A DNA stretch of 64,000 bases. It comes from Alphaproteobacteria bacterium (lineage in GTDB: Bacteria > Pseudomonadota > Alphaproteobacteria > Micropepsales > Micropepsaceae). Of this stretch, positions 1 through 64,000 are shown piece after piece. The translations under genes and the position numbers were made by a program. The stretch covers positions 1 to 64,000 of the forward strand of contig JANXXU010000031.1 in assembly GCA_025350465.1 (NCBI GenBank), in the 5' to 3' direction. Under the pieces are notes generated by a model. It worked only from the letters and a program-made list of their open reading frames with translations, had not been told where the DNA came from and ran no database searches. The number at the start of each line of letters is the position of its first letter. Within the stretch, counting starts at the first letter, position 1.

Positions 1-6
1 CGAGCG

Positions 7-32
7 ACCTCTCCCTCTGAAGAGGGAGAGGT
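7..32. repeat. Palindromic repeat, family 1 (copy 1)
   Basis: Perfect 12-bp inverted repeat: ACCTCTCCCTCT, a 2-nt centre GA, then AGAGGGAGAGGT. The same core, with the same preceding GCG, recurs at 25852-25876 with one end mismatch, so this is a dispersed element and not a chance hairpin. It lies just downstream of the stop of the minus-strand DUF4167 gene, where a transcript could fold into a strong stem. There is no T-run, so a terminator role is only possible. The element probably continues beyond the window start. Confidence 0.75.
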
Positions 33-41
33 GAAGGATCG

Positions 42-626
42 CTAGTTGTTGAAGCGCTGTTCGCCGGGCGCGTCGTCGTCGTTGCCGTCGCCGCCGTCGT
101 TCTGGCCGTCGCCTTGGTCGGTGGCGTTGCCGCCGCCTTCGAGCGAGGGTTGAGGGCCCATGCCGTTCACTTGCTGGCGATATTGCTGGCCGTTGCCGCC
201 GCCTTGTTGCGGCTGCTGATAGGGCTGGCCGTTCGGACCGGGCTGACCTTGCTGGTTGTTCGGATTGTTCGGGTTCTGCACCGGCTGCGGGTTCGCGGCC
301 TGCGCCGCCATGATCATGCGGTAGTAGTGCTCGGCATGCTGAAGATAATTCTCAGCCATCACGCGATCGCCCTGAGAATTCGCGTCGCGCGCGAGCTGCA
401 GGTACTTCTCGTAGACGTGGTGCGCGTTGCCGCGGATCTTGATGTCGGGACCGTTCGAATCGAGCGTGCGGTTGATGTTGAAGTGCTGGCCCTGTCCGCC
501 GCCTCCGCCACCACTGCCGCCACCGCCTCCACCACCGCCGCTGTTGTTGTTGCTGTAGTGATGCGGTTTGCCGCCACGGCCGCGGCCGCGCGGACGTTTG
601 TTGTTGTTGTTCGGTCCTGGTCTCAT
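42..626 (-). CDS. DUF4167 domain-containing protein
   Basis: Small basic alphaproteobacterial protein of about 194 aa with an RNA-binding look but no established function. The N-terminus after the chosen ATG at 626 reads MRPGPNNNNKRPRGRGRGG, the usual start of the family, so the upstream in-frame extension to 710 is not used. A glycine-rich stretch follows. The conserved block (SNGPDIKIRGNAHHVYEKY, then a segment ending ENYLQHAEHYYR) is at about residues 57-107. The tail is rich in Gln, Asn, Gly and Asp. It is last in an ispG-prfA-prmC-DUF4167 array on the minus strand, 283 bp after prmC. That gap holds only a weak GC hairpin. Confidence 0.88.
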   Translation of the reverse strand: MRPGPNNNNKRPRGRGRGGKPHHYSNNNSGGGGGGGGSGGGGGGQGQHFNINRTLDSNGPDIKIRGNAHHVYEKYLQLARDANSQGDRVMAENYLQHAEHYYRMIMAAQAANPQPVQNPNNPNNQQGQPGPNGQPYQQPQQGGGNGQQYRQQVNGMGPQPSLEGGGNATDQGDGQNDGGDGNDDDAPGEQRFNN

Positions 627-909
627 GATCTCTTTGTCATCCGTTATCCGGTTCGTTTGGCGTAGCTCACGCAATGCATGGCTCACGCTGCGGAAGGAGT
701 TTCCGCGCAACTCGTGCTTTAAGATAACCGCCGTCCCCTAGAACAGCCGACCCGCGGCTTCAGCCCTTGCGGGCTCTTGCACCTAAGCGCTCTCCCTTTG
801 CGCCTTGTCCGGGTCCGGTTCGCACAACGCGAGGCAACGCCTCGTCGCGACCGGTATCAAGCTAGACCGAAGCGCGTTGAGATTCCAAGGAAAATCTCTT
901 GCCCGTGCT

Positions 910-1742
910 TTACGCCCCTGGCTGGTGCGGCAGGCGTGCCACGATGGCACGCTCGCGTCCGCCCAAGTCCTTGGCAATCCTTAAATCCTTTAACCCCGCG
1001 TTAATGAGTATGCGGCGCGCCGCCGCAGCTTGGTCGATGCCGAGTTCGAAGATCGCGAAGGCGTGAGGTTGCATCACGAGCTTCAGCCCGTTTGCGATTC
1101 GCCTGAGCGGATCGAGGCCGTCCTCGCCGCCCCGCAATGCGAGCGCGGGCTCGAAGCCGGCGACGTCGCGATCGAGATATAAGTGCTCGCGCGCGCTTAT
1201 GTAAGGCGGGTTGGCGATCACAAGATCAAATCGCCGGTCGAGACCTTCGGTCCAGTCGCCTCGGCGGAATTGGGCGCGCGAAGCGACGCCGAGGCGCTCG
1301 GCATTGCGTTGCGCGATCGCCAACGCCGTGTCGCTGACGTCGATGCCGACGCCGGTGGCGTCACGCCATTCGCTCAGCAATGCGATGAGCAGGCAACCGG
1401 AACCGGTGCCGAGGTCGAGGATCGTCTTCGGCGCGCCGTCTGTGAACTGCGCGAGCGCTGCTTCGACGAGCGTCTCGCTGTCGGGGCGCGGGATCAGAAC
1501 GGCGGGCGAAACCTCGAAGTCGAGGCTCCAGAATTCCTTGCGGCCGAGGATGTAGGCGACCGGCTCGCGCGTCGCGCGGCGCGCGATCATCTGCGCGAAA
1601 GCCGCGCGTTCGCTTGCGGTTGGCTCGCGATCGATGCGGGCCAGGTTCATCGCGGCGGCGAGCAGGATGCGCGCCTCGCGCTGAGGCTCGTCGATACCGG
1701 ACGCGGCGAGTTGCGCGGCGGCGTCCTTCAGCAGGCTTGCGC

Positions 1743-1746
<4 letters not shown>
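910..1746 (-). CDS. prmC: Peptide chain release factor N5-glutamine methyltransferase
   Basis: Methylates the glutamine of the GGQ motif of release factors using S-adenosylmethionine. At 278 aa it has the normal length. Residues 1-90 form the helical substrate-binding domain. The SAM-binding motif DLGTGSG is at residues 111-117 and the catalytic NPPY, typical of amino-group methylation of glutamine, is at 179-182. The start is GTG at 1746, overlapping the prfA stop (GTGA), so translation is probably coupled to its own substrate gene. Cytoplasmic. The prfA-prmC pair is conserved across bacteria, so the assignment is very secure. Confidence 0.97.
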
Positions 1747-2822
<1,076 letters not shown>

Positions 2823-2840
2823 GGCTGCGCGCTTTCGTAT

Positions 2841-3965
2841 CTATTCGGCGGCAGGCTTGGTGCGTTGGCGCTCGGCTTCGATTTCGGCGGCGCGCTGTTC
2901 GCAAAGTTCGACGATGTGATCGACGAGGCGCTCGTTGTCCATTTTGTGATGGGGCTTGCCGGCGATGTAGACCATGCCGGCGCCTGCCCCGCCGCCGGTG
3001 AAGCCGATGTCGGTCTCGCGCGCCTCGCCGGGGCCGTTGACGACGCAGCCGATGATGGAAAGCGACATCGGCGTCGTGATGTGCTTCAGGCGCTCTTCGA
3101 TGATGGCCACGGTTTCAATCACGTTGAAGCCTTGGCGCGCGCACGAGGGGCACGCGATGACGTTGACGCCGCGGTGGCGCAGGCCAAGCGACTTCAGGAT
3201 GTCGAAGCCGACGCGGATTTCTTCGACCGGGTCGGCCGACAGCGAGACGCGGATCGTGTCGCCGATGCCCGCCCAAAGCAGCGAGCCGATGCCGATCGCG
3301 GATTTGACCGTGCCGGTCATCAGGCCGCCGGCTTCGGTGACGCCCAGATGCAGCGGGTAGTCGCAGGCTTCGGCCAGGCCTTGATAGGCGGCGCAGGCGA
3401 GGAAGACGTCGGAGGCCTTCACGCTGATCTTGAATTCGCGGAAGTCGTTGTCTTCCAGGATGCGCGCGTGGTTCAGCGCGCTTTCAACCATCGCCTCAGG
3501 GCATGGCTCACCGTATTTTTCCAGTAGTTCCTTTTCGAGCGAACCGGCGTTAACGCCGATGCGCATCGAGACGCCGTGATCCTTGGCGGCCTTCACAACC
3601 TCGCGCACGCGCGCGGCCGAGCCGATGTTGCCCGGGTTGATGCGCAGGCACGCGGCGCCTGCGTTCGCGGCTTCGATCGCGCGTTTGTAGTGGAAGTGAA
3701 TGTCGGCGACGATCGGCACCGCGACCGCGCGAACGATCGATTTGAGCGCCTGTGTCGATTCCTCGTCCGGGCACGAGACGCGCACGATGTCGGCGCCGCA
3801 CGCCTCGAGCGCCTTGATCTGGCGGACGGTGGCCGCCACGTCGGTCGTCAGCGTGTTCGTCATCGACTGCACGGTGATCGGCGCGTCGCCGCCGACCGGG
3901 ACACTGCCGACATGGATCTGGCGCGATTTGCGGCGTTGGATGTCGCGATAGGGTCTAATGCTCAT
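2841..3965 (-). CDS. ispG: (E)-4-hydroxy-3-methylbut-2-enyl-diphosphate synthase
   Basis: Iron-sulfur enzyme of the non-mevalonate (MEP) isoprenoid pathway that reduces methylerythritol cyclodiphosphate to HMBPP. At 374 aa it is the short bacterial form. The N-terminal TIM barrel begins near [18 protein letters not shown]. The [4Fe-4S] ligands are the cysteines of CPSC (272 and 275), C307 in [12 protein letters not shown], and the glutamate at 314. The start is ATG at 3965. It is probably the promoter-proximal gene of the ispG-prfA-prmC group. In many relatives ispG lies directly beside a rodZ-like gene; here a 3.6-kb islet separates them. Confidence 0.97.
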
Positions 3966-4043
3966 GGCGCTCTCGGACGCGACGAGTTAGTGCCGCCGTC
4001 TCGGCCCTAGAGATAGCAAGCGAGAGGCCCAGCCGCCAGGGCG

Positions 4044-4688
4044 CTATTCCGCCGCTTCGGCGCGGATTCGCGGCGTTCCGGCGGTGCTCTTCAGCATCCG
4101 CACCGCGGCATTTGTCACGGCATGGGCAAAGGCGTCGTCGAGGGGGCCGTGGCCGTTGAGCAGGCGATAGAGCATCGGGCCGTAGACCAAGTCGGCGGTC
4201 AATTCGCGATCGGCGTCGAAGCCGATTTCGCCGCGCATCTGGGCGCGGCCCACGAGGGCGTGCAGTGCCTCGCGATGCTGGGCCATGAAGGTCGTGCGCA
4301 AGGTCTCGGCGAAGCGCGCATCGGCCTGCGCCTCGGCGATCAGGGCCTTCATGATCGGGCCGCGGCGCGCGCCGAGCGCCTTCACCATTGGCCGGATCAA
4401 TTCCAAGAGGTCGTCGTGCAAACCACCCGTGTCCGGTACCGGCGGTTGCAGCGGATCGCTGGTCAACGCCTCGAGCACGATGTAGGCGGCCGACGACCAC
4501 CAGCGGTAAATCGTTTGCTTCGAGACGCCGGCTTTGGCAGCGACGCCTTCGATCGTCAGCGCCCGATAGCCTTGCGTCTGCAAAATCAGCATCGCCGCCT
4601 GCAGAATCGCGCGGCGCGACTCGACGCTGCGCGGGCGCCCCGCGCGTGTCCTCACCGGATTTTCGAATCCCATCGCCGTCATGATCAC
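4044..4688 (-). CDS. TetR/AcrR family transcriptional regulator
   Basis: 214-aa one-component repressor. The N-terminal helix-turn-helix is at about residues 28-65 (TIEGVAAKAGVSKQTIYRWW), and the C-terminal ligand domain is of the class common in actinobacteria and alphaproteobacteria. Three in-frame ATGs (residues 1, 3 and 6) make the exact start uncertain. It is divergent from the small ORF at 4973 and convergent with nothing. Its usual target would be a neighbouring operon, but the copper operon downstream has a CsoR-like site, so the target of this TetR is unknown. It is part of the accessory islet between ispG and the rodZ-like gene. Confidence 0.88.
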   Translation of the reverse strand: MIMTAMGFENPVRTRAGRPRSVESRRAILQAAMLILQTQGYRALTIEGVAAKAGVSKQTIYRWWSSAAYIVLEALTSDPLQPPVPDTGGLHDDLLELIRPMVKALGARRGPIMKALIAEAQADARFAETLRTTFMAQHREALHALVGRAQMRGEIGFDADRELTADLVYGPMLYRLLNGHGPLDDAFAHAVTNAAVRMLKSTAGTPRIRAEAAE

Positions 4689-4972
4689 CGCGCAACGTCC
4701 ACCGATGACCGATGCCGCGCATCACGCGCGCGAATCATCCGCCCTGCACAAGGTATGAATCTGCGGGAGGAGAGCGGTCAAGGAGAGCAAAGGCGAATTC
4801 GCGGGCGACGAGTCTCTCGCGCAACGATGGCTCGAGAAAATCTCCTCGACGCTCGCGAAACCGCCTCGGCCAAGCGCCCGTTGCCGCCCCGCGTCAATCT
4901 GCCTTCAGTGCCGAGCGAGACGGCCGGTCGGCAAACAGGGTACGAGCGGGCCACGATAGGGGTCGAACACTC

Positions 4973-5188
4973 ATGAAAAAGAAAAAAGCGCTGCCGAGCG
5001 CCTATTCGGCGCTGACGAAAGACGCCCGCTTCGAAGGGACGTACGAAGTGTTCGTGCCGGTCCCGGACCGCGTGAAACACCATCGCGTGCCGTTGCAGTT
5101 CGAGACGCAAAGCAGCGCCGACGCTTGGATCCACAGCCCCGAGGGCGTCGACGCCATCGCGCAAATTCTCAGTCAGCCAGCGAAGTAA
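4973..5188 (+). CDS. Small conserved-looking protein of unknown function, 71 aa
   Basis: Starts with a lysine run (MKKKKALPSAYSALTKD) and has no transmembrane segment, signal or recognisable domain. The body alternates charged and aromatic residues (FEGTYEVFVPVPDRVKHHR) and ends in a predicted helix. The frame is open upstream to 4712, but the only ATG between is 4712 itself and the intervening residues look non-coding (Arg/Ser-rich). The start at 4973 is therefore preferred, with a G-rich stretch about 10 nt upstream as a possible ribosome binding site. It sits between the divergent TetR gene and the copper promoter. It could be a TetR-controlled gene; I do not recognise its function. Confidence 0.55.
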   Translation: MKKKKALPSAYSALTKDARFEGTYEVFVPVPDRVKHHRVPLQFETQSSADAWIHSPEGVDAIAQILSQPAK

Positions 5189-5280
5189 TTTCGAGGCGCG
5201 CTCCTCGTCGCGGCGCATCCTGTTGCACTGATCTCTTTCTCCAATCTACTTGCGCGTTCGCACCGCCGAGCAGGCGGCGA

Positions 5281-5309
5281 TTGCACGCCACAGTCGCCCT
5301 GTGTATACC
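5281..5309 (+). promoter_or_regulatory. Sigma-70-type promoter of the copper operon
   Basis: TTGCAC at 5281-5286 and TATACC at 5304-5309 are separated by 17 nt, close to the housekeeping consensus. Transcription would start near 5316 and give a leader of about 37 nt before the ATG at 5353. The -10 element lies inside the palindromic operator at 5304-5322, a layout expected for steric repression. Confidence 0.6.
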
Positions 5310-5322
5310 CTATGGGGGTATA
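5304..5322. promoter_or_regulatory. CsoR-like copper operator (palindrome)
   Basis: TATACCCTATGGGGGTATA: perfect 7-bp arms TATACCC and GGGTATA around a 5-nt centre. The TACCC-N4-GGGGTA pattern with AT flanks matches the operators bound by copper-sensing CsoR repressors in Gram-positive bacteria and by relatives in proteobacteria. It overlaps the -10 element of the promoter for a cupredoxin-containing gene, which supports copper-responsive de-repression. No csoR-like gene lies in this window, so the repressor must be encoded elsewhere. Confidence 0.65.
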
Positions 5323-5352
5323 TCCGGTTCAATCTCCTGATCGGTGCGCGTG

Positions 5353-7110
5353 ATGCGTCGGCAAGCCGCCTTTGTCGGAAGCGCCATAGTCGGCGCGATG
5401 TTCGCCCTGTCCCCACCTCTTCCGGCGCTCGCCCATGAGCATCAGGGGCATGGGCACGAAGGGCACGAGACGAGTGAGCCGATTTACGGCCGGCCCGGCA
5501 AATCGCAAGACGTGACGCGCATCGTTACGCTCATCGCCACCGAGATGCGCTACAGCGAGAGCGAACTCGAGTTCACGGCCGGCGAGACGGTCAAGTTCGT
5601 GCTGATCAACAAGGGCCGCCAAGACCACGAGTTGATGATCGCCGACGCGCACGAACAACTCGAACATCGCATGATGATGCTGTCGATGGAGGGATCGCAT
5701 CATCACGACGAAGGCAACGTCATCGAGGTCAAGCCCGGCGAAACAAGGGAGTTGATCTGGACCTTCACGCAGCCGGGAAATTTCGAATTCGCCTGCAATT
5801 TTCCCGGTCACGCCGAACGCGGGATGACCGGCAAGATCTCGGTGAGGGCGGCGCCGGGCAGCGATGAGGTCGCCGCGCAACACGATGAACACGATCACGA
5901 CATGCATCAGGATATGCATCACGGGAGCGCGATGCACGATCACGGGGCGATGGAAATGAGCGGCGCGCTCGGTCCTTATGCGATGAGGCGCGAAGCCTCG
6001 GGCACGTCGTGGCAGCCCGACGCCTCAGCCGATATGGGCGAACATGTCATGCTGGGCGAATGGAGCGTGATGGCGCATCTGCTCGTCAACGCGGTCTATG
6101 ATCGGCAGAACGGTCCGCGCGGCGACGACAAAGCGTTCGTCGCCGGCATGATCATGGCGATGGCGCAGCGCGATTTCGGCGACGGCAACACGCTCGGGCT
6201 GCGCGCGATGCTGAGCCCCGATCCGTTCATGGGCAAAAGCGGCTATCCGCTGCTGCTCGCCGCCGGCGAGACGGCCAACGGCTCCACGACGCTGCTCGAC
6301 CGGCAACATCCCCACGATCTTTTCATGGAATTGGCCGCGTCCTTTTCGCATCGTCTGAGCGGCGACGAGAGCGTCTTTCTTTACGCCGGGCTGCCGGGCG
6401 AGCCGGCGTTCGGACCGCCCGCCTTCATGCATCGCATGTCGACGATGGAAAGCCCCGAAGCGCCCATTGCGCACCATTGGTTCGACTCCACGCACATCAC
6501 GTTCGGTGTTTTGACGGCGGGCTATGTCAAGGACGATTGGAAGATCGAGGTCTCGGGCTTTCGCGGCCGCGAGCCGGATCAGAACCGCTTCGACATCGAA
6601 GCGCCGAAGCTCGACAGCGTCTCGGCGCGGGTGAGTTTCAACCCGAATGAAAATTGGGCGCTGCAGGTTTCATGGGCCGATGTCCATAGTCCGGAACAGC
6701 TCAGCCCGAGCGTCGACGAAACGCGCATCTCGGCGAGCGCGATCTATACGGTCGCCTGGGAGAACGAATCCTGGTGGTCGACCACGGTGGGCTGGGCGCT
6801 CAAAGATCCAAGCGACGGCGGATCGCTGAACGCGCTGATGCTGGAAAGTGCCTATGCACCCGACAGCGATTGGACACTGTTCGGGCGCGGCGAGGTCGTC
6901 GAAAACCGTGAGCTGAGCGGCACAGGCCGCACCGACACGGTCGTCAAGCTGTCGCTCGGCGCCATCCGGGATTTCGAGGTCGCAGAGAATGTGAAGCTCG
7001 GCATCGGTGCGCTCTACACCTTCACCTTCATACCCAACGACCTCGAGCCGAGCTACGACGGCGATCCCGACGGCGCGATGGTTTTCTTGAGACTGAAGGC
7101 CAGCAGTTAG
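5353..7110 (+). CDS. Cupredoxin / outer-membrane beta-barrel fusion protein, probable copper resistance
   Basis: 585-aa exported protein made of two normally separate modules. Residues 1-27 are a signal peptide ending in PALA. A His-rich linker follows, then a CopI/plastocyanin-like cupredoxin (about 45-165) with copper ligands His in QDHELM, Cys and His in FACNFPGH, and Met in ERGMTG. A His/Met-rich linker follows (about 170-205, with several HDH, MHH and MH pairs). From about residue 205 to the end the sequence resembles the barrel-type protein often found beside copA/copB copper genes (GEWSVMAHLLVNAVYD, DRQHPHDLFMELAASFSH, SHITFG-type strands). No second signal peptide precedes the barrel, so this is one polypeptide. 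The start is ATG at 5353; GTG at 5344 is possible. It probably binds or exports copper at the cell envelope. Confidence 0.85.
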   Translation: MRRQAAFVGSAIVGAMFALSPPLPALAHEHQGHGHEGHETSEPIYGRPGKSQDVTRIVTLIATEMRYSESELEFTAGETVKFVLINKGRQDHELMIADAHEQLEHRMMMLSMEGSHHHDEGNVIEVKPGETRELIWTFTQPGNFEFACNFPGHAERGMTGKISVRAAPGSDEVAAQHDEHDHDMHQDMHHGSAMHDHGAMEMSGALGPYAMRREASGTSWQPDASADMGEHVMLGEWSVMAHLLVNAVYDRQNGPRGDDKAFVAGMIMAMAQRDFGDGNTLGLRAMLSPDPFMGKSGYPLLLAAGETANGSTTLLDRQHPHDLFMELAASFSHRLSGDESVFLYAGLPGEPAFGPPAFMHRMSTMESPEAPIAHHWFDSTHITFGVLTAGYVKDDWKIEVSGFRGREPDQNRFDIEAPKLDSVSARVSFNPNENWALQVSWADVHSPEQLSPSVDETRISASAIYTVAWENESWWSTTVGWALKDPSDGGSLNALMLESAYAPDSDWTLFGRGEVVENRELSGTGRTDTVVKLSLGAIRDFEVAENVKLGIGALYTFTFIPNDLEPSYDGDPDGAMVFLRLKASS

Positions 7111-7113
7111 GCT

Positions 7114-7542
7114 ATGGCCGTCAATTCAGCACTTGCGCGAACGATTGCGGGATTCGTAATCGCGCCGGTCGTGCCTGGCGCTCTCATCGCGGCGGCGATG
7201 CTCGCGCTTGGCGAGCGCGAGGATGCCCAGTCGGTTGTGATGACAAACCTCATTTTCGGCTATCCGATCGCCTTCCTTTTCGGTCTGCCGATTCATGCGC
7301 TGCTGCTGCGAAATCGGTGGACGAGTTGGCCTGCCTACGCAGCGTCAGGCGCGGCTCTCGGTGCGTTCCTCTATGTGACCCTGCCCTTGCTGATCGAAGC
7401 ATTGATGCTGATGCAGGGTGTCGACGCCGGCGGGCACGTGACGTTCTCGCCGAGTGTTCTCCCGGTTGCGATAGCGTGCGCGGCGGCGGCTGCGATTTCG
7501 TTTTGGCTAATCGTGCGGCCGGACAGGCACCGCTCGACGTAA
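7114..7542 (+). CDS. Hypothetical four-helix membrane protein
   Basis: 142 aa with four hydrophobic segments (about 9-31, 42-64, 72-96 and 112-135) and short loops, so very likely an inner-membrane protein. No known family is evident. It begins 3 nt after the stop of the cupredoxin-barrel gene, so it is almost certainly co-transcribed and translationally coupled to it, which suggests a role in the same envelope copper response. It ends 6 nt from the convergent rodZ-like gene. Confidence 0.75.
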   Translation: MAVNSALARTIAGFVIAPVVPGALIAAAMLALGEREDAQSVVMTNLIFGYPIAFLFGLPIHALLLRNRWTSWPAYAASGAALGAFLYVTLPLLIEALMLMQGVDAGGHVTFSPSVLPVAIACAAAAAISFWLIVRPDRHRST

Positions 7543-7548
7543 CGCAAA

Positions 7549-8625
7549 TTATTGTGCCGCTATGTGCTCCAGAAAATACGAAGCGTCGACAGGCACGTTA
7601 CGCAGCATTTCGCCGCTCTTGCCGAGCGTGCCCAATTTCTTGCCGTCGATTTCGACGTCGAGACCGCCGGCGTTACCGGTCACCAACGTGACGCCGGGCT
7701 TGTCCGGGGCGCGATAACTTTCGCCGGGATTGAGCGTGCGATCGATGAGCGTGACTTTGCCGTCCTGGCTCAATTGCCTGACCAGGATGTAGGTCGGCGC
7801 CGTGGCGTGAAACACGATGCGCGCGCCGGCGTTTTCCGCGCCGAAGACCTTTGGCGTTCCAGCCGGTGCCGCCGCCGGCGCGACGACTGCGGCCGGCACT
7901 TTTGCCGGCGGTGCAGGTACTGTCGCGAGCGGCGCGGATTGCGGGGCCGGAACCGGCGGCAGCGACGAAGTCGCGGGCACGTCGGCGGAGGTCGTTTGCT
8001 GCGGCGAGGCATCGGCGAGCAGGGACGACGGCTGAACCAAGAGCGGCGAAACGGACGAGCCTGGCGTGTCGCTCGCCGGCGCTGTCGGAGCGGGCGCCGC
8101 CTCGTTGACGACGACGGCTGGTTCGTCGCCCTTCGCAGACGCGGCGGCGGGGCGGCGATCGGGCATCGAAATGTAGTAGGCGCCATAGATGGCGGCGGCG
8201 ATGACGATGGCGATCAAAAGGAGCGAACTGTTCGGGAGGTGCTTTTCCTCCGGCGCCTCGGGAAACACGAGGTCCACTGTTTTGTCGTGCTCGCGCCCGG
8301 CGCTTTCTTCCTTGAAGCGCTGAACCATCACCTCGGCATCGAGCCCCAGATAGCGAGCGTAGGAGCGCACGAAGCCGATCGCGTAGGTGCGGCCGGGGAG
8401 CCGCGCAAAGTCGTTATCCTCGATCGCCTCAACATGATCGCGCCGCATCTTGAGAGCGGTTGCAACATGCTCAGGATCGACGCCGCGGTTCAGGCGCGCC
8501 GCGCGCAGCGTCGCGCCGACGCTGTCGAGCTGGGCGTGCGGGTCTTCGGCGATTTCGCGCAGGTGCAAGCGCCGCTTGTCCTTGTTGCGTTCGCTCGTTG
8601 CTGGCAGACGCGTCACTTTGGCCAT
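7549..8625 (-). CDS. RodZ-like helix-turn-helix membrane protein (DUF4115)
   Basis: 358 aa from ATG 8625 (MAKVTRLPATSERNKDKR). An earlier in-frame start at 8664 gives an unlikely extension. The cytoplasmic N-terminal part carries a RodZ-type HTH (about 37-105, TLRAARLNRGVDPEHVATAL and GRTYAIGFVRSYARYLGL). One transmembrane helix follows at about 135-152 (LLLIAIVIAAAIYGAYYIS), then a Pro/Ala-rich periplasmic linker and a C-terminal DUF4115 beta domain (about 265-340). RodZ links MreB to the elongation machinery in rod-shaped bacteria; the alphaproteobacterial version is presumed similar. It lies downstream of ptsP on the same strand with a 157-bp gap. Confidence 0.88.
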   Translation of the reverse strand: MAKVTRLPATSERNKDKRRLHLREIAEDPHAQLDSVGATLRAARLNRGVDPEHVATALKMRRDHVEAIEDNDFARLPGRTYAIGFVRSYARYLGLDAEVMVQRFKEESAGREHDKTVDLVFPEAPEEKHLPNSSLLLIAIVIAAAIYGAYYISMPDRRPAAASAKGDEPAVVVNEAAPAPTAPASDTPGSSVSPLLVQPSSLLADASPQQTTSADVPATSSLPPVPAPQSAPLATVPAPPAKVPAAVVAPAAAPAGTPKVFGAENAGARIVFHATAPTYILVRQLSQDGKVTLIDRTLNPGESYRAPDKPGVTLVTGNAGGLDVEIDGKKLGTLGKSGEMLRNVPVDASYFLEHIAAQ

Positions 8626-8782
8626 CGCGCTGGACTTTATCCCCATCGGCATCACCCCACACAAGTCCCCAAACGGCCCCGTCGCGTGGCGATGCCAACC
8701 ACACGCTCAGTTTAAGGTCATTACCGTTAAATAAACCAAAACGGGGGCTTGGAGGCAAACTTTCATCCTGCGCGTGAGCGGC

Positions 8783-11041
8783 TTAGATCGTCACGTTTTC
8801 GCTGAGGGCGAACTGTCTCAATTGCTCGCGAAGCGAATGGTCGGAGCGGCCATAGAGATCGGCCATGTAGGCGGAAAGCCGCCCGGAATTGAGGCCAAGC
8901 ACCATTTGCTTGACCGGACCGATCGAGGCAGGCGCCATCGACAGAGAGCGGAACCCGAGGCCGATAAGCGCCATCGCCTCGAGCGGGCGCCCGGCCATTT
9001 CTCCGCACAGCGTCACCGGAACGCCACGGCCACGTGCCGCGTCGACCACGCCCTTCAGAAAACTCAGCATCGGCGGGGAGATGAGGTCGTAGCGCGAGCC
9101 AAGGCGCGGATTGCCGCGATCGCTGGCGAAAAGAAATTGCATGAGGTCGTTCGAGCCGACGGAAATAAAATCGGCAGTTGCCAACAAAGCAGGCAATTGA
9201 AACGCCAAAGACGGCACTTCGAGCATCGTGCCGACGCGAACCTTGCGCGGCGGCGCCTGCTTGATGCGGGCGACACGCTCGAGCTCGCGGTCGACCAGCA
9301 GACGAGCGGCCTTGAACTCCGACACCTCGGCGACCAGCGGGAACATGAGGTCGAGGTCGCGGCCCTTGGCCGCCGAAAGCAACGCACGGATCTGATAGCG
9401 CAGCAACGCGGGGCGATCGAGCGTCATGCGGATAGCGCGCCAGCCGAGCGCCGGATTCTCTTCGTTCAACGGGCGCGCATAGGGCAAGACCTTGTCGCCG
9501 CCGAGATCGAGCGTTCGGAACACGACCGGCTTGCCGTTCGCGCCATCGAGCACGCCGGTGTAGAGATCGATCAGATTCTGCAAACGCGGCATCGCGTGGG
9601 CGATCATGAATTGGAGTTCGGTGCGGAAGAGGCCGATGCCCTCGGCGCCGGTTTCTTCCATGTGCGGCAGATCGACGAGCAGCCCCGCGTTCATCAGCAG
9701 GCGAACGACCTCGCCGTCCTTGGTTACGGCCGGGCGCGTGCGCATCGCGGCAAAGGTCGCCTGACGCTGGGCACGGAGAGCCAGTTTGTGGCGATAGGCT
9801 TCGCGCACGTCGTGAGATGGGCGCAGATAGAGATCGGCGGTGTCGCCGTCGGCAATGACCCAGTCGTTCGCCTCGACCTGGTCGAGAACGCCGTCGATCC
9901 GACCGATCAATGGAATATCCAGGGCGCGGGCAACGATCGAAACGTGGCTCGTCGGCGAACCTTCCTCCAGGATCAGGCCTTTGATCTTTGTGCGATCGTA
10001 ATCCAGCAGTTCGGCCGGGCCCATCGAGCGGGCGAAGAGAATCGTGTCGGCGGGCAACGCGTCGTGCGCGGCGGTGTCGGCCTTGCCTGCCAAATGGCGC
10101 AGCAAACGGTTCGCCAGATCGTCGAAGTCGTGCAAGCGCTCGCGGATGAGGGAATCCGTCTGCCGCATCATGCGCGCGCGCGTATCGTTCTGAACGCGCT
10201 CGACCGCGGCCTCGGCCGTCAGGCCGGAATTCACCGCCTCGCGCAGGCGCGAGAGCCAGCCGCGATCATTGGCGAACATGCGATAGGCCTCGAGCACATC
10301 GCGCGTTTCGCCGGCGATGACGCTGTCCTCGGCGGCAAGCATCGCGTCGACCGCGGCGCGCAATTCGGCAACCGCGCGATCGAGCTTCGCTCGCTCTTCG
10401 CCGATGTCGTCGGCAATCAGCTTCTCGACCTTGACGCGCGGCTCGTGGAGAACGGCGCGGCCCATGGCGATGCCTTCGCAGAAGGCAGTGCCTTTGCCGC
10501 GAAACGGCCTGTCGCGCTTCAAGTCTTCGTCGACTTCGGCGAGATCGACGAGCGCGCCGGAGACCACCATCTCGGCCAACACCATGGCCACGGTCTGCAG
10601 CGCTTCGACTTCCTCGTCGCCGTAGAGACGATGGGTGCGATTTTGCACCGCGAGAACGCCGAGCGTGCGTCCGCCGCGCAGAATCGGAACACCCAACATC
10701 GACTGGTACGGGTCTTCGCCCGTTTCCACCTTGTACAAGAAGCTCGGGTGCGATGGGGCGTCCGGCAGGTTCAAGGGCCGCGCATTCTGACCGATGTCGC
10801 CGATGATGCCCTCGCCCATCTTCAAGCGCGTCTTGTGGACGGCCGCTTTGTTCAAGCCTTCGGTCGCAAAGAGCTCGAGTTGACGGCCGGGGCGCAGCAA
10901 ATAGACGGAGCAGACCTCCGCCACCATGTTCGCGGCGATCAGCGTCACGATCTTGTCGAGGCGCGCTTGGGCCGCGATGCGCTCGGCCATAATCTCGCGC
11001 ATCCGCTTCAAGAGCAGACGTGGGCCTGCAGTCGCGGTCAT
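8783..11041 (-). CDS. ptsP: Phosphoenolpyruvate-protein phosphotransferase, nitrogen PTS enzyme I (EI-Ntr)
   Basis: 752 aa. An N-terminal GAF domain (about 20-160) is characteristic of EI-Ntr and distinguishes it from sugar EI. It is followed by the EI helical and phosphohistidine domains, with the active histidine H366 in GSPTSHVSIVARALDIPLIG. The C-terminal PEP-binding barrel (about 430-720) carries GIGLFRTELQFM and the SVGSNDLMQFLFA signature. It transfers phosphate from PEP to NPr, so it senses nitrogen and carbon status through the GAF domain and regulates rather than transports. The lysC-ptsP order is conserved in alphaproteobacteria; the two are 43 bp apart here. Confidence 0.96.
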   Translation of the reverse strand: MTATAGPRLLLKRMREIMAERIAAQARLDKIVTLIAANMVAEVCSVYLLRPGRQLELFATEGLNKAAVHKTRLKMGEGIIGDIGQNARPLNLPDAPSHPSFLYKVETGEDPYQSMLGVPILRGGRTLGVLAVQNRTHRLYGDEEVEALQTVAMVLAEMVVSGALVDLAEVDEDLKRDRPFRGKGTAFCEGIAMGRAVLHEPRVKVEKLIADDIGEERAKLDRAVAELRAAVDAMLAAEDSVIAGETRDVLEAYRMFANDRGWLSRLREAVNSGLTAEAAVERVQNDTRARMMRQTDSLIRERLHDFDDLANRLLRHLAGKADTAAHDALPADTILFARSMGPAELLDYDRTKIKGLILEEGSPTSHVSIVARALDIPLIGRIDGVLDQVEANDWVIADGDTADLYLRPSHDVREAYRHKLALRAQRQATFAAMRTRPAVTKDGEVVRLLMNAGLLVDLPHMEETGAEGIGLFRTELQFMIAHAMPRLQNLIDLYTGVLDGANGKPVVFRTLDLGGDKVLPYARPLNEENPALGWRAIRMTLDRPALLRYQIRALLSAAKGRDLDLMFPLVAEVSEFKAARLLVDRELERVARIKQAPPRKVRVGTMLEVPSLAFQLPALLATADFISVGSNDLMQFLFASDRGNPRLGSRYDLISPPMLSFLKGVVDAARGRGVPVTLCGEMAGRPLEAMALIGLGFRSLSMAPASIGPVKQMVLGLNSGRLSAYMADLYGRSDHSLREQLRQFALSENVTI

Positions 11042-11084
11042 CCTTTAGTCCAGCAAAACAACGTGACGGCCGGCGCCATCCCCA

Positions 11085-12302
11085 TTAGGCGTCGAGTCCA
11101 TAAACCGTGTGCAAAGCGCGCACGGCCAGATCGGTGAATTCGGCTGCGATCAAAACGGAAATCTTGATTTCGGAGGTCGAGATCACCTGAATGTTGATCC
11201 CCTTTTCGGCCAGCGCCTTGAACATCGATTGCGCGACGCCCGCGTGAGCGCGCATGCCGATGCCGATGACGGAGACCTTAGAGACGTTCTTGTCGGTCAC
11301 GAGCTTTTGGTAGCCGATGGATGCGACGTTGCGTTCGATCACGTGTATCGCACGCTCGAACTCGGCGCGCCCGACGGTGAACGTCATGTCGGTGAACTTG
11401 CCATCCTCAGACACGTTTTGAACAATCATGTCGACGTTGATGCCGGCATCGGCGAGCGGGCCGAAGATGGCGGCGGCAATGCCGGGCTTGTCCGGCACTT
11501 TGATGAGCGTGACCTTCGCTTCGTCGCGGCTATAGGCAATGCCGCTGACCAATTGTTTTTCCACGATCTCATCCTCGTCGCAGACCAACGTACCGGGCGT
11601 GTCCTCAAAACTTGAGAGCACTTGCACGCGTACGCCGTGGATCATCGCCAGTTCTACCGAGCGCGTTTGCAAGACCTTGGCGCCCAGCGACGCCATCTCG
11701 AGCATTTCCTCAAATGAAATTTTATCAAGCTTGCGCGCCTTGGGGACAATCCGCGGGTCGGTCGTATAGACCCCGTCGACATCTGTATAGATGTCGCAAC
11801 GTTCGGCCTTGATCGCGGCGGCAATCGCAACGGCGCTGGTGTCGGAGCCGCCGCGTCCGAGGGTCGTTATGCGGTTATCGGGGCCGAGGCCCTGGAACCC
11901 GGCGATCACCGCAACCTGGCCTTGCGCGAGTCGCTCTTCGAGCACGCTTGTGTCGACATCGACGATCGAAGCCGCGCCGTGCATGGCGCTCGTGCGAATC
12001 GGCAGCTGCCAGCCAAGCCACGAGCGCGCCTGAATGCCGATATGCTGCAACGCAATGGCAAGAAGACCCGCGCTCACCTGTTCGCCGGCCGAGACGACGG
12101 CGTCGTATTCGCGCGCATCGTGCAGCGGCGAAAGCTCGCGCGCCCAGGCGACGAGCTTGTTCGTCTCGCCCGACATAGCCGAGACAACGACCGCAACTTG
12201 GTAACCACGGTCGACCTCGCGCCTCACGCGCTGGGCGACGCTGCGAATACGTTCGAGGTCCGCCACCGACGTGCCGCCGAACTTCATGACGAGTCTGGGC
12301 AT
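11085..12302 (-). CDS. lysC: Aspartate kinase
   Basis: Phosphorylates aspartate, the first step to lysine, threonine and methionine. 405 aa from ATG 12302; the frame also opens 9 nt earlier with TTG, which is less likely. The catalytic domain starts with MPRLVMKFGGTS. Two ACT domains form the C-terminal third (VLSSFEDTPGTLV region, then KVSVIGIGMRAHAGVAQSMF), the usual site of feedback inhibition by lysine and threonine. It is divergent from ubiG with 100 bp between them. Confidence 0.97.
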   Translation of the reverse strand: MPRLVMKFGGTSVADLERIRSVAQRVRREVDRGYQVAVVVSAMSGETNKLVAWARELSPLHDAREYDAVVSAGEQVSAGLLAIALQHIGIQARSWLGWQLPIRTSAMHGAASIVDVDTSVLEERLAQGQVAVIAGFQGLGPDNRITTLGRGGSDTSAVAIAAAIKAERCDIYTDVDGVYTTDPRIVPKARKLDKISFEEMLEMASLGAKVLQTRSVELAMIHGVRVQVLSSFEDTPGTLVCDEDEIVEKQLVSGIAYSRDEAKVTLIKVPDKPGIAAAIFGPLADAGINVDMIVQNVSEDGKFTDMTFTVGRAEFERAIHVIERNVASIGYQKLVTDKNVSKVSVIGIGMRAHAGVAQSMFKALAEKGINIQVISTSEIKISVLIAAEFTDLAVRALHTVYGLDA

Positions 12303-12402
12303 GTGGATCAAGGGGCTCGAAGGTGTCGCAGGGCTTGATTGCTCAATGGCGTCGTATAGTTAGACGGCAAAACTTTGTCACGCAATTGATCGTCGCCACA
12401 GG

Positions 12403-13152
12403 ATGAACACTGCCGCCCGTCCACAATCGACAATCGACGAGGCCGAGGTCGCGCGGTTTTCGGCCTTGGCTGCCGAATGGTGGAATCCGAACGGCAAATT
12501 CGGCGTGCTGCACAAGTTCAATCCTGTGAGACTCGCCTTTATTCGCGACGAGGCGGCCAAGCATTTCGGGCGACAGGCAAAGGAGGTTCGGCCGTTTGCC
12601 GACCTGAGACTTCTCGACATCGGTTGCGGCGGCGGCTTGTTGTCGGAGCCGATGGCGCGGCTCGGCTTCGACGTGGTCGCCGCCGACGCGTCAGAGAAGA
12701 ACATCAAGACGGCGAGCGTCCACGCGGGCGAACAGGGGCTGAACATCGACTATCGGGTGACGACGGCGGAGAATTTGGCGGCGGCCGGCGAGCGGTTCGA
12801 TGCGATCCTCAATATGGAGGTTGTCGAACATGTCGCCGATTTGCGGCTGTTCCTGCAGAGTTGTGCGTCGATGCTAAAGCCCAGCGGCTTGATGTTCGTC
12901 GCAACGCTGAACCGGACGACCAAAGCCTTCGCGCTCGCGATTGTCGGCGCGGAATATGTGCTGGGTTGGCTGCCGCGCGGCACCCATGATTGGTCGAAAT
13001 TCGTGACTCCAAGCGAACTTGCCGGTGCGCTGACCGCATCCGGACTCAAGATCGCCCAGACGAGCGGCGTCGTGTTCAACCCGCTTAGCGGGCGCTGGTC
13101 TCTGTCGGGTGATACGGATGTCAATTACATGGTGTCGGCGCGGCGGGTTTGA
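12403..13152 (+). CDS. ubiG: Ubiquinone O-methyltransferase UbiG
   Basis: Carries out both O-methylation steps of ubiquinone biosynthesis with SAM. 249 aa, normal length. It has the UbiG hallmark [20 protein letters not shown] near the N-terminus, SAM motif I at about 67-75 ([19 protein letters not shown]), and the conserved NMEVVEHV motif near residue 128. The ATG at 12403 gives the expected N-terminus. Divergent from lysC, the standard arrangement in this class. Confidence 0.96.
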
Positions 13153-13215
13153 CGGTCGCAAACGTTCAATCGAAGGGCGAATGCGTATTTCGTCGAGAAC
13201 CCATCGGATCAAGCC

Positions 13216-14622
13216 GTGAGCGAAGCCGTACTCGCATCGCCTTTCATTTTCGACCACCGCAGACCGGCGGCACCCGTGCCGCCGGCGCATCCGCCGCGCG
13301 GCTTTGGGTTCATACGCTCGGTCCGCAACAACCCGATCGCGGCCATCGGCGTGCGCGCGTACGAGCAGCCCATTCTGCGCATACGCAATATGCTGGTCGA
13401 TCTGTGCGTGGTCAGCGATCCCGTCGCGATCAAGCGCGTCCTGCTCGACAATGTGGACAATTACCGCAAGGGCGCCCAGCAGCAGGTGCGGCTGAAGCCG
13501 GCGCTCGGAAACGGGCTTCTGACGGCGGAGGGCGCAAGCTGGCGGTTCCAACGGCGTACCGCGGCGCCGGTGTTTCAGCATCGCAGGCTTGTCGGCTTTG
13601 CCGGTGCGATGGCGGCGGCGACAAACGATATGCTGGCACGCTGGGAGGCGTTGCCGGCCGCCAGCGAAGTCGACGTCGCGGGCGAGATGATGCGGCTGAC
13701 CTACGACATCATCACGCGAACGGTGTTCTCCAACGAGGTCAGGGCCGACCAACAGAAGATGGCGGCGGCGATCCAGATCTATTTCGATACGATCGGGCGC
13801 GGCGATATCGCTTCGATTTTGGGCTTGCCCGATTGGATACCGACACCAACGCGACGGCGGGCGGCGCCGGTGCTGGCGTTCTTCCGCAGCGAGTTGCAGC
13901 AGGCGCTAGCAGCGCGGCGGGCCCGGATCCAAGCGGACCGGGACAGTGCGCCCGACGACCTTCTGACATCGCTTCTGACGGCGCGCGACACCGATACCGG
14001 CGAGGGCCTCAGCGACAGCGAAGTCTACGACAACGTCGTCACTTTCATCGGCGCAGGACACGAAACGACGGCTAATGCGATGGCGTGGACGTTCTATCTG
14101 CTGTCCGAATTTCCCTGGGCGGCGGAGAAACTCGTCAACGAATTGCGCGCCCTGCCCGAGGATCGCGACGTGACGGCGGCCGACTTACCGAATCTGCCCT
14201 ACGCGCGAATGGTGCTCGAGGAATCGATGCGCCTCTATCCGCCCGCGCCCTTTATCGCGCGCCAGGCGTTGGCGGCAGACCGTTTGTCAGGCGTGCCCGT
14301 GCGCAAGGGTACCGCGGTCGTGATCTCGCCGTGGTTGCTGCACCGTCATCGCACGCTGTGGCGGGAACCGGAGCTCTTCATGCCGGAACGCTTTGCGCCG
14401 GAGCGTCGCGATGCGATTGCGCGGTTTGCCTATCTGCCGTTCGGCGGCGGCCCGCGCATCTGCATCGGCATGGCGTTTGCGATGCAAGAGGCGATGATCA
14501 TGCTGGCGACGATCGCGCGGCGTTGGCGTCTGACGCTGCGCCCCGGATACGACGTCATCCCGCAAGCGAGCATAACGCTGCGTCCGCGCGGCGGCTTGCC
14601 GATGAAACTCGAACGGCGGTGA
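13216..14622 (+). CDS. Cytochrome P450
   Basis: 468-aa haem monooxygenase with no N-terminal membrane anchor, so probably soluble. Diagnostic motifs are the I-helix oxygen-activating GAGHETT (279-285), the K-helix ExxR (E336-R339 in EESMRLYPPAP), and the haem loop FGGGPRICIG with the proximal cysteine at 416. The start is GTG at 13216. The substrate is unknown; the sequence looks like the fatty-acid or hydrocarbon-oxidising bacterial type. No ferredoxin or reductase is adjacent, although FdxA is encoded at 58.6 kb. It interrupts the usual ubiG-DUF1178 neighbourhood, so it looks like an accessory insertion. Confidence 0.95.
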   Translation: MSEAVLASPFIFDHRRPAAPVPPAHPPRGFGFIRSVRNNPIAAIGVRAYEQPILRIRNMLVDLCVVSDPVAIKRVLLDNVDNYRKGAQQQVRLKPALGNGLLTAEGASWRFQRRTAAPVFQHRRLVGFAGAMAAATNDMLARWEALPAASEVDVAGEMMRLTYDIITRTVFSNEVRADQQKMAAAIQIYFDTIGRGDIASILGLPDWIPTPTRRRAAPVLAFFRSELQQALAARRARIQADRDSAPDDLLTSLLTARDTDTGEGLSDSEVYDNVVTFIGAGHETTANAMAWTFYLLSEFPWAAEKLVNELRALPEDRDVTAADLPNLPYARMVLEESMRLYPPAPFIARQALAADRLSGVPVRKGTAVVISPWLLHRHRTLWREPELFMPERFAPERRDAIARFAYLPFGGGPRICIGMAFAMQEAMIMLATIARRWRLTLRPGYDVIPQASITLRPRGGLPMKLERR

Positions 14623-14636
14623 GCAGAAGGCGCGAG

Positions 14637-15050
14637 CTAGCTGTCCGCTCTTGGCACGCTGGGCAAGGGGGCGACGGGGATGCCTTCTTCGATGAGCTCG
14701 CGGGCGTCCTTCAGAGTCGCTTCGCCGTAGATTTGGCGTTCTTCGGAATCGCCGTAGTGAATGGCGCGGGCTTCGTTCGGAAACCGGTCGCCGACATATT
14801 CAGCGTTCTCTTCGACCTGTTTGCGTAGATTGAGGACGAACTCTTTCACCTGTTTCGCCTTCGTGGCGGCCTCGGCGAGATCGGCTCTTTTGGAGACGGC
14901 GGGCGCCATCGGCGCCTTGGACACCTTGGCGCTGCCGCAGACCGGGCAAGCGATCAGACGCTTCTTGGACTGATCGTCATATGCCGCGCTGTCACGGAAC
15001 CAGCCTTCGAAGCTGTGGTCCTTTTTGCACGTCAACTGATACCGAATCAT
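14637..15050 (-). CDS. DUF1178 family protein
   Basis: 137-aa conserved alphaproteobacterial and betaproteobacterial protein of unknown function. The N-terminus has a zinc-ribbon look: MIRYQLTCKKDHSFEGWFRD carries one cysteine and a histidine, and ACPVCGSAKVSKAPMAP carries a CxxC. The C-terminal half has the family block GDRFPNEARAIHYG and ATLKDARELIEEGIPVAPLP. It follows the nitrilase-like gene on the same strand, a neighbourhood conserved in the class. Cytoplasmic by sequence. Confidence 0.92.
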   Translation of the reverse strand: MIRYQLTCKKDHSFEGWFRDSAAYDDQSKKRLIACPVCGSAKVSKAPMAPAVSKRADLAEAATKAKQVKEFVLNLRKQVEENAEYVGDRFPNEARAIHYGDSEERQIYGEATLKDARELIEEGIPVAPLPSVPRADS

Positions 15051-15143
15051 GGGTCCGAACGTTTCTCCGCCCTTTGGCAGTCGTCAAACATGGCTGCTAA
15101 TGGCTGTGGCGGCAAGGCCAGCCCCTATGGCACGCCTGCACTA

Positions 15144-15968
15144 TTAAGAAAGTGTGAAGCGGCGGTCGTGGGTTAGGGCGGGGACGCGGCTTCTCGCGTC
15201 CGTGACTTTCGCCGGATCGATCTCGGCGACGACGACGCCCGGCTCCTCGCCGCCTTCGGCCAGGACCACGCCCCAGGGGTCGACAATGAGGCTGTGGCCA
15301 AAGGTGCGGCGCCGGTTTTCGTGGGTGCCTGCCTGCGCGGGCGCGATGATGAAACAGCCGGTTTCAATGGCGCGGGCGCGCTGCAGCACGTGCCAATGCG
15401 CCTGACCGGTCGTGTGGGTAAAGGCCGCCGGTATGGTGATGAACGAGGCGCCGGCCTTGGCGAGGGCGCGATAAAGCTGCGGGAAACGCAGGTCGTAGCA
15501 GACCGTGAGGCCGAGTTTGCCCCACGGCAGATCGGCCAACACAGCGCTCTCACCCGGGCGATAGTTGCGGCTTTCGCGGTAGACTTCGCCGCCCGGCAGA
15601 TCGACGTCGAACATGTGGATTTTGTCGTAGCGAGCGGCGACCGCGCCCATCGGATCGATCAAGAACGAGCGGTTGGCGCATTGGCGCTCGGCCACGCGAA
15701 TCGGCAGCGAACCGATCACCAGCCAAACGCCGAGCTCGCGACCGAGCTCGCGAAACGCTTTGAGTGCCGCGTCGTCAGCTTCGGGCTTCGTCTTGGCGAA
15801 GAGAGCGTCGGTCTCGGCTTCGAACAGCGAGGTCATTTCGGGCGTCGCAATGAACTCGGCGCCCTTCGCCTTCGCCTCACGAATCAGCGTTGAGGCGGAC
15901 GCGATGTTTGCCGCGACGTCGAGGCCGGTGCGCATCTGCACACAGGCCGCCCGGAACGTTCCAGTCAT
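15144..15968 (-). CDS. Carbon-nitrogen hydrolase (nitrilase superfamily, Nit1/deaminated-glutathione amidase type)
   Basis: 274 aa. The catalytic triad of the superfamily is visible: Glu44 in ATPEMTSLFE, Lys115 in ARYDKIHMFDVDLPGG, and Cys156 in LTVCYDLRFPQLYRAL. The sequence around the triad fits the Nit1/Nit2 branch, whose known role is hydrolysis of deaminated glutathione, a side product of transaminases. It lies 9 nt downstream of grxC, so co-expression with another glutathione-linked gene fits. The exact substrate is not provable from sequence. Confidence 0.92.
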   Translation of the reverse strand: MTGTFRAACVQMRTGLDVAANIASASTLIREAKAKGAEFIATPEMTSLFEAETDALFAKTKPEADDAALKAFRELGRELGVWLVIGSLPIRVAERQCANRSFLIDPMGAVAARYDKIHMFDVDLPGGEVYRESRNYRPGESAVLADLPWGKLGLTVCYDLRFPQLYRALAKAGASFITIPAAFTHTTGQAHWHVLQRARAIETGCFIIAPAQAGTHENRRRTFGHSLIVDPWGVVLAEGGEEPGVVVAEIDPAKVTDARSRVPALTHDRRFTLS

Positions 15969-15977
15969 GAGAACTAA

Positions 15978-16238
15978 TTAGCTCGCCTTCAGCAGCAAGT
16001 CGAGTTTGCCCTGAGCATCGAGCGCATGGAGGTCGTCGGAACCGCCGACATAGGTCTCGCCGATGAAGATCTGCGGCACGGTGTGGCTACCGTGGGCGCG
16101 CGCTTCCATTTCCTCGCGCTTTTCACGGTCCATACCGACGTCGATTTCGGTGAACGGAACACCCTTCTTGCGCAATAGCGCTTTTGCCCGATGGCAGTAG
16201 GGGCAGAGCAAAGTTGAGTAGACGATGACTTTCGACAT
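15978..16238 (-). CDS. grxC: Glutaredoxin 3
   Basis: 86-aa dithiol glutaredoxin. The active site CPYC is at residues 12-15, cis-proline at TVPQIFI, and glutathione-binding GGSDDL near residue 68. The chosen ATG (16238) gives the usual MSKVIVYST start; two more in-frame ATGs at 16244 and 16250 would add 2 or 4 residues. It reduces disulfides and dehydroascorbate-type substrates with glutathione. It lies between comF and the nitrilase-like gene, the common alphaproteobacterial order. Confidence 0.95.
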   Translation of the reverse strand: MSKVIVYSTLLCPYCHRAKALLRKKGVPFTEIDVGMDREKREEMEARAHGSHTVPQIFIGETYVGGSDDLHALDAQGKLDLLLKAS

Positions 16239-16295
16239 GGTCATGACCATTACCCAAGATAACGTGGGTACGCCCCTCCAGCGACCTGTCGCAGA

Positions 16296-17081
16296 TTATA
16301 GGGAGTGGCTTAACGGGCGCACAACGCGCGCTAGTGTGACGGCCGACACAGACGACGCGCCGGCGCGTTTCAGCACTTTTGCGCACGCATTGAGGGTTGC
16401 GCCCGTCGTTAAGACATCGTCAACGAGGAGAATCCGCCGCCCGGCGATTCGAGCTTTGCACCCCTCCGCTACCGCGAACGCGCGCGCCACATTCTTGAGC
16501 CGCGCGCGTGCCGACGGCATTTCGCCCTGACTGACCGACGCCTTTGGCCTGATCAGCGAGGCCGTGTCGACGCGCAGCCGGTTCTTCTTCGCAATTGCAT
16601 AAGCGAGGATCGCAGCTTGATTGTATCGGCGTTTCGCGAGACGGCGCCAATGGAGCGGTACCGGGATCACGATCTCAGCGTCCGCCAAGAGATCGCCCGC
16701 CGCGTTCGCCATCCAGCGGCCGAATACGGGCGCGCCTTCCAATCGATCGGCGTGCTTGAGCGGCAGAATTAGATCGCGGCTTGCATCATCGTATGCGATG
16801 GCCGCGCGCGCACGGTCGAACACCGGCGGCCACGCAAGGCAGGCGGCGCACTTGACGCCTTCCCCCAAGGTATGGGGAAACGGCAAGCCGCAGCAGGCGC
16901 AGAGCGGCTCGGCGAGGAATTTCAGCTCGCACCAGCAATCGGCGCACAGACTTTGCGGATCTGAGACCAGCTCGCGGCAGCGGAGGCACAAAGGCGGCAA
17001 GACGAAGTCGAGCGCACGGCGACCCAGGCGCTCGATGCCGCGCGTGAGTGAGCGTAAGGACGGGCCGGAGGCTATCGACAT
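16296..17081 (-). CDS. comF: ComF family phosphoribosyltransferase-like protein
   Basis: 261 aa from ATG 17081; the frame is open to 17132 but the extra residues are not family-like. The N-terminal zinc-finger region has five CxxC-type pairs (CLRC, CADC, CACC, CAAC region). The C-terminal type I PRTase domain has the PRPP loop ILLVDDVLTTGATL. ComF is required for DNA uptake in naturally competent bacteria; in others its role is unclear. It is divergent from the methyltransferase at 17126. Confidence 0.92.
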   Translation of the reverse strand: MSIASGPSLRSLTRGIERLGRRALDFVLPPLCLRCRELVSDPQSLCADCWCELKFLAEPLCACCGLPFPHTLGEGVKCAACLAWPPVFDRARAAIAYDDASRDLILPLKHADRLEGAPVFGRWMANAAGDLLADAEIVIPVPLHWRRLAKRRYNQAAILAYAIAKKNRLRVDTASLIRPKASVSQGEMPSARARLKNVARAFAVAEGCKARIAGRRILLVDDVLTTGATLNACAKVLKRAGASSVSAVTLARVVRPLSHSL

Positions 17082-17125
17082 GGAGCGATGATGACCGCGA
17101 AACGCGGACCGTGCCAAGGTGCGGC

Positions 17126-18094
17126 GTGACACCTATTCCTCAGATTTTCGATCGGGCATTGCTGCGCCAGCGCCGGGCGCGGGCCGCGCGCCGCTTTGCG
17201 GATTTCAACTTTCTAGCGGCGCGTGCCGCGAGCGAGTTGGCCGAGCGGCTCGACGATTTGGGCCTGCGCTTCGCAACGGCCGTGTATTGCGGCGCGCCGT
17301 CGCCGTTTGCTGCGCCCGTCGAGCGCCTGATTTCTTTCGATAGCGTGCCGCGATTCCTTTCCTCCCCTGCGTTGGCGGGGGAGATGCACGAGGCGAAGCC
17401 GAGGGCAGAGGGGGGACGTGACCGCACAGACTTCCCCCCTCCGACGTCCCCCGGATCAAGTCCGGGGTCCGCCACCTCCCCCGCCACAACGGGGGAGGAA
17501 AGAGTCTCGCGCGCTGTCGTCGGCGACGAGGAGCGCTTGCCGTTCGCGGCGGACTCGCTTGACCTCTATTTGAGCGTGTTGACGTTGCAGGGGCTGAACG
17601 ACGTTCCGGGGGCGCTGGCGCAAATCCGCCGCGCGCTCAAGCCGGACGGCGTCTTCATGGCCGCAATGTTCGGCGGCGAAACGCTGAAAGAGCTGCGCCG
17701 CGCCTTTGCCGCAGCGGAAATCGAATGCGACGGCGGATTGTCACCGCGCGTTTTTCCGTTCGCCGACCTTCGCGACATGGGCGGCCTGTTGCAGCGAGCG
17801 GGTTTCGGCGAGCCGATCGCCGACGTGGATACGGTGACGGTCCACTACGACCATCCGCTCAAGCTGCTCCACGATCTGCGCGGCATGGGCGAAACGAACG
17901 TTCTGATCGAGCGGCGACGCACGGCGCTCAAGCGGCGTACGCTAGAGCGTATGTGCGAAATCTATGTCGAAGAATTCGGCGAAAGCGACGGGCGGGTGCC
18001 GGCGACATTCCAGATACTCTATCTGACGGGACGCGCGCGTTTCGAGGCGCAGCAACAACCGCTCGAATCGGGCGACCGAATGCGACTGGGGTGA
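17126..18094 (+). CDS. Class I SAM-dependent methyltransferase (BioC/NDUFAF5-like) with an in-frame repeat insertion
   Basis: 322 aa. Family hallmarks are IFDRALLRQRRARA at the N-terminus, VVGDEERLPFAADSLDLYLS, RRALKPDGVFMAAMFGGETL, and a C-terminus ending SGDRMRLG. The start is GTG 17126 with AAGG 6 nt upstream. The NDUFAF5 branch hydroxylates or methylates a respiratory-complex subunit in mitochondria; the bacterial function is unproven. Residues about 78-126 (SSPALAGEMHEAKPRAEGG and on) have no counterpart in the family and are translated from a palindromic repeat of 144 bp, 48 codons. Without it the protein is about 274 aa, closer to the family norm. It lies between beta strands 2 and 3 of the Rossmann fold, where a loop might be tolerated. 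Confidence 0.88.
   Translation: MTPIPQIFDRALLRQRRARAARRFADFNFLAARAASELAERLDDLGLRFATAVYCGAPSPFAAPVERLISFDSVPRFLSSPALAGEMHEAKPRAEGGRDRTDFPPPTSPGSSPGSATSPATTGEERVSRAVVGDEERLPFAADSLDLYLSVLTLQGLNDVPGALAQIRRALKPDGVFMAAMFGGETLKELRRAFAAAEIECDGGLSPRVFPFADLRDMGGLLQRAGFGEPIADVDTVTVHYDHPLKLLHDLRGMGETNVLIERRRTALKRRTLERMCEIYVEEFGESDGRVPATFQILYLTGRARFEAQQQPLESGDRMRLG
17358..17501. repeat. Palindromic repeat, family 2 (copy inside a gene)
   Basis: Bounded by the perfect 10-bp inverted ends TTTCCTCCCC (17358-17367) and GGGGAGGAAA (17492-17501). Internal pieces are shared with the intergenic copy at 23464-23615: GGCGAAGCCGA, a run GAGGGGGGAC, GACTT followed by a C-run, and a final GGGGAGGAAAGAGTC. It also holds the hairpin CCCCGGATCAAGTCCGGGG. 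The length is a multiple of three and no stop codon occurs in the host frame, so the host gene stays open. Confidence 0.85.
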
Positions 18095-18265
18095 TCAGAA
18101 CGCGGAAGCGACAGTCGAAAACAGCGCACCGACACTGGCGCTGAAGCCGGGAAGCACCGCCACCAAAACAAGCGTGATTACCGACGCGATCATCGCATAT
18201 TCGACTGCCGTCGCGCCGCAAGTGTCCGCCCGGAAGCGGCGAATGAGTTTGCCGATTTTCGTCAT
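18095..18265 (-). CDS. Flp/Fap-type pilin
   Basis: 56-aa prepilin. The N-terminus MTKIGKLIRRFRADTCG is basic, followed by the prepilin peptidase site G|ATAVEY with Glu at +5 and Tyr at +6, then one hydrophobic segment (AMIASVITLVLVAVLPGF). These are the defining features of Flp pilins assembled by Tad secretion systems. The stop abuts the stop of the convergent methyltransferase. No tad or cpa genes lie in the window. It is second of two similar genes, 120 bp apart. Confidence 0.85.
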   Translation of the reverse strand: MTKIGKLIRRFRADTCGATAVEYAMIASVITLVLVAVLPGFSASVGALFSTVASAF

Positions 18266-18385
18266 CGCAGACCCCGTCTCGTTCGCGCTCAGGGGGAGCG
18301 CGTCGAAACGACAGGCTGCAACGGCTATGCCGGAGGAGATGCGGCAGTTTCATCCCAATTTGGGACGAACGGGCGCCTCGCCAAG

Positions 18386-18556
18386 TCAGAACAAGGCGGC
18401 GGCGAGCTGGTAAAGAACGTTTACGGTATTGCCGAGCAGTTGCACCGCCGTGACGATGACGAGAGCGACGCAACCGGCGATGAGACTATATTCGATGGCC
18501 GTCGCGCCGCGGTCGTCGGCGGCTAGGCCTCGACAAAAATTGCGCATGGCTGTCAT
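18386..18556 (-). CDS. Flp/Fap-type pilin
   Basis: 56 aa from ATG 18556, preceded by GAGGTG as a good Shine-Dalgarno sequence; a GTG start at 18568 in the same frame is less likely. The leader ends in DDRG, followed by the ATAIEY processing site and the hydrophobic helix SLIAGCVALVIVTAVQLLG. It is a paralogue of the pilin at 18095, and both are probably expressed together. Tad pili mediate adhesion and biofilm formation; assembly genes must be elsewhere. Confidence 0.85.
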   Translation of the reverse strand: MTAMRNFCRGLAADDRGATAIEYSLIAGCVALVIVTAVQLLGNTVNVLYQLAAALF

Positions 18557-18564
18557 TGGCCACC

Positions 18565-18981
18565 TCACAGCAGGTCACACAGTTGCGACACGAGCGGCAC
18601 ATCGGCCGGCGGCATCGTGTATTTCTTCATGTCACGCGGGCGCACCCAATCGAGTTGTTGTCCTTCGCGCGCCGCGACAACTCCATCCCAACGCCGGCAC
18701 AGATAAAGCGGCATCAGCAAGTGAAAATCCTCATAGCTGTGCGAGGCGAAAGCGAAGGGTGCCAAGCACGCTTCTTTCACCTCGACGCCGAGTTCTTCCT
18801 TGAGCTCGCGGATAAGCGTCTCCTCGGGCCGCTCGCCCGCCTCGACCTTGCCACCCGGAAATTCCCACATGCCCGCCATTGTCTTGCCTTCAGGCCGTTG
18901 GGCCAAAAGTACTCGTCCGTCTGCGTCAATAAGCGCGCAAGCCGCCACTAGCACGAGTTTGAGGGGCGTCTGCTGGCTCAT
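18565..18981 (-). CDS. mutT: 8-oxo-dGTP diphosphatase MutT (Nudix hydrolase)
   Basis: 138 aa. It has the complete Nudix box: GGKVEAGERPEE followed by TLIRELKEELGV, containing the REXXEE core, which binds magnesium. The N-terminus KLVLVAACALIDADGRVLLAQRP and the MAGMWEFPGG segment are typical of MutT, which hydrolyses oxidised guanine nucleotides and prevents transversions. It lies downstream of argJ on the same strand (80 bp), the common alphaproteobacterial arrangement. Confidence 0.94.
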   Translation of the reverse strand: MSQQTPLKLVLVAACALIDADGRVLLAQRPEGKTMAGMWEFPGGKVEAGERPEETLIRELKEELGVEVKEACLAPFAFASHSYEDFHLLMPLYLCRRWDGVVAAREGQQLDWVRPRDMKKYTMPPADVPLVSQLCDLL

Positions 18982-19061
18982 TTCTGCGCGTCCCGAGCCT
19001 GAGCGTCAGAGATTAACAAGCGGTAATGCTTCAAATTTTAGCAATCGCAGAAGTCCGACGC

Positions 19062-20399
19062 TCAGCTGCGATAGTCGCCGTTGATAGCGATGTAGCCGTG
19101 CGTTAGGTCGCAGGTCCAAACGCCGGAGGAAAATTTGCCGACGCCGACGTCGACATCGATCTCGATCTCCGGCCGCAGCATGTATTTGGAGAGCAGGGCT
19201 TCACTGTATCCCGGATCGCGCTGGCCGTTCGTTGCAACCTTGTGGTTGCCGATCTTGATCGAAAGCTTGTCGCGGTTGGCCGCTTCGCCTGATTTGCCGA
19301 TCGCCATGACGATACGGCCCCAATTCGCGTCGCCGCCGGCGATGGCCGTCTTCACCAAGGGCGAGTTGGCGATCGACAGCGCAATCTTGCGCGCCGCCGG
19401 CTGGCTCTCGGCGCCGTTGACGTTGATACGCACTAGATGCGTTGCGCCCTCGCCATCGCGCACAACCTGGACCGCGAGGTCAGTCATCAACGCGAAGAGC
19501 TTGTTGCGAAAATCGTCGAGCCGCTTGTCGGCGCTGCGCAAGACCGGATCATGCAAAGCGCCTTTGCCCGTCGCAAAGAGAAGCAGCGTATCGCTGGTCG
19601 AGGTGTCGCTGTCGACGGTCGTCGCATTGAAGCTGTCGCGCACACCCTGAACAAGCAATTGCTGCAAGATTTCGGAGGGGATTTTGGCGTCGGTGAAAAC
19701 AAAGGAGAGCATCGTCGCCATATCCGGCGCGATCATGCCCGAGCCCTTGGCGATGCCGTTGATGGTCACTCGCGCGCCGTCGATTTGCGCGGAGGCCGTC
19801 GCCAATTTAGGGAACGTGTCCGTCGTCATGATGGCGCGGGCCGCGTCATTCCACGCGCCGGCACCCGTGTTCTCGTAGATATCCGGCAGAACGCGGGTGA
19901 TACGCTGCACCGGCAAGGGCTCGCCGATGACGCCTGTCGAGGCGATGAAGACCTCCTGCGGCCTGCAACCGGAAAGAGCGGCCGCGCTCTCGGCAGTCAT
20001 ACGAACGCCGTCGACGCCGGCTTTGCCTGTGAAGGCATTGGCGTTGCCCGAATTGACCACCAGCATGCGCGCCGATTTCTGCGCCAGCGCCGCCCGACAC
20101 CATTCGACCGGCGCCGCCGCCGTCTTCGAGATCGTAAAGACGCCGCCGACCTGCGTTCCGGGTGCCATAACCGCTAGAAGCACATCCGTTCGGCCTTGAT
20201 AGCGCACGCCTGCTTCGCCGGCCGCCAGCCTAACCCCTGACAATGGCGGCAGCTTCGCGATGATCTTGGGTGCCAGAGGCGAAACGACGGGACCCGCCGT
20301 CTCGGGAACCGCTTGTTTGTCGCTGGCGGGAAGCGCGGCGGGTCTTGACTTCGGCTTCGGGGGCGACGGTTTCTTCAACACGGCGACCTGCTTCAACAT
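19062..20399 (-). CDS. argJ: Bifunctional ornithine acetyltransferase / N-acetylglutamate synthase
   Basis: Transfers acetyl between acetylornithine and glutamate in the cyclic arginine pathway, and the bifunctional type also makes acetylglutamate. 445 aa. The autocleavage region [20 protein letters not shown] contains the Ala-Thr bond where the proenzyme splits into alpha and beta chains, the threonine becoming the nucleophile. The first 45 residues (Lys/Pro/Ala-rich, [12 protein letters not shown]) are a disordered extension not normal for ArgJ; family similarity begins near [11 protein letters not shown] later start is possible but no good ATG lies nearby. Confidence 0.95.
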
Positions 20400-20717
20400 G
20401 CAATGGCTCCAAAGATATCGGCAGCCAATGAAGTACCACGCCGGATGGCTGATCGTCAGTACCCGTCGTGTTTTGGAGGAATGGCTAAAATCGGGCGCTT
20501 TGCAGTCTTGCCACGGTCACCCGCGCGTCACATCCCCTTGCGTTGACAGGGGGGTATGCCCCCCTTATCTGTCCTGCCGGCGCCCAGCGCCGGACGTAAC
20601 GGCCGACCCCAAGCAAAACGAGGCGAGGCAGCGCGACCGAGACCATTCGGATCGCGCGATTTCGGTCATTTCGCGCGTTTGCAGGCCTGACTGCCCCGGG
20701 AATAAGGACAATTTCGA
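20400..20717. other. Divergent intergenic region between argJ and secA
   Basis: 318 bp with no supported gene. It contains the promoter-like element and G6/C6 palindrome at 20543-20570 directed at secA, and AAGGA at 20704-20708, a good ribosome binding site 9 nt before the secA ATG. In many relatives a peptidyl-prolyl isomerase gene sits between argJ and secA; it is absent here. Short open frames are shadows without coding character. Confidence 0.7.
20543..20570 (+). promoter_or_regulatory. Probable secA promoter with an operator-like palindrome in its spacer
   Basis: TTGACA (20543-20548), a perfect -35 box, and TTATCT (20565-20570) are 16 nt apart. The entire spacer is the palindrome GGGGGGTATGCCCCCC, six G, TATG, six C. 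A G/C-tract palindrome of this kind resembles sites of the CsoR/RcnR repressor family and could bind a regulator; it could also be only structural. Transcription would begin near 20577, about 140 nt before the secA start. Confidence 0.55.
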
Positions 20718-23453
20718 ATGTTAGCCTTGAACACGCTGGCCAAAAGGATCTTCGGATCAACCAACGACCGGCGGCTCAAATCCTTCAGTGCACGAGTTCC
20801 CCGGATCAACGCCCTCGAACCGGAGATCGCCAAGCTCTCCGATGACGAATTGCGGGCGCGAACGGCGCGATTCCGCGAACAGGTCGCAAAAGGGCGGCGG
20901 CTCGACGATCTGCTGCCGGAGGCGTTTGCGACAGTGCGCGAAGGGGCGAAGCGCTCGCTCGGCCAGCGCCATTTCGACGTTCAGCTGATCGGCGGGATCG
21001 TTCTCCACGAGGGCAATATCGCCGAGATGAAAACCGGCGAAGGCAAGACCTTGGTCGCCACGTTGCCGGTCTATCTCAATGCGCTGTCCGGCAAAGGCGT
21101 GCACGTCGTCACCGTCAACGACTACCTCGCCAAACGCGACGCCGAGTGGATGGGCCAGGTCTACAAATTCCTGGGGCTCAGCGTCGGCTGCATCGTGCAC
21201 GGGCTCGACGACAACCAGCGCCGCCAGCAATACGCCTGCGACGTCACTTACGGCACGAACAACGAATACGGTTTCGATTATCTGCGCGACAACATGAAAT
21301 ACGCCAAGGCGCAGATGACCCAGCGCGGCCACAATTTCGCGATCGTCGACGAGGTCGACTCGATCCTGGTCGACGAAGCGCGCACGCCGTTGATCATCTC
21401 AGGCCCGACGGAGGACCATTCGGATCTCTACAAGGTCATCGACGCGTTCATGCCCGAGCTTTTGCCCGAGCATTTCGAACTCGACGAGAAGCAGCGCGCG
21501 ATCAGTCTGACCGAGGAAGGCAACGAGGCCGTCGAGCAGTGGCTCGCCAAGAACGGCATGTTGGGCGAAGGCGGCCTCTACGACATCGCCAACGTGTCGC
21601 TGGTCCATCATGTCAACCAAGCCCTGCGCGCGCACAAGCTGTTCCAAAAAGACAAGGATTACATCGTCAAAGACAACAAGGTCATCATCATCGACGAGTT
21701 CACCGGCCGCATGATGGAGGGCCGACGTTATTCCGAGGGTCTGCACCAGGCCCTCGAGGCGAAGGAAGCGGCCGCGATCCAGCCCGAAAACGTGACGCTC
21801 GCTTCGATCACCTTCCAGAATTTTTTCCGCTTGTATGCCAAGCTTGCCGGAATGACGGGCACGGCGGCGACCGAAGCCAACGAGTTCATGGACATCTACA
21901 ATCTCGACGTCATCGAGATTCCCACCAACGTCGCCGTCGCCCGCGTCGACGAAGACGACGAGATATATCGCACGGTCGAAGAGAAATACGACGCCATCAT
22001 CGAGACCATCGAAGATTGCGTGAAGCGCGGGCAACCGATCCTGGTCGGCACGGTCTCGATCGAGAAATCGGAAACCCTGGCGGCGATTCTGAAGAATAAG
22101 AAAATCAAGCACAACGTGTTGAACGCGCGCTATCACGAAATGGAAGCGCAGATCATCTCGCAAGCAGGCGTCCCCGCCGGCGTCACCATCGCCACCAACA
22201 TGGCCGGTCGCGGCACCGACATTCAGCTCGGCGGCAACGCGGACATGCGCGTCGCGATCGAGACAGCCGGGATCACCGACGAGGCGGAGAAGAAGAGAGC
22301 CACAGAGCAGATCCGCGCCGAAATCGCGGAAGCGAAAAAGAAGGTGATCGAGGCCGGCGGCCTTTACGTGCTCGGCACCGAGCGTCACGAAAGCCGACGC
22401 ATCGACAACCAGCTGCGCGGCCGCTCGGGCCGTCAGGGCGACCCGGGGCATTCCAAATTCTATTTGAGCCTGCACGACGATTTGATGCGCATTTTCGGGC
22501 AGGACAAGCTCGACGGCATGCTGCAGCGCCTTGGCCTGAAGAAGGGCGAGGCGATCTCGCACGGCATGGTCAACGCGGCAATCGCCAAATCGCAGCAGCG
22601 CGTCGAAGCGCGAAACTTCGACATCCGCAAGAACCTGCTCAAATTCGACAACGTGATGAACGATCAGCGCAAGACGATCTTCGAACAGCGTCTGGAGTTC
22701 ATGGGCGCCGAGAGCGTCCACGACACGGTCGTCGGCATGCGCCACCAGCTGATCGAAGATCTGGTGAAGCGCTACATTCCAGAACACTCATACTCCGAGC
22801 AATGGAAAACGCCCGAACTGCGAGCCGACGTCGAGAATTTCTTCGGCCTCACGCTGCCGGTTCCCGAGTGGGCGAAGGAAGACGGCATCGCCGAGGAAGA
22901 GATCATCGAGCGCATCGTCAAGGCGGCGGATGCGCGGGCAGGCGAACGGCTCAAAGACGCGCCGAGCGATGTCGTCAATCAGATCGAACGCGCCGTGCTG
23001 TTGCAAACGCTCGACCACGAGTGGCGCGAGCATTTGGTGACGCTGGACCATTTGCGTCAGACGATCGGTTTGCGCGGCTATGCGCAACGCGACCCGCTCA
23101 ACGAATACAAAGCCGAAGCGTTCCTGCTGTTCGAGCAACTGCTCTCGACAGTGCGCCAGCAAATTACGCGACAGCTCATGCACGTACAGATTCAGATGGA
23201 GGCGCCGCCGCAACTCGATGAGCGGGCGCTGCCGAAAATGCAGGCGATGCACCTCAATCCCGACACCGGCGAGAACGAGCTCGACGAGGAGCTGTTACAG
23301 CGGCCGCGTACGGTGACAAATGTGCCGCGGCTAGGCGGAAGGCCGATCCCGGTTTCGGCCGACGATCCGTCAACCTGGGGCAAGGTCCCGCGCAACGCGC
23401 CCTGCCCCTGCGGCTCGGGCAAAAAATTCAAGCAGTGCCACGGGGCGCTGTAA
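20718..23453 (+). CDS. secA: Preprotein translocase ATPase SecA
   Basis: Motor that drives proteins through SecYEG. 911 aa, full length. Walker A is TGEGKT at 106-111, the DEAD-like box is [20 protein letters not shown], the second helicase domain contains [15 protein letters not shown] and [18 protein letters not shown], and the C-terminal SEC-C zinc motif is [17 protein letters not shown]. The start is ATG 20718 with AAGGA upstream. Peripheral inner membrane protein. The G6/C6 palindrome upstream may modulate expression. Confidence 0.99.
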
Positions 23454-23463
23454 GGCCTCGGTC

Positions 23464-23615
23464 TTTCCTCACCCGCCGGGCGGGGGAGGTGTCGGCGAAG
23501 CCGACGGAGGGGGGACCTAATCAGAGGCGTGACGCGCGAGCCGCCAGCGCGCTTGACTTGCCCCCTCCAACCTCGCTGCGCTCGGCCACCTCCCCCGTAA
23601 GAACAGGGGAGGAAA
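23464..23615. repeat. Palindromic repeat, family 2 (intergenic copy)
   Basis: Shares the ends TTTCCTC and GGGGAGGAAAGAGTC and internal blocks (GGCGAAGCCGACGGAGGGGG, CCACCTCCCCCG) with the copy translated inside the methyltransferase at 17358. It lies between the convergent genes secA and tauD-like, and its last bases run up to the stop codon of the dioxygenase at 23619-23621. A transcript from either side could fold into a long stem. Confidence 0.8.
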
Positions 23616-23618
23616 GAG

Positions 23619-24482
23619 TCACCGCGGGCGATCGCCTTCGATCGTCACGCGGTTCATTTCGCGGCGGAAGCCGTGGTAGTCGTTGAGCGCGTAGTGCTGG
23701 GTGCAGCGGTTGTCCCAGAAGGCGACAGAGTTCTTGGCCCAATTGAAGCGGCAGGTGAATTCGGGCTGGGCGCAATGTTCGTAGAGCCAACGCAGTAACG
23801 GGCGGCTCTCGTCTTTGGTCCAACCTTCGAAGCGCTGGGTAAAGCCGACATTGACGTAGAGCGCTTTGCGGCCCGTTTCCGGATGCGTGCGGACTACCGG
23901 GTGCACCATCTCGGCCTTTGCATCCTCCGACGTCATCGGTTTCATCGAGCGCTGGTCGTTGTTGCGGCTGGCTTCGCTGCGGCCGTCGACGCCGTACTGA
24001 GCGTTCGCGGAGTGCACAGCGTTGAGCGCACCGAGCGTTCGCTTCATGCCCGGCGACAGCGCCTCATATGCCAGATATTGGTTGGCGAACATCGTGTCGC
24101 CACCGTAAGGCGGGATGTCCTTGGCGTAGAGGATCGAACCCAGCGGCGGCTTTTCCAGAAACGTCATGTCGGAATGCCAGCCGCCGCCGAAATTCACTTT
24201 GTCGTCCTTTTCCTTGAAGATGGTCATGACCTCAGGATGACCGGGCAGCGCAGGTGCGTATGGATGCACGCTGATGCGGCCGAAACGGCGGGCGAAGGCG
24301 ACGTGTTGGTCTGGCGTCATGATCTGGTCACGAAAGAAGATGACGCAATGATCGAGGAACGCTTGATGGATCGCGGCGAAGGCCTCGTTGTCTTGCGAGC
24401 CCGCGAGGTCGACGCCCGAGATTTCAGCGCCCAACGCACCTGAGAGGCGTTTGATCGAAATCGCGCCATTGCCGTGAGCCAT
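23619..24482 (-). CDS. TauD/TfdA family alpha-ketoglutarate dioxygenase
   Basis: 287 aa from ATG 24482 (MAHGNGAISIKRLSG); the open frame continues to 24686 but the extension is not family-like. Facial triad: H103 and D105 in GGWHSDMTF, and distal H263 in CTQHYALNDYHG. The 2-oxoglutarate-binding arginine is expected near R274. Taurine and 2,4-D dioxygenases release sulfite or open ether bonds; the actual substrate here is unknown. It is divergent from the epoxide hydrolase gene and ends in a repeat. Part of the accessory metabolic cluster. Confidence 0.93.
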   Translation of the reverse strand: MAHGNGAISIKRLSGALGAEISGVDLAGSQDNEAFAAIHQAFLDHCVIFFRDQIMTPDQHVAFARRFGRISVHPYAPALPGHPEVMTIFKEKDDKVNFGGGWHSDMTFLEKPPLGSILYAKDIPPYGGDTMFANQYLAYEALSPGMKRTLGALNAVHSANAQYGVDGRSEASRNNDQRSMKPMTSEDAKAEMVHPVVRTHPETGRKALYVNVGFTQRFEGWTKDESRPLLRWLYEHCAQPEFTCRFNWAKNSVAFWDNRCTQHYALNDYHGFRREMNRVTIEGDRPR

Positions 24483-24627
24483 TTCGTCCACTCCGCAGTT
24501 CAATCGTCTTGACCGAAAAAAGCCTAGTGGGCACGACGGGCGCGAGCAAGCCAGACGCCTTGTCGTTGTCTTGGCGGCGCTTTCCTGCTGCAATGCGCAA
24601 GACCGAAAGACCTTGAGGGCACTACCC

Positions 24628-25785
24628 ATGTCCACACCCACCCCGTTCAAAATCGAAATTCCGCAAACGACGATCAACAAGATCATGGAACGCGTGCGCG
24701 CATTCGAGTGGCCGGACGCGCCGGAAGGCGGCGGCTGGGGCTACGGCACCAATCTCGAGACGATGAAGGAGATCGTCGAGTATTGGCTGCATGGTTATGA
24801 CTGGTATCGCGAGCAAGACGCGCTGAACAAATTGCCCCACTTCAAAGCGCGCGTGCGCGATCTCGACATCCACTTCATTCATTTGAAGGGCTCGAGCGAG
24901 AAGCGGCGGCCGCTGATCATCAGTCACGGTTGGCCGGGCTCGATCGTCGAATTCATGAGCGTGATCGAACCGTTGGCGCAGCCGCAAAAATTCGGCGGCA
25001 ACAAGGACGATGCCTTCGACGTCATCGTACCGTCGCTGCCGGGCTATGGCTTTTCGGGCAAGCCCGCGAAGCCGATGAGCCCACGCACGGTCGCCGCGTA
25101 TTTCGACGACCTGATGACCGGCACGCTCGGCTATTCGCGCTACATGGCGCAAGGCGGCGACTGGGGTTCGGCGATCACTGGGTGGCTCGGATATGAGGGG
25201 CGCGGTTGCCAGGCCATTCACCTCAACATGCTGGGGTGGCGGTCGCCGGGCGTGACCGCCGAAACGCCGGAAGAGAAGGAAGCGGAGGCCAAGTTTCAAG
25301 CCGGCTTCGAAGCGGAGGGCGCCTACTTCCGTTTGCAATCGACGAAGCCCCTGACGCTCTCCTACGCGATGATGGACTCGCCCGTGGGCGCCGCGGCTTG
25401 GATCGTCGAGAAGTTCAAAGGCTGGTCGGATTTGGACGACGGGCAGCTTGAGTCCGTCTACACGAAAGACCAGCTGCTGACGAACGTCATGCTTTATTTG
25501 GTGACGCGCACCTTCGGCACGGCAACGTGGATGTATCGCGGCCTCTTCGAAGATCCCGGCGGCAAACCCGTTCAACCGGGATCACGCGTGCGCAAGCCGA
25601 CAGCGATCGCGCGGTTTCCCGTCGATCTCATTCCGTTTCCGCCACGCAGCTTGGTCGAGAAGAGCCTGAACGTCGTGCGCTGGACCGACTTCGCGCGCGG
25701 CGGCCACTTCGCTGCGATGGAGCGCCCGCGCGATTTCATCGAGGACCTGCGCGCGTTCGGGCGCGATGTGAGCGGCGTGTTTTGA
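24628..25785 (+). CDS. Epoxide hydrolase (EHN-domain alpha/beta hydrolase)
   Basis: 385 aa. The N-terminal EHN domain (about 5-90, KIEIPQTTINKIMERVRA) precedes the alpha/beta fold. The oxyanion loop is HGWPG (100-104), nucleophile D178 in AQGGDWGSAI, and catalytic His360 in RGGHFAAMERP. Enzymes of this type add water to epoxides through an ester intermediate. The start at ATG 24628 restores the conserved N-terminus. It is followed by a close paralogue at 25881. Confidence 0.93.
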   Translation: MSTPTPFKIEIPQTTINKIMERVRAFEWPDAPEGGGWGYGTNLETMKEIVEYWLHGYDWYREQDALNKLPHFKARVRDLDIHFIHLKGSSEKRRPLIISHGWPGSIVEFMSVIEPLAQPQKFGGNKDDAFDVIVPSLPGYGFSGKPAKPMSPRTVAAYFDDLMTGTLGYSRYMAQGGDWGSAITGWLGYEGRGCQAIHLNMLGWRSPGVTAETPEEKEAEAKFQAGFEAEGAYFRLQSTKPLTLSYAMMDSPVGAAAWIVEKFKGWSDLDDGQLESVYTKDQLLTNVMLYLVTRTFGTATWMYRGLFEDPGGKPVQPGSRVRKPTAIARFPVDLIPFPPRSLVEKSLNVVRWTDFARGGHFAAMERPRDFIEDLRAFGRDVSGVF

Positions 25786-25830
25786 CTTTGAGCTCTCGTA
25801 GAAGAACGACAACAACACGTCACCCTCACC

Positions 25831-25876
25831 CGCGAGGCCTGCGGCCTCGCGACCTCTCCCTCTGAAGAGGGAGAGG
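25831..25876. repeat. Palindromic repeat, family 1 (copy 2, with extra hairpin)
   Basis: First stem: CGCGAGGCC, TGC, GGCCTCGCG (25831-25851). Second stem: ACCTCTCCCTCT, GA, AGAGGGAGAGG (25852-25876), matching copy 1 at 7-32. It occupies the gap between the two epoxide hydrolase genes and its final AGGAG (25874-25878) is the only ribosome-binding-like sequence in front of the GTG start of the second gene. Confidence 0.8.
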
Positions 25877-25880
25877 AGAA

Positions 25881-27080
25881 GTGAGCGTTCGCCCTTTCAA
25901 AATATCTGTTTCCGACAGCGACGTCGCGGATTTGAAATTGCGGCTGGCGCGGACGCGGTGGCCGAACGAGCCCTTGGGCAACGAGCGCTGGGATTGGGGA
26001 ACCAATCTTTCCTATATGCGGCGGCTCGTCGCTTATTGGCGCGACGAATTCGATTGGCGCAAGGCGGAGGCGGAACTCAATCGCTTTCCACAATTCGTGG
26101 CCGAGATCGCCGGCGCCAACGGCGAGCGGCACAAGATTCATTTCATTCACGAGCGCGGCTCCGGCAAACGCCCCCTGCCCTTGATCCTGACGCATGGCTG
26201 GCCGTCGACGTTTCGCGAATTCCTGGATGTGATCGAACCGCTCGCGCATCCGGAACGTTTCGGCGGCAACGCGGACGACGGCTTCGATGTGATCGTGCCG
26301 TCGCTCCTGGGTTTCGGATTTTCGTCGCGACCGCAATTGCCGGTCGGGCCCGCTGTCATCGCCGAGTTGTGGCACGCTTTGATGCACGATGTGCTTGGTT
26401 ACAAGCGCTATGCGGCCCAAGCCGGCGATTGGGGCAGCTTCGTCACCTCGCGGCTTGCGCTTCAGCATCCAGAGAGCGTCACGGCGATTCACCTGACGAT
26501 GCTGCCGCTAAGGCCGTATCTGAAGCATCCGTCGCAACCGCCGATCACGGCCGAGGAATCCGCCTGGATCAAAACCATGCAAGCGTGGTGGCGCCAGGAA
26601 GAGGGCTACCGCGTCATCCAGTCGACGAAGCCGATGGCGTTGGCGTTCGCGCTGATGGATTCGCCGGCCGGGTTGGCGGCATGGCTCGCCGACAAATATT
26701 GGCGGCTTGGCGACACCCAGAAACATCATCCGTTCGAAGGCATGGAGCGGCGCTTTCCGCATCATGTGATGTGCACGCAGCTCTCCCTCTATTGGTTCAC
26801 GCAGACGATCAATTCGGCGAACACGCTCTATAAAGTGGGACCCGCCGAAGGGAGTGCGTTGTTGAGGCCCGGCGAGCGTGTCGAGGTGGCGACCGCTTAT
26901 TCCGAATATCCGATGGACACGCTGCCGCCCACCCCGGAGAGCTGGGCGCGGCGCAGTTACAACATCGTGCGCTGGCGGGCGATGCCGCGCGGTGGACACT
27001 TCGCGGCAATGGAAGAGCCGACGCTGTTCGCGGATGACGTGCGGGCGTTTTTCTCCCTCCCCCTTGTGGGGAGGGATTAA
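25881..27080 (+). CDS. Epoxide hydrolase (EHN-domain alpha/beta hydrolase), second copy
   Basis: 399 aa. Same architecture as the upstream gene, with which it shares roughly 40 percent of residues by eye. The EHN domain is at about 5-95, oxyanion loop HGWPS (105-109), nucleophile D183 in QAGDWGSFV, and catalytic His373 in RGGHFAAMEEP. The start is GTG 25881, 2 nt after the repeat-derived AGGAG. The last eight residues, SLPLVGRD, are encoded by another palindromic repeat, so the native C-terminus was probably overwritten. Confidence 0.93.
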   Translation: MSVRPFKISVSDSDVADLKLRLARTRWPNEPLGNERWDWGTNLSYMRRLVAYWRDEFDWRKAEAELNRFPQFVAEIAGANGERHKIHFIHERGSGKRPLPLILTHGWPSTFREFLDVIEPLAHPERFGGNADDGFDVIVPSLLGFGFSSRPQLPVGPAVIAELWHALMHDVLGYKRYAAQAGDWGSFVTSRLALQHPESVTAIHLTMLPLRPYLKHPSQPPITAEESAWIKTMQAWWRQEEGYRVIQSTKPMALAFALMDSPAGLAAWLADKYWRLGDTQKHHPFEGMERRFPHHVMCTQLSLYWFTQTINSANTLYKVGPAEGSALLRPGERVEVATAYSEYPMDTLPPTPESWARRSYNIVRWRAMPRGGHFAAMEEPTLFADDVRAFFSLPLVGRD

Positions 27081-27210
27081 GGGTGGGGGTCTGCTGATAC
27101 GATGAAGGAGTTGCTTGCAGCAATGCGCGCGGAAATTCAGCGTACCCCCAGTCGCAAGTGCCGCGCTGACGCGCAGCGCGACGCTATCCCTCCCCACAAG
27201 GGTGGAGGGA
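27055..27210. repeat. Palindromic repeat, family 3
   Basis: Inverted ends: CCCTCCCCCTTGTGGGGAGG (27055-27074) and, in reverse orientation, CCCTCCCCACAAGGGTGGAG (27188-27207), about 155 bp overall. Each end is itself a hairpin. The left end lies inside the coding sequence of the second epoxide hydrolase and encodes its C-terminus and stop region; the right end stops just short of accA. Fills the convergent gap between these genes. Confidence 0.75.
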
Positions 27211-27219
27211 AGATTCCTT

Positions 27220-28179
27220 TCAGGCGACGCCGACGCGACCGATCGAGAGGAATTTTTCTCGGCGGGCGCGGCGCAGGGCTTCGGGCGCGATGCCTTCGAG
27301 TTCGACGAGGGCGAGATCGACGGCGTCGCCGGCGTCGGACATGACGCGCTCGGCGCCGCGATGGGCGCCGCCCAACGGCTCGGGCACGATCGAGTCGATC
27401 ACGTGGATCGCCAAAAGATCTTGCGCGGTCAGCTTCAACGCCGCCGCCGCTTCCTGCGCCTTCTCGCCGCTGCGCCATAGAATCGACGAGCAGCCTTCCG
27501 GCGTGATCACCGAATAGATCGAATGCTCGAGCATGATGACGCGGTCGCCGGCGGCGATGGCGATCGCGCCGCCCGACATGCCTTCACCGATGATGAGCGA
27601 GATCAACGGCACGCCGAGCGTCAGGCAGCGCTCGGTCGAGCGCGCGATCGCTTCCGCTTGGCCGCGTTCCTCGGCGGAGACGCCCGGATAGGCGCCGGCC
27701 GAATCCACGAGCGTGATCACCGGCAGGCCGAATTTTTCGGCCATCGTCATCAGGCGCACGGCCTTGCGATAGCCGTCCGGCATCGCCATGCCGAAATTGT
27801 GCTTCAGGCGCGACTTGGTGTCGTTGCCCTTCTCATGGCCGATCACCATTACCGGCCGTCCGCGAAACTGACCGAGGCCGCCGATGATCGCCTTGTCGTC
27901 GGCATAGGCGCGATCGCCGGCGAGGGGCGTGAAATCCTGAACCAGGGCGGCGATGTAGTCCGAAAAATGCGGACGCTGGGGATGGCGCGCGACCTGCGTC
28001 TTTTGCCACGGGGTCAGCTTGGAATAAGTCTCGCGCAGCAGCTGGGCCGCCTTGGTCTCGAGGCGCGTGACTTCGTCGTCGAGATTGACCGCCGCGCCTT
28101 GGGCGGCCAAGCGGCGGAGCTCCTCGACCTTTCCTTCCAGTTCGGCGATGGGCTTTTCGAAGTCGAGATAGGTCGTCAT
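27220..28179 (-). CDS. accA: Acetyl-CoA carboxylase carboxyltransferase subunit alpha
   Basis: Transfers carboxyl from biotin to acetyl-CoA, making malonyl-CoA for fatty acids, together with AccD. 319 aa, normal length. It starts with [20 protein letters not shown], and the crotonase-like core has [12 protein letters not shown] and the oxyanion-forming stretch [17 protein letters not shown]. AccD, AccB and AccC are outside the window. In many relatives accA adjoins xerD; here about 5.2 kb of other genes lie between. Confidence 0.97.
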
Positions 28180-28305
28180 TCAGCTTCCGGAAAAGCCGCC
28201 TCGCGAAAAAAGGCCAAGGCCGGCCAAGGGGTTACGCACACATACTGCGGCAGTCTGTCGCGACAGGTGCCCGATGAGTCTAGCCCTTGTCAACGGCGGC
28301 GATGC

Positions 28306-28332
28306 TGTCACAGACCTCTAAGCTGGCGCGTC
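28306..28332 (+). promoter_or_regulatory. ECF41-type sigma factor promoter
   Basis: TGTCACA (28306-28312), exactly 16 nt, then CGTC (28329-28332). As I recall the literature, this is the consensus recognised by ECF41 sigma factors. It sits 25 bp before the ATG of the first gene of an operon whose third gene encodes an ECF41-like sigma factor, so autoregulation is likely. A Shine-Dalgarno AAGGAG (28342-28347) follows. Confidence 0.8.
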
Positions 28333-28357
28333 ATAACGGGTAAGGAGACAAATCCCC

Positions 28358-28729
28358 ATGCGAATTCTGGCGATCATCATCGGCGCGCTCATGGCGGCGA
28401 ACGGCGTCTTCATGTTCGTCGATCCCCCCTCTTGGTACGGCGTAGTGCCGGGCGTGCCGGAGACCGGCCCTCTTAACCTTCATTTCGTTCGCGACATCGG
28501 CATCGCCTTCGGCGTCTCAGGCGGGGCGATCATTTGGGGCGCGTTCGGCGGCGGCTGGCGCGTGACGGCGCTGGGCGCCGCGTTCCTCGCGCTGCACTCG
28601 TCGCTGCATATCGGCGAGACGATCATGGGTCACCATCGCGACGTGCTGTTGAACGAGGTGCTGGGCGTGCACCTGCCGTCGTGGGCGGCCGTCGTCATTG
28701 CTTATCTGCAGAGCCGACGAGCGGCCTAA
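28358..28729 (+). CDS. Small membrane protein, first gene of the ECF41 operon
   Basis: 123 aa with four predicted transmembrane segments (about 2-22, 45-66, 68-85 and 102-119). No confident family; it resembles small DUF4345/DoxX-like integral membrane proteins. AAGGAG lies 10 nt before ATG 28358, behind the ECF41-type promoter. The stop overlaps the perfect AAGGAGGT ribosome binding site of the next gene. Probably an output gene of the sigma factor, but with no stated function. Confidence 0.8.
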   Translation: MRILAIIIGALMAANGVFMFVDPPSWYGVVPGVPETGPLNLHFVRDIGIAFGVSGGAIIWGAFGGGWRVTALGAAFLALHSSLHIGETIMGHHRDVLLNEVLGVHLPSWAAVVIAYLQSRRAA

Positions 28730-28738
28730 GGAGGTATC

Positions 28739-29281
28739 ATGTTCCGTACACTGATGATCCGGATGATCAAGGGCATGGAGAAGATGACGGGCGTCGACGC
28801 GCCTTATGCCTACCACTTGCTCGACGTCGCGCCGGCGCGGTTGTGGCGCTTCTCATTGATCAAAACGGTCGAGGGACGGCGCCAAGTTACGCCGCCGGCC
28901 GTCTACCATGCGGCGGGGCTCGCCTCGGCCCTGGTCGAAGATTGCGGACCTTGCGTTCAGATTCACGTCAATTTCGCACTTAAGGACGGTGTCGCGCCGG
29001 AGGTCCTTCGTGCCCTCGTCGCGCGTAAATTCGAGTCCGTGCCGCGCGAGGTCGCAACCGCGTTCAAATTCGGCGAGGCCGTGTCGGCAGGAAACATCGC
29101 CGACGAATGGCGGGACGAGATTTGTCGGCGCTGGGGCGACAAGGGTGTGGCAGAACTTGCGTTCACGGTTGCGGTGGCGCGGTTCTATCCGGCGGTGAAG
29201 CGCGGCCTCGGCTTTGCGCATGCGTGCGAGCGCGTGGTCGTCGGCAACGACATTACTCCGGCGGTGAAGGCTGCCGCATGA
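28739..29281 (+). CDS. AhpD/carboxymuconolactone decarboxylase-like protein
   Basis: 180 aa. The AhpD-like redox motif is visible: Glu67, Cys69, Cys72 and His76 in VEDCGPCVQIHVNFALKDG. Proteins of this fold reduce peroxides or act as general acid-thiol enzymes. Carboxymuconolactone decarboxylase-family genes are the most frequent partners of ECF41 sigma factors (with oxidoreductase and epimerase genes), so this is the expected target. The start has AAGGAGGT 4 nt upstream, and its stop overlaps the next start (ATGA). Confidence 0.9.
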   Translation: MFRTLMIRMIKGMEKMTGVDAPYAYHLLDVAPARLWRFSLIKTVEGRRQVTPPAVYHAAGLASALVEDCGPCVQIHVNFALKDGVAPEVLRALVARKFESVPREVATAFKFGEAVSAGNIADEWRDEICRRWGDKGVAELAFTVAVARFYPAVKRGLGFAHACERVVVGNDITPAVKAAA

Positions 29282-30168
29282 GGGCGGACGCATCAGCGAC
29301 AATCTTCGAAGGCGAGCGCAAACGTCTGACGGTGCTTGCCTATCGCATGCTCGGGCGCTGGTCGGAAGCCGAGGACGCGGCGCAAGACGCTTATTTGCGC
29401 TGGCAGGCGGCCGATCAAAGCGTCGTCCGCGTGCCGGGCGCCTGGCTGACGACAACGGTTGTGCGTCTCTGCCTCGACCGGATGCGGCGCGCCAAGGCCT
29501 CGCGCGAGGTCTATGTCGGGCCGTGGCTGCCGGAGCCAGTGCTGACGCCGGAAGGCGGCGAGCGCGATATGTCTTGCGACCCAGCTTCGTTCGCGAATGA
29601 TTTGTCGATGGGTTTGATGTTGGTACTCGAGCGGCTTGGCCCCGAGGAACGCGCAGCCTTCATTCTGCGCGAGGCCTTCGACAGTTCGTATGCGGAGATC
29701 GCCGCCTCGCTTGGCAAGAACGAAGCGGCCGTGCGCCAGCTCGTCTCGCGGGCACGCGAGCGCGTGAAGGGCGAGCGCAAACGGTATGATGCGCCGCCCG
29801 GGGCGCACCAAAAGCTGATGGCGAGCCTACTCTCGGCCATCGAAGCGCACGATCCGACTGCGCTTGCCGGCCTTCTCACAAAGGACGTGAGCTTCACGAG
29901 CGATGCCGGCGGCAAGCGGCCAGCGGCGCTGCGCGTCGTGAGCGGCGCCGAGGAGGTAGCGAAGCTGCTCATCCATTTGACCTCGACGGGTGGCCGCGCG
30001 CAGGAAATAAAGTCGCTCAACGTGAACGGCGCGCCCGGCTTGTGGGTGGTTGATCACCACGGCTTCGAAAACGTCATCGAGATCGATGTGGACGGCGACC
30101 GCGTGGCGGCCATCTATGTCGTGCGCAATCCCGACAAGCTCGCCCACATCAGCGCAGCGGTGCATTGA
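29278..30168 (+). CDS. ECF41-family RNA polymerase sigma factor with fused SnoaL-like domain
   Basis: 296 aa. Sigma region 2 (about 12-75) and region 4 (about 115-170, SYAEIAASLGKNEAAVRQLVSRARER) are followed by a C-terminal SnoaL/NTF2-like regulatory domain. All three ECF41 signatures are present: WLPEP (83-87) in the linker, DAGGK (209-213) as a variant of DGGGK, and NPDKL (284-288). In this family the extension replaces a separate anti-sigma factor. The start overlaps the previous stop by 4 nt. The stimulus is unknown. Confidence 0.94.
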   Translation: MRADASATIFEGERKRLTVLAYRMLGRWSEAEDAAQDAYLRWQAADQSVVRVPGAWLTTTVVRLCLDRMRRAKASREVYVGPWLPEPVLTPEGGERDMSCDPASFANDLSMGLMLVLERLGPEERAAFILREAFDSSYAEIAASLGKNEAAVRQLVSRARERVKGERKRYDAPPGAHQKLMASLLSAIEAHDPTALAGLLTKDVSFTSDAGGKRPAALRVVSGAEEVAKLLIHLTSTGGRAQEIKSLNVNGAPGLWVVDHHGFENVIEIDVDGDRVAAIYVVRNPDKLAHISAAVH

Positions 30169-30240
30169 GCTGGTGCCGTTTGCCGACACAGAACAGTTCA
30201 CGCAGGCGCCGTCTCAACTCCTCCCTCGCCCTTACCACTT

Positions 30241-30382
30241 CGGGAAGGGAGAGGGCCGGGGTGAGGGATGGGCGTCGAGCAAGTTTCAGACGCACGGCGT
30301 ATCGCAGCGATGCTTATGCAATCCTTATTCGACCGTACATGGCGGGTGGGCCTTCCCTCACCCCCGTCCCCTCTCCCTTCCG
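30241..30382. repeat. Imperfect palindromic repeat, family 4
   Basis: Left arm GGGAAGGGAGAGGGCCGGGG plus TGAGGGA (30241-30267) pairs with the reverse complement of the right arm CCTTCCCTCACCCCCGTCCC plus CTCTCCCTTCC (30351-30381), with a few mismatches. It spans the 253-bp convergent gap between the ECF41 operon and kup, where it could serve as a bidirectional terminator-like structure. No other gene is seen in the gap. Confidence 0.65.
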
Positions 30383-30421
30383 ATTCCGGACGGGCGAGGG
30401 GTGCAAAACCAACCGCCGCAA

Positions 30422-32311
30422 CTAAATCTCGACTTGCGTGCCCATTTCGACGACGCGGTTGGGCGGGATGCGGAAGAAGCGTGTCGCGGACAAGGCGACG
30501 GCTTGCATCGCGATGAAGACGTGCGCTTGCCAGCGGCGCAACTCGGAGCGGCTGGCGGGGATCAAAGTTTCGCGGCCTAAGAAGAACGTCGTTTGCATCA
30601 AGTCGAACGACAGACCGTGCGAGCGGCAGAGATCGAGCGCTCGGGGGACGTCCGGGCGCTCCATAAAGCCGTAGCGGGCGCTGATTTGGAAAAAGCCCTT
30701 GCCGAGTTTTTCAATGGCGATGCGATTCTCGTCGCCGACACGCGGCACGTCCTCGACGCTCACCTTCATGAAGATGACGCGTTCGTGCACGACGTGATTG
30801 TGTTTCAGATTGTGCAGGAAGGCCGTCGCCACCACCGCCGGATTCGAGGTCATGAAGACCGCCGTGCCGCTCACGCGCTCGGTCGTTCGATTCCATTGCG
30901 CGAGGAATTCCTTGATCGGCATAGCGTCGCGGTAGAGCTTGGCAAGCAGCGCCTCGCGGCCGCGCTTCCAGACGGAGAAGCCCGCAAAGGCAACCGCCGC
31001 CACAGCCAGCGGAAACCAGCCGCCGGAGGGAATCTTCAGCGCATTCGACGAGAAGAACGCAAGATCGACGATAAGGAATCCGCCGAAAACGCTGTAGGTC
31101 ACCCAGCGATTCCAGCGCCAGATCCAGCGCGCAACGACGGCTGCCAGGATACAATCGATCGTCATGGCGCCCGTCACGGCAAATCCGTAGGCGTGCGCCA
31201 GCGCCGTCGACGAGCCGAAGGCGACGACGATGACGGCGACGCCCACCATCAGCGCCCAATTGATGGCCGGAATATAGATTTGCCCGATCTCGCTGGCCGA
31301 GGTGTGGCGAATGTCCATACGCGGCAGGTAACCGAGCTGAATGGCCTGACGCGTCAGCGAAAAGACGCCCGATATCACGGCCTGCGACGCGATCACGGCC
31401 GCACAGGTTGCAAGCGCCACCATCGCGTAGAGCGACCAGCCGGGCGCCAGGAGGAAGAACGGATTCCTCAACGACGCGGGGTCGTTCAAGAGCAGCGCAC
31501 CTTGTCCGAAATAATTGATGACGAGGCACGGCATGACGAAGAAATACCAGGCCGTGCGGATCGGTCCCTTTCCGAAGTGACCCATGTCGGCGTAGAGCGC
31601 CTCGGCCCCCGTCACACAGAGCACGATCGTGCCCAGCGCGACAAACGTCACCAAAGGATGGGCGACAATGAGATCGATCGCATAAAAAGGCAGCATCGCG
31701 GCAAGGACACCCGGGCGCTGGATGATCTCGGACAATCCGAGCACGCCCAAGGTCGTGAACCACAGCAGCATGATCGGTCCGAACAAGCGTCCAACGCCGT
31801 GCGTGCCGCGGCTCTGCAACACGAAGAGAACGACGAGAATGAAGGTCGCGAGCGGGACGACGAAAGGATCGAATGCGTTGGTCGCGACCGACAGGCCTTC
31901 AACCGCCGACAGCACTGAAATCGACGGCGTTATCAATCCGTCGCCGTAGAACAGGGCCAAACCGGCGAGCGCCATTACCGAAATAATCGCGCGACGGCGC
32001 GGTGCCGCGTGGCCGGCGCGCAAGGCCAATGCCGCCAACGAAAGCACGCCACCCTCGCCCTTGTTGTCGGCGCGCATGATGAGCCAGCAATATTTGACAG
32101 AAACGATGATGATCAGCGACCAGAAGATCAGCGACAGAACGCCCATCACCGTCAGCTGATTCAGCGCCAGGCCGCCCGAGATGCCGAATGTCTGATGCAT
32201 CGTGTAGAGCGGACTGGTGCCGATGTCGCCGAAGACGATGCCGAGCGCGGCGATCGTCAGGCTTTGGTGCCGCGCGGCATCGGCCTGTTTGTTGGAAACG
32301 ATTGCGTCCAT
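30422..32311 (-). CDS. kup: Low-affinity potassium transporter Kup
   Basis: 629 aa, usual length. The N-terminal part has about 12 transmembrane helices, starting with the signature LGIVFGDIGTSPLYTMHQTF and including FYGDGLITPSISVLSAVEGL. The C-terminal cytoplasmic domain is about 150 residues. Kup imports potassium with protons and matters at low pH. Single gene, no partner subunits needed. Several alphaproteobacteria carry multiple kup copies. Confidence 0.96.
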   Translation of the reverse strand: MDAIVSNKQADAARHQSLTIAALGIVFGDIGTSPLYTMHQTFGISGGLALNQLTVMGVLSLIFWSLIIIVSVKYCWLIMRADNKGEGGVLSLAALALRAGHAAPRRRAIISVMALAGLALFYGDGLITPSISVLSAVEGLSVATNAFDPFVVPLATFILVVLFVLQSRGTHGVGRLFGPIMLLWFTTLGVLGLSEIIQRPGVLAAMLPFYAIDLIVAHPLVTFVALGTIVLCVTGAEALYADMGHFGKGPIRTAWYFFVMPCLVINYFGQGALLLNDPASLRNPFFLLAPGWSLYAMVALATCAAVIASQAVISGVFSLTRQAIQLGYLPRMDIRHTSASEIGQIYIPAINWALMVGVAVIVVAFGSSTALAHAYGFAVTGAMTIDCILAAVVARWIWRWNRWVTYSVFGGFLIVDLAFFSSNALKIPSGGWFPLAVAAVAFAGFSVWKRGREALLAKLYRDAMPIKEFLAQWNRTTERVSGTAVFMTSNPAVVATAFLHNLKHNHVVHERVIFMKVSVEDVPRVGDENRIAIEKLGKGFFQISARYGFMERPDVPRALDLCRSHGLSFDLMQTTFFLGRETLIPASRSELRRWQAHVFIAMQAVALSATRFFRIPPNRVVEMGTQVEI

Positions 32312-32339
32312 CGGGCGTTCGTGCGGGACTAGCGCAACC

Positions 32340-33326
32340 TCAGCTTCCCGTTTGGTCGCGGATCATCTGCATCTGCTGCACGATGACCTCGGCTTGGCGA
32401 ATCGAAGCAAGATCGATCAGACGGCCGTTCAACGCGACGGCGCCCATGCCCTTTGCCGCGCCATCCTTCATGGCGACCAAGATTTCCTGGGCTCGTTTTA
32501 CTTCGGCGAGGGGCGGCGTGTAGACCGCGTTGGCGAGCGCGACTTGGCTCGGGTGGATCGCCCATTTGCCCTCGCAGCCGAGCACTGCGGTTCGACGCGC
32601 CTGGGTATTGTATCCATCGGCATCGGAGTAGTCGCCAAAGGGTCCATCAATCGGCCTCAGACCGTGGGCGCGCGCTGCATGCACCATGCGCGCGATCGGA
32701 TAGTGCCAAAGGTCCGCCCAATGCGTCTCGCGACGGCCGTTCGAGTCCTTGTCAGTGAGCATCACATAGTCCGCATTCGAACCGCCGATATTCGTCGTGC
32801 GCATGCGCGCCGACGCGGCAAAATCGGCAGAACCGAAATGCAGCGACTCGAGCCGCTTGGAGGCGCCGGCGATGGCGTCGATATTGTTCAAGCCGAGCAC
32901 GCTTTCGATGATGACCTCGAGCTTGACAGGTTTCTTGCGTCCGATCGCCGTCTCTATCTGCGTGATCAACATATCGATCGCATAGACGTCGGCGGCCACG
33001 CCCACTTTCGGGATCATGATCAAGTCGAGGCGTTCGCCCGCTTGTTCCATGATGTCGACAACGTCGCGATAGCACCAATGGGTGTCGAGGCCGTTGATGC
33101 GCACTGAGATGGATTTGCGTCCGAAATTCGTGGTCTTGAGGGCGGCGATGATGTTGGTGCGCGCTTGCGGCTTGTCAGCCGGCGCCACCGCGTCTTCAAG
33201 GTCGAGGCAAATCACATCGGCCTCGCTCGCCGCCGCCTTCTCGAACAAAGGAGGACGAACGCCGGGCACGAACAACTGAGAGCGGTTGAGCCTTGCGGAT
33301 GGGCGCTCGACCGTCGTGAAGCTCAT
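32340..33326 (-). CDS. Malyl-CoA lyase / malyl-CoA thioesterase family protein (HpcH/HpaI, CitE-like)
   Basis: 328 aa. The sequence agrees well with the Mcl1/Mcl2 proteins of phototrophic and methylotrophic alphaproteobacteria: LNRSQLFVPGVRPPLFEKAA, CLDLEDAVAPADKPQAR, SVRINGLDTHWCYRDVVD, IMIPKVGVAADVYAID, and WAIHPSQVALANAVYTPP. Mcl1 cleaves malyl-CoA and beta-methylmalyl-CoA; the close paralogue Mcl2 hydrolyses malyl-CoA. I cannot choose between them from sequence alone. Fits the ethylmalonyl-CoA pathway suggested by methylmalonyl-CoA mutase at 51.8 kb. Confidence 0.88.
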   Translation of the reverse strand: MSFTTVERPSARLNRSQLFVPGVRPPLFEKAAASEADVICLDLEDAVAPADKPQARTNIIAALKTTNFGRKSISVRINGLDTHWCYRDVVDIMEQAGERLDLIMIPKVGVAADVYAIDMLITQIETAIGRKKPVKLEVIIESVLGLNNIDAIAGASKRLESLHFGSADFAASARMRTTNIGGSNADYVMLTDKDSNGRRETHWADLWHYPIARMVHAARAHGLRPIDGPFGDYSDADGYNTQARRTAVLGCEGKWAIHPSQVALANAVYTPPLAEVKRAQEILVAMKDGAAKGMGAVALNGRLIDLASIRQAEVIVQQMQMIRDQTGS

Positions 33327-33408
33327 CGGACAGCCTCTGCGACTCGGGGAAGCAGCGAAAAGCCCCCCGCAAAAGAGGGCCGGAAACTAGGACTCTGGCT
33401 TCGCCCAG

Positions 33409-34350
33409 TCAACGCTTTCGCCGTGCGACGGCAAGAGGATGTTTTTCGGCCACAAGCGTCCTTAATCGCTCTTCCTGGACATGCGTATAGATCTGCGTTG
33501 TGGAGATATCGGCATGTCCCAAGAGCTGCTGAACGCTTCGCAAATCGGCACCGTGTGCGACCAAGTGGCTGGCAAAGGCATGGCGCAAGACGTGCGGCGA
33601 AAGCTTTCGTGGATCGAGTCCGGCGCGGACGGCCAATTCCTTAAGCAACTGCCCGACGCGGCGGCGCGTCAGATGCCCTTCGACGCCCCGCGAAGGAAAG
33701 AGGAAACGCTCCGCCCGCTCTTTGTTTCCGGCCGGTAGGAACTCTATGCGACGCGTCAGATAAGCCTTGAGCGACGCGCGCGCAGGATCGCCGAGCGGAA
33801 CCAACCTCTCCTTGCCACCTTTGCCGCGGACCAAGAGCATTCGCCGTTCGCCCGTCGCCGCGGCGAGCGGCATTGTCACGAGTTCGGAAATGCGCAGACC
33901 GGACGCATAAAGAAGCTCGACGATGCACGCGAGCCGCGCGCCTTCCGCCCCAGTCAGCGCGCAGACGACATCGATCAGCTTCGTCATCTGCTGCTCGCCC
34001 ATCACCTTGGGCAGAGGGCGCGTTCGTTTCGGCGCCTCGATTGCCGCAGAGGGATCGTCTTCGCGCACGCCTTCATCCAAGAGGAAGCGGTGGAATTGGC
34101 GCAGGGCGGACAGGCGGCGCGCTTGGGTCGAAGCCTTGAGTCCCGCTGCACTTAGGCTTGCTAGATGGGTTCGCAGGTCGTCGGGTTTTGCGGCCGCAAG
34201 GCCACGGCCGCGTTTGCGGGTGAATGCCGCAAAATCGCTTAGGTCGCGACGGTAGGCTTCAAGTGTGTGCACCGCGGCGCCGCGTTCGGCGCTCATCATT
34301 TCCAAGAATGCTTCAAGGTGGTGAAGACCCGCAGCCGGCCGTGCCGTCAT
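33409..34350 (-). CDS. xerD: Tyrosine recombinase XerD
   Basis: Resolves chromosome dimers at dif with XerC. 313 aa. The N-terminal SAM-like core-binding domain is at about 8-100. Catalytic residues are R153 (SGLRISE), a Lys near 180 in the beta-hairpin GKGGKERLVP, H253 and R256 (HVLRHAFASH), H279 (LLGHADISTTQ), and the nucleophile Y288 (QIYTHV). Its start overlaps the stop of the 639-aa gene upstream by 4 nt (ATGA). The conserved neighbourhood argues for housekeeping XerD, not an integrase. Confidence 0.95.
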   Translation of the reverse strand: MTARPAAGLHHLEAFLEMMSAERGAAVHTLEAYRRDLSDFAAFTRKRGRGLAAAKPDDLRTHLASLSAAGLKASTQARRLSALRQFHRFLLDEGVREDDPSAAIEAPKRTRPLPKVMGEQQMTKLIDVVCALTGAEGARLACIVELLYASGLRISELVTMPLAAATGERRMLLVRGKGGKERLVPLGDPARASLKAYLTRRIEFLPAGNKERAERFLFPSRGVEGHLTRRRVGQLLKELAVRAGLDPRKLSPHVLRHAFASHLVAHGADLRSVQQLLGHADISTTQIYTHVQEERLRTLVAEKHPLAVARRKR

Positions 34351-36266
34351 TTGTGCATGTTCGAGGGCGCGCCCAACACCGCTTCGATCGCAATGGCGCG
34401 CGCTTCTTCGCTTAACCCAACGGCGGCTAGCGCCCTGACGACGCGCGATACGGTGCGTCCTTCGGCACGCTCCGGTCCACTTTGGCCAAGCGCAATCATC
34501 GCGTCGAGCACGGTTTCGCCCAAACGACCTTGAGCAGAAGCTTGCGCCATCGCGTCAAGTGCTTCGTTCTGCGCGGCGCTGGGGACGACGCCGGTCGTGT
34601 TGGCGGTCAGCGCCCACTGCGCATCGGGTGGAATGACATAGCCAAGCGCCTCGAACAACGGAATCTCGCGCGCCGCGCGATCGGAGAGCCATGCCTTCTG
34701 GCCACCCGATTTCATCGCGTTCTGCGCGAGCCAACTCAGCGCCCCTTGCGCTTTGGCTGCACGTTCGGCGGTCGGCGCTGCGAGCAATGTGTGGAGTTGA
34801 AGTGCGTTGACGACGGGTGCATCGGACGGCGATCCCGAGCTTAGCGCCGAATACCAACGCTCGGCCTGAACATCGTTGCCGGTGTAGAGCAGCACGCGCT
34901 CGATTTGCGGCGCAAGCCACGCCGTTTCCGGCGCGGGTGTGATCTCCATGGCTGCATCGGCGGCGACGAGCGCGAACAACGGGAACGTGTTCTGCGTGTC
35001 GGCGCGCAAAAGGGCCGCGGAGAAGGCGCCGGCACGCGCAGCAGGCACCGTGCGTTTTTCGATCGCCTGGTAGAACAGCGCGTTCACCTTGGCGCTTGTC
35101 AATTTCTTCGCCGCTTCTTCAGGATCGTCGAGTTGATCGGGGTTGAACGGCTGGGAATCATAAATCGCGCGCAACTCGTCTATCTGAACCAGACCCGCCG
35201 CGGCCGCGTGCTCGGCGGCGACGAGCTGCAATTCCTTGTCGCCGGTGGCGCCGGCGAAGATTCGGTAACCCGGCACCCAACCCGAGTTGACGATGCTGAC
35301 CGGCAACCGGGCGCCGGCGAGGTGCGCGAGGGCAACATGAAGGCCCGTCGGATTTGAGAGCGAGGCGACACGCGCCTCGGTCTTGTCGGTCATTTGCGCG
35401 GCCAACGCGTAGAACGCGTCGTCATTGATCGAGCGCTCGTGCATGACATCGAGCGTCAGCTGTGCGCTCGTCAGATCGCCGGCGACCAGAAAGCAGAATG
35501 TCCGCATCTTGAGCCAATAGGGCGCATTCGACGACTGGCGGATGGCTGTGGGCTCACCGCAGGCTTCGACTTGCTTGCCTTCAAGCAGCATTGCTTCGGC
35601 GAGAGCTTCGCGCGCAGAGAGGTCGTCGCGCGGCGCCTGCGCGGCCAAGGCCGCGGCTTCGGCCGTCCAACCGTTGGCCAATAGCTTGTTCAGACGCAAC
35701 GCGAGCAGAGATTGGTCCGTATTGCGCGCGTTGCCGGCAGGCGGCGTCGCTGACGTCAGAAGCAAACGCCGCATCAAGGTCTGCATTGCCGGCGAATTGG
35801 GTGCGTTGGGCAAGGCGGCGAGCCGTTCCTCGACAATCGCACGGGACGTGCCGCTCCACAGGTTTGAGCGAAGGCCGCCGTCATTCGGCTCCATCAATCC
35901 GGCGCCCGACGGATCGACCGCACCCAGTCCGGAGACCGTCACCGCCGGCCCGCGCGGTTGGCCCGGCTGAGCCGGCACCGCTTTCACGTCGGGCGTTGAC
36001 CAGTCCTCGGTACCCTTAGCATCGCTCTGCGATGGGGAGTTGGGCTGAGCCGATGGCGTTGACGCCGGCGGCGTTGTCTGATTCGTTTGTTGGGCCGGCG
36101 GCGAAAGGCCGCGTGGTGCCCCGTTCGCGGGCTGCTCGTCCGCGGTGGCTCCAACGGGGAAGAGCGCCACGCAAAGCGACAGCAAAGTCGATGTCACCAC
36201 TGCCCACGAGGCGCGCGGCCGACCTCCGGTTTCACCGCAAGCGCCGCTAGTGCGGGAACCTGTCAT
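34347..36266 (-). CDS. Exported protein of unknown function upstream of xerD
   Basis: 639 aa. A signal peptide (about 1-42, hydrophobic ASWAVVTSTLLSLCVALFPVGATA) is followed by a Pro/Thr/Gln-rich region to about 95. Then comes a long alanine-rich, helical region with repeat-like packing that resembles solenoid or TPR-type structure, without a clear catalytic motif. Overlaps xerD by 4 nt and the small membrane gene by 20 nt, so the three are transcribed together. A protein of this kind occurs in this position in many Hyphomicrobiales; its function is unknown to me. Confidence 0.85.
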   Translation of the reverse strand: MTGSRTSGACGETGGRPRASWAVVTSTLLSLCVALFPVGATADEQPANGAPRGLSPPAQQTNQTTPPASTPSAQPNSPSQSDAKGTEDWSTPDVKAVPAQPGQPRGPAVTVSGLGAVDPSGAGLMEPNDGGLRSNLWSGTSRAIVEERLAALPNAPNSPAMQTLMRRLLLTSATPPAGNARNTDQSLLALRLNKLLANGWTAEAAALAAQAPRDDLSAREALAEAMLLEGKQVEACGEPTAIRQSSNAPYWLKMRTFCFLVAGDLTSAQLTLDVMHERSINDDAFYALAAQMTDKTEARVASLSNPTGLHVALAHLAGARLPVSIVNSGWVPGYRIFAGATGDKELQLVAAEHAAAAGLVQIDELRAIYDSQPFNPDQLDDPEEAAKKLTSAKVNALFYQAIEKRTVPAARAGAFSAALLRADTQNTFPLFALVAADAAMEITPAPETAWLAPQIERVLLYTGNDVQAERWYSALSSGSPSDAPVVNALQLHTLLAAPTAERAAKAQGALSWLAQNAMKSGGQKAWLSDRAAREIPLFEALGYVIPPDAQWALTANTTGVVPSAAQNEALDAMAQASAQGRLGETVLDAMIALGQSGPERAEGRTVSRVVRALAAVGLSEEARAIAIEAVLGAPSNMHK

Positions 36267-36441
36267 CGGGCAGTACCTTCTCTACTTTGTGCCGTTCAGG
36301 CTTCAGAGTGGTCGCATAATAGGCCAGCGCCCCACAGCCAAGAGCCAACAGCACCACAGCGCCGATAAAAAGGCGTGCGATTTGAACGAGACCGCCTCGC
36401 CCATACGAATCGTCCCGGAACCGTTGCCTTCCGCGCGCCAT
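36247..36441 (-). CDS. Small single-helix membrane protein
   Basis: 64 aa. A basic N-terminus (MARGRQRFRDDSYGRGG) precedes one transmembrane helix (IARLFIGAVVLLALGCGALAYY) and a short periplasmic tail ending RHKVEKVLPDDRFPH, so N-in orientation by the positive-inside rule. Its last 20 nt overlap the start of the 639-aa exported protein, which suggests translational coupling. It is divergent from aroK. The position and layout match a small conserved gene seen in relatives, but no function is known. Confidence 0.75.
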   Translation of the reverse strand: MARGRQRFRDDSYGRGGLVQIARLFIGAVVLLALGCGALAYYATTLKPERHKVEKVLPDDRFPH

Positions 36442-36521
36442 TTGGCCGCCTTTCCCGCCGTTCGCGCGGTCGCCGGACTGGCGGGCGCGTGACGCTTAAT
36501 GTACATGCTGATTCCGAACGG

Positions 36522-37106
36522 ATGAACAATATGCAGGTGCAAGAGCAAAAGGCGCCACACGCGGCAGCGCCAGTCCCCCAAGAACGGTCGCTTGTTCTCG
36601 TTGGCCTTATGGGGGCCGGCAAGAGCACGGTCGGGCGTCGCCTGGCGAGTGCCTTGAGACTGCCGTTCCACGATGCCGACCAAGAGATCGAAGCCGCCGC
36701 AGGCTGCACGATCTCGGATTTCTTCGACCGCTACGGCGAAACCGCCTTTCGCGACGGCGAGCGCAAGGTCATTGCCCGGTTGCTCAGCGGCCCACGACAT
36801 GTCCTCGCCACTGGCGGGGGCGCATTCATGGACCCACAGACACGCTGTTTAATCAAAGACCGCGGCCTTTCCATCTGGCTGCGCGCCGATATCAGCCTCT
36901 TGCTGGAACGCGTGACAAAGCGCCCCACCCGGCCCTTGCTGAAAAGCGGCGACCCGCGCGCGACAATGGAAAAGCTGATCCATGAGCGCTATCCCATTTA
37001 TGCCGAGGCCGACATTGTCGTCGATTCGAACGGCGGGCCGCACGAGGCGGTGATGCACCAGATCATCACCAAGCTCGCGGCGCTCGGGGTCAAATCATAC
37101 TCATGA
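36522..37106 (+). CDS. aroK: Shikimate kinase
   Basis: Phosphorylates shikimate in aromatic amino acid synthesis. 194 aa from ATG 36522; a second ATG at 36531 is possible. P-loop GLMGAGKST follows SLVLVG; shikimate-binding residues lie in FHDADQEIEAAAG and FFDRYGETAFRDGE, and the GGG motif is in ATGGGAFM. Residues 1-22 form a short unstructured extension. The stop overlaps the aroB start (ATGA), the standard aroK-aroB pair. Confidence 0.95.
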   Translation: MNNMQVQEQKAPHAAAPVPQERSLVLVGLMGAGKSTVGRRLASALRLPFHDADQEIEAAAGCTISDFFDRYGETAFRDGERKVIARLLSGPRHVLATGGGAFMDPQTRCLIKDRGLSIWLRADISLLLERVTKRPTRPLLKSGDPRATMEKLIHERYPIYAEADIVVDSNGGPHEAVMHQIITKLAALGVKSYS

Positions 37107-38239
37107 CGGCCGAACGGGTGCGGGTCGGACTCGAGGGGCGCGCCTACGATATCGTCGTCGGCAAGGACGTTCTGGCCGGCGCCGGGCGCGAGATCGCCGC
37201 ACTGACCAAGAGCCGCCGCGCCTTCGTCGTGACCGACGAGAACGTCGCGCGACGGCATCTGGAGCGATTGCGCGCGCCGCTCGGTGAGGCCGGTATCGAG
37301 AGCGCCGTCGCGATCCTGCCGCCCGGTGAAGCGACAAAGAGCTTCGCGATGCTGGAGCATTTGACCGGGCTGATGCTCGACGCAGAGCTCGAGCGGGGTG
37401 ATTTCGTGATCGCACTCGGCGGGGGAGTGATCGGCGATCTCGCAGGCTTCGCCGCCGGCATTCTGAAGCGCGGCATCGACTATGTTCAGATTCCGACCAC
37501 GCTCCTGGCGCAAGTCGACTCCTCGGTCGGCGGCAAGACCGCCATCGACGTCGCGCAAGGCAAAAACCTGATCGGCCTCTTCCATCAGCCGCGCCTCGTC
37601 CTCGCCGACACCGGTGTGCTCGACAGCCTGCCGCCGCGCGAGATGCGCGCGGGATACGCGGAGGTCTTGAAATACGGATTGATCGAAGACGCGGCGTTTG
37701 CCGAATGGGTCGCAGCGAACGCGCAAGCGATTCTGACGAAGCCGGGTTCCGAGCGGCGCGAAGCCATCGTCGCTTGCTGTCGGATGAAAGCGCGCGTCGT
37801 CGAGGCGGACGAGCGCGAAGCCGGCCGGCGCGCGCTGCTCAATCTCGGCCATACCTTCGCGCACGGGATCGAAGCCGCCGCGGGCTATTCGGGCCGTGTC
37901 CTGCACGGCGAGGCCGTATCAGTCGGATGCGGGCTGGCGTTCGAACTTTCAGAGCGGCTGGGACTGTGCGAGGCGGGAACGGCGGCACAGGTGCGGGGCT
38001 GGTACGCCGCGGCCGGATTGCCGGCGCGGCTGAGCGATCTGCCCGATCTCGGCGCGACACCGGAAGAGTTCATCACCCACATGGCGCAAGACAAGAAGGC
38101 ACAGGCAGGGCAGATCGTGTTCGTGCTGGCGCGCGGTATCGGGAAGGCTTTCATCGCCCGGGACGTCGATGCGCAAATCGTTGAACATATGTTGACCGAA
38201 GCGCTGAGCGACCGGCCCAACTCAAAGGCGAAGGCCTAG
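37103..38239 (+). CDS. aroB: 3-dehydroquinate synthase
   Basis: Second step of the shikimate pathway, zinc- and NAD-dependent. 378 aa. NAD-binding GGGVIGDLAGFAAG; the conserved QIPTTLLAQVDSSVGGKTAID; zinc ligands in NLGHTFAHGIEA and LHGEAVSVG. Translationally coupled to aroK and 6 bp ahead of the CorC-family gene. Confidence 0.97.
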   Translation: MTAERVRVGLEGRAYDIVVGKDVLAGAGREIAALTKSRRAFVVTDENVARRHLERLRAPLGEAGIESAVAILPPGEATKSFAMLEHLTGLMLDAELERGDFVIALGGGVIGDLAGFAAGILKRGIDYVQIPTTLLAQVDSSVGGKTAIDVAQGKNLIGLFHQPRLVLADTGVLDSLPPREMRAGYAEVLKYGLIEDAAFAEWVAANAQAILTKPGSERREAIVACCRMKARVVEADEREAGRRALLNLGHTFAHGIEAAAGYSGRVLHGEAVSVGCGLAFELSERLGLCEAGTAAQVRGWYAAAGLPARLSDLPDLGATPEEFITHMAQDKKAQAGQIVFVLARGIGKAFIARDVDAQIVEHMLTEALSDRPNSKAKA

Positions 38240-38245
38240 ACTCCC

Positions 38246-39562
38246 ATGCCAGAAAACATCGCGGCGGCTCACGAATTGTCGGCGGGCGATCTTCTATGGT
38301 CGATCGCCATCACCTTGTTTTTGATGCTGTTGTCGGCGTTCTTCGCCGGAGCGGAAACGGCGATGACCGCCGCATCGCGGGCGCGCATGCACCAATTGGA
38401 AAAGGACGGCGAGCCGCGCGCCAAATCGGTCAACTGGCTGATGAAGCATCGCGAGCAAATGGTCGGCACGATGCTGCTCGGCAATACGTTCGTGAACATC
38501 GCCGCGTCCGCCCTCGTCACCAGCGTGCTGCTGACGCTCTTCGGCAGCACGGGCGTGGCCGTTGCCACTCTTATCACCACGGCTCTGGTCCTCATCTTCT
38601 GCGAGGTCTTGCCGAAGACCTACGCGATCACGAATGCCGACGGCATGGCGCTCGTTCTCGGGCGCCTCGTCAGATTCGTCGTGACGGCGTTCGCGCCCGT
38701 GGTCAACGCCGTGGCGTGGCTCGTGAAGGCGATCCTGTGGGTCATGGGCGTGAAATCCATGGGTCTCGTCGAAGACGAGCAAGAGGCGGCGCACGAAGAA
38801 ATTCGCGGCGCGATCGATTTGCACCATTTGCATGGCGCGGTCGGAACGTCTGATCGCGACATGCTGGGCGGCATCTTGGATCTGAAGGACCTGCAAATCT
38901 CCGACGTCATGATCCATCGCAAGAACATGATCATAATCGACGCCGAGTCGCCGCCCGAGGAGGTGCTCGATCGCATCTTGTCGCAACCGCACACGCGCCT
39001 GCCGATCTACAAGGGCGATTCGGAGAACATCATCGGCGTGATTCACGTCAAAGACCTGCTGCGGGCGCTGTCGCGCAACAACGGCGACATCAAATCGGTC
39101 AACGTGCCGGCGCTTGCGGCCAAACCTTGGTTCGTCCCGGACACGACGCTGCTCGCCGACCAATTGCGCATGTTCTTGCAACGGCGCACGCATTTCGCGC
39201 TCGTGGTCGACGAGTACGGCGCCTTGCAGGGCTTGATCACGCTTGAGGATATTCTGGAAGAAATCGTCGGCGAAATTCGCGACGAGCATGATTTGCCGGT
39301 CTCCGGCGTCAGGCCGCAGCCCGACGGTACGACCAATGTCGACGGCTGGGTGACGATCCGCGAACTCAATCGCGCGATGAACTGGACGCTGCCGGACGAG
39401 GAAGCGACGACGATCGCAGGCCTCATCATCAACGAGGCGCAAGCCATACCGGATATCGGGCAGCAGTTCAGCTTCTACGGATTCAAATTCGAAATCCTGC
39501 GCCGCCAGCGCAATCAAATCACCGCCGTGCGGGTGACGCCACCGCAGAAGGTGGCGAGTTAG
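38246..39562 (+). CDS. CNNM/CorC (HlyC/CorC) family divalent-cation transporter
   Basis: 438 aa. The N-terminal DUF21 domain has about four transmembrane segments (ITLFLMLLSAFFAGAETAMT, TMLLGNTFVNIAASALVTSV). Two CBS domains (about 195-320, LPIYKGDSENIIGVIHVKDL and GLITLEDILEEIVGEI) and a C-terminal CorC_HlyC domain (about 345-430) follow. Such proteins are linked to magnesium/cobalt homeostasis. Follows aroB by 6 bp, the usual order in Hyphomicrobiales, so probably co-transcribed. Confidence 0.93.
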   Translation: MPENIAAAHELSAGDLLWSIAITLFLMLLSAFFAGAETAMTAASRARMHQLEKDGEPRAKSVNWLMKHREQMVGTMLLGNTFVNIAASALVTSVLLTLFGSTGVAVATLITTALVLIFCEVLPKTYAITNADGMALVLGRLVRFVVTAFAPVVNAVAWLVKAILWVMGVKSMGLVEDEQEAAHEEIRGAIDLHHLHGAVGTSDRDMLGGILDLKDLQISDVMIHRKNMIIIDAESPPEEVLDRILSQPHTRLPIYKGDSENIIGVIHVKDLLRALSRNNGDIKSVNVPALAAKPWFVPDTTLLADQLRMFLQRRTHFALVVDEYGALQGLITLEDILEEIVGEIRDEHDLPVSGVRPQPDGTTNVDGWVTIRELNRAMNWTLPDEEATTIAGLIINEAQAIPDIGQQFSFYGFKFEILRRQRNQITAVRVTPPQKVAS

Positions 39563-39600
39563 CGTGCGGTCGTGCCGAACTGCGTACGAGAAGAAGATTT

Positions 39601-39764
39601 GAAACACGAAGCACACGAAGAACACGAAGCCGCTCTCGGCAATCGTCTAGGTCGTCTCGAATTTCGATTTTGATTCGGGCGCACCGCGCCCAAGACTTTT
39701 GTCGTCTCACCACCGGTCGCTTGAGTCCATGAAGGCTCAAGTGGCTTCGTGTGCTTCGTGTTTC
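39601..39764. repeat. Inverted repeat with perfect 20-bp arms
   Basis: GAAACACGAAGCACACGAAG (39601-39620) and its exact reverse complement at 39745-39764, separated by 124 nt. Each arm contains CACGAAG repeated, a motif seen in dispersed repeats of many proteobacteria. It fills the convergent gap between the CorC-type gene and bolA; nothing else is seen there. Confidence 0.75.
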
Positions 39765-39775
39765 AGCATTGTTTG

Positions 39776-40057
39776 TTACATCCGCCGCGCGGCCTCGTCG
39801 GGCGTGAGCGTCGTGAGCGCTAGCGCATGGACTTGCGCGCGCAGCTCTTCGGCCAATGTTTCGTTGATGCGGCGGTGGCGGTCGACGCGGGAGAGACCTT
39901 CGAACGCGGTCGCGACGATCATCACGCGAAAGTGCGACTCGCCGCCGTCGCGCGCGCCTGCGTGGCCGTGATGACGATCGGAATCGTCGTAAATGTCGAG
40001 GCGCTGCGGCGCGAAGGCAGTTGTCAATTTCGCGCGGATAGCGTCGGCGACAGACAT
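39776..40057 (-). CDS. BolA family protein
   Basis: 93 aa from ATG 40057. KH-like fold with the BolA core: LDIYDDSDRHHGHAGARDGGE, SHFRVMIVATAFEGLSRVDRHRRINETL and the C-terminal HALALTTLTPDEA. The conserved histidines ligate iron-sulfur clusters with monothiol glutaredoxins; BolA/IbaG proteins act in iron homeostasis and stress morphology. It lies between the CorC-type gene (convergent) and the DnaJ-like gene (divergent), a conserved alphaproteobacterial location. Confidence 0.94.
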   Translation of the reverse strand: MSVADAIRAKLTTAFAPQRLDIYDDSDRHHGHAGARDGGESHFRVMIVATAFEGLSRVDRHRRINETLAEELRAQVHALALTTLTPDEAARRM

Positions 40058-40154
40058 CAAATTGTCTTGCCCTCTAGAGTCGAAAAAACTTTGTGCGCTG
40101 TCAAGCGCGAGGTTTTCTTGTCTTCTTAACGCGTGCTTCCCATACTCCAGTCAG

Positions 40155-40790
40155 ATGGCAGAGGATACCAAATACGACGCGCGCCGGGCGCACGATTTGC
40201 GGGTGAAAAAGCAAATCGTGACGAAGCCGCCTCGCCGCTGCGAAAAGCCCGGCTGCGAAAGCGGCGGGGAATTTCGCGCGCCCAAGAGCCGCCAGACCTT
40301 ACGCGAATATTATTGGTTCTGCCTCGACCACGTGCGCGAGTACAATCAGGCCTGGGACTTCTTCAAGGGCATGAATCCGGATGAAATCGAAGCCTATCAA
40401 CGCGCGACGCTGGTGGGCCTGAGGCCGACCTGGAAGCTCGGGATGCAGGGCCAGCCGGAAGCGCCCAATCCGAAGCTCAAGTTTTTCTTCAAAGGAGCGT
40501 TCGTCGACCCCTATATCCTGTTCGAGGACGGGCCGGCTGCGCCCGGTCCGAAGGCGCAAGCGCGGCCCAGCAACGGCAAAGCCGGCGGCGCGCTAACCAA
40601 GATGCAGCTCGCAAGCCTCGACATACTGAGTCTTGAGCCGAGTGCAACCTTGCAGGACGTCAAGACGCGCTTTAAGGAATTGGTGAAGCGCTTCCACCCA
40701 GACGCCAATGGCGGCGACCGCGGAGCCGAGGAAAATCTGCGACAAGTTATCAAGGCCTACGGCCAGTTGCGGTCATCGGGCTTTTCCTGA
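40155..40790 (+). CDS. DnaJ-domain molecular chaperone-like protein
   Basis: 211 aa from ATG 40155. The N-terminal half has two cysteine clusters (RRCEKPGCESGGEF, WFCLDH) that may bind zinc. The C-terminal J domain is at about 148-210 (ASLDILSLEPSATLQDVKTR) with the diagnostic HPD in RFHPDANGG, needed to stimulate DnaK. It sits in the conserved bolA-dnaJ-cobS-cobT order. The partner of this J protein is unknown; linkage to CobS/CobT is only by position. Confidence 0.9.
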   Translation: MAEDTKYDARRAHDLRVKKQIVTKPPRRCEKPGCESGGEFRAPKSRQTLREYYWFCLDHVREYNQAWDFFKGMNPDEIEAYQRATLVGLRPTWKLGMQGQPEAPNPKLKFFFKGAFVDPYILFEDGPAAPGPKAQARPSNGKAGGALTKMQLASLDILSLEPSATLQDVKTRFKELVKRFHPDANGGDRGAEENLRQVIKAYGQLRSSGFS

Positions 40791-40816
40791 AATGATCGCA
40801 TCGACATCGCCACCCC

Positions 40817-40834
40817 GCCGCCTTTTGGGGCGGC
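40817..40834 (+). terminator. GC hairpin between the DnaJ-like gene and cobS
   Basis: GCCGCC, TTTTGG loop, GGCGGC: a 6-bp stem followed by TTGAAG and no U-run. It could weakly attenuate transcription into cobS or be incidental. No cobalamin riboswitch conserved box could be found here. Confidence 0.3.
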
Positions 40835-40876
40835 TTGAAGGGGTTCGCGTAACGCTATTCAACGAAAGCCGCACTG

Positions 40877-41869
40877 ATGAACACGATGCCAACCGGGATG
40901 GGGCCGGAAACCCAGCCCGACACTACCGTCGACGCCCGTAAGGTCTTCGGCGTGGACGTTTCGATGAAGGTGCCCGCCTTCTCGAAACCTAACGAATATG
41001 TGCCCGACCTGGATACGGCGTATCGCTTCGACCGCGAGACGACGCTCGCCATTCTCGCCGGCTTTACCTTCAACCGGCGCGTGATGATCCAGGGCTATCA
41101 CGGCACCGGCAAGTCGACACATATCGAGCAGGTCGCGGCGAGGCTCAATTGGCCGTGCATCCGAATCAATCTCGACAGCCATATCAGCCGCATCGACCTG
41201 GTCGGCAAGGACGCCATCGTCATTCGCGAAGGCCAGCAGGTGACGGAATTCCGCGAAGGCATCTTGCCATGGGCGCTCCAGCATCCTGTCGCCATCTGCT
41301 TCGACGAATACGACGCCGGCCGGCCGGACGTGATGTTCGTCATTCAGCGCGTGCTCGAGCAATCGGGTAAACTGACACTGCTCGACCAGAATCGCGTGAT
41401 CAGGCCGCATCCGTCGTTCCGCTTGTTCTCGACGACCAACACGATCGGCCTCGGCGATACGACCGGGCTCTATCACGGCACGCAGCAGATCAACCAAGGT
41501 CAGATGGACCGCTGGAATATCGTGACGACCTTGAACTATCTGCCGCACGACAAAGAGGTCGACATCATACTGGCCAAGGCGCCGACCTATGCCTCGGGCG
41601 AGGGCAAGAAGAAGATCGCCGCCATGGTTCGCGTCGCGGATTTGACGCGCAACGCATTCATGAACGGCGACATCTCGACAGTGATGAGTCCACGCACGGT
41701 GCTGACCTGGGCCGAGAACGCCGATATCTTCAACGACATCGGCTTCGGTTTCCGCGTCACGTTCCTCAACAAGTGCGACGAGCTCGAGCGCGCGACAGTC
41801 GCCGAATTCTATCAGCGCTGCTTCGGCGAGGAGTTGCCGGAGTCGTCGGCCAAAGTGATGGTGGCGTGA
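40877..41869 (+). CDS. cobS: Aerobic cobaltochelatase subunit CobS
   Basis: MoxR-type AAA+ ATPase, 330 aa, that powers cobalt insertion into hydrogenobyrinate diamide with CobT and CobN. Walker [19 protein letters not shown], Walker [19 protein letters not shown], arginine-finger region MDRWNIV. The N-terminus ([20 protein letters not shown]) is the family norm. cobT follows by 16 nt. CobN is not in the window. Cobalamin is needed by methylmalonyl-CoA mutase at 51.8 kb. Confidence 0.97.
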
Positions 41870-41885
41870 AAGGCCTCGCGCAGTC

Positions 41886-43790
41886 ATGAAATCGGAAAGC
41901 CCCGCTGAACCGTTCAAGCGCGCGGTCGCGAGCACGATGCGCGCGCTGGGCGCAGAGCCGGAGCTTGAAATCAGCTTCGGCACCGAGCCGCCTCAGCTGC
42001 GCGGGCTGAAGGCGCGTTTGCCACTGCCCGGGCGCGATCTGCCGGCGACGGATGTGGCGCAAACGCGCGGCGCCGCCGACGCGTTCGCGCTCCGCCTCGC
42101 CTATCACGACGAGAAGACGCACAACATTTGGGCGCCGCCCGGCTCGTCGGCGCTCGCGATCTTCGAGGCGGCGGAGCAAGCGCGTGTCGAGGCGATCGGC
42201 GCCAACGCCATGCGCGGCGTTGCGGGAAACCTGGACGCCAGCCTGCAAGCGCGGCTAATACAAAAGGGCTACGCGCGCGTCAAGGATCGCAACGAGGCGC
42301 CTCTCGCCGAAGCGGTGGGATTGATGGTGCGCGAGCGCCTGACGGGGCGCGCGGTGCCGAAGAGCGGGCAAGCGATCCTCGATGCTTGGCGCGAGCAGAT
42401 CGAATCGAAGGCAGGCAAAGAACTCGAGCGCTTGTTCGATTCCATCCGCGACCAGCAGGCATTCGCCAAACTTACGCGGCGGATCGTCGGCGAACTGGGC
42501 CTCGGCGACGAGCTCGGCGATGACCCGGACGACGGCAAGGACGAAGATTCGGAGACCGAGAACCAAGAGCAAGATCAAGACGCCGACGGCGAGGCGAGCG
42601 AGGCCTCGGAACCTCAGGGTGCGGCCGCCGAAGACGTCGAGTACAGCGAGAGCGAAGGCGAGGAAGGCGACGAACAATCGGCTGAAATAGACGCGGAGGA
42701 ACGTCCGGCGAAATCGGATGCGGAAGACACGGCCGACGGAAAGCAACCTTGGCGGCCGGACCACCCCTTCTCCGACCGGTTGAACGAGCCCAGCTACAAG
42801 ATCTACACGACGCAATTCGACGAAGCGATCGACGCCGATACATTGTGCGATCCCGAAGAACTGGGGCGACTGCGCACTTATCTCGATCAGCAGCTGCAAG
42901 CGCTGCAGGGCGTGGTGTCGCGCCTTGCCAATCGCTTGCAGCGCCGCTTGATGGCGAAACAGAACCGCTCGTGGGAATTCGATCTCGAAGAAGGCATTCT
43001 GGATCCGGCGCGACTGTCGCGCATCGTCGTCGATCCGATGCATCCGCTCTCCTATAAATGGGAGCGCGACATGGATTTTCGCGACACGGTCGTGACGCTG
43101 CTTCTCGACAATTCGGGCTCGATGCGCGGACGGCCGATCATGGTGGCGGCGATGTGCGCCGATATTCTGGCGCGCACGCTCGAGCGCTGTAACGTCAAGG
43201 TCGAGATTTTGGGTTTCACGACCAAAGCGTGGAAGGGCGGCCAATCGCGCGACAAGTGGCTGCAAGACAGCAAACCGCCGCAACCCGGCCGGCTCAACGA
43301 TTTGCGCCACATCATCTACAAATCCGCCGACGCACCGTGGCGCCGCTCGCGGCGCGCGCTGGGCCTCATGATGCGCGAAGGCTTGCTTAAGGAAAATATC
43401 GACGGCGAAGCGCTGATGTGGGCGCACAACCGATTGATCGCGCGCCAAGAGCAGCGGCGCATTCTCATGGTCATCTCGGACGGTGCGCCGGTCGACGATT
43501 CAACGCTGTCGGTGAATGCGGGCAATTATCTCGAGCGGCATCTGCGCGAGGTGATCGATACGATCGAGACGCGCTCGCCCGTCGAACTCCTCGCCATCGG
43601 CATCGGACACGACGTGACGCGCTATTATCGCCGGGCCGTCACCATCGTCGACGCCGAGCAGCTGGGCGGCGCGATGACCGACAAGTTGGCCGAACTTTTC
43701 GACGAAGACACGGACAAGAAAACGGGACCGCAGCAGCGCTCGCGCGCCAGAGCGCGGCTCAAGCCGCGCGTCCACGCGGCGGCGCGATGA
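41886..43790 (+). CDS. cobT: Aerobic cobaltochelatase subunit CobT
   Basis: 634 aa. The N-terminal part (about 1-205) is followed by an acidic linker (about 215-285, very rich in Asp, Glu and Gln) and a C-terminal von Willebrand factor A domain (about 395-605) with the metal-ion MIDAS motif [11 protein letters not shown]. It couples the CobS ATPase to the CobN chelatase. 16 nt after cobS, therefore one transcript. Length and layout are normal. Confidence 0.97.
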
Positions 43791-43817
43791 CAGCCAAATG
43801 GCTTTGCGTAGCCCTCG

Positions 43818-44531
43818 CTAGAATCCGCCGAAGCCTGGCATCGGGCGAATGACCGGGCGCAGGATCAAATACGGCACCAGCAGCACAAACGACATCGCCG
43901 CCTTTACACCGATATCCACCGCCATGTGATTGATCCAGATGGGATCGGTGTTCCAATAGGCAGCGGGATAGAAAATGAACATGCTCACGAACGAACTGGC
44001 GAGCGCGGCATAGAGCGGCGCATGCCACCAGACGACGCCCCGCGTGCGGTCGAAGACAAAGGCACCGAAGGATTGCGCCACGACAAAGGCGGCGAGGAAG
44101 GCCATCGCGGTGCGCAGTTCGGGGAGTGCTCCGGCCGCCGGCAAACGCGGATCGACTTTGTTGATTGCCGCAATCGCGACCACCGCCGCCAGAGCCCACG
44201 AGGCAAGCACATGCGCGATCGCGTAATCTTGGCCGTAGCGACGGTTCACGAGATTCGTCAGAAGAAAAATCACCGGCACCATGAGATGGCCGGCGCTGAG
44301 CCAGGTCGAAGGAAAGAGATCGGGGCGGTTCGAAGCCAACAAACCGTCGAGCGTGGTGACCGGCGTGAGGCGGAGTTCCCAAGCCGCAGCCAAAGTCACG
44401 ACTGAGGCTGCCACGGGCACCGCCAAACGCAACAGGGCGCGTGTGACGCGACCCGTCCAATGCGTGCGCTGCTGGCGCCCCGCCATCCCAACGATGTCAC
44501 GGGCCACGAATTGGCTTGCGTACCTGGTCAT
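43818..44531 (-). CDS. VUT family membrane protein (queuosine-precursor transporter-like)
   Basis: 237 aa from ATG 44531; TTG at 44621 would add 30 residues. About six transmembrane segments; the signature FDRTRGVVWWHAPLYAALASSF and the loop NLVNRRYGQDYAIAHVL resemble the YhhQ/VUT group (vitamin uptake transporter-like, some members importing preQ0 or 7-cyano-7-deazaguanine). Substrate unproven. Convergent to cobT with 27 bp between them, and upstream of rpmB. Confidence 0.8.
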   Translation of the reverse strand: MTRYASQFVARDIVGMAGRQQRTHWTGRVTRALLRLAVPVAASVVTLAAAWELRLTPVTTLDGLLASNRPDLFPSTWLSAGHLMVPVIFLLTNLVNRRYGQDYAIAHVLASWALAAVVAIAAINKVDPRLPAAGALPELRTAMAFLAAFVVAQSFGAFVFDRTRGVVWWHAPLYAALASSFVSMFIFYPAAYWNTDPIWINHMAVDIGVKAAMSFVLLVPYLILRPVIRPMPGFGGF

Positions 44532-44654
44532 GTTCCCCAAGGCGCGGACGCCCACCGTCCCAAACGTCGCCGCCAATCCCCCATCGGCGGACCGGCGAAT
44601 GTTAGGTGCAAGGCCGCGCAACGCGCAAGCGTGCGAACCGCAACACCGCGATGG

Positions 44655-44954
44655 TTAAGAGGCCTTCGGCTCCGCCGCCACGGCGCGGGCTATTTCCCGC
44701 TTCAACCGGCGCGCGCGCAGCGACAAATTCTCGTCGCCCTGCTTCAAGAGAAACGTATCGAGACCGCCGTTGTGGTCGATCGACCGCAGGGCATGCTTGG
44801 AAATCTTGAGGCGGACGGTGCGGTTCAGCTTGTCGCTGATGACGGCGACCTGCGACAGGTTGGGGCGAAACTTGCGCTTCGTCTTATTGTTGGCGTGGCT
44901 GACATTGTGGCCCGAAAGCACACCTTTTCCGGTCAGTTCGCAGCGGCGCGCCAT
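44655..44954 (-). CDS. rpmB: 50S ribosomal protein L28
   Basis: 99 aa. The L28 N-terminus [20 protein letters not shown] is conserved, with [13 protein letters not shown] following. The C-terminus is extended in the usual alphaproteobacterial manner ([14 protein letters not shown]). No CxxC zinc motif. It lies alone on the minus strand, between the VUT gene and meaB. Confidence 0.97.
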
Positions 44955-45049
44955 GTTCTTGTCAATCCCGTTTCAGTGAAGCCACGCTTTGGACCGCAGA
45001 TGCGGCAGGCGCGAAAGGCGGGGAGCTATAGTCGAGGCCCCGGAGGGCG

Positions 45050-46051
45050 TCAAGTTTTGCCACGAAACCGGGCTAGAAGGTCGCGCGCGGCGGCGACCGG
45101 CGCCATTTCCCCGCTCGCGACGGCCGTTTCGACATAAGCGATATCCTTTGCGATCCGCGCGTCGGAATTTAGCGTCGCCAGCAAACCTTCGCGCAATTCG
45201 CTCCAAAGCCAGCGTACTCGCTGATCGCGGCGGTGGCTTTCCCAATCGCCCGAGGCCGTCAGTGCGCGTCGAAATCGGTCGATATCGCTCCAAACTTCGG
45301 CGACCCCACGGCCGTGCGTCGAGGAGACAAGGCGAACCTCAGCCGTCCAGCTTCGCCATTTCGGGCGAAGGAGATGAAGTGCCGCACCATATTCGGCGGC
45401 AGCGCGTTGCGCCGGCGCCATCAGATCGCCGTCCGCCTTGGTGACGACAACCAGGTCGGCAAGCTCCATGATGCCGCGCTTGATGCCTTGCAGTTCGTCG
45501 CCGCCGCCCGGCGAGACCAGCACGACGAACATGTCGACCATCTCGGCGACCGCCGTTTCCGATTGTCCGACGCCGACCGTTTCAACGAGCACGACGTCGA
45601 AGCCCGCCGCTTCGACCAGAACCATCGCCTCGCGCGTGCGCCGCGCGACGCCGCCCAACGTCGTGCCGGCGGGCGAAGGGCGGATGAAGGCGTTCGCGTC
45701 TTGCGCCAAGCGAACCATCCGCGTCTTATCGCCCAAGATGGAACCGCCCGAGCGGCGCGACGACGGATCGACCGCCAATACGGCGACGCGATGATCCTTT
45801 GCGGTCAGCAATTTTCCCAGCGCTTCGATGAAAGTCGATTTGCCGACGCCAGGCGAACCCGACAAGCCGATGCGCAAAACCTTGCCCGCATGGGGAAGAA
45901 GCGCATGAATCAATGCGGCAGATGCGGACTGATCCTCGTCGCGGCGCGACTCAACCAGCGTTATCGCCTTGGCCAACGCACGCCTGTCCCCGGCGCGCAC
46001 TTTACGCGCCAGCGTTGCGATTGCGGGTTCCTTGGCCGTTGGAGCGTTCAC
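45050..46051 (-). CDS. meaB: Methylmalonyl-CoA mutase-associated GTPase MeaB (ArgK family)
   Basis: G3E-family GTPase, 333 aa, that protects and reloads methylmalonyl-CoA mutase with adenosylcobalamin. P-loop SGSPGVGKSTFIEALG, switch regions VLAVDPSSRRSGGSILGDKT and ETVGVGQSETAV, and specificity motif VVTKADGD. The start is GTG 46051. The mutase gene is about 5.8 kb downstream, separated by accessory genes, though the two are often adjacent. Confidence 0.96.
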   Translation of the reverse strand: MNAPTAKEPAIATLARKVRAGDRRALAKAITLVESRRDEDQSASAALIHALLPHAGKVLRIGLSGSPGVGKSTFIEALGKLLTAKDHRVAVLAVDPSSRRSGGSILGDKTRMVRLAQDANAFIRPSPAGTTLGGVARRTREAMVLVEAAGFDVVLVETVGVGQSETAVAEMVDMFVVLVSPGGGDELQGIKRGIMELADLVVVTKADGDLMAPAQRAAAEYGAALHLLRPKWRSWTAEVRLVSSTHGRGVAEVWSDIDRFRRALTASGDWESHRRDQRVRWLWSELREGLLATLNSDARIAKDIAYVETAVASGEMAPVAAARDLLARFRGKT

Positions 46052-46213
46052 GTTGCGGGACTGGAATGCGTTCGCTACTGCTAGAGCTTGAGGCCAAGCG
46101 ATTCATCGGTCACAATTTGACCACGAGGGCCGACCATATAGGCCACTCCGCCCCAAAGTCACGTTGATCGCAAGAATGCCAACTTGTGCCGACCCCACAC
46201 GAGGTTGCTCCTG

Positions 46214-47089
46214 ATGTTGAAGCGGTTGATGCTTGCGACAGCCTTGGCCTTCGTTCCTACAATTGCGTTTGCCAAAGACACCGCAGCCATAGAGGCGTCG
46301 ACCACGACGCTGCCGGCGAACGCGACATCTGGTGCTGTCAGCGGACCGCAGAATACGATCCAACTCGTGTGGACGGTGTTCTTGGGCGGCATCAATCTCG
46401 GAACGGTCGGCATCAAGTCGAGTTTCACAGGCGACACCTATTCAGCCGTGTCGCGGCTGAAGACTGCCGGCGTCGTCAATTCATTCTATGAAGCCGTGAT
46501 CGATGCGTCTTCAGCCGGCACCGTCGCCGGCAACACGATCCTGCCGCAAAAATACGACTCGAGTTACAACGGCGAGAAATCCGACCAAAAGGTGTCACTC
46601 GCTTATGCGGCCAATGGTATTCAGCTGTTTTCGAATCCGCCGTATGACGTAAACCGTTTCCCCGTCACTGAGGACCAGAAACGCGGGACGGTCGATCCGT
46701 TGAGTGGAATCGTTTACGCACTCGCCGGCATTTCGGTCACGCGGCAAAAACCGTGCGGCGACACGGTGCGCGTATTCGACGGGCGGCGGCGCTACGACGT
46801 CGATCTCAAATATGTCGGCAAGGAGGAGGTCTCATCGTCCGGAGGGTATTCGGGGGCGACGATCAAGTGCCTCATGCAGTACAAGCAGGTCGCGGGCTTC
46901 AAGCCGAACTTGAGCCAGGGTAACGCCCTGCCGACGATCACGGTGTGGTTCGCCACCTTCGAAACGAAAGATCAGGGACCGGTGAAGTCGTTCATCGTCC
47001 CGGTGAAGCTCATGTGCGAAACACCGTTTGGTGTCGCGATTGCGCACGCCCGCAAGGTCATCGTCGACGGCGAACAGAAGAGCGGCTGA
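46214..47089 (+). CDS. DUF3108 domain-containing exported protein
   Basis: 291 aa. A signal peptide (MLKRLMLATALAFVPTIAFA) and a beta-rich DUF3108 region (about 45-285): QLVWTVFLGGINLGTVGIKS, VDPLSGIVYALAG, RVFDGRRRYDVDLKYV. The family is periplasmic and widespread in Proteobacteria, with no defined function. The start is ATG 46214 with GAGG upstream. Divergent from meaB. One C is present in DTVRV/CGDT and another near IKCLMQY, which could form a disulfide. Confidence 0.88.
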   Translation: MLKRLMLATALAFVPTIAFAKDTAAIEASTTTLPANATSGAVSGPQNTIQLVWTVFLGGINLGTVGIKSSFTGDTYSAVSRLKTAGVVNSFYEAVIDASSAGTVAGNTILPQKYDSSYNGEKSDQKVSLAYAANGIQLFSNPPYDVNRFPVTEDQKRGTVDPLSGIVYALAGISVTRQKPCGDTVRVFDGRRRYDVDLKYVGKEEVSSSGGYSGATIKCLMQYKQVAGFKPNLSQGNALPTITVWFATFETKDQGPVKSFIVPVKLMCETPFGVAIAHARKVIVDGEQKSG

Positions 47090-47274
47090 GTCAAAAGGGC
47101 AACGCAGCGCCCGTCACATTCCAAGCAATCCGCGGCTCCCAGCGGCCGCGTCGCCCGGCCGAACCCATTGCGTAGAGGCGCTCCAAGCATCGAGACTCGC
47201 CCGGTGCTCGCGGGGTGATTCGGTGCGGGCGAGATCGCCCGTGCGTTCGCGGCGCCTCGCCCAGACTGGGGCGC

Positions 47275-49743
47275 ATGACGTTTTCGCTTGTTCTCAGACG
47301 GTCAGAACAACTTTTGTATCGCTGGGTTGAAGAACCCATTGGCGTCGTCGTGCCGTTCGTTGCCTTCCTTGCGGTGTGGCTGCCGCCGCAAATGCCGGAC
47401 ATGTTCGCGGGCATGGACGCGCCGATCTGGCAGCTGAAATTTTCCGCGCGTCCGTTCTTGTTCGCATTCGCCGCCACACTGTTGGGATTGAGCGCTTGGT
47501 TCTGGACGCGTGCTTCATTGGCCGCGCATCACGACCGCGGTGAAACCGACAAGGCGCGCATCGGCCGCAAGCAGACCGGGCACAGCCACCGAGAACTCGC
47601 TTGCGTCGAGTGGTCGGAAGAGTGGGCGCCGCGCGTGGCGCTTTTGTTTGCGGGCGCCATCACCGTGCTTCCCATCTTGTTCGCAATCGAAGCCGGCCAA
47701 TTCTTCAGCGGCCTGCTGGGCACCGAAATGATCAGCTTCGGCCTGGTCGGCCTTCTCTACATGTTCGTCCTCTACCGAACCGCGTTCAAATGGATGATCG
47801 CGTTCGATGCGCCGAGCTGGATGGCGAACTTCCGCCCGACTCGGATAATCGCCGACGCGCCATTCGGATGGCCGTTCGCGGTACTGTCTCTTTCGTGCAG
47901 CGCATGCGCTCTCGTCTTCATCGGGACGGCGCCCGAACTCGTCGCGCAATTCGACGCGCCGACGACGGCGCTGGCGGCATTGGCGTTTGCCGTCGGGCCG
48001 CTTGTGATCGCATTGGCAATCATGCGCGGTCTGGTCCAGCGCTTCATTTATCTCGTACGTTGGATTGTCGATCGCGGTGCGCCGTTACGGCTGATGCCGG
48101 GCGAGCGCGAGCGCGTTATCAGGTTCAGCAATGTGCTCGGCGCGATTGTCTTGTTCGGCTGGTTCTTTTCGCCACCGTGGGTTCAGGACGAGCATGCCGT
48201 TCGTTTGATATCAACCGAAGTCACCGAGCCGGCTGGGCTGGCGCCGTGCGCGACGAACGGCGAAAATAAAATCTGCCGACCCGACCTCAAGGCTGCGCTG
48301 CGACAATGGGCCGATGCGCGGCGACGGGTTTCAGGCGACGGCGTCGGGCGCGTGCCGGTCGTCATCGTCGCCGCCGAAGGGGGCGCGAGCCGGGCGGCCG
48401 TGTGGCTCCTCTCCGCCATGCGCATGCTCGACAGCAAGACCGACGGGGAATTCGGACGACACGTGTTTGCGATTAGCGGCGTGTCCGGCGGCAGCCTGGG
48501 CGCGGAGACCTACGCTCGCATGCTGCGCGCACGGGGACGTGAAGACGGAGCGCTCGATTGGGACAACAAGGACGTACGCGCATCGCTTGCTCACTTCGCG
48601 ACGACGGATTTGTTGTCGGCGACGATCGCGACCTATTTTCTCAACGACATGTTCGGCAACATGGTCGGCCCGCTTTGGAGTTGGGCAGGCGTGCCCGACC
48701 GCAACGCCGCGCTTGAGGGCACGTTCGAGCGGATGTGGGAGGAGAACAAGGGCTTCGCGGTCTCGGGCCCCGCACCCGGATTTCTGGGCGTGCGCTACTC
48801 ACCGCTGCAGGGCAGCCGCATTCCGATCGACTTGATGCCGCACCTACTGTTGAACGGTACCGATGTCGGCTCCGGCAGGCGGGTGATTACGTCGACCATA
48901 CGCTGGACACCGCAAGACCCGCTGTTTCCCGATAGCGCCGATTTCATCCGCGTGGTCTCGCACGACGTGAGCATGGCGACCGCGGTGACAAATTCGGCAC
49001 GCTTTCCATTCATTTCGCCCGCCGGACGCTTCGTCAGCGCAGCAGGCCCGACGCAGGCTGCGTATCAAATTATCGACGGCGGATATTTCGAAAATTACGG
49101 CGCGCGTACGGCGTGGGAGCTGGCGCGCGCCATTGAGGATTTGAACGCGGCCGATCCCAAGCTCCGCGTCGTTCCGATCGTGGTGGTCATCAGCAATGAT
49201 CTCGACGCCGATCAGCCGCCGCGGGCGCAGGGCGGCACCTGCCGCAAGATGCTCGAGGATATTGCCGACAACGGGAGCCAGGTAACCGTCACTTGCGACG
49301 ACCCACAGCCACGCGAGACATGCCTGACCACGCCGCGCGCCGGAATGACGGAAGGCCTCAAGCCGCAAGATCTGACGGTTTTGCCGCAATCGATGGCGCC
49401 GATCTTCGGACTCGCGGCCACGCGCAGCGCCCACGGACGCGACGCGCTCAACATTCTGCGCCGGGATTTTTGCCGCGCGACGACGAGCGAAAGCGACGAT
49501 CCGAAGGTTCGCCTGATTCACATCGCCCTTCCCAAACCCGACCCTGAAAAAGGGGAAGCGGCACCGATGAATTGGGTTTTGAATTCCTCTGCCTGCGACT
49601 ACATGCTGAACAAGGCGCCGTGGCTTCCCTTCAATCTGCGCCAGGCGGCGCGGTTGAAGACGACGCTCGATCACGTCGAAGGATTTACGCTCCGCCTGCG
49701 CGAGGAAGACCACCGACCCGCCAGCATCGACTGCCGCTCGTAG
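47275..49743 (+). CDS. Membrane-anchored patatin-like serine hydrolase
   Basis: 822 aa from ATG 47275. The N-terminal third (about 20-310) has about seven hydrophobic helices (PIGVVVPFVAFLAVWLPPQM, FLFAFAATLLGLSAWFW, GLVGLLYMFVLYRTA). The C-terminal domain has the patatin elements: Gly-rich oxyanion loop AAEGGASRAAVW near 366-377, nucleophile elbow GVSGG with Ser404, and catalytic Asp601 in IIDGGYFENYG. A Ser-Asp dyad predicts lipase or phospholipase activity, with the active domain predicted to face the cytoplasm or periplasm, undetermined. The predicted substrate is membrane lipid. It lies between meaB and rmuC, but shares no operon with either. Confidence 0.82.
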   Translation: MTFSLVLRRSEQLLYRWVEEPIGVVVPFVAFLAVWLPPQMPDMFAGMDAPIWQLKFSARPFLFAFAATLLGLSAWFWTRASLAAHHDRGETDKARIGRKQTGHSHRELACVEWSEEWAPRVALLFAGAITVLPILFAIEAGQFFSGLLGTEMISFGLVGLLYMFVLYRTAFKWMIAFDAPSWMANFRPTRIIADAPFGWPFAVLSLSCSACALVFIGTAPELVAQFDAPTTALAALAFAVGPLVIALAIMRGLVQRFIYLVRWIVDRGAPLRLMPGERERVIRFSNVLGAIVLFGWFFSPPWVQDEHAVRLISTEVTEPAGLAPCATNGENKICRPDLKAALRQWADARRRVSGDGVGRVPVVIVAAEGGASRAAVWLLSAMRMLDSKTDGEFGRHVFAISGVSGGSLGAETYARMLRARGREDGALDWDNKDVRASLAHFATTDLLSATIATYFLNDMFGNMVGPLWSWAGVPDRNAALEGTFERMWEENKGFAVSGPAPGFLGVRYSPLQGSRIPIDLMPHLLLNGTDVGSGRRVITSTIRWTPQDPLFPDSADFIRVVSHDVSMATAVTNSARFPFISPAGRFVSAAGPTQAAYQIIDGGYFENYGARTAWELARAIEDLNAADPKLRVVPIVVVISNDLDADQPPRAQGGTCRKMLEDIADNGSQVTVTCDDPQPRETCLTTPRAGMTEGLKPQDLTVLPQSMAPIFGLAATRSAHGRDALNILRRDFCRATTSESDDPKVRLIHIALPKPDPEKGEAAPMNWVLNSSACDYMLNKAPWLPFNLRQAARLKTTLDHVEGFTLRLREEDHRPASIDCRS

Positions 49744-49746
49744 CCG

Positions 49747-51210
49747 CTATTGCAAGCGACGCACCGGCAGCGGAACGGGCGCTGCGCCTTCACCTTCAGA
49801 AGGGCGCGCCAACTCGAGATGCGGCTGTGCGCCCGCCGGCAGGTCCCTCATCTCAACGTCCTTCAATTTGCGCTCGACGGCGCGGGTCCGTTTGCCCGCA
49901 TCTTCCACCGTGCGCTGCGTGGTTTCGAGTTGGCGCGCGACTTTGTCCCAAACCTCCGCATATTTTTGGAATTCCGCCTTCGCCTCGCCCAGGACACGCC
50001 ATACCTCGCTGGAGCGCTTTTGAATGGCAAGCGTGCGAAAGCCCATCTGCAAACTGTTGAGCAACGCGTGCAGCGTGGTGGGGCCGGCGACGGTGACGCG
50101 CCACTTGGATTGAGTACGCTGAGCGAGACCGGGCGCGCGCATGGCTTCGGCGAACAAACCTTCGGTCGGCAGATACATGACCGCGAAGTCGGTCGTGCTG
50201 GGCGGACGGATATATTTGGTCGCTATGCGCTTGGCTTCACCTTCGATGACGGAGGCTAGCATTTCGCTTGCTATGCGTGTCGCCTCGGCGTCACCCGATT
50301 CCCAGGCGGTCATCAGGCGCTCGTAGGATTCCTTGGGAAACTTGGCGTCGATCGGCAGCAACACGTCGCGCCCATCGACTTGGCCCGGCATACGCACCGC
50401 GTATTCGACCATCTCGGTCGCGCCGACCTCGACCTTGGCGTTCTTGACGTACTGATCGCGCGCCAGCACCTGATCGAGCATGGCGCCGAGTTGAACTTCG
50501 GCCCAACCGCCGCGATCCTTTACATTCGACATGACGCGCTTCAAATCGCCGACGCCGATGGCAAGCGTCTGCATTTCGCCGAGGCCGCGATGGACCTGCT
50601 CCAAGCGGTCGCTAACCAGGGAGAACGATTCGCCGAGGCGCTTTTCAAGCGTGCCTTGCAGTTTTTCTTCGACGGTGAAGCGCATTGCCTCGAGTTTGGC
50701 TTCGTTTTCCTGGCGCAATTTGTCGAGACGCTCCATGAGCGTCGAGCGGATTGCTTCCTGGCTCAGCGAGTTGCTGTCGGTGAGCGTCTTGACGTCGCCT
50801 TTGAGGCCCTCGCCGAACGAAACGATTGTTTGGCGCACTTCGCTGCGTAGTCGGTCGGCGAACTCGGCATGCGTTCTGGAGAATTCCTCGAGCTTGGAAT
50901 CGACCGAGGTGCTGCTCGTGGTGATCAACGACTGCACGTTCCAACCGAAGCGCGAAATGCCCTCGCCCACCTCGTCGCGCAGCATCTTGGCGCGCGCTTC
51001 CGACTCGCGGCGCATGATCTGCGAATCATCGCGCATCGAACGCTCGGATCGCTCGGTTGCCTCGGCGAGCGCTGCGAGGCGCGCCGAAATTTCGTCGCTG
51101 CGCCCCTTCTCGCCGCCTTGAAGCGCTCGAACGGTCGCGAGCAGATGGACGAAGCCGGCAACGAGCGCAGTAACACACGCAGCCACAAACAGAGTGGTGA
51201 CGAAACCCAT
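49747..51210 (-). CDS. rmuC: DNA recombination protein RmuC
   Basis: 487 aa. An N-terminal hydrophobic helix (TLFVAACVTALVAGFVHLLA), a long coiled coil (about 35-215), and a C-terminal nuclease-like RmuC domain (about 235-445) with VKDRGGWAEVQLGAMLDQVL, LLPIDAKFPKESYERLMTAW and AVMYLPTEGLFAEAM. In E. coli RmuC limits inversion at short inverted repeats; the mechanism is not settled. Convergent with the patatin-like gene by 3 nt. Confidence 0.94.
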   Translation of the reverse strand: MGFVTTLFVAACVTALVAGFVHLLATVRALQGGEKGRSDEISARLAALAEATERSERSMRDDSQIMRRESEARAKMLRDEVGEGISRFGWNVQSLITTSSTSVDSKLEEFSRTHAEFADRLRSEVRQTIVSFGEGLKGDVKTLTDSNSLSQEAIRSTLMERLDKLRQENEAKLEAMRFTVEEKLQGTLEKRLGESFSLVSDRLEQVHRGLGEMQTLAIGVGDLKRVMSNVKDRGGWAEVQLGAMLDQVLARDQYVKNAKVEVGATEMVEYAVRMPGQVDGRDVLLPIDAKFPKESYERLMTAWESGDAEATRIASEMLASVIEGEAKRIATKYIRPPSTTDFAVMYLPTEGLFAEAMRAPGLAQRTQSKWRVTVAGPTTLHALLNSLQMGFRTLAIQKRSSEVWRVLGEAKAEFQKYAEVWDKVARQLETTQRTVEDAGKRTRAVERKLKDVEMRDLPAGAQPHLELARPSEGEGAAPVPLPVRRLQ

Positions 51211-51303
51211 CGCGAATCTCCCGAATCACTTGAGGTTATCAGGTCAGAAGCTCTGACAATTCACCGAACAAGCGACGTTTCAGGGGAAAATTGCGCTTTT
51301 GCG

Positions 51304-51839
51304 TCACTGGGTTAGCGCCAAAAGCTTAACCACCGTGTTCCAATTGCGGGCGGTGCCGCGGTGGCCCAGATGCTTTTCAATCTGTGCGGGCGTCAACTTC
51401 GATACACCAATTCCCGCGGGATAATAGATGCAGGCATTCTTGCCGATGACGCGGACGGTTTCGGGGCCTTTGATCGCCGCTTGGAGCGCCTGCTCGGCGC
51501 CCGCCTTCGGAATCCCCTTGAGAGCAAGAACGACAAGATGGCCCGGATCGGCCTTGGCTTCCTTCGGAAAGGGATTGGCGGCGACGATGTCGCTCCACTC
51601 TCTGGCCGACCGAACCATGTAGTCGACCTGCATCTTGTTATGTTTGCCCGTGCCGGCTTCGAGCAGCCGCTCAAGTTCGGCCGTCGATCGTTTCTCGCTC
51701 GCGAAGACCACGTTGCCGCTTTGCAGCAGCGTCTTGGCATCGGGGAAGCCGAGCTTGGCAAAGGTTGCGCGCAACTCGGCCATGGTGAGCCAGCGGCCGC
51801 CGACATTGATGGCGCGCAACAAAGCGATGTAGACGGCCA

Positions 51840-51840
<1 letters not shown>
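51304..51840 (-). CDS. DUF1697 domain-containing protein
   Basis: 178 aa. The family blocks are VYIALLRAINVGG, LRATFAKLGFPDAKTLLQSGNVVF and GHRGTARNWNTVVKLLAL. The start is GTG 51840 directly on the mutase stop (TAGTG, 1 nt overlap), so it is translationally coupled to the mutase. No function is established; the link to mutase is by position and could be fortuitous. Confidence 0.9.
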
Positions 51841-53987
<2,147 letters not shown>

Positions 53988-55190
53988 GCGGGTTCCAGAG
54001 CGCCATTCTAAGCAGGCGGCGAGGCAGTATTTGCGCCAAAGCCGTTGAGGGTCAAACGCACCCGCTTGCAATCGGCCACATAAGAACAAAACAGGGTCCA
54101 AGTATTCGCTGTCTCAAGCATCGCCGACGATCGAGTTCGCGCGGTTAGAACAGCGGAACGACGCACGAATTACTCATGAACATCGACGTTTGCGGCCGGA
54201 GTGGCGAGTCGGACTCTCAACATTTTCTCAATCAATTCCAGGACGCCAGGGGCTATCGAGAACCAGATTTCGAGCGTGAAAGGCGAACGCCCTAGTCCCG
54301 ATAAGCGAACCGGATCATTTCGGCGGTCTTGACCTGGAGTCGCGACGAAATGGAACCCGTGCGAAGCAATCGGTATGTCCAAATCTGTACTCAACCGAAA
54401 TCTGTTTGCGATCGATATTAGCCCGAAACAGAAGCATTGGCCGGTTTGAGGATAGGCGAATGTGCTTCTCTACTCATCAGTTGGCGCACCCTCGCTCTCA
54501 TCGCTTTCGAGATACAACCACGGTGATCAACTATTACGTGTATCCTCCGTAGACAGACCATCTTCTCTGATTGACTTGCGGCGGCTAGTGCTTTGACTTT
54601 GAACGTGGATTCACTCGCGCGTAGACTTGAATGGCATGGCAACAGTCTCCTCGGCCTCAAAAACGGGGCGTCGCTAGCTCCGCCTTAGTAGGTGCGACAG
54701 GCATGACACCCAACATTTTGGGCGTGAACGAAGCGGAAAAGTCTGTCGGTCGGCCTTTTGATCGGCTTCCGTTCACCATACGATCTAAAGGCCCCACAGC
54801 TTATCCACAGGGTCAGATCGAGCAAAACTTTTCGTTCAGCCTACGGAGCGTCTGGCTCTCGTTCCGTATGCGGAACATCGGTTCGGAGTTGCAAACAAAG
54901 GCTCTACAATCGTCAGTGGACTGAATGTCAGTTACCGGACGGTTTTGTGAAACCAGCACACAGGTATTGCGAATCGCTCGTGGCGGGACGAAACAATCCC
55001 GCCGTCTTGGTGGACTTGGGACTCTCAGAAAAACGTCCACAACCGCTTGTGCGTGAACGAAGGGGGAAAAAGATCGACCCCCCGATTCGGTCATGATTCG
55101 TTCTTCCTTCAGTCTCAATGGCGCACAGCTTCTCCACAGCCGCCGTCAAGGACCCTTCATGATGCTTGCCAAGCGACACGGCCATGATGA
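53988..55190. other. 1.2-kb gene-free divergent region, AT-richer, with DnaA box
   Basis: Between the mutase (leftward) and the helicase (rightward). Base composition is visibly more AT-rich than the genes around it, and no open frame in it has alphaproteobacterial codon character (the longest, 80-112 codons, overlap on both strands). TTATCCACA at 54801-54809 is a perfect DnaA box and TTCTCCACA at 55130-55138 has one mismatch. It could hold promoters, an untranslated RNA, a decayed insert or, less likely, a replication origin. No repeats or terminators recognised. Confidence 0.5.
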
Positions 55191-58094
55191 ATGTGCGCCG
55201 CCATGCCGCTAAACCATGTTGCACCGCGCATTACTGCGGTCCTCGGCCCGACCAACACGGGCAAAACTCATTTCGCGATCGAGCGCATGTTGGGCCACGC
55301 CAGCGGCATGATCGGTCTGCCCTTGCGTCTGCTCGCGCGCGAGGTCTACGACAAAATCGCAAGTGCCAAAGGCGCCAATGCCGTTGCGCTGATCACGGGC
55401 GAGGAAAAAATCGTCCCCAAGTCGCCGACGCACTGGGTCGCAACGGTCGAGTCCATGCCGCTCGACATTTCGACTGAATTCCTTGCGATCGATGAAATCC
55501 AATTGGCGGCTGACGCAGACCGTGGCCACGTTTTTACCGATCGTCTCCTGCACGCGCGCGGTCGTTCGGAGACCATATTCCTCGGCTCCGACACGATGCG
55601 ACCGCTTATCCAGAAACTCGTGCCAGGCGTGCAATTCATCGCACGGCCGCGTTTCTCCGACCTTGCCTACACGGGCGCGCGCAAACTGACGCGCCTGCCG
55701 CGACGCTCGGCGATCGTCGCTTTCTCGGCAGACGCCGTTTATTCGATCGCGGAACTCGTGCGCCAGCAGCGCGGCGGTGCCGCGGTGGTGATGGGCGCGC
55801 TCAGCCCGCGCACGCGCAATGCCCAGGTCGCCCTCTATCAATCGGGCGACGTCGATTTCATGGTCGCGACAGACGCGATCGGCATGGGCTTGAACATGGA
55901 CATCGACCATGTGGCCTTCGCGGCGACGCAGAAATTCGACGGCGCAGTGCGCCGGCCGCTGCGTCCGCAGGAGCTTGCGCAGATCGCCGGGCGCGCCGGG
56001 CGACACATGAACGACGGCACATTCGGCGCAACCGCCGACGCCGAGCCGTTCGACGGCGAGACGGTCGAAGCCATCGAAAATCACCGCTTCGATCCGGTGC
56101 GCGTCGCGCAATGGCGCAATCCCGATCTCAATTTCGCGAGCATCGCGCTGCTCGATCAGAGTCTAGACGCTCTGCCGCCTGCACGCGGACTGACGCGCGC
56201 ACGCGCCGCCGACGATCATCTGGTGCTGCGCGTTTTGGCCGAGATGGAAGAGATCAAGGCCAAGTGCCAAGGGCCGGCCGCGGTGAAGCAATTGTGGGAG
56301 GCGTGTCAGATTCCCGACTTCCGCAAGGTCGCCGCGGAGGAGCACTCGCGCTTGGTCGCGAGTATCTATGAGCATTTGACGAGCCACGACGGCGTCTTGC
56401 CGGACGACTGGATCGCCGGTCATGTCTCGCGACTCGACGTCGCGGAAGGCGATATCGACGCCATCGCTCAGCGCATCGCGCACATCCGCACGTGGACCTA
56501 CGTGTCGAACCGGCCGGGCTGGCTCAAAGACAACGCGCACTGGCAGGAGCGGACGCGTGCGGTCGAGGACAAACTCTCCGACGCGCTGCACGAAAGGTTG
56601 ACGCAACGCTTCGTCGACCGGCGTACAAGCGTGCTGATGCGCCGCCTGCGCGAAGACGAGGAATTCGCCGCGACGATCGACGATGCCGGCGAAGTCCTTG
56701 TCGACGGCGAATTCGTCGGCAAGCTGCAAGGGTTCTCGTTCGTGCCGGATCCGCGCGCGATCGGGATTCATGGACGCGCGCTGCGTGCCGCCGCACTCAA
56801 AGGCCTTGCCGGGGAAATCGCGGCGCGGGCCCATTCGCTCAGCAACGCGCCGGAAGCGGCAATCACATTGTCCGAACACGGACGATTGTGGTGGAACGGG
56901 GCGATCGTCGCCAAGCTCGGCAAGGGCGCCGACCCCCTGCGGCCCCGCGTCGAGCTCATGGCCGACGACATCTTGGCGCCGACGGCGCAGGAACGAGCAC
57001 ACGAGCGGCTTGAGGAATGGGTAGCGCATCACATTGCCAAGCACTTGGCTGCGCTGCTGACTTTGCACAGCGAGTTGCAAGAGGACGCCGCCGAGCCCAG
57101 CGAAAAACCAACGACCCCCGAGCAAGCGATCGCCAGCGCTCCCGATGCGGGCGACGAGCCGACGCAAGACGCCGGCGAAACGGTTGAGGTCCAAGCCGAG
57201 GTCGTTGAAACCGCCGTCACGCACGAGCCGGTGCCCGCGATCAAACAGCCGCTCAAGGGCATGGCACGTGGTCTTGCGTTCCGGCTCTATGAAAACTTGG
57301 GGTCTGTTGCACGGGCCGCAGTCGTGCGCGATTTGAGAGCCATTGACCAAGCAGATCGCGGGCCGCTGCGTCGTCTGGGCGTGCGTTTCGGCGCGTTCAG
57401 CGTGTTCTTGCCGGCGCTCGTCAAACCGGCGGCGGCGCGTCTGAAGGCGCTGCTCTGGGCCGTGCATCAAGGCATTAGCGATGTCCCGCCGCCGCCGCCG
57501 GCTGGATTGACGTCGATCGCCGCCGATCCATCGATCGGTTCGGGCTTCTACGAGGCCGCCGGTTTTCGCAATTGCGGACCCCGCGCCGTGCGCATCGACA
57601 TGCTGGAGCGGCTCGGCGACCTGATCCGCGCCAAGGGTCAGAATAAGCAAATGCCGGAGAGCTTTTCGGCGTCGCCCGACATGATGTCGATCCTCGGCTG
57701 TGGCGAAGAGGACTTAACGTTGATCCTGCGCGCCATCGGATTTCGCGACGCGACGGAAAAAAAGGAAGACGGCAGCGAGGCCGTCGTTTGGAAGCTGCGC
57801 AACCGCCGGGAGGAGCGACCCCGCGAACCTGCCAAGCGCCCCGAGCGCAAACAGGAGCCATCGCCAAAAGATGAAAGCACGCGCAGCGAAGGCGAGCGCG
57901 GAGCCAAAGGGCAGCGCCCAGACAAAGGGCCACGGAGGGATCGCCGACCGCACCAGCACAAGCCTCCAACCGACGAACAACGCGCCGAGCGCCAGAGCGA
58001 GCCGCGCGCCAAAGATCAACGGCGCGATAAGCCGTTCAAGGTCGATCCGGATTCTCCGTTCGCGGCGCTCGCAGCGCTCAAATTCCGGAAGTGA
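55191..58094 (+). CDS. SUV3-like DEAD/H-box helicase
   Basis: 967 aa. Bacterial homologue of the mitochondrial RNA helicase SUV3 typical of alphaproteobacteria. Motif I GPTNTGKTH, motif II AIDEIQLAADADRGHVFTDR, motif VI QIAGRAGRHMND. A long middle region (about 330-620), and a Lys/Arg/Glu-rich C-terminus (about 870-967) that may bind RNA. The start is ATG 55191 or ATG 55203 (MPLNHVAPRITAVLG); neither has a good Shine-Dalgarno. First of the conserved series helicase-S4-fdxA-carD-rpoH. Confidence 0.93.
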   Translation: MCAAMPLNHVAPRITAVLGPTNTGKTHFAIERMLGHASGMIGLPLRLLAREVYDKIASAKGANAVALITGEEKIVPKSPTHWVATVESMPLDISTEFLAIDEIQLAADADRGHVFTDRLLHARGRSETIFLGSDTMRPLIQKLVPGVQFIARPRFSDLAYTGARKLTRLPRRSAIVAFSADAVYSIAELVRQQRGGAAVVMGALSPRTRNAQVALYQSGDVDFMVATDAIGMGLNMDIDHVAFAATQKFDGAVRRPLRPQELAQIAGRAGRHMNDGTFGATADAEPFDGETVEAIENHRFDPVRVAQWRNPDLNFASIALLDQSLDALPPARGLTRARAADDHLVLRVLAEMEEIKAKCQGPAAVKQLWEACQIPDFRKVAAEEHSRLVASIYEHLTSHDGVLPDDWIAGHVSRLDVAEGDIDAIAQRIAHIRTWTYVSNRPGWLKDNAHWQERTRAVEDKLSDALHERLTQRFVDRRTSVLMRRLREDEEFAATIDDAGEVLVDGEFVGKLQGFSFVPDPRAIGIHGRALRAAALKGLAGEIAARAHSLSNAPEAAITLSEHGRLWWNGAIVAKLGKGADPLRPRVELMADDILAPTAQERAHERLEEWVAHHIAKHLAALLTLHSELQEDAAEPSEKPTTPEQAIASAPDAGDEPTQDAGETVEVQAEVVETAVTHEPVPAIKQPLKGMARGLAFRLYENLGSVARAAVVRDLRAIDQADRGPLRRLGVRFGAFSVFLPALVKPAAARLKALLWAVHQGISDVPPPPPAGLTSIAADPSIGSGFYEAAGFRNCGPRAVRIDMLERLGDLIRAKGQNKQMPESFSASPDMMSILGCGEEDLTLILRAIGFRDATEKKEDGSEAVVWKLRNRREERPREPAKRPERKQEPSPKDESTRSEGERGAKGQRPDKGPRRDRRPHQHKPPTDEQRAERQSEPRAKDQRRDKPFKVDPDSPFAALAALKFRK

Positions 58095-58098
58095 CCGG

Positions 58099-58464
58099 TT
58101 GCAGCGCGTCGACAAATGGTTGTGGTTTGCGCGCTTTTTCAAGAGTCGCACGCTCGCCGCTGAAATGGTTGCGTCTGGGCGCGTTCGGCTGAACGGCGAG
58201 CGCTGCACAAAGGCGAGCCAGAGCGTGCGCCAAGGCGACGTGCTGACCTTCGCAGCCGGCGAGCAGGTGCGCGTCGTCAAGGTGGTGGCGGACGGCCTGC
58301 GTCGCGGCCCGGCCCCGGAAGCGCGCGCTCTCTACGAGGATCTCACCCCGCCTCCACCGGCCAAGAAACCGGACGCATCGGAACGGGAGAAAGGGACCGG
58401 CCGGCCGACCAAGAAGGATCGGCGCGCCATCGACCGACTTCGTGACTCGTCCAACGAGGGCTGA
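58099..58464 (+). CDS. RNA-binding S4 domain protein
   Basis: 121 aa from TTG 58099 with GGAAG 7 nt upstream; the helicase stop is 4 nt before. The frame is open further upstream only as a shadow of the helicase. S4 domain QRVDKWLWFARFFKSRTLAA and GRVRLNGERCTKASQSVRQGD, as in Hsp15, which binds 23S rRNA of stalled 50S subunits. The C-terminus is proline- and lysine-rich. Translational coupling to the helicase points to linked RNA functions. Confidence 0.9.
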   Translation: MQRVDKWLWFARFFKSRTLAAEMVASGRVRLNGERCTKASQSVRQGDVLTFAAGEQVRVVKVVADGLRRGPAPEARALYEDLTPPPPAKKPDASEREKGTGRPTKKDRRAIDRLRDSSNEG

Positions 58465-58576
58465 GCCCCAATATTCAGCGAGGCCCTAGTTGTTGACGCG
58501 GATGCGAAATGCTACGCGTGCGGCCCCTTCGGGGGCTGCAACCCCGTGGTCAAAGGATCGAGCCGGACGCATCGCG

Positions 58577-58915
58577 ATGACCTATGTCGTCACTGAAGCC
58601 TGTATCAAATGCAAGTACATGGACTGCGTGGAAGTTTGTCCGGTCGACTGCTTCTACGAAGGCGAAAACATGCTCGTCATCCATCCTGACGAGTGCATCG
58701 ATTGCGGTGTGTGCGAGCCGGAATGCCCCGTCGACGCCATCAAGGCGGACACGGAGCCCGGCTTGGAGCAGTGGCTCGGGCTGAACAAGGACTTCGCCAG
58801 CAAGTGGCCAAATATTACGCTCAAGGGCGAGGCGCCAGCGGACGCCAAAGAGTTTGATACTGTCGAGGGTAAGTTCGACAAATTCTTCAGCTCCGACCCT
58901 GGCCAGGGAACCTAG
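58577..58915 (+). CDS. fdxA: Seven-iron ferredoxin FdxA
   Basis: 112 aa from ATG 58577. Cysteine pattern of a [3Fe-4S][4Fe-4S] ferredoxin: Cys9, 12 (CIKC), 17, 21 and 25, then Cys40, 43, 46 and 50 ([12 protein letters not shown]). The C-terminal tail of about 50 residues ([18 protein letters not shown]) is the usual extension of this class. Low-potential electron carrier; partner unknown, could serve P450 enzymes such as that at 13.2 kb. Conserved position before carD. Confidence 0.96.
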
Positions 58916-59293
58916 GTTTTCCCCAATTTCACAGGCCAAGAAGGGCAAACGTTGTGGTGGAACACTTTGGCGCATGCAGCTTTTGATAGGCTTTGATGTC
59001 TGTTTGTGTCTTTTGTTGCATACTCGAAATAATGGTTAACTCACTGCTAAGCCTTTATTTTTCCGCATTTCCGTGTTACATTTCCGCCACTTGGAAATTC
59101 GACCAGAGAGCACGTGGGGACAGGCAGCAGCCTCCGCGAGACGGGCGTCAAAAAGACGACGCGTCGTCCTGAATCTCGGATAGCGGAGTTGAAGGGTAGG
59201 CATCGTCCGGCGGCGCCGCGCGATGGCTCTTTTCTGCGTGCTCCACGATCGCCTTCGGTTGAAGCCAATGCGAGCAAGAAAGATCGAACCGAG
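58916..59293. other. Intergenic region fdxA-carD with candidate promoter and CtrA-like site
   Basis: 378 bp. AT-rich part (about 58980-59090) has a possible -35 TTGTGT (59004-59009) and -10 AATAAT (59028-59033) at 18 nt. Just after lies TTAA-N7-CTAA (59036-59050), one mismatch from the CtrA full site TTAA-N7-TTAA, preceded by ATGGTTAA, the reverse of the half site TTAACCAT. The rest, to 59293, is open in the carD frame but has no family-like start, so it is presumed untranslated. Confidence 0.35.
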
Positions 59294-60055
59294 ATGACAA
59301 CGAAGAAGACTGTGAAGCCGGCCACTCCCAGCAAAACTGGAAAGTCAGTCCCGGCAGCGAAGGTTGGCCCAGCGTCCAAGGTTGCTGCAACGGCGAAGCC
59401 GGCGCAGCAGGCCAAGGTGATGGCGGCCCCCAAAGCCGTGGCTAGCGCCGCGCCGAAGGCCGTCGCGGCCATCGCACCTGTCAAAGGGGCGGCGCCGAAG
59501 ATCGTGCACAAGGTCGAACTCAAGGTGGAAGCGAAGGCGCCGCCGCCGGCGCCTGTCAAGAAGAAACCGGATTTTCGCACGAACGACTGGGTCGTCTACC
59601 CGGCACATGGCGTGGGTCGAATCATTTCGGTCGTCGAACAGGAAGTGGCGGGCATGAAGCTCGAGCTCTTCGTGATCAATTTCGATCGGGACAAAATGAC
59701 CTTGCGCGTGCCCGTCGCAAAGGCGACATCCATCGGTATGCGCCGGTTGTCGTCGCCCGATATCGTCGCCAACGCGCTGAATACGCTGAAGGGCCGTGCA
59801 CGCATCAAGCGCACGATGTGGAGCCGGCGCGCACAGGAATATGAGGCGAAGATCAACTCGGGCGATCTTATTTCGATCGCAGAGGTGGTTCGCGATCTTC
59901 ACCGTGCGAGCGGCCAGCCGGAGCAGTCCTACTCCGAGCGCCAGCTTTATGAGGCGGCTCTTGGACGGATGGCGCGTGAAGTTGCCGCGGTCGAACGGAT
60001 CGACGAAGACGCGGCCGTGAAGCGTCTGGAGACCGCGCTGCAGCGCGCGGCCTAA
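59294..60055 (+). CDS. carD: CarD family transcriptional regulator
   Basis: 253 aa from ATG 59294 (MTTKKTVKPATPSKTG). The first ~95 residues are a Lys/Ala/Pro tail, as in rhizobial CarD, and the frame could extend 60 residues further upstream. The RNA-polymerase-interacting domain starts at about 98 (FRTNDWVVYPAHGVGRIISV) and continues through VPVAKATSIGMRRLSSPD, with the conserved helical DNA-associated part RIKRTMWSRRAQEYEAKINS. CarD stabilises open complexes at rRNA and stress promoters. Followed by a strong terminator. Confidence 0.94.
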   Translation: MTTKKTVKPATPSKTGKSVPAAKVGPASKVAATAKPAQQAKVMAAPKAVASAAPKAVAAIAPVKGAAPKIVHKVELKVEAKAPPPAPVKKKPDFRTNDWVVYPAHGVGRIISVVEQEVAGMKLELFVINFDRDKMTLRVPVAKATSIGMRRLSSPDIVANALNTLKGRARIKRTMWSRRAQEYEAKINSGDLISIAEVVRDLHRASGQPEQSYSERQLYEAALGRMAREVAAVERIDEDAAVKRLETALQRAA

Positions 60056-60071
60056 GAATCGTTAGAAAACC

Positions 60072-60100
60072 AAGGGCCCGGCCAAGGCCGGGCCCTTTTT
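60072..60100 (+). terminator. Rho-independent terminator after carD
   Basis: 12-bp perfect stem AAGGGCCCGGCC / GGCCGGGCCCTT around a 2-nt AA centre, with T continuing to 60100. It lies 17 nt after the carD stop and separates carD from rpoH. Confidence 0.92.
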
Positions 60101-60206
60101 GCATCGCAAAATTGTAATTTAGAATAGATCCAAACTACCTTGTAATGCGTACTTATAATGCCCAAGTAGAGTGCTCGGGAATTTAGAGCTGGAAGCTTGA
60201 GGGAAA

Positions 60207-61091
60207 ATGGGACAGTCGGACACCTCACATGCGATCAAAGCCAACCGGCGCTTCATCAAGCGCACGATGTCGACGGCGCTGCTCGACGTAGAGCGCGAAC
60301 AGGAATTGGCACGCGCGTGGCGCGATCAGCATGACGAGAAGGCGCTGCATGAGCTGACGTCGGCGTATTTCCGCCTGGCGGTGTCGATCGCGACGCGGTT
60401 CCGCAATTACGGCCTGCCGATGAGCGACCTCATGCAAGAAGGCAGCGTCGGCCTAATGCAGGCAGCAATGCGTTTCGAACCGGAGCGCCTGGTGAGGTTT
60501 TCCACCTATGCAACGTGGTGGATCCGGGCCGCGATCCAGGACTACGTGCTGCGCAATTGGTCGATCGTGCGACTTACGTCGACCGCGTCGCAGAAGGCGC
60601 TGTTCTTCAACCTGCGCCGGCTGCGCGCAAAGATCGGCGGCAATCCGTCCAAGGATTTGTCGCGCGAGGGCGCGTTGAAGATTTCGAAGCTCCTGCACGT
60701 CTCGGTCAGCGATGTCGAGGAAATGGATGCGCGCTTGACGGCCGGCGATCGCTCGCTCAACGCCAGCCCCGGTGAACCCGGCGAGGGCGAATGGCAAGAC
60801 CTGCTGCCCGACGATCGTTCGCAGCCCGACGACCACGTGATGCTGACGCGCGATTCGGCGACGCGGACGCGATGGATCAATCTCGCCCTCGACACACTCA
60901 GCCCGCGCGAGTTGACGATCATTCGCGAGAGGCGCTTGCAGGAAGAGTCCGTCACGCTGGAAGCGCTCGGCGCGAAACTCGGCATCTCGAAGGAGCGCGT
61001 GCGCCAGATCGAAGAGGCGGCGCTAGGCAAGCTCAAGCGCGCGCTGATTGCGCAAGTAGGCGATCCGGTGGAATCAGGACTTCTGGCTTAA
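60207..61091 (+). CDS. rpoH: RNA polymerase sigma-32 (heat-shock) factor
   Basis: 294 aa. Region 2 contains LMQEGSVGLMQAAMRFEPER and the DNA-melting FSTYATWWIRAAIQDYVLRN. The RpoH box QKALFFNLRRLRAKIGG distinguishes it from other group sigma factors. Region 4 ends in ALGAKLGISKERVRQIEEAA. Directs heat-shock promoters. It has GAGGGA just upstream of ATG 60207, and a TATAAT at 60154-60159 could be its -10 element, but no good -35 is visible. Ends 4 nt inside the convergent thermonuclease gene. Confidence 0.97.
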   Translation: MGQSDTSHAIKANRRFIKRTMSTALLDVEREQELARAWRDQHDEKALHELTSAYFRLAVSIATRFRNYGLPMSDLMQEGSVGLMQAAMRFEPERLVRFSTYATWWIRAAIQDYVLRNWSIVRLTSTASQKALFFNLRRLRAKIGGNPSKDLSREGALKISKLLHVSVSDVEEMDARLTAGDRSLNASPGEPGEGEWQDLLPDDRSQPDDHVMLTRDSATRTRWINLALDTLSPRELTIIRERRLQEESVTLEALGAKLGISKERVRQIEEAALGKLKRALIAQVGDPVESGLLA

Positions 61092-61894
61092 GGCAATATC
61101 TCGATTTGCTCGGGGTGGGTTACCTCGATCTCAGGTCCATTTTGCAACGAAATCCAGCCGCGCACGCGGATGGTCTTGCTTTCCAGTGTGTGCGGGTCAA
61201 GTCCGACCGATCTGAAAAACTTCATGTCTTGAGGTGCGATCGTGACGGTGAAGTCGGTCCTGTAGTCCAGCCCGAAATTCAAGAACAGGCGTCCGCGCAC
61301 GTCCGCGGCCGAAAGCACACGGCCTTCGACCAACTGAAACGTATCGATCGCGCTCTCGAGTTCGGTTGGTTTGCGAATGCGGTAATAGGGCGACGCCCAG
61401 ATGCCGCGTTGCGCGCTACGCGCTTGGCCTTCGCGCGCCAATAACTCCGCCGCGCATGAGCGATTGTCGGACCAGGTGTAAACGCGCGCCATGCCCGATG
61501 AGATCATTGCGCCTTGGATCCAGGCACCGGTGCCATCGTAAAGCTGCGCGAGAGCGCGACCGTTGCGATCGATCTCAAGGCCGCCGTACCCAAGGCCGAC
61601 CGTTTGCCCTTGCACCAATTTTTCGAGCGCGCTCTTAGAATCGGACGCGAGCGGCCGGTCGCCGAAGGTCTTGCGGCCTAAGACGAATTTCGGCGCTTGC
61701 ATACCGACCAGCCGAACTTCGCGTCCGTCTTCCAGGCGCACGGTGTCGCCGTCAATCACCTCCGCGACCTTGGCGTGCTCGACAATCTCCAGCTTGCAAA
61801 TCGAAGCGCCGGTTGCCACGGGCGGGGCCGGTGAGGTCGCCACGGCGGAGAGCGCAACAATACCCGCGATCAAAGCCAACATCGAACCGCCCAT
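61088..61894 (-). CDS. Thermonuclease (SNase) family protein, exported
   Basis: 268 aa from ATG 61894; a TTG at 61948 could add 18 residues. The N-terminus is a hydrophobic signal or anchor (GGSMLALIAGIVALSAVATS). SNase motifs: AEVIDGDTVRLEDGREVRLV with the conserved Arg, then DRNGRALAQLYDGTGAWIQG and GQARSAQRGIWASP. Whether the catalytic Glu is retained is uncertain. C-terminal ~85 residues are an extra domain (VRGRLFLNFGLDYRTDFTVT). Predicted extracytoplasmic nuclease or metal-binding domain. Confidence 0.85.
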   Translation of the reverse strand: MGGSMLALIAGIVALSAVATSPAPPVATGASICKLEIVEHAKVAEVIDGDTVRLEDGREVRLVGMQAPKFVLGRKTFGDRPLASDSKSALEKLVQGQTVGLGYGGLEIDRNGRALAQLYDGTGAWIQGAMISSGMARVYTWSDNRSCAAELLAREGQARSAQRGIWASPYYRIRKPTELESAIDTFQLVEGRVLSAADVRGRLFLNFGLDYRTDFTVTIAPQDMKFFRSVGLDPHTLESKTIRVRGWISLQNGPEIEVTHPEQIEILP

Positions 61895-62005
61895 CGCTTT
61901 TGCCGCTCCGGCAGCGAGGATTTCCCGCACGTCACGCCAGAGAGTCAACCAGCTTTCGCTCCGCGCCGTTGACCCCTAGAGTTCACATCTCGCGGAGGAT
62001 TCGAA

Positions 62006-63604
62006 ATGGCGCGCACTCGCCTGTTCTCGATCGCGCAATTTGCTTTGGCAGCGGACGGCGCGGCCTCGGGCGGACCGCGTGCATTGTCGCGGCGCCAAGC
62101 CCTTTTGCTTGGTGGTGCAGGCGCACTTGCCGCATGCGCGCCGATGAATGCGCCAGAGACGATGCCGACGCCCGACGGCGTCGGCGAGATCGCCATCGTC
62201 GGCGGCGGGGTCGCGGGGCTAACCCTTGCCTATCGTCTGGCGAAAGCCGGCAGGCGGGCGACGATCTATGAGGCCAGCGGGCGGCTTGGCGGGCGCATGT
62301 TCACCAAGCGCGATTTCAATACCGAAGGCATGTTTTGCGAACTTGGCGGCGAACTCGTCGACAGCAATCATGCACCGCTGATAGCGCTCGCAAAGGAGCT
62401 TGGCGTCGGCATCGAGCGGCTAAAGGCGGAGAAAGACGCGGGCGAAGATATCTATGCGATCGGCGGACGCCTTCATACCGAGCATGAACTGCTTCGCGCC
62501 GGCAAAGGTGGCTTCCTGACGATCGCGCGCCAGATGGCGAATGACAAAGAAGCGCTCACCGACAAAAGTGACAATTGGACCGCGCGGGCGCACCAACTCG
62601 ACCAAATCAGCATCGCGGCCTATCTCGCGCAATTCCACGGCAAGGCGCCGGCATGGGTGATCGAGCTTCTCGATCTTGCGTATTGCGGCGAATACGGCGT
62701 TCCGACCGATCAACAATCCGCGCTCAACCTGGTCGATTTCATGGCGCCCGACCCCACCGGCGACTTCGCGATGTTCGGCAAGAGCGATGAGGCGTTCCGT
62801 ATCAGCGGCGGCTCGTCGGCGCTGCCCGATGCGCTTGCCGCGCGCCTCGGCGATGGGATTTCGATCAAACGCTCGCACGCTCTTGAAGCAATAGGGATGG
62901 AGGAAGGCGTGTTGGTCCTGTCGTTCAAGACGGATCAAAGGTCAGTACAGGCGGCCTACGATACGGTCGTGCTAGCACTCCCGTTTACGAAGCTGCGCGA
63001 AGTCGCCGGGCTCGACGGCTTGGGCCTTGATGCGATGAAGCTCAAGTCGATTCGAGAGCTCGGTTACGGCGACAATGCGAAAATCATGGTCGGAACGACG
63101 GGCCGGCCGTGGGAAAGCTTAGCCGCGCATCTGCCGGTGCGTTCGAACGGCGAATTCTATTCGAAAGACTTCCAAGTCGTCTGGGACACGAGCCGCGGCC
63201 AACCGGGTAAGCGTGGGATATTGACGAATTTCTTGACCGGCACCGAAGATCAAGCCGAGGCGCTGACCCGAATGCAGCATGGCCTGCGCGCCATTTCGCC
63301 GGCGATGGCAGATAGTCTCGACACCAGCAATGTCGCGTCGTTCTTCTGGGCCCGATACCCTTATGCGCGCGGCTCGTACAGCTCCGCCAAGGTCGGACAA
63401 TACACATCCCTTCTTGAAGCCGCTGCCATCCCGGAGCTTGGCGGACGGTTGCAATTTGCCGGTGAGCATACGAGCGCGGACTTCCCGGGCTTCATGTGTG
63501 GCGGCGTGCAGAGCGGCGAACGCGTGGCAGCCGCGGTGTTGGCGCTCAAAACCGCTGGGGCCGAGCAAGCAAGACCCAATGGCCGGGCGACGCGGCGCGC
63601 TTGA
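62006..63604 (+). CDS. Flavin monoamine oxidase family protein, Tat-exported lipoprotein-like
   Basis: 532 aa. The N-terminus has a twin-arginine-type motif (SRRQALLLGG at 28-37) and a lipobox LAAC with Cys44, suggesting export in folded, FAD-loaded form and lipid attachment. FAD-binding Rossmann motif IAIVGGGVAGLTLAYRLAKA and YEASGRLGGRM; C-terminal FAD loop FAGEHTSADFPGFMCGG. Resembles amine or L-amino-acid oxidases; substrate unknown. tRNA-Arg follows 42 bp later. Confidence 0.9.
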   Translation: MARTRLFSIAQFALAADGAASGGPRALSRRQALLLGGAGALAACAPMNAPETMPTPDGVGEIAIVGGGVAGLTLAYRLAKAGRRATIYEASGRLGGRMFTKRDFNTEGMFCELGGELVDSNHAPLIALAKELGVGIERLKAEKDAGEDIYAIGGRLHTEHELLRAGKGGFLTIARQMANDKEALTDKSDNWTARAHQLDQISIAAYLAQFHGKAPAWVIELLDLAYCGEYGVPTDQQSALNLVDFMAPDPTGDFAMFGKSDEAFRISGGSSALPDALAARLGDGISIKRSHALEAIGMEEGVLVLSFKTDQRSVQAAYDTVVLALPFTKLREVAGLDGLGLDAMKLKSIRELGYGDNAKIMVGTTGRPWESLAAHLPVRSNGEFYSKDFQVVWDTSRGQPGKRGILTNFLTGTEDQAEALTRMQHGLRAISPAMADSLDTSNVASFFWARYPYARGSYSSAKVGQYTSLLEAAAIPELGGRLQFAGEHTSADFPGFMCGGVQSGERVAAAVLALKTAGAEQARPNGRATRRA

Positions 63605-63646
63605 CCTAGGGGGCCGGGGGAGCGATTTTCCGTGCGCCTTGGCAGC

Positions 63647-63723
63647 GACCCCGTAGCTCAGCTGGATAGAGCACGAGATTCCTAATCTCGGGGCCGGAGG
63701 TTCAAATCCTCTCGGGGTCACCA
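63647..63723 (+). tRNA. tRNA-Arg (anticodon CCU)
   Basis: 77-nt cloverleaf. Acceptor GACCCCG (63647-63653) pairs with CGGGGTC (63713-63719), discriminator A and encoded CCA at 63721-63723. The D arm contains AGCTCAGCTGGATAGAGC; the anticodon stem CGAGA/TCTCG closes the loop TTCCTAA, anticodon CCU, reading AGG; the T arm is GGAGGTTCAAATCCTC. tRNA genes of this type are common integration sites, but no integrase is nearby. Confidence 0.96.
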
Positions 63724-63782
63724 GTTTTTGTAAGACTTTGTGTTTGGAGGTGTGCGCGCAATTGGTGCAGAGGTTGCAACGG

Positions 63783-64000
63783 ATGCTTTACCGATGGACC
63801 ATCGTTTGCCTTTTTGCCGCGCTCTGCGGCGAGGCCCTGGCCGGTGCCGCCGGCGGTGCGCGCGAGCGCTGCCTGGGCGATCACGACATCGATGTCGATA
63901 TGCGCATCTCGGCCTGCGACACGATCATAGAGGCGGGCACGCTGCCGGATCTCGATCAGGGGGTCGCGCTGGCCAATCGCGGTGCGGCTTATCTGAGCGA
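63783..64000 (+). CDS. Tetratricopeptide-like protein, truncated by the window end
   Basis: At least 72 codons from ATG 63783, running past 64000. A signal peptide (MLYRWTIVCLFAALCGEALA) is followed by a Cys-containing start of a TPR-like solenoid: RISACDTIIEAGTLPDLDQG and VALANRGAAYLSE, typical of secreted TPR proteins with a C-x14-C pair. The remainder is missing, so no function can be given. Confidence 0.6.
   Translation, partial: MLYRWTIVCLFAALCGEALAGAAGGARERCLGDHDIDVDMRISACDTIIEAGTLPDLDQGVALANRGAAYLS

Follow-up and report, generated by a model that had tools for sequence, protein, structure and literature searches.

Architecture of the fusion gene

We analyzed a stretch of 64,000 nucleotides (hereafter, the window) in which one gene encodes a cupredoxin and a predicted outer-membrane barrel in the same polypeptide chain (Table 1). 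According to the open reading frame list and the translation, the frame is uninterrupted for 585 codons from its ATG; in 2000 first-order Markov resamples of the same DNA, the longest open frame had 491 codons, with a mean of 202. Relatives align in frame to both halves of the protein. A single chain with these two domains had been proposed in the first-pass annotation, and the length of the frame together with the in-frame matches confirms this one-gene architecture at the level of sequence and model. The GC content and GC3 are about the same in the cupredoxin half, the barrel half and the neighboring genes.

Table 1. Features at the fusion locus, with positions in the window and basis of assignment
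Feature	Position	Strand	Basis
Likely promoter: -35 TTGCAC (5281-5286), 17-base spacer, -10 TATACC (5304-5309)	5281..5309	+	read by eye, putative
Candidate CsoR-box TATACCCTATGGGGGTATA	5304..5322	+	sequence; 19-bp palindrome, fits TATACCCn5GGGTATA
Fusion gene, 585 aa: signal peptide, cupredoxin, His/Met linker, predicted 16-strand barrel	5353..7110	+	frame, Pfam, AlphaFold
Signal peptide, residues ~1-27, predicted cleavage between ALA and HEH, then HEHQGHGHEGHE	5353..5433	+	sequence reading
Cupredoxin domain, residues 45-165, ligands H92, C148, H153, M158, internal HRMMMLSMEGSHHHDE loop	5485..5847	+	PF00127, NCBIfam CopI, AF2, alignment A3
His/Met-rich linker, residues 166-228	5848..6036	+	composition count; comparable tails in free barrels
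Predicted 16-stranded outer-membrane barrel, residues 229-585	6037..7107	+	AF2, OprP/OmpF matches, conservation in 53 relatives
142-aa hydrophobic, membrane-like protein	7114..7542	+	open frame; begins 3 bases past the fusion stop

The signal peptide is followed by a His-rich stretch and then by the domain in which four type-1-like copper ligands had been pointed out. This claim holds: H92, C148, H153 and M158 are invariant across ten CopI-like sequences, the fusion included (alignment A3), C148 being the sole Cys of the whole chain. The domain search and the structure prediction that had been suggested for these residues both returned a cupredoxin, i.e., a match to Copper-bind (PF00127) at residues 62-164 with 31.2 bits versus a cut-off of 21.2, and a cupredoxin fold with a pLDDT of 90 in an AlphaFold model of residues 45-169, which were modeled alone with two viral-contig relatives. 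The closest similarity noted for this model is to auracyanin (VIA Z 15.8 over 118 residues, 2.1 A), with azurin at Z about 13. The best NCBIfam match of the fusion is CopI (103.5 bits, residues 69-163), below the equivalog cut-off of 200. Judging from the Pfam match, the ligand set and the predicted fold, residues 45-165 are a cupredoxin of the plastocyanin/azurin type.

The linker contains 8 His and 7 Met in residues 166-230, in agreement with the earlier description of it as rich in metal ligands; it is long, flexible, and disordered in the full-length AlphaFold model. At its end (residues ~202-225) stands MxGALGxYPMxRDASGTSWQPD, the entry motif conserved in the barrel family.

For the C-terminal part, AlphaFold with 53 relatives places 16 strands within residues 237-583 (pLDDT mostly 70-97), so that the predicted model is an up-and-down barrel with the strand number of outer-membrane porins. 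A barrel of 12-18 strands had been expected from about residue 205; the strand number agrees with this expectation, whereas the proper start is near residue 229, the preceding residues being the entry motif. The best matches among solved structures, also retrieved by Foldseek, are OprP (VIA Z 23.1), OprO and OmpF (about 22.6). The loop between strands 5 and 6 (residues 347-385) corresponds to the pore-narrowing L3 of porins, where the names of the loops follow from the strand order in the model. H319 and H321 in the predicted L2 and H360, H374, H375 and H381 in the predicted L3 are invariant in the 53 relatives, and so are M240, M266 and M325 of the barrel. The usual porin topology puts both barrel ends at the periplasm; thus, the cupredoxin would be periplasmic.

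It should be noted that the barrel had been equated with the protein usually found beside copA/copB. This identification was abandoned: PF05275 (CopB) gives no match, the hhalign probability against CopB from related genomes is 0.1%, and the model has 16 rather than 12 strands, all of which point to a different family. No Pfam or NCBIfam family matches the C-terminal part of the fusion, scans of 19 members against both collections produced only weak scattered hits (LptD, BBP2, Ax21/OmpO-type porin), from which a named family was not accepted, and a PDB-sequence profile search with the barrel family gave no match. As far as sequence and model can tell, the barrel is a member of an unnamed porin-like family that lacks a Pfam or NCBIfam model.

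Regulatory region and genomic surroundings

The -10 element of the likely promoter overlaps the CsoR-box, although a sigma-70 consensus scan with stricter limits found no promoter over its limits ahead of the fusion. The box fits the pattern TATACCCn5GGGTATA of the csoR-cueA divergon of Bradyrhizobium (PMC5057107) and also the type 2 CsoR operators of Streptomyces (PMC3902906). With a CsoR-box at its putative promoter, the fusion gene has the sequence mark of a member of the CsoR regulon. Over the 4.06 Mb of the genome, the full pattern has a single site, compared to none in the control. A 15-bp core pattern, TACCCYNNNGGGGTA, has three sites in the genome and none in the reversed control, a count that is descriptive because the pattern was derived from sites in relatives. 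One of these sites is ahead of the fusion, and the others are in csoR/P-type ATPase divergons on contigs C4 and C44. Similar boxes are present upstream of several unfused barrels. At locus L044 (8275-8315), two CsoR-type palindromes, 26 bases apart, stand ahead of a csoR-barrel unit.

The neighbors of the fusion are ordinary chromosomal genes (prmC, prfA, ispG, tetR, ptsP, lysC, ubiG and a P450), prfA being assigned by sequence reading, and a search of the window with copper-related proteins of other loci as references revealed no further copper gene. The membrane-like protein downstream is possibly co-transcribed with the fusion; it has no Pfam match over the cut-off and was not found beside the other barrel genes examined. 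A small frame of 71 aa without a Pfam match is located upstream, at 4973-5188. Elsewhere, the genome contains CopC with a CopD-like neighbor on contig C33 and a separate CopI-like gene at the csoR/ATPase cluster of C4. PF05275 has no match anywhere in this genome, and the search for a PcoA-type multicopper oxidase in it gave sub-threshold hits only.

Relatives of the two halves and origin of the fusion

Free-standing barrels, with 39-69% identity (alignment A1), are widespread: there are at least 570 barrel loci in the genome collection scanned. The barrel is present in 49 of the 96 genomes of Micropepsaceae, the fusion genome counted, and free barrels also occur in alphaproteobacteria outside this family, more distantly within the phylum, and on plasmids of Sphingobium and Pontibacter. 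The free barrels examined have a hydrophobic signal-like start and no cupredoxin, and in most of them the barrel is preceded by a short tail rich in His and Met, sometimes in Cys. Two free barrels of the same genus (L034:6712-8295 and L035:6412-7890) have a long tail ahead of the barrel with CPHC / CAHC motifs and many His, whereas the tails of other members are Met-rich. On three plasmids, proteins of the barrel family are annotated solely as hypothetical protein.

Among the best 80 of the 570 matching loci, csoR is near the unfused barrel in 20 and a P-type ATPase in 12; a set of 99 loci, some of them redundant, gave 26 with csoR close to the barrel, 17 with a P-type ATPase, 9 with copC and 10 with copD. 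The ATPases close to unfused barrels almost all belong to the CPC type, and the CsoR proteins adjoining these barrels retain the Cys-His-Cys copper ligands. In one operon of the same genus (L036), the order is box, small His-rich protein, CopC, CopD, barrel, DUF2946, PCuAC and Sco1.

The first-pass annotation had named no known protein with the layout of the fusion, and this statement stands. A second example was found neither among about 830 genomes nor among 121 distinct barrel frames, nor in PLSDB, where no record spans 80% of the fusion protein; the search took in relatives and samples of the family, class and phylum. None of the best 80 of the 570 matching loci is fused, and in an HMM check of the fetched loci, with 124 barrel frames, a cupredoxin occurred only in three copies of the window. 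Because the search scored the three best candidates of each genome for the class and phylum samples, and the best 80 of the 570 loci, rare further copies are possible. A literature search, with subscription journals mostly outside it, yielded no description of such a fusion. The fusion is very rare, a single case so far, and both halves are common as separate genes. Locus L106 was considered as a stepping stone with an adjacent unfused cupredoxin and barrel; this pair is not convincing because the cupredoxin is a distant one that lies ~550 bases downstream, beyond an unrelated gene.

In Micropepsaceae, the usual neighbor of copB is a separate copI-like gene, which lies within 800 bases of copB in 13 of the 18 cases, often after copA. 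Within the genus, CopB is present without the 16-strand barrel in three genomes (G001, G002 and G005) and the barrel without CopB in four (G004, G006, G009 and G010); only G007 has both. Across the 96 genomes, the barrel and CopB tend to be mutually exclusive: 8 genomes have both, compared to about 14 expected (odds ratio 0.29; p 0.012, a value that ignores kinship and genome incompleteness).

In the phylogenetic trees, the barrel half groups with free barrels of the same genus (0.955), and the cupredoxin half groups with the CopI-like gene at the C4 cluster of the same genome (0.855); the tree distance from each half to its nearest relative exceeds 0.5. The simplest history is that a local copI copy was joined ahead of a resident barrel, and the His/Met tail of the barrel was kept as the linker.

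Proposed role and alternative explanations

A copper protein and a barrel in one chain, behind a copper-sensor switch site, are probably a copper-induced copper handler. More specifically, we give an about even chance to the following role: the fusion is induced by copper excess, is anchored in the outer membrane, binds periplasmic copper and helps to clear it. When cytoplasmic Cu(I) rises, CsoR would be released, and the CopA-type ATPases and the fusion would be made together. The ATPases would drive copper into the periplasm, where the cupredoxin and the His/Met linker, tethered on the periplasmic side, would take it up; copper would then exit through the barrel, whose predicted pore-narrowing loop carries conserved His and Met. 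The fusion would substitute for the separate CopB and CopI pair of sister genomes, the fusion genome being without CopB. A Rubrivivax mutant without copI is copper-sensitive (PMC7558416). Copper binding and location of the fusion are deduced from its domains; expression, channel function, direction and a gain from the covalent link are what we infer here. Selection on the fused state is not demonstrable, because there is one genome only. Outward transport is the weakest step, since PcoB of E. coli conducts Cu inward (PMC9210255), and CopC/CopD/PCuAC/Sco1 near some relatives suggest delivery; copper delivery by the fusion through the outer membrane is plausible.

Import and delivery is, accordingly, the main rival to clearance. 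Copper would enter via the barrel, and the tethered cupredoxin would catch it at the periplasmic mouth and pass it to CopC/CopD, PCuAC/Sco or cuproenzymes. The inward conductance of PcoB, the copC-copD-PCuAC-Sco1 operons of unfused relatives, and the retention of CopC with the CopD-like neighbor on C33 are all in line with this pathway. However, the other core-pattern sites in the genome belong to csoR and export-type ATPases, and scavenging is ill-matched with a box for CsoR, which derepresses at copper excess; we consider import a serious, albeit unlikely, option.

Found once in about 830 genomes and among 121 barrel frames, and with a long, flexible linker, the fusion could also be accidental or loose, i.e., the domains would keep their former functions without gain from the covalent link, or it could be a curiosity of one lineage. 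Conversely, the CsoR-box is retained at the promoter, and both halves keep all of the diagnostic residues despite the tree distance of more than 0.5, which indicates that the gene is not decaying; this explanation appears rather improbable.

We regard as doubtful a new type of outer-membrane device, a cupredoxin-porin in which the copper centre, located at the periplasmic mouth of the His/Met-constricted barrel, gates copper or swaps electrons with a surface metal. Electron transfer proper, in which the blue copper centre would accept electrons from metal ions inside or at the barrel, as a copper counterpart of Cyc2, is very improbable: the layout is that of Cyc2 (N-terminal redox domain and a 16-strand OprP/OprO-like porin; PMC8406198), the type-1 ligand set is complete and there is a weak similarity to rusticyanin, but the copper-regulon box and the copper-gene neighbors of relatives speak against it, and the His/Met-rich tails fit copper binding. 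An assembly artefact that fused two unrelated genes, suggested by the occurrence in one genome only, is hardly credible given the seamless frame within a contig that spans 64 kb or more, the uniform GC and GC3 over the halves and the neighbors, the nearest kin of both halves in the same genus or genome, and the clean loss of an internal stop and of a second signal peptide.

Comparison with known systems

The passage of copper over the outer membrane, including its direction, is unsettled even for PcoB/CopB. Through its fusion to a copper binder behind a copper-sensor box, the barrel has a closer link to copper than gene neighborhood alone would give, and the widespread unnamed 16-strand family, with 570 loci or more in the scanned collection, is likely to be a copper channel that replaces CopB in some alphaproteobacteria. 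The copper context and the domain structure of the fusion, as read from genes and models, recall several systems.

CopI (NCBIfam NF047895) is a periplasmic protein of copper tolerance whose N-terminus is His-rich and whose interior contains a His/Met stretch (PMC13308877), and it shares these features, the full ligand set and the copper-gene context with the fusion. CopI is, however, a free periplasmic protein, whereas the cupredoxin described here forms the N-terminal part of a protein predicted to be in the outer membrane and scores 103.5 bits against the cut-off of 200; on both grounds, we did not assign the fusion to CopI.

PcoB/CopB of copper loci likewise has a flexible N-terminal region ahead of an outer-membrane barrel; its barrel has 12 strands (PMC9210255), compared to 16 in the model of the fusion, which has neither a PF05275 match nor a profile-profile probability above 0.1%. 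OprP/OprO and OmpF have 16 strands and a long L3 in common with the fusion barrel (VIA Z about 22-23), but the identity is 10-15%, and the predicted loops L2 and L3 of the fusion barrel hold invariant His/Met.

Cyc2 has a similar layout, with an N-terminal redox-type domain on a 16-strand OprP-like porin; the fusion, in contrast, has a copper domain instead of haem, as well as a copper-regulon box. The CXXCH haem motif is absent because the only Cys is the copper ligand C148, and the fusion was not assigned to Cyc2. Finally, the csoR-cueA/copA divergons have the operator TATACCCn5GGGTATA, as found ahead of the fusion; their CsoR target is the ATPase or csoR itself, whereas the putative target here is an outer-membrane fusion.
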